Origin: a bacterium
GTDB lineage: Bacteria; Desulfobacterota; DSWW01
Assembly (NCBI GenBank): GCA_030609865.1
Contig: JAUWSZ010000018.1
Location: 1-13,341 of the forward strand
DNA: 13,341 nucleotides
Reading direction: 5' to 3'
A model generated the notes under the pieces. It worked only from the letters and a program-made list of their open reading frames with translations, was not told the origin of the DNA and did not search any database. This document shows, one piece after another, positions 1 through 13,341 of the stretch; position 1 is the stretch's first letter; every line of letters begins with the position of its first letter. Both the position numbers and the translations under genes were made by a program.

Positions 1-188
1 CGTTCTTTCGTTTTTCCGTTCTTGTCGATCAGGGTCATTTCGGCCGTACTCGTGCCGTCGCGAGGGGCCGACAGGACGGCATCCACCTTGTCGAGAACCT
101 CTTCCCCGGTGAGGGCATTCACCGGCCCTGTGGCCAGAAACACGGCCAGAAACATGGTGAAAAGAATTGCTTGCTTTTTCCGTTTCAT
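1..188 (-). CDS. LolA-like outer membrane lipoprotein-sorting protein (5' part, runs off the window)
   Basis: Only the first 62 codons are in the window; the rest lies beyond base 1. The start ATG (complement of 186-188) follows a strong ribosome site, GGAGGGAGAT. The protein opens with a basic stretch MKRKK, a hydrophobic core and a probable cleavage after VNA near residue 25, so it is exported. The mature part has LTGEEVLDKVD followed by 'STAEMTLIDKNGKTKER'. This pattern is typical of the family annotated as outer membrane lipoprotein-sorting protein (LolA/LolB fold, often next to RND-type exporters), whose members bind lipid or lipoprotein acyl chains in the periplasm. The family call rests on the N-terminus only. 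No stop is reached, so nothing suggests a pseudogene. Confidence 0.72.
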   Translation of the reverse strand, partial: MKRKKQAILFTMFLAVFLATGPVNALTGEEVLDKVDAVLSAPRDGTSTAEMTLIDKNGKTKE

Positions 189-294
189 ATCTCCCTCCGA
201 TCGGTCTGTCCTTTGGCTTGAACCCTCTTGCCTTTTGCCTTTCCTGATACCAAGGGATTCCCGCCTCCGAGGCTGTCGAAAAACACCAATTTGC

Positions 295-320
295 CGTCAT
301 CCCCGCGCAGGCGGGGATCC
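295..320. repeat. Short palindromic dispersed repeat, CGTCATCCCCGCG type, copy 1
   Basis: The unit has arms CCCCGC and GCGGGG around a short centre, followed by ATCC. It matches the widespread intergenic 'CGTCATyCCCGCG...GCGGGrATCC' class of small palindromes. Related copies in this window are at 340-367 (inverted), 3234-3259, 3376-3403 and 11921-11948. They are non-coding and could fold in RNA. Confidence 0.7.
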
Positions 321-339
321 CTAAGCACCTGAAGCCATT

Positions 340-367
340 GGATTCCTGCCTGCGAAGGAATGACAGC
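340..367. repeat. CGTCATCCCCGCG-type repeat, inverted degenerate copy, plus a further fragment
   Basis: It reads GGATTCCTGCCTGCGAAGGA then ATGACAGC, the reverse orientation of the unit at 295-320 with several substitutions. A shorter fragment (GGCGCGGGAATGACGGC) follows at 402-418. Together these fill most of the 330-bp spacer 189-518, in which I see no gene. Confidence 0.55.
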
Positions 368-471
368 GAAGTAGAGATTCTCCATTAATCGACACCCTCC
401 TGGCGCGGGAATGACGGCGAGTGCCGACGAGCGGAGAGGTTCCTTATGCAAAAAAAGTTTGCTCTGGCATT

Positions 472-487
472 CTCTATCATGATAGAG
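472..487. promoter_or_regulatory. 16-bp perfect palindrome, likely operator of the RHH/RelE toxin-antitoxin operon
   Basis: CTCTATCATGATAGAG is a perfect palindrome lying 31 bases before the antitoxin start, and its left half contains a -10-like TATCAT. Ribbon-helix-helix antitoxins usually bind short palindromes over their own promoter, so this is the expected place and form for an autoregulatory operator. I could not assign a convincing -35 box. Binding is inferred. Confidence 0.55.
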
Positions 488-518
488 TTAGAAATAAACG
501 ACAGAAGGAGAAAACACG

Positions 519-752
519 ATGTCGAGCAACGAGGCCTTTGCGACTAAGATCCCGCGAGAGCTCAAGCGGGCCCTCGACGAAGTCTGTAGAAAGCATGGAC
601 TGCGGAAGAGCTTCGTCGTCGAAAGTGCGCTGCGTGAGAAGATCGAAGATCTCCTTGACACCTATGATCTCAAAGAGGCCATCTCGGAGGGTGACAGCTT
701 TCGGCCCTGGAGCGAAGGCAAGAAGGTGTTGCGGAAAAAGGGTCGGGCATGA
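519..752 (+). CDS. Ribbon-helix-helix antitoxin of a RelE/ParE-type toxin-antitoxin pair
   Basis: This is a 77-residue protein. Residues 6-45 fit a ribbon-helix-helix DNA-binding domain: a short beta strand (AFATKIPREL), a helix (ALDEVCRKHGL), a turn with RKS, and a second helix (FVVESALREKIEDLL). The charged C-terminal part (from about residue 48, with SFRPWSEGKK) is the likely toxin-wrapping tail. The start is set by AGAAGGAG at 503-510, eight bases upstream. The stop overlaps the toxin start (ATGA at 749-752), so the two are translationally coupled. The expected role is to neutralise the toxin and, with it, repress the operon through the palindrome at 472-487. The exact subfamily is not resolved from the sequence. 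Confidence 0.85.
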   Translation: MSSNEAFATKIPRELKRALDEVCRKHGLRKSFVVESALREKIEDLLDTYDLKEAISEGDSFRPWSEGKKVLRKKGRA

Positions 753-1006
753 AGAAGTACACGGTTCTGCTCGAGAGGAATGCCGAACGCGCACTCCATG
801 ATCTTCCGCGGAGCGACGTTGGGCTGATCAGTGATAGCCTGGACGCGCTGGAGTCTGATCCCCGTCCCCCTGGCGTAAAGAAGCTTCTCAAGCAGGAAGG
901 TTACCGAATCCGAAAAGGAAAGTATCGTGTCCTTTTCACTGTGGACGATGCGGCGCGACTCGTTCGGGTCTATCGAATCGGTCATAGGAGGGATGTCTAC
1001 CGTTAG
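749..1006 (+). CDS. RelE/ParE-superfamily toxin
   Basis: This 85-residue basic protein is of the usual length for the RelE/ParE fold. The N-terminus YTVLLERNAERALHDLP matches the typical first strand and helix. The segment GVKKLLKQEGYRIRKGKYRV gives the conserved 'K-L...YR-R-G-YRVLF' core, and it ends with RVYRIGHRRDVYR, typical of RelE-like mRNA interferases. Lysines 44-45, the arginines of the central segment and the C-terminal Y-R pair are the kind of residues that act in ribosome-dependent cleavage by RelE. Which target it has (mRNA on the ribosome, or gyrase as for ParE) cannot be told here. It starts inside the antitoxin stop codon. It ends 1 base before the preferred start of the next gene. 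Confidence 0.87.
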   Translation: MKKYTVLLERNAERALHDLPRSDVGLISDSLDALESDPRPPGVKKLLKQEGYRIRKGKYRVLFTVDDAARLVRVYRIGHRRDVYR

Positions 1007-1007
1007 A

Positions 1008-1817
1008 ATGGACTCTGCCGTTGTTCTTCCTTTCAAGGATTACGAGAAGACGGTCTTCAAGCTGATGGACCGTCTGGAGGTGGCCCCGCTGCTTGCCGAG
1101 CAGGGCCTCATCCTGCTCAAGCCGAACCTGGTGACCAGCTCGCCACCGCCGGTGACCACGGATGTGGGCATGGTCGCGGCTGTGGCAAAGTGGTGCCGGG
1201 AGGTGACGAGCGCCACGATCGTGGTCGTGGAGGGAAGCGGCGAAGGGGAAACGCACCAGAACTACCGCCACCTCGGCTACCGGAAGAAGGTCCCTGCTGA
1301 TGACTTCATCGACCTGGACCGGGAAGAGATCGCCGAGTACGCCCATCCGGAGGCGGAGCGGTTCGCGAGGATCTGGCTTCCCAAGCTCGTGACCGAAGGC
1401 TTTCTCATCTCCATTCCGGTTCTGAAGGATCATTCGATGGCCGGGGTGACCTTGAGCATCAAGAACATGATCGGGCTGCTGCCGGCCAGCCATTACGGCG
1501 GGTACTGGTCCTTCAAGAAGTCCGCGGTCCACGACGGCGACCTGGATCAGGCCATCGCAGACCTTGCCCGGTACCGTGCGCCGGACCTTGCCCTGGTCGA
1601 CGGGCGCATCGGGATGAAGGGGAGTCACCTGAGCGGAACGCCCTGCAGCCCGCAGAAGAGGGTGCTTGTGGGGGGGCGGAATCCGTGGGCCGTGGATGCC
1701 AGGGCGGCATGGATTCTGGGGTGGAGCTGGGAGCAGATCGGCCACCTGCGCGCCACGCGGCCGTTGTTCTGCGACCAGGAGAGTCCGCTTACCACTTGTA
1801 GAGGACCTGGTAGGTGA
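1008..1817 (+). CDS. DUF362 domain-containing protein
   Basis: A 269-residue protein from the preferred ATG at 1008; an in-frame ATG at 993 lies inside the toxin gene and sits only one base after AGGAGG (986-991), so either start is possible. DUF362 hallmarks are visible: ILLKPNLV (about 35-42), VVVEGSGEGE after a predicted strand, VLKDHSMAGVTLSIKNMIGLLP in the middle, and VDGRIGMKG followed by GGRNPWAVDARAAWILGWS near the C-terminus. The family is of unknown biochemical function and is often fused to 4Fe-4S ferredoxin domains. No cysteine cluster of that kind is present, so this is the stand-alone form. Its 3' end overlaps the convergent gene by 29 bases. Position suggests possible co-transcription with the toxin-antitoxin pair, with no functional link implied. 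Confidence 0.85.
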   Translation: MDSAVVLPFKDYEKTVFKLMDRLEVAPLLAEQGLILLKPNLVTSSPPPVTTDVGMVAAVAKWCREVTSATIVVVEGSGEGETHQNYRHLGYRKKVPADDFIDLDREEIAEYAHPEAERFARIWLPKLVTEGFLISIPVLKDHSMAGVTLSIKNMIGLLPASHYGGYWSFKKSAVHDGDLDQAIADLARYRAPDLALVDGRIGMKGSHLSGTPCSPQKRVLVGGRNPWAVDARAAWILGWSWEQIGHLRATRPLFCDQESPLTTCRGPGR

Positions 1818-3165
1818 AGGCCTCCTCGCTCTTCTTGGGGACGGTCACCTCGAACTCGACCTTGTAGGCCTCCTTTTTGCTGACCTTCGGGGTCGCGCCG
1901 ATGAACTTCCAGTCGCCCCGGAAGTGCTCGACGACCGTGACGGTCACGGGCGTGTCCTTGCGGTTGCGCAGTTCGATCCTGACGGTCTCCTGGCGGGAGC
2001 GCTTGCTCACCTGGCGGGTCGCGATGACCGTTCGTTCCCCCACGATGTCAAAGGCGTTGCCCAGGTAGACCCGGACCTCTTCTCCCTCGGCCACGTGCCC
2101 GATCCGGTCCTCACCCGCAAAGGCAGCGGTCTTGCCGCCGGCCTCCTTGTACACGCGTATCCTGCCTCCGGGCAGCGGCTTGCCGAGCCCGTTCTCCTCG
2201 GTGTTCGCGAGCACGAGGTTCACCCGGACCTTGTCCTGGTCCCGGGAGCCGTCGTAGCTGAACTTCTTGTCTGCCTTGACCGAGGTGGGCGGAAACAGGG
2301 TGAGCTGCTTCGTCTGCCTGTCCGTGAGCGTGGCGGGACGGTCGAGCGTGTAGAGGTGGTACTCGAAGAGCGGCTGCTCCTCGAAGCTGGGGGCTGGGCC
2401 TGCTGCCGCCATCATGGCCACTTCTCTTCGCATGCCGTCTTTGGCTCGATAGGGTTGCGGCGTGACTCGGTGCACGTCGCCGGCCACGAGCCGGACCCGG
2501 GCGTCTTTGAAGGTGTGGCCCGAGCGGTTTTCGATCGAGGCCCAGCTGGCAAGTTCCAGGAGGCCCTCCTCCTCGTTGATGCTTGCGATGTACTCGGCCT
2601 TCCACTGGATGCCCTTCGTGAGGTAGCTGAGTTCCGCATTGTGCTTCGCCGGCCTCGTGGATTCGAGGAGCCAGACCAGGGTGGGCTTCGTGATCAGGCC
2701 CTCGGGCAGGGCGGGAAACTGAAGGGTCGTGATCGTTTGGGCCTTGATCACCTGGACCGACCCGTCCTCGAGTTCGAGGATCGCGTCCCCGGCGTGTGCG
2801 TTGAGCAGGGTTCCGCGGTAGGTCCCGCCGTCCTCGATGGTGACGACCACGGGCTGGCCGAGGTATCGCTCGAGGAGGCGGTCGGTACCGGCGAGATCGA
2901 ACTCGAAGCGCTGTTCGTGGAGCGTGACGGTATCCGGTGCGGTCAGTGACCGGAAGCGCACCGAGGTCGGTTCGATCCGGCCGGTCACGTCGGAGATCCT
3001 GTACTCCTGCATGCCCCGGGCGAGCCGCAGGCTGCGAACCTCCTGGATCATCGCAAAGTTGTCGTTGTAAATCGTCAGGGTTACGGTGGCCTCGTCGGCT
3101 GCCAACGAGGCCGTTGCCAACGAAAGAGAGACCAGAACGGTCAAACAGGATATGGCTGTTCTCAT
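1789..3165 (-). CDS. Secreted DUF4139 domain-containing protein
   Basis: The 458-residue protein starts at the ATG complementary to 3163-3165, preceded by CAAAGGAGAAAA. Longer in-frame extensions into the repeat spacer have no ribosome site and were rejected. Residues 1-23 are a signal peptide ending SLAADE. The mature part begins with beta strands (VTLTIYNDNFAMIQEVRSL), then EYRISDVTGRIEPTSVRF, and the C-terminal half contains LTKGIQWKAEYIA, ELASWASIENRSG, VEHFRGDWKFIG and a final FTYQVLYKW. This order is characteristic of DUF4139 proteins, beta-rich exported proteins of unknown function. It is probably periplasmic or at the envelope. The stop lies inside the end of the convergent DUF362 gene. 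Confidence 0.88.
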   Translation of the reverse strand: MRTAISCLTVLVSLSLATASLAADEATVTLTIYNDNFAMIQEVRSLRLARGMQEYRISDVTGRIEPTSVRFRSLTAPDTVTLHEQRFEFDLAGTDRLLERYLGQPVVVTIEDGGTYRGTLLNAHAGDAILELEDGSVQVIKAQTITTLQFPALPEGLITKPTLVWLLESTRPAKHNAELSYLTKGIQWKAEYIASINEEEGLLELASWASIENRSGHTFKDARVRLVAGDVHRVTPQPYRAKDGMRREVAMMAAAGPAPSFEEQPLFEYHLYTLDRPATLTDRQTKQLTLFPPTSVKADKKFSYDGSRDQDKVRVNLVLANTEENGLGKPLPGGRIRVYKEAGGKTAAFAGEDRIGHVAEGEEVRVYLGNAFDIVGERTVIATRQVSKRSRQETVRIELRNRKDTPVTVTVVEHFRGDWKFIGATPKVSKKEAYKVEFEVTVPKKSEEAFTYQVLYKW

Positions 3166-3233
3166 GGTTTTTCTCCTTTGAGGAGGCTGCCGATTCATGG
3201 AAAACCTCCACCTTCTTCTATTGCCCGCGGAAG

Positions 3234-3289
3234 CCGTCGTCCCTCGAAAGCGGGGATCCAGGAGGGGAGTGGGGAGGGGAAGCGACCCC
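3234..3289. repeat. Composite repeat: CGTCATCCCCGCG-type unit plus a GGGGAGGGGAA block
   Basis: A degenerate palindromic unit (3234-3259, ending in GCGGGGATCC) continues directly into a purine-rich block ending in AGCGACCCC. The same order recurs at 11921-11978, where the block ends in ATCGACCCC, so the two form one longer composite element. It lies in the 575-bp spacer 3166-3740, which contains no convincing gene. Confidence 0.65.
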
Positions 3290-3317
3290 ATCCACAGACG
3301 CCCCTGCGAGTGATGCT

Positions 3318-3350
3318 GGGAGATTGCCACGCCTGCGGCTCGCAATATCC
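3318..3350 (-). repeat. GGATATTGCGAG...GGCAATCTCC repeat, copy 1
   Basis: On the minus strand it reads GGATATTGCGAGCCGCAGGC then GTGGCAATCTCCC. The ends ATTGC and GCAAT are complementary, so the unit can fold. It is the first of at least six copies in the window; 3500-3532 is almost identical in the same orientation. Confidence 0.75.
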
Positions 3351-3375
3351 ACAATTGTCGGGCGAACTCGCAGTT

Positions 3376-3403
3376 GCCGTCATTCCTGTGCAAACGGGAA
3401 TCC
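3376..3403. repeat. CGTCATCCCCGCG-type repeat, degenerate copy
   Basis: It reads GCCGTCATTCCTGTGCAAAC then GGGAATCC. A 5'-truncated version (CCGTGCAAACGGGAATCCC) follows at 3591-3609, directly attached to the end of the repeat at 3542-3580. Confidence 0.6.
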
Positions 3404-3436
3404 TTTGGCCTCCGCCACGGGCCCGTCACAAAAGGC

Positions 3437-3473
3437 GGATATTGCGAGGAGCGGGAGCGACGCGGCAATCTCC
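3437..3473 (+). repeat. GGATATTGCGAG...GGCAATCTCC repeat, longer variant, copy 2
   Basis: This plus-strand copy has an extra GAGCGGGAGCGAC-type centre between ATTGCGAG and GCGGCAATCTCC. The longer centre is shared with the copy at 3542-3580. Confidence 0.72.
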
Positions 3474-3499
3474 GTGCGCCTACCGTAGCACGTTCAGTC

Positions 3500-3532
3500 G
3501 GGAGATTGCCACGCCTGCGGCTCGCAATATTC
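3500..3532 (-). repeat. GGATATTGCGAG...GGCAATCTCC repeat, copy 3
   Basis: Nearly identical to 3318-3350 over 31 bases and in the same (minus) orientation. With the neighbouring plus-strand copies it makes an alternating head-to-head arrangement, able to form large hairpins. Confidence 0.75.
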
Positions 3533-3541
3533 GATTCTTAA

Positions 3542-3580
3542 GGACATTGCGAGGAGCCGCAGCCGACGCGGCAATCTCCC
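3542..3580 (+). repeat. GGATATTGCGAG...GGCAATCTCC repeat, longer variant, copy 4
   Basis: It begins GGACATTGCGAGGAGC and ends GCGGCAATCTCCC. It faces copy 3 across nine bases. It is followed by CAGCACCTTGGCCGT (3580-3594), a 15-base string found again at 11911-11925 beside the second repeat cluster. Confidence 0.73.
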
Positions 3581-3615
3581 AGCACCTTGGCCGTGCAAAC
3601 GGGAATCCCTTGGCA

Positions 3616-3625
3616 CCCCCCCCCC
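3616..3625 (+). repeat. C10 homopolymer tract
   Basis: Ten consecutive cytosines, 115 bases upstream of the frameshifted secreted-protein gene. Long mononucleotide runs can slip during replication and are also frequent sites of sequencing error. No promoter could be placed around it. Confidence 0.8.
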
Positions 3626-3651
3626 GCGATGCGCCTCCCTTTTGGTAATCT

Positions 3652-3670
3652 TTCACAGAAAAACTGTGAA
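3652..3670 (+). promoter_or_regulatory. Perfect 7-bp inverted repeat upstream of the secreted-protein gene
   Basis: TTCACAG-AAAAA-CTGTGAA is a clean inverted repeat with a 5-base centre, 70 bases before the gene at 3741. It could be a repressor or activator site or a small hairpin in the leader. No regulator is identified. Confidence 0.35.
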
Positions 3671-3740
3671 CCAGTTCAGAGACTTCACGCCTCATTCCTG
3701 GATATTCTCTCAACGAACCCAAAACGGAAGGAGGTTTGAA

Positions 3741-4276
3741 ATGAGAAAAGAGCTGTTTGTAGTCTTGGTTATGGTGGGTTTTCTGCTCTGGGGAGGGGCC
3801 ACAGCAAACGCTGTGGACATCACCTGGCACATGCTAACGCACTCCTCGCTCGCGGGCCACGGGCCCGGGGCGGACCAGCTTATCGGCACATCGGATGACA
3901 CGACGACCGGTGAGGCGAACAACTGCAACTTCACGACCGACGGGGGTTGCGCCGGATCGAGTTGCTGTGGCCCGAGGATGCGTCGGTGCTTTCCTCCGAG
4001 CCGACCCTGCAGTGGAGCACCGAGTCGTACTCGAACAACGGCTTCGTGGTCGTGTTCTATCTCTTCGGGGTCAACCCCTTCTGGCAGACGATCGTCTCTA
4101 CCTATCAATTCGGCAACGTATTCATCCCATATGAAGGCTGGGACATGCCGTCGGCGCTCTGGAATGCGATCCCGTCCCAGACCTACGTCGTGTGGTGGGT
4201 GATGGGCCTCGACTGGAATCGTTCGCCCCTTGCATCGGTGCGTAACGACGGGTACCGGTGGTTCCAAAAGCAGTAG
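3741..4276 (+). pseudogene. Small secreted protein, interrupted by a frameshift
   Basis: The start ATG at 3741 follows an excellent GGAAGGAGG (3726-3733). The first frame gives a signal peptide (hydrophobic core FVVLVMVGFLLWGG, cleavage near TANA, about residue 24) and then a segment with GPGADQLIGTSDD, which resembles acidic calcium-binding 'D-x-GT-x-DD' motifs. After about codon 69 this frame turns into arginine/serine-rich nonsense. The frame shifted by -1 instead reads sensibly from about 3947: RIELLWPEDASVLSSEPTLQ, WSTES and so on to a stop at 4274-4276. That half looks like an Ig-like or fibronectin-like beta domain, rich in aromatic residues. Adding one base to the G5 run at 3942-3946 would restore a single 178-residue protein. 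Either the gene is recently broken, it uses a programmed shift, or the sequence has a one-base error. Function unknown. Confidence 0.72.
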
Positions 4277-4332
4277 CGCGAATGGCGGCGATTGAGGGAT
4301 TGCCTGCACCTGGGAGCGCGTCGCACAGTCAC

Positions 4333-4365
4333 GGATATTGCGAGCCGAAGGCGCGGCAATCTCCC
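4333..4365 (+). repeat. GGATATTGCGAG...GGCAATCTCC repeat, copy 5
   Basis: It reads GGATATTGCGAGCCGAAGGC then GCGGCAATCTCCC. The preceding bases (GTCGCACAGTCAC) also resemble those before the copy at 11810, so the homology extends beyond the palindrome. A further fragment, AGGATTGCCGCGG, follows at 4391-4403, just before the end of the convergent gene. Confidence 0.72.
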
Positions 4366-4404
4366 GTGCTGACCGTGCTGCGGTAATCGGAGGATTGCCG
4401 CGGA

Positions 4405-5391
4405 CTAGGTGAACGTGAGGACTATCTTTCCGATGTTCTCGTTCCGCTCCATCCGTTCGGTGGCCTCGTGGAGCTGGTCGAAATCAACGACAGAGTCGAT
4501 GACCGGCTGGAGTCTGCCTTGCGCGAGCAGAGGGACCACCTGGTGGGCAAAGGCCTGGGTGGCCAGGATCTTCTCCTCCAGGGGGCGGGAGCGCAGGGTC
4601 GTTCCGATGATGTGGAGCCGCTTGGTCAGCACGGTTGCGAGGGATGTCTCCGCGCTCAGGCCGCTCATGATGCCGAACAGGATCAGCCTGCCGCATGTCT
4701 TGAGCACCGCAAGGTTCTTCTGCCAGTAGTCTGCCCCGACGGTGTCCAGGATCAGGTCCACGGCGTTCGGGCCGAACTCTTCCTGGATGCGTTCCCGGAA
4801 GTCTTCTTCCCTGTAGTTGATCGCGGTCAGGGGCGCCAGCTCGGCCACCCTTTCGAGCTTCTCCGCGCTGCCGGCCGTGCCGATCGCCCTGGCTCCCCAC
4901 TGGTCGACGAGCTGGAGGGCAGCGCTTCCCACGCCTCCGGCCACGGCGTGGAGCAGCACGAGGTCGCCTGCCTTCATCCCGCCCTGGGACACCAGGGCGT
5001 CGTGGGCGGAGATGAACGCCTCGGGGATAGCGGCCGCATCGGTGTCGCTCATGCCCTCGGGCACCGGGACGGCGAGCCGCTGGTGGGTCACGAGCTGCTC
5101 CGCGTACGAGCCGCCGGCCACGATGCCGAAGACCGGCTCGGCGCCCTTCCACTCGGTGACCCCCTCGCCGATCTGGTCCACGTAGCCGACGAACTCCAGT
5201 CCGGGCACGTCCTGCGGGGCGCCGGGAGGGGCCGGGTAGAGCCCCCGGCGCTGGAGGAGGTCCGCGCGGTTGATCGCCGTGGCGGTCACCCGGACGCGAA
5301 TGTTCTCGCCCCGGGCCACGAGGTCTTCCCGCTCCTGGATTACCAGGTTCTCGATTTCCTTGCCGTGCTTTTCGATGACTGCACATTTCAT
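4405..5391 (-). CDS. NAD(P)H:quinone oxidoreductase, PIG3/QOR type (zinc-independent MDR family)
   Basis: A 328-residue medium-chain dehydrogenase/reductase. The start ATG (complement of 5389-5391) begins MKCAVIEKHG; an upstream in-frame extension overlaps the divergent promoter and was rejected. NRADLLQRRGLYPAPPG (41-57) followed by PGLEFVG (64-69) is diagnostic of the PIG3/TP53I3-like quinone oxidoreductases. The nucleotide-binding loop is HAVAGGVGSAALQLV (148-162), and the C-terminus ends NENIGKIVLTFT, as usual in the family. The cysteines and histidines that bind zinc in alcohol dehydrogenases are absent. The expected reaction is NADPH-dependent reduction of quinones in the cytosol. Length and motifs are complete. 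It is divergent from the HEPN/MNT operon across 94 bases. Confidence 0.92.
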   Translation of the reverse strand: MKCAVIEKHGKEIENLVIQEREDLVARGENIRVRVTATAINRADLLQRRGLYPAPPGAPQDVPGLEFVGYVDQIGEGVTEWKGAEPVFGIVAGGSYAEQLVTHQRLAVPVPEGMSDTDAAAIPEAFISAHDALVSQGGMKAGDLVLLHAVAGGVGSAALQLVDQWGARAIGTAGSAEKLERVAELAPLTAINYREEDFRERIQEEFGPNAVDLILDTVGADYWQKNLAVLKTCGRLILFGIMSGLSAETSLATVLTKRLHIIGTTLRSRPLEEKILATQAFAHQVVPLLAQGRLQPVIDSVVDFDQLHEATERMERNENIGKIVLTFT

Positions 5392-5413
5392 GGCTTGGCC
5401 CCACGATTTCAGA

Positions 5414-5441
5414 GTGACAATCAAAAAACCTGTGTGATAAT
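5414..5441 (+). promoter_or_regulatory. Predicted sigma-70-type promoter for the HEPN/MNT operon
   Basis: GTGACA at 5414-5419 and GATAAT at 5436-5441 are separated by 16 bases, and TGT just before the -10 box adds an extended -10 element. Transcription would start near 5448, giving a leader of about 40 bases before the HEPN start at 5486. Base matches support this; no expression data are available. Confidence 0.5.
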
Positions 5442-5485
5442 ATACCGATTCTCGGCAGCGAAGCGAAACAAGGGGGTCATGTGCG

Positions 5486-5866
5486 ATGCGTGAAGAAATC
5501 GTCAACAACCTGAAGCAGATCGAAAACGATCTGGATACAGCCGACCTGCTCCGGAAGCATAAGAAGTACTCGGACAGTGTTTTCCACAGTCAGCAGGCCG
5601 CAGAAAAGGCTCTAAAGACTCTCTACCTTCACAAGAAGCGGGAGATCCCTTTCACGCACAACCTGGTCAAGATTGTCCGGGAACTCGGGCTGTCGAAGGC
5701 TGTTCTCAAAGCGGCCAGAGAACTGACGCCGGACTACATCACGACACGGTACGTTGATGCTGCGAACGGAGTCCCGGCTGATATGTATGACAAGGAATCA
5801 GCGGATCTGCATTACGGATACGCTGAGGAGATCGTCGAGTGCGTAAAAAAACGATTGAGAAAATAA
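5486..5866 (+). CDS. HEPN domain protein, putative toxin (RNase) of a HEPN/MNT pair
   Basis: A 126-residue all-helical protein. KYSDSVFHSQQAAEKALKTL (27-46) is the signature second helix of HEPN proteins of the COG2250 type. The R-x(4-6)-H motif that forms the RNase site in HEPN toxins is present as R52-EIPFT-H58, in its usual place after the first helical pair. In known HEPN/MNT modules the HEPN protein cleaves RNA, and its nucleotidyltransferase partner neutralises it by adding AMP groups. The start is set by AGGGGG (5471-5476), nine bases upstream. The next gene begins 28 bases inside this one. Some HEPN/MNT pairs of this type have not been shown to be toxic, so the toxin role is inferred. 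Confidence 0.85.
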   Translation: MREEIVNNLKQIENDLDTADLLRKHKKYSDSVFHSQQAAEKALKTLYLHKKREIPFTHNLVKIVRELGLSKAVLKAARELTPDYITTRYVDAANGVPADMYDKESADLHYGYAEEIVECVKKRLRK

Positions 5867-6210
5867 CCAGGTTCCTGGAGAGCATCGACGAATTGCAGGT
5901 GGAGAAGTTCGTTCTGTTTGGGTCCAGGGTGCGGGGCGATCATCTGAAGACGAGCGATCTGGACATCATCCTGGTTTCCAAGGACTTCGAAGGTGTCAAC
6001 TTCCCCGAGAGACCGAACCTTTTCTACGGCAAATGGGAGGGAGATCCGGATCTGGACTTCATTTGCTATACTCCAGGGGAAATTGCCAAGAAGCTGTCTT
6101 ACAAGGGATTGGTCTCTACCGCCCTGGAAGAAGGCATTGTCGTGGAGTGCAGGCCGGGCGGTTCTCGGGTTGCGAGGCAGGCAAAGAGGCGAAAACGGGC
6201 TGCCCGGTGA
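5839..6210 (+). CDS. MNT-type minimal nucleotidyltransferase, putative antitoxin partner of the HEPN protein
   Basis: A 123-residue protein starting at GTG (5839), with GAGGAG eight bases before it inside the HEPN gene. FVLFGSRVRGDHLKTSDLDI contains the GS-x10-D-x-D catalytic motif (G28, S29, D40, D42) of minimal polymerase-beta-fold nucleotidyltransferases. A probable third acidic residue is D73 in DLDFICYTPGE. In characterised MntA/HepT pairs this enzyme transfers AMP from ATP to the HEPN partner. The C-terminal tail, from about residue 106, is strongly basic (RVARQAKRRKRAAR), which is unusual for this small family and might be a nucleic-acid contact. All visible active-site residues are intact. 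Confidence 0.86.
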   Translation: MRKKTIEKITRFLESIDELQVEKFVLFGSRVRGDHLKTSDLDIILVSKDFEGVNFPERPNLFYGKWEGDPDLDFICYTPGEIAKKLSYKGLVSTALEEGIVVECRPGGSRVARQAKRRKRAAR

Positions 6211-6224
6211 TATTGGAGAAAGCC

Positions 6225-6686
6225 ATGCGGCTGTACCTTGTTCGACATGGAGAGGCCCTGCCCAAGGAGGTGGATCCGGAGCGGGGGCTGAGCGAAGAGG
6301 GAAGACAGGCTGCCGAGAAGGTGGCGGCCCTTCTGAAGGGGCAGGCCGTCGAGGTGGAGGCGGTCTGGGAGAGCGGCAAGAAGAGGGCCACCCAGACGGC
6401 TGAAATCATGGCGGGTGCATTGACCTCGAAGGCCGGAGTCGTTCGGCAGCCCGGGATGGCCCCAATGGACCCGGTGACCCCGATTATCGAGAAGCTCTCA
6501 TCCCTGGAAGGGGACTACATGCTCGTGGGCCACATGCCCTTCCTCGCGATCCTCGCCTCTCGTCTGATCCTGGGCATGGAAGACCCGGATGTGGTCCTTT
6601 TCCGGGAGGTGACCGTGGTGTGTCTCGAGAAGGGCGCGAACGGCCAATGGGCCGTGGGTTGGATGGTTACGCCCGGCCTGCTGTGA
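6225..6686 (+). CDS. sixA: SixA-type phosphohistidine phosphatase (histidine phosphatase family)
   Basis: A 153-residue protein with start ATG at 6225 and GGAG at 6215-6218. The N-terminal LVRHGEA carries the catalytic R7-H8-G motif. KKRATQTAEIM supplies the second conserved arginine (R54), and VGHMPF holds the second catalytic histidine (H103). The short length with no helical insert fits SixA, which removes phosphate from histidine on phosphorelay HPt domains or PTS proteins in the cytosol. It begins 14 bases after the nucleotidyltransferase gene and ends 39 bases before the O-antigen ligase gene, so it is probably in the same operon. The substrate here is unknown. Confidence 0.85.
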   Translation: MRLYLVRHGEALPKEVDPERGLSEEGRQAAEKVAALLKGQAVEVEAVWESGKKRATQTAEIMAGALTSKAGVVRQPGMAPMDPVTPIIEKLSSLEGDYMLVGHMPFLAILASRLILGMEDPDVVLFREVTVVCLEKGANGQWAVGWMVTPGLL

Positions 6687-6725
6687 TGAACAGGACCCAA
6701 AGGATCCGTAATCTACACGACTCGA

Positions 6726-9700
6726 ATGGAAGATCAACCTTCTTCTGAAGACAGTGGCTCGCAGTCCGGCACGGGGGTAAGAAGGAAGCGGGTCAAGCGG
6801 TCCCGAAGAAAGCGTCGACCCGCCTGGCGCCGTGCGCTCGACAAGTGGACGGCCTTTGACGCCTCCGACGTGGCCGGGGTGTTGGGCCTCCTGATCGAGG
6901 GGCTGCTCATCGCCATGCTCGTGCTGGCGCCCCTGCCCCTGGGCTCGGTCGCCCCGTGGGCGCGCGCGATCCTCTTCCTTGGTGCTTGCCTTCTCCTGTG
7001 CCTCTGGGTCGTGAGATCTTCCCTCTTGGGAAGGCTCGAGATCGTGAGGACCCCGGTCTGGTTCTTTGTGGCCGGCTATCTTCTGATTCTGTGTCTCCAG
7101 TTGATTCCCCTGCCCCACTTCCTTCTCTCCGGCGTCTCGCCAAAGACTGCGGAACTCTACGCCGGGCTCGTGCCGGGTTACCCGGGGCCCTCCGGCATGA
7201 TGTCCGTCACGATGAACCCCCATGCCACCGTCCAGGAGATCTTCCGGGTACTCACGTTTGCGATCGTCCTCTTCGTCTTTCTGAACCATTTTCGGGACCG
7301 GCGCCAGATCGCGAGAGTCCTCTGGGCCCTGGTCGCGGTCGGCCTGTTCCAGGCCTTCTACGGCCTGGCCGAGAAGTTCTCCGGGAACCCCCACATCTTC
7401 TGGATCGTTCCTCGCGACACGGTGAGCGTTCACGGCACGTATTACAACCGCAACCACTTCGCGGGCCTGATGGAGATGCTCACCCCCGCGGTCTTCGGCT
7501 TCTTTCTGGCCTCGCTCGCCACCCGGAGCCGATCCTGGAGGTCCACCCAGCAGACCCTGTTCCAGCGGATCGAGCGTGCCCTGTCCAAGGGGAGGGGGTA
7601 CCGGAACCTGCTCCTGGGGATGGTCGTGGCGGCCATGTTTCTCGCCGGGGCGCTCTCCCTGTCCCGGGGAGGCGCCACGGGGCTGCTGGTCGGGTTTCTC
7701 GTCCTTTTCAGCTTCACCCGGGGCAGGGGAGAGAAGAGGGAAAGGATCGTCCGGGTTTTCGTCCTCGTCCTGCTGATGGCCCTGGGCCTCCTGTTCTACC
7801 GGGGCGTGGAAGGGATCGTCGACCGGTTCGAGCAACTCGCCGAGGAGAATTCCTCCTGGGAGGGCAGGCAAGCGCTGCGCCAGGCAGGGGCCCGCATGTT
7901 CGGGGACTTTCCGCTGCTGGGCGTGGGTGGGGGGGCCTTCAAGTACGTGTTTCCCGCCTACCAGCCGGAGCGCTACGGGAACAAGGTGGCCCGCTATCTC
8001 CACAACGACTGGCTCCAGGTGGCCTGTGAGACCGGCGTGCTGGGAGCGGCCGTTGCCTACGGGGGCATCGGGGTCTTCCTAGTCGTTCTGTTCCGAGGTA
8101 TGCGAAGGCGGCAGGACCCGTACTGCCGGCTGATATTTGCCGGGGCCTTTGCGGGCGTCGTCGCCATGCTGCTTCACAGCCTGGTCGACTTCAACCTGTA
8201 CATGGTGACCGCCAACGGCCTGGTCTTTACGGTCCTGCTCGGGATCTGCCACACGGCTGCCCACATGAAAGGGCGCTCCCAGGGTTCTGACGAGACCTTC
8301 CGGGTGAGGGTGATCGAGATCCGTGGGGTGGGGCTTCGTGTCGGGGTGCCCGTGATTGTGCTCGCGGCGTGCCTGGCGGGATTGATTCTTCCGGCCAGGG
8401 CCGGGATGGCGGACATCGCCTTCAACCGGCACCGGACCTGGGCCCGGGGCACCCCGGAGCTCTACTTCTTCTGGGAATGCGTCCGTCCGGACGAGGAGGA
8501 GGCCGGGGAGGCGCTGGCGCGGGCCCTCGAGCTTCAGCCCGGCTCGCCGGAGTACAACTTCGCCCGGGGGCTCGACCAGGTGGAATCGATCAGGGAGGAA
8601 ATCCTGTCGGCGGCCCGGCAGAGGGCCCGCGCAGTGTACCTTCAAGAACCCTTTCTGAGCCCTGCCGATGATACGGTCCGGGCCCTCGCCCTGGACATAT
8701 CCCAGGCGGTCAAGGAGGATACGGCCCTCCCGGACGAGGAGAGCGAGGAGTTTCAGGGATTGGTGTCGACGTTCACCGACCCGGCGAGGAGGCAGATGCA
8801 GAGAGAGATCCGGGCCGATCTCGATGTGGCGGAGCGATCCCATAGGAAGGCGATGCGGATTGCGCCCACCGTGCCCTGGTACCGGATGAGCCTTGCCATG
8901 GCCTACGCCGATCTGCTCGGTCCCGGGCCTGCGCTCGCCGCGGAGAGGCCGAAGGTGGACGCGTTGGTCGAGGAGGCCCTTGCCCTGGCCCCGGGGCGGC
9001 CGGCAAGCCTGTTCCCGGCGGCCCGTTACTATGCGAGGGGGATCCTGGAGGAGGCGGGCCGGCTCGACGCGGGGCGGGAGAGGGATCGGCAGGTGCTGGC
9101 CATGTTCCGGAAGGCCCTGCACGCAGAGCCTGGCAGCTACGCCTATGCCACGTATGAGTTCCTCGTGGGGGAGGCAAGGGCCGATCCCGGGGTCCTCTTC
9201 GAGATTACCCCGGACACGCTCGGGGCTCAGCGGAAGCTCCAGCGGTTTTTCAGGAAGAGGGGCATGTGGCCCGAGGCCCTCGAGGCGACGGAGAACGTGC
9301 TCGCGCTCCTTGGAATCGATCCCCGGGGCCCGGGCATCCCGGACATGCAGCCTGACTCGCTCGAGTTCAAGCTTGGCAGCATGACGACCAAGCAGCAGGT
9401 GCGTACCCTGCAGAGGTTGGGGATGATCGAGCCCTGGCGCGGTGCGTTGGAAAGGTACGGGTCTTTCGTCACGATTCAGTGCGGTGGCTTCCTCGAGAGA
9501 GCCTCCCGGTACGCGAGCCTGGGAAGGCTTGCAGAGGCGATGAAGTGGTGTACCGATTGCCTCGACAAGGACTGGAACCACCTGGATGCCTTCTTGACGA
9601 TGACCGAGATCGAGCTGCTCCCCGGTGCCATCGCGGGCAGGGACGGCGAGGCCGATCTGTTCAAGGAACTCCTGCGCCTGGAGCAAGCCCACCCCGAACT

Positions 9701-10571
9701 GGGCCGGGCAGACTGTGAACGACTCGGCGATATCCTCACGCGGCTGACCCCCGAGACGCCTGTCGACTATCTGGAGGCGAGGCTGGTCGAGGCGGTCATG
9801 AAGCGGGGTTGCGGCGATCCGGAAGGGGCTGCGAGGATCTTGAAGGCCCTGCTTCTGGTCGATGCCAAGCCGTTTGTCTACTGGCATCAGAGGCACGTGC
9901 TTCACTACCACCTGGGCAAATCCCTGGAGATGTCCGGATCGGGCCGGGAGGCCGCCGCCGAGTACGAGAGGGCCCTGGAGCTTGCGCCTGCCCACAGGTC
10001 CTCGCTGGAACGGCTCGTGGCCTTGGGGCTGGGCGACGAGGTGCTGGGAGAGAGGGAGGACGCGCCCGACCCGGCCGTGGACGACGAGACGGTGCCGGAG
10101 GAGGGGCCGGAAACGCCGACCGTGAGGGAGCGGTTGCAGGGAATCACCCCGGAGAAGTCATGGGGCATAGACCTCGAGGGCAAGGTCAGGTTCCTGGGGG
10201 TCACGCTCGAGGGGTCGGAAGGCCCATCCGGCTTCACGGCGAGGTACTTCTGGGAAGTCACTGCCGACCTGGACCCGAGGGACTACTACGCTGGGTACCG
10301 ATACTTCGATGCGGAAGGAAACCGCATCTACCAGGAATGGAGGAACCTGTTTCCTGATCCCGAGAAATACGGAGAGAATCTGGACGGCGGCATCGGGACC
10401 GTCCTCACGCACTGGCACTACCTGCCCTTCCCTCGCGAGATACCCGGGGAGGTTCGAATTCTGGTCGGGAAGAAGCGGAAGGGCAAGCTCACTCACCGGC
10501 CCCTACAATCGATTTCCAGGGATCGATGGCTGATCCTGGGCCTCCCCGCCGAGGGCACAACACTTAATTAA
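6726..10571 (+). CDS. O-antigen ligase (Wzy_C) membrane protein fused to TPRs and a C-terminal beta-rich domain
   Basis: A 1281-residue protein. Residues 1-45 are a very basic cytosolic tail (RRKRVKRSRRKRRPAWRR). From about 50 to 520 there are roughly a dozen hydrophobic segments with the Wzy_C/O-antigen ligase signatures: GTYYNRNHFAG (237-247), ALSLSRGG (309-316), FPLLGVGGGAF (about 395-405) and YLHNDWLQ (424-431), plus a last span after LVDFNLYM. Residues about 560-1100 are soluble, with TPR-like helices such as AMRIAPTVPWYRMSLAMAYA, ALVEEALALAPGRPASLFPA, ALHAEPGSYAYAT and EYERALELAPAHRSSL. The final 170 residues look like a beta sandwich with W-containing strands (FTARYFWEVTADL, FDAEGNRIYQEWRNL, PREIPGEVRILVGKK). 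These enzymes transfer or polymerise lipid-linked glycans on the periplasmic face of the inner membrane. The start has only a weak ribosome site. Confidence 0.85.
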   Translation: MEDQPSSEDSGSQSGTGVRRKRVKRSRRKRRPAWRRALDKWTAFDASDVAGVLGLLIEGLLIAMLVLAPLPLGSVAPWARAILFLGACLLLCLWVVRSSLLGRLEIVRTPVWFFVAGYLLILCLQLIPLPHFLLSGVSPKTAELYAGLVPGYPGPSGMMSVTMNPHATVQEIFRVLTFAIVLFVFLNHFRDRRQIARVLWALVAVGLFQAFYGLAEKFSGNPHIFWIVPRDTVSVHGTYYNRNHFAGLMEMLTPAVFGFFLASLATRSRSWRSTQQTLFQRIERALSKGRGYRNLLLGMVVAAMFLAGALSLSRGGATGLLVGFLVLFSFTRGRGEKRERIVRVFVLVLLMALGLLFYRGVEGIVDRFEQLAEENSSWEGRQALRQAGARMFGDFPLLGVGGGAFKYVFPAYQPERYGNKVARYLHNDWLQVACETGVLGAAVAYGGIGVFLVVLFRGMRRRQDPYCRLIFAGAFAGVVAMLLHSLVDFNLYMVTANGLVFTVLLGICHTAAHMKGRSQGSDETFRVRVIEIRGVGLRVGVPVIVLAACLAGLILPARAGMADIAFNRHRTWARGTPELYFFWECVRPDEEEAGEALARALELQPGSPEYNFARGLDQVESIREEILSAARQRARAVYLQEPFLSPADDTVRALALDISQAVKEDTALPDEESEEFQGLVSTFTDPARRQMQREIRADLDVAERSHRKAMRIAPTVPWYRMSLAMAYADLLGPGPALAAERPKVDALVEEALALAPGRPASLFPAARYYARGILEEAGRLDAGRERDRQVLAMFRKALHAEPGSYAYATYEFLVGEARADPGVLFEITPDTLGAQRKLQRFFRKRGMWPEALEATENVLALLGIDPRGPGIPDMQPDSLEFKLGSMTTKQQVRTLQRLGMIEPWRGALERYGSFVTIQCGGFLERASRYASLGRLAEAMKWCTDCLDKDWNHLDAFLTMTEIELLPGAIAGRDGEADLFKELLRLEQAHPELGRADCERLGDILTRLTPETPVDYLEARLVEAVMKRGCGDPEGAARILKALLLVDAKPFVYWHQRHVLHYHLGKSLEMSGSGREAAAEYERALELAPAHRSSLERLVALGLGDEVLGEREDAPDPAVDDETVPEEGPETPTVRERLQGITPEKSWGIDLEGKVRFLGVTLEGSEGPSGFTARYFWEVTADLDPRDYYAGYRYFDAEGNRIYQEWRNLFPDPEKYGENLDGGIGTVLTHWHYLPFPREIPGEVRILVGKKRKGKLTHRPLQSISRDRWLILGLPAEGTTLN

Positions 10572-10643
10572 TTGTTATCATTACACTTTCCGTGGCAACC
10601 CATGAGTTTTTTTGAATTCCTCCACTTTTTTTCAAGAAAGTGC

Positions 10644-10672
10644 TTGACAACCAATGCCGGGTGTATTAATTT
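10644..10672 (+). promoter_or_regulatory. Predicted sigma-70 promoter of the MarR gene
   Basis: A perfect TTGACA at 10644-10649 is followed after 17 bases by TAATTT at 10667-10672. The start site would fall within the palindrome at 10673-10689. The region 10572-10690 is markedly AT-rich compared with the GC-rich flanks. I see no gene in 10572-10705 and no clear terminator for the preceding gene. Confidence 0.6.
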
Positions 10673-10689
10673 ATTTGTAAGATACAAAT
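10673..10689. promoter_or_regulatory. MarR-type operator palindrome ATTTGTA-N3-TACAAAT, copy 1
   Basis: ATTTGTA-AGA-TACAAAT has two perfect 7-base arms. It directly follows the -10 box and overlaps the expected start of transcription, ending just before the GGAG ribosome site of the MarR gene. A bound dimer here would block its own promoter. The same arms recur at 11208-11224. Confidence 0.65.
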
Positions 10690-10705
10690 TTTGGAGACAG
10701 CAAGT

Positions 10706-11191
10706 ATGGTTCACGCACCCTTAGAGTTTGACACGATCGTTCAGGAGTTTGGGGAACTCCTCTCGGTGATGATTCGATCGTTCGTAGCCTTCGAGAGGAG
10801 TGAGATTTTCTGTTGTGGGGTCACCATGCCGCAGTGCTCAACGATCCTGGGCATCGGAGAAAAAGGGACGATGACCATGAATGCCTTGAGCGAATGGATG
10901 AGCCTGGCGACGAGCACGATGACGAGGATCACGGACAATCTGGTAAGGGACGGATATGTCGCACGCGCCCAGGATCTTCAAGACCGGCGGGTCGTGCAGG
11001 TGTCCCTGACCGAAAAGGGAGAGCAGCTCTTCCAGGCCATCAATCAGATCTACGATGAGTACCACCGAAAGATCGTGGAGAACATCCCGGCCGAGGAACT
11101 GCACCAGGTTGTGGAATCCCTGACCATGCTGATCGAGGCGATCAAGAAAACGCCGCTGCTGGAGAATCAAGGTTGCGCTGAAGAGAGCTAA
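10706..11191 (+). CDS. MarR-family transcriptional regulator
   Basis: A 161-residue winged-helix regulator. ATG at 10706 is preferred, nine bases after GGAG (10693-10696); a TTG at 10691 would add five residues but overlaps that ribosome site. Residues about 58-83 form the helix-turn-helix (MNALSEWMSLATSTMTRITD). The wing carries the family's D-R-R signature (LQDRRVVQVSLTEKG, about 91-105), and helices at both ends form the dimer interface. A cysteine group, C36-C37 and C44 (FCCGVTMPQCSTIL), lies at the start of the DNA-binding core, where it could sense oxidants, electrophiles or metals; this is inference. Matching palindromes upstream (10673) and downstream (11208) suggest it controls itself and the two following small genes. 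Confidence 0.9.
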   Translation: MVHAPLEFDTIVQEFGELLSVMIRSFVAFERSEIFCCGVTMPQCSTILGIGEKGTMTMNALSEWMSLATSTMTRITDNLVRDGYVARAQDLQDRRVVQVSLTEKGEQLFQAINQIYDEYHRKIVENIPAEELHQVVESLTMLIEAIKKTPLLENQGCAEES

Positions 11192-11207
11192 AAAAAATTT
11201 CGATATT

Positions 11208-11271
11208 ATTTGTATATTACAAATTACGCAGACTACAAATTAAGTACCATACAAATTGTGCAGGCACAAAC
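11208..11271. promoter_or_regulatory. Tandem array of TACAAAT half-sites upstream of the small membrane-protein genes
   Basis: The array begins with a full palindrome, ATTTGTA-TAT-TACAAAT (11208-11224), with the same arms as the site in front of the MarR gene. Further exact TACAAAT half-sites start at 11234 and 11250, exactly 16 bases apart, and a degenerate CACAAAC starts at 11265. The last is part of another inverted repeat, TTGTGC-AG-GCACAA (11256-11269). The left arms of the middle sites are degenerate. The layout predicts cooperative binding of several MarR dimers between the regulator and the following genes. A promoter probably lies within it, but I cannot assign its boxes. Confidence 0.6.
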
Positions 11272-11308
11272 TAAAGATCAACCAACAACCTGAAAGGAGG
11301 TAAAGGTC

Positions 11309-11503
11309 ATGCAAGCAAACGCGGGTGCACTGAGGAAGAACGTAATGCCGACCCTCCCTCGGATTCTGGAAGCAGCACGAGAGAAGCTGACGAGGGAGAG
11401 GGTGGCGGAGGCTGGGGTCATTGCCGCGACCGTAGCGGCCATCCTGATTCTTTCCACTGCGCTCCAGCTCGGGCTGGAGCGGTACACGATCGCAGGAATG
11501 TAA
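11309..11503 (+). CDS. Small single-span membrane protein A (MQAN family, unrecognised)
   Basis: A 64-residue protein with a strong AAAGGAGG ribosome site at 11293-11300, eight bases before ATG. Residues 1-33 are charged and probably amphipathic (LPRILEAAREKLTRERVAE). Residues 35-56 form one membrane span (AGVIAATVAAILILSTALQL), and it ends ERYTIAGM. I do not recognise the family. The protein and its leader resemble those of the next gene: both start MQAN, have EA-x-R before the span, AG at its start, and a TI-x-G segment after it. The gene follows the array of MarR-type sites, so regulation by that protein is likely. Its size and single span suggest a regulatory or stress-response membrane peptide; no activity can be assigned. 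Confidence 0.75.
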   Translation: MQANAGALRKNVMPTLPRILEAAREKLTRERVAEAGVIAATVAAILILSTALQLGLERYTIAGM

Positions 11504-11538
11504 TTCGCAGTATCGTGTCCTGAAAGGAGGTTATCAAT

Positions 11539-11763
11539 ATGCAGGCGAACACGGATGTGTTGACCAACGAGGTACAGGTCCTTCCCCTGGACTGGGAAGC
11601 GACCCGATGCTGGGCACAGAGCAGGCTACAATCGGCAGGGATCGCGGTAGCCGGCTTTGCAGCCTTTCTGGGGCTCGTGGGCCTGGTTGAGTATGCTATG
11701 TACCAGGCGGTCGAGAGCTGGACGATCAGCGGGGTGGGAGCCTCGGTCTTCGGCTACTTCTGA
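11539..11763 (+). CDS. Small single-span membrane protein B, paralogue of A
   Basis: A 74-residue protein beginning MQANTDVLTNEV. Its ribosome site and context (CCTGAAAGGAGGT at 11519-11531) are identical to those of the preceding gene, and the two genes are 35 bases apart. A single membrane span covers about 33-55 (AGIAVAGFAAFLGLVGLVEY). The C-terminus after ESWTISG adds ten residues, GASVFGYF-like, absent from protein A. Similarity to protein A is moderate and spread over the whole length, so the duplication is not recent. No known family was recognised. It lies in the same probable transcript as protein A, so the two may assemble together in the membrane. Confidence 0.75.
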   Translation: MQANTDVLTNEVQVLPLDWEATRCWAQSRLQSAGIAVAGFAAFLGLVGLVEYAMYQAVESWTISGVGASVFGYF

Positions 11764-11809
11764 GTGCGGGGCTCAAATAGCGTCAACGGCAAGCGTGTCG
11801 CACACTGGT

Positions 11810-11842
11810 GGATATTGCGAGCCGAAGGCGTGGCAATCCCCC
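11810..11842 (+). repeat. GGATATTGCGAG...GGCAATCTCC repeat, copy 6
   Basis: It reads GGATATTGCGAGCCGAAGGC then GTGGCAATCCCCC, very close to 4333-4365. The preceding GTGTCGCACAC is also shared in part with that copy. It opens the second repeat cluster, which fills the 258-bp spacer 11764-12021. No gene is seen there. Confidence 0.73.
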
Positions 11843-11853
11843 GGCTTCCGAGT

Positions 11854-11899
11854 TCGGGGACAGCCACCGATCTCAATGTAGTTAAGTGGCTGTCCCCGA
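11854..11899. repeat. Strong hairpin with 14-bp perfect arms (TCGGGGACAGCCAC / GTGGCTGTCCCCGA)
   Basis: The left arm (11854-11867) and right arm (11886-11899) are perfect complements across an 18-base centre. This looks like a REP/BIME-type palindrome of the 'GTGGCTGTCCCC' class, often scattered by REP-associated transposases; none is encoded in the window. It might also serve as a transcription barrier after the small membrane-protein genes. Confidence 0.65.
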
Positions 11900-11910
11900 T
11901 CTTCCCCGCA

Positions 11911-11978
11911 CAGCACCTTGGCCGTCATCCTCGCGCATGCGGGGATCCAGGGGAGTCGTGGGGAGGGGAATCGACCCC
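11911..11978. repeat. Composite repeat, second copy
   Basis: CAGCACCTTGGCCGT (as at 3580-3594) leads into a CGTCATCCCCGCG-type palindrome (11921-11948), then a purine-rich block ending ATCGACCCC, matching the composite at 3234-3289. The cluster therefore combines pieces found separately in the 3.2-3.6 kb spacer. Confidence 0.65.
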
Positions 11979-11991
11979 GGCGACGACGCGC

Positions 11992-12017
11992 GAGATCGGT
12001 GGCTGTCCCCGATCTTC
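11992..12017. repeat. Third arm of the GTGGCTGTCCCC family, with its own small hairpin
   Basis: Bases 11999-12017 repeat 11886-11904 exactly, and 11992-12011 is a perfect 20-base inverted copy of 11855-11874. It also contains AGATCGG (11993-11999) and CCGATCT (12009-12015), a 7-bp stem. It ends five bases past the stop of the minus-strand lipoprotein gene, so it could act as that gene's 3' hairpin, although no T-run follows. Confidence 0.6.
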
Positions 12018-12021
12018 TCCT

Positions 12022-12579
12022 CTACTGAAGCGAGCCCGTGGCTGGTACGCCCACCGTGCATGGGGGGTTAACCAGCGGAACGGGAGGTTGGATACTCTGG
12101 ACCGTAACAGTAAAAGCGGCGTCCACCCTGGTGGCCGAGACGGGGCAGAGGATTCCGGACACACGGGCAGTCACTGTTACCTCTCCTACACCAGGAACTT
12201 GGATGCGGATCCCCTGGATGGGGTCCTCCACCGTGAGTCTCAGGGCCCCGCCGCTTGAGGACAATCTTCCTGTTACCTCTCCCACGAAGGGCAGCGTGAC
12301 CGTGAAATCTTCATCCGGGAGGTCCGTCAAAGCCGGCAGAGTGACCGGCCCGTAAGGGTCCCGATCGATCAGACCGTTGAAAAGACCGCCTGCGCATCCG
12401 TCGGTGATCCCGCCCACGTTCACCGTAAAGGAGTAATCGCCCCCTTCGAAGTCTTCGAGGGCGGGGCAGTTGAGTTCCTGGATGATGACCTCGCTCTCAT
12501 CTCCACACTGCGCGACGAACAGGACCAGCGCAAACAGGAGGATGAATTTCAACCATGTTGACCGAAGCATGTTGCTCAT
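12022..12579 (-). CDS. Probable exported lipoprotein of unknown function
   Basis: The 185-residue protein starts at the ATG complementary to 12577-12579, with AAGGAG (complement of 12586-12591) at good spacing. An upstream start that adds 12 residues has no better ribosome site. Residues 1-24 form a signal sequence, STWLKFILLFALVLFVAQC, with Cys25 as the likely lipidated residue. The box VAQC has glutamine at -1, which is unusual for signal peptidase II, so lipid attachment is likely but not certain. The mature part is rich in glycine, valine and threonine and beta-like (YSFTVNVGGITDGCAGGLF, FTVTLPFVGEVTGRL), with several more cysteines (CPAL, DGCAG, GILCPVS, PPCTVG) that could form disulfides. 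No family was recognised. It is divergent from the next gene. Confidence 0.75.
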   Translation of the reverse strand: MSNMLRSTWLKFILLFALVLFVAQCGDESEVIIQELNCPALEDFEGGDYSFTVNVGGITDGCAGGLFNGLIDRDPYGPVTLPALTDLPDEDFTVTLPFVGEVTGRLSSSGGALRLTVEDPIQGIRIQVPGVGEVTVTARVSGILCPVSATRVDAAFTVTVQSIQPPVPLVNPPCTVGVPATGSLQ

Positions 12580-12629
12580 ACCGGGCTCCTTCTTGCAAAA
12601 AAGGTTGAGAAACAAGGTGGAATTTCACT

Positions 12630-12658
12630 ATCATCCAATCTGAAGGCTTTTTTGTAAA
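12630..12658 (-). promoter_or_regulatory. Possible promoter of the lipoprotein gene
   Basis: On the minus strand, TTTACA (12658-12653) and GATGAT (12635-12630) are 17 bases apart, about 50 bases before the gene. The -10 match is only moderate. Confidence 0.3.
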
Positions 12659-12705
12659 GCAGACCCTCAGTAAGGAAGTCGACCACAGGAAAAAGGGAGA
12701 ACCGT

Positions 12706-13341
12706 ATGAGGATTGACTCCTCGGACAGGGATTCGGTTCCGTCCCTGGGGTGGATACGATCGGAGATCGAGGGGTATTTGGCCGATTGGAGGCAGCGACG
12801 GGGAAGGGACTACTGGCGAAGGCCCCGGGTCGGCATTGCCTCGGCGGATGACCCGCTCTTTTCACGGCTCGAGCGTGCCGTGGACCCATGCCACGCGATG
12901 CCACGTGATCTGTTGAAGGGGGCCCAGTCGATCGTGGTCTTCTTTCTGCCCTTTTCCCCGGCCCTGGGGCAGGCCAACGACGAGCACAAGAATCTGGCAT
13001 CCCGAGGTTGGGCCGAGGCCTACGTGGAAACGAACCTCCTGATACGAAAGATCGGCGGTCACCTGGCGCGCTGCCTGAGAGGGGCCGGGCATGCGGCCCT
13101 GGCCACGCCCGCGACCCACGACTTCGACGAGGAAAAGCTGGTGAGCGGCTGGTCACACAAGCACGTGGGCTACATTGCCGGGCTGGGCACGTTCGGGCAT
13201 CATCATCAGCTCATTACCGAAGCGGGGTGTTGTGGGAGGTTGGGCAGCCTGCTGACCTCGATGGAGATCCCGGCGACGCCCCGGCCGGGGGAGGAGTGGT
13301 GTCTAGAGAAGGCTGGTCGGCCCTGCCTTGCCTGCGTATCC
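12706..13341 (+). CDS. QueG-like (epoxyqueuosine reductase family, COG1600-type) iron-sulfur protein, 5' part
   Basis: The first 212 codons are present; the gene continues past the right edge. ATG at 12706 follows GGGAG (12695-12699). A substrate/corrinoid-binding-type region contains AQSIVVFFLPFSP and NLLIRKIGGHLARCL. The family signature follows as KHVGYIAGLGTFGHHHQLIT, then EAGCCGRLGSLLTS. The last residues, CLEKAGRPCLACVS, begin a C-x-x-C 4Fe-4S cluster motif. True QueG reduces epoxyqueuosine in tRNA using cobalamin and two 4Fe-4S clusters. This protein has a longer N-terminus and GHHH where QueG commonly has G-KN/G-H, so it probably belongs to a QueG-related subfamily of unproven substrate. 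Confidence 0.78.
   Translation, partial: MRIDSSDRDSVPSLGWIRSEIEGYLADWRQRRGRDYWRRPRVGIASADDPLFSRLERAVDPCHAMPRDLLKGAQSIVVFFLPFSPALGQANDEHKNLASRGWAEAYVETNLLIRKIGGHLARCLRGAGHAALATPATHDFDEEKLVSGWSHKHVGYIAGLGTFGHHHQLITEAGCCGRLGSLLTSMEIPATPRPGEEWCLEKAGRPCLACVS

What the first reader, a model, noticed from the sequence alone, without database searches (positions are those of the whole stretch)
10644..11763. Self-contained MarR switch controlling a pair of tiny paralogous membrane proteins
Seen: a MarR gene with a TTGACA promoter whose start region carries ATTTGTA-N3-TACAAAT, the same palindrome again immediately after the gene, and then two genes for 64- and 74-residue single-span proteins that resemble each other. 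The whole unit is an AT-rich island at its control regions between GC-rich neighbours. Known: MarR proteins usually repress themselves and adjacent genes through such palindromes and are relieved by small ligands or cysteine oxidation. Inference: the small proteins are the effectors of this switch, perhaps membrane-stress or transport-modulating peptides. I do not recognise this combination as a described system.
Basis: partly seen in the sequence, partly recalled or inferred. Interest (0 to 1): 0.7.

Follow-up and report, generated by a model that had tools for sequence, protein, structure and literature searches.

The report
Local switch for small membrane proteins
A repressor gene carries its own likely on/off DNA sites on both sides and appears to control two tiny membrane proteins from an unnamed family whose relatives sit behind several different switches in related bacteria; what the tiny proteins do is not yet known.

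Summary
A MarR gene (10706-11191) has ATTTGTA-N3-TACAAAT over its promoter (10673-10689) and again just after its stop (11208-11224), then two short genes (64 and 74 aa) with strong ribosome sites. All three have homologues, and the unit is syntenic in one MAG (by its name probably from coral skeleton). In that 8.9 Mb genome the palindrome, allowing one mismatch, occurs at both ends of this MarR gene and at two other places, so "self-contained" is well supported. The two small proteins belong to one family (profile comparison E 1.2e-6) with no convincing Pfam, NCBIfam or PHROG match. The MarR-centred picture is too narrow: the MAG encodes at least 13 members, and only this locus has MarR. Another pair follows a TetR gene with the same layout and its own palindrome on both sides, found nowhere else in that genome. 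A third member is divergent from a TetR gene that precedes an RND pump. Four members, in two genomes, have sigma-54-like promoter elements. Matches came from 3 of 395 genomes sampled from the phylum. Most likely: lineage-specific single-span membrane effectors, each with its own inducible promoter; here MarR represses itself and the pair until a signal frees it. Regulation and peptide effect are inferred.

The parts
10644..10672 (+). probable promoter of the MarR gene: TTGACA-17 bp-TAATTT
   Evidence: Sequence; TTGACA-17-TACTTT at the same place in the syntenic locus L001. Not listed by the consensus scanner.
10673..10689 (.). operator 1, ATTTGTA-AGA-TACAAAT, where the transcription start is expected
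   Evidence: Perfect 7-3-7 palindrome; its L001 counterpart ATTTGCAAGATACAAAT is the only exact match to ATTTGNANNNTACAAAT in the 8.9 Mb genome G001.
10706..11191 (+). MarR-family regulator, 161 aa; Cys44 in 29 of 29 and Cys36 in 25 of 29 close relatives looked at
   Evidence: Pfam 46.2 bits; 57 proteins in the homologue search, its own included; dN/dS 0.14 against L001; cysteines in the 29 close rows of A2.
11208..11224 (.). operator 2, ATTTGTA-TAT-TACAAAT, starting 17 bases past the end of the MarR stop codon
   Evidence: AATTGTAGGATACAAAT at the same place in L001.
11218..11256 (+). three TACAAAT half-sites 16 bp apart (11218, 11234, 11250); the first is the right arm of operator 2
   Evidence: in L001 TACAAAT at 9910 and 9926, and TGCAAAT 16 bp further.
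11295..11300 (+). Shine-Dalgarno AGGAGG of small gene 1 (in CCTGAAAGGAGGT)
   Evidence: Sequence.
11309..11503 (+). small gene 1, 64 aa, one predicted membrane helix
   Evidence: 36 proteins in the homologue search, its own included, 30 of them 64 aa long; hydropathy peak at residues 37-55; AlphaFold helix 19-63, mean pLDDT 72.2.
11525..11530 (+). Shine-Dalgarno AGGAGG of small gene 2 (same CCTGAAAGGAGGT leader)
   Evidence: Sequence.
11539..11763 (+). small gene 2, 74 aa, one predicted membrane helix, paralogue of small gene 1
   Evidence: 28 homologues; profile match to family 1; dN/dS 0.24; AlphaFold helix 19-64, mean pLDDT 64.6.

Best explanation
This is a one-locus repressor switch whose output is a pair of single-span membrane proteins. 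Without signal, the MarR dimer sits on operator 1 (over its own start site) and on operator 2 plus the phased half-sites in front of the small genes, holding both down. A signal (unknown; a hydrophobic ligand or oxidation at the conserved Cys36/Cys44 are the candidates) frees the DNA, and the strong ribosome sites then give a burst of both small proteins, which insert in the membrane as one helix and probably modulate the membrane or a membrane protein. The pair is a plug-in output: the same family is found in related genomes behind TetR repressors and sigma-54-like promoters. Shown: genes, palindromes, their near-confinement, the family and its other contexts. Inferred: binding, repression, signal, membrane topology, and the effect of the proteins.
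For: Palindromes and phased half-sites, conserved in L001. Operator nearly confined: in G001 one exact and one one-mismatch place, both at this locus, plus two lone one-mismatch places elsewhere; reversed control pattern none. Same layout with an unrelated repressor: TetR gene 9340-9933 of L002, ATATACCGATGAGTATAT before and ATATACCGATTGGTATCT after it, then two small genes; a pattern made from these two sites finds only them in G001 at up to one mismatch. First genes of both pairs form one clade, support 99/97, in a 26-row tree. Sigma-54-like elements TGGCA[CT]N5TTGC[TA]: 6 in 14 loci (201,908 bases, both strands) against 0.4 expected, 4 of them starting 61-94 bp upstream of family genes in the right orientation; the motif was seen by eye first and counted afterwards.
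Against: No binding or expression data. No promoter-like site on the plus strand in front of the small genes. dN/dS of small gene 1 against L001 is only 0.68. MarR is beside one of 14 upstream regions, and no regulator was assigned for most of the others. The second genes of the MarR and TetR pairs are not resolved as one clade. AlphaFold models are of modest confidence. Operator conservation rests on two sequences, and the L001 operators are not perfect palindromes. Two nearest relatives, G002 and G003, have family members but no close MarR orthologue.
Confidence: 0.62

Rival explanations
1. The small proteins are AcrZ-like modulators: each binds and tunes a particular membrane transporter that is induced by the same signal.
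For: One helix, no recognised enzyme domain; one member (L031) is divergent from a TetR gene followed by an RND pump gene (ACR_tran 937 bits); AcrZ and WatS1 tune RND pumps (PMC10710835, passages).
Against: No transporter recognised next to the MarR pair or next to most other members among the neighbours looked at; a pair rather than one modulator.
Confidence: 0.3
2. The small proteins are inducible membrane-depolarising or dormancy peptides (TisB/YohP-like; TisB recalled), lowering metabolism under stress.
For: Small, hydrophobic, apparently tightly controlled; YohP of E. coli lowers membrane potential and fluidity (PMC12719787, abstract).
Against: Longer than those peptides, with a conserved charged N-terminal part; strong ribosome sites; no antisense RNA family in the window by Rfam at gathering scores, though that does not exclude one.
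Confidence: 0.2
3. Operator 2 serves something else (for example the end of the MarR transcript or a roadblock), and the small genes are simply co-transcribed from the MarR promoter.
For: No promoter-like site on the plus strand behind operator 2; genes are in line with the MarR gene.
Against: The TetR pair repeats the operator at nearly the same distance after the stop; the phased half-sites persist in L001. Even so the genes would be under MarR through operator 1.
Confidence: 0.2
4. The small ORFs are spurious.
For: No named family; short; dN/dS of small 1 only 0.68 in one comparison.
Against: Homologues of nearly constant length with conserved residues; dN/dS 0.24 for small 2 and 0.17-0.33 in six of six comparisons among other members, not all independent.
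Confidence: 0.02

Closest known systems
E. coli marRAB operon
   Same: MarR dimer represses its own operon from two operator sites; PMC3920692 (passages) puts site I between -35 and -10 and site II near the translation start.
   Different: No AraC-type activator (marA) here; the second operator lies after the MarR gene; output is two membrane helices.
FabT (MarR repressor of fatty acid synthesis)
   Same: Second-best NCBIfam match of the MarR protein, 56.6 bits; acts on palindromes in promoters (PMC9083066, passages).
   Different: Far below the family cut-off of 200; no fab genes recognised at the locus; operator nearly confined to one locus.
BilQ (MarR regulator)
   Same: Best NCBIfam match, 65.3 bits.
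   Different: Cut-off 125 not reached; target genes of BilQ were not looked for.
AcrZ / WatS1 small membrane modulators of RND pumps
   Same: Small membrane proteins that tune pumps (PMC10710835, passages).
   Different: No family match found; no pump recognised beside the MarR pair; here the family is expanded in one lineage.
TetR-controlled small pair in the same lineage
   Same: Operator, regulator, operator, two family genes; first genes are one clade.
   Different: Unrelated regulator and unrelated operator.

Membership tests
MarR family | winged-helix MarR domain above curated cut-off | tested here: met
   PF01047 46.2 bits, cut-off 24.6
MarR family | binds a palindrome in its own promoter | tested here: inconclusive
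   Palindrome present and conserved in L001; binding not tested
FabT equivalog | NCBIfam score at least 200 | tested here: not met
   56.6 bits
BilQ equivalog | NCBIfam score at least 125 | tested here: not met
   65.3 bits
marRAB operon | AraC-type MarA gene after the MarR gene | tested here: not met
   Next genes are the two small ORFs, no Pfam match above cut-off
Any named small-protein family (Pfam, NCBIfam, PHROGs, PADLOC) | convincing profile match shared by members | tested here: not met
   Of 42 members scanned: Pfam 5 families by 1 member each, best E 0.0089; PHROGs 3 families by 1 member each, best E 0.0044, one called holin at 0.0085; NCBIfam 2 families by 1 member each, RseA 0.0017 and DrpB 0.0056. 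PADLOC none for the two window proteins
AcrZ-like modulator | physical binding to a transporter | not testable with these tools
   -
Type I toxin (Hok/TisB kind, recalled) | antisense RNA antitoxin and toxicity | not tested
   Rfam gave nothing in the window at gathering scores; toxicity needs an experiment

The most novel reading that the evidence does not exclude
A lineage-specific family of single-span membrane proteins serves as a generic output module: copies have been placed separately behind MarR, TetR and sigma-54 control, with two unrelated repressors converging on the same operator-gene-operator-pair layout, so that one kind of membrane response answers many signals.
Probability: 0.5. 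Interest if true: 0.65.

Novelty: new variant of a known kind. Interest (0 to 1): 0.5.

Why it matters
It gives a testable handle on an unnamed small-membrane-protein family: the operators say which regulator probably controls which copy, and two unrelated repressors around the same kind of pair suggest that the pair, not the regulator, is the conserved unit. If true it shows how a lineage spreads one membrane response across many signals.

Tried and rejected
Rejected: spurious ORFs (homologues); phage or plasmid cargo (alignments of MarR, small 1 and small 2 gave no confirmed relative in viral contigs; no tblastn match of either small protein in plasmids, or phages; MarR was not searched in the last two collections); FabT or BilQ membership; PADLOC match of MarR to CARF proteins, weak (best E 0.0014) and over its HTH region.

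Led nowhere: a PDB search with the small family gave 6 hits, best a designed repeat protein at E 0.0012; no Foldseek search was run because I judged that a single helix would give meaningless matches. MarR relatives in three of 99 genomes besides the orthologue (G032, G037, G097, about 1e-30) have no family gene within the fetched 2.7-3.4 kb, and neither do the eleven weaker MarR loci of G001 (L004-L014, 2.2-3.4 kb each). Host phylum not identified: the MAG record title says only 'bacterium', and the paper was read by passages. The MarR dN/dS used a one-base offset and is void; one search replaces it.

Literature: searches (listings only) showed no title or abstract start describing a MarR or TetR gene with such a pair; some searches were for the MAG, FabT, marRAB and known small proteins. 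This covers open-licence PMC papers only.

Changed at the self-check: number of 64-aa homologues (30 of 36), the count of other MarR loci, position of the downstream repeat, RND and window toxin annotations now profile-tested, NCBIfam run on all 42 members.

Full report
OBSERVATION. The window holds a MarR gene at 10706-11191 (Pfam PF01047, 46.2 bits against a cut-off of 24.6) and two short genes at 11309-11503 and 11539-11763, each behind CCTGAAAGGAGGT. ATTTGTA-N3-TACAAAT stands at 10673-10689 and 11208-11224. These are the only perfect 7-N3-7 inverted repeats in the window; the number itself is ordinary (1.12 expected in Markov sequences), the shared arms on both sides of one gene are not. 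TACAAAT repeats at 11218, 11234 and 11250, exactly 16 bp apart, so operator 2 opens an array. The control regions are 35.1% and 31.6% GC in a 61.3% GC window. TTGACA-17-TAATTT directly abuts operator 1, so a start site would fall within it (sequence; inference). The consensus scanner did not list this promoter and found none on the plus strand for the small genes.

ARE THE GENES REAL. The homologue searches gave 57 proteins for MarR and 36 for small protein 1 at E up to 1, the window's own included in both, and 28 for small protein 2. Against the syntenic locus dN/dS is 0.14 for MarR, 0.24 for small 2 and a weak 0.68 for small 1. Six of six comparisons among other members, not all independent, gave 0.17-0.33. 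Small 1 and small 2 show no BLASTP alignment to each other, but their family profiles match (hhalign 90.7%, E 1.2e-6) and intermediate members join them.

A SYNTENIC UNIT. A scan of genome contigs with small 1 found two loci, both in one MAG, JANQFG, 'bacterium isolate PL23a_bin.76'. The name fits the Porites lutea skeleton MAGs of PMC9868349, which names PL23a_bin.125 (passages); that it is the same study is inference. L001 has the same order as the window: Wzy_C/TPR gene, MarR, small 1, small 2, with ATTTGCAAGATACAAAT before MarR, AATTGTAGGATACAAAT after it, and half-sites 16 bp apart. In that genome (G001, 8.9 Mb) the MarR operator pattern with up to one mismatch hits these two places and two lone places elsewhere.

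THE SAME LAYOUT WITH AN UNRELATED REPRESSOR. L002 has a TetR gene (TetR_N and TetR_C_13) followed by two family genes. ATATACCGATGAGTATAT lies before it and ATATACCGATTGGTATCT after it; the pattern made from these two sites matches nothing else in G001 at up to one mismatch. The second TetR site begins 18 bases past the end of the stop codon, MarR's operator 2 begins 17 past. The first genes of the two pairs form one clade (99/97); the second genes are unresolved (26 rows).

THE WIDER FAMILY. A joint profile found 13 matches in G001, 2 in G003, 1 in G002 and none in the other 294 of 297 relatives searched at E up to 1e-4. A wider profile matched the same 3 of 395 genomes drawn from the phylum, with 15, 3 and 2 matches, four of these weak. 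Only up to 20 and 15 candidates per genome were scored in these calls, so copy numbers are lower bounds. Of the 16 genes (14 upstream regions), I found a regulator gene directly adjacent in four: MarR, TetR (L002), a divergent TetR (L031) and a PAS/sigma-54 activator (L028) (20 neighbours were profile-tested). The L031 TetR gene is followed by an RND pump gene. The L031 palindrome is exact only there, with one one-mismatch site elsewhere. Two of the three exact GTTACCN3SGTAAC places in G001 are upstream of the L028 gene. TGGCA[CT]N5TTGC[TA], a pattern I chose after seeing the upstream sequences, occurs 6 times in the 14 loci against 0.4 expected, and 4 of these are 61-94 bp upstream of family genes (L027, L028, L048, L052); the other two (in L029 and L050) are not, and the window has none. 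Three family genes next to mutS (L046, L050, L051) carry TGACAC-N3-GCGTCA-like elements twice. In G001 both exact matches are there and one one-mismatch match is upstream of the L031 gene, though the reversed control pattern was as frequent overall (13 against 14). For the other regions no regulator was assigned. G002 and G003 lack a close MarR orthologue (best 3.6e-16 and 4.6e-14).

WHAT THE PROTEINS ARE. One hydrophobic stretch (residues 37-55 of small 1; 32-50 of small 2). Net charge before and after it does not clearly orient the helix, so topology is open. AlphaFold gives a single helix from about residue 19 to 63 after a poorly ordered start, mean pLDDT 72.2 and 64.6. Profile libraries gave only isolated weak hits: Pfam, PHROGs and NCBIfam, each family matched by 1 of 42 members. 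MarR has Cys44 in 29 of 29 and Cys36 in 25 of 29 close relatives in alignment A2, a selection from the 57, which makes thiol sensing possible, not shown.

READING. The best account is a self-contained repressor switch with a pair of one-helix membrane proteins as output, part of a family that one lineage has wired to several regulators. Regulation is inferred from anatomy. The effect of the proteins (tuning a transporter, altering the membrane, or lowering metabolism as YohP does in E. coli, PMC12719787, abstract) cannot be decided here.

Noticed in passing
window 519-752 and 749-1006: Two overlapping short ORFs; the second is a ParE-type toxin (PF05016 31.6 bits), the first has no Pfam match but looks like its antitoxin.
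   Followed up: partly
window 5486-5866 and 5839-6210: Overlapping HEPN (84.8 bits) and nucleotidyltransferase (44.1 bits) ORFs, the usual make-up of a HEPN/MNT toxin-antitoxin pair (pairing recalled).
   Followed up: partly
L046 7476-7730, L050 7706-7963, L051 1032-1286: Family gene beside mutS with two TTGACAC-N3-GCGTCA-like elements in three genomes, and a GC hairpin just before its ribosome site; a one-mismatch copy lies upstream of the L031 family gene. Regulator unknown.
   Followed up: partly
L028 9338-9796: Family gene with a sigma-54-like element and GTTACC-N3-(G/C)GTAAC repeats directly after a PAS/sigma-54 activator gene.
   Followed up: partly
L027 2791, L028 9529, L048 6740: The sigma-54-like elements start at a nearly constant 61-62 bp before the family gene in three of the four cases (94 bp in L052).
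   Followed up: no
window 11855-11898: Inverted repeat CGGGGACAGCCAC ... GTGGCTGTCCCCG after the small genes, with a further copy of one arm near 12000; looks like a dispersed intergenic repeat.
   Followed up: no
window 6726-10571: 1281-aa protein with an O-antigen ligase (Wzy_C) domain and TPRs, also the upstream neighbour in L001.
   Followed up: partly
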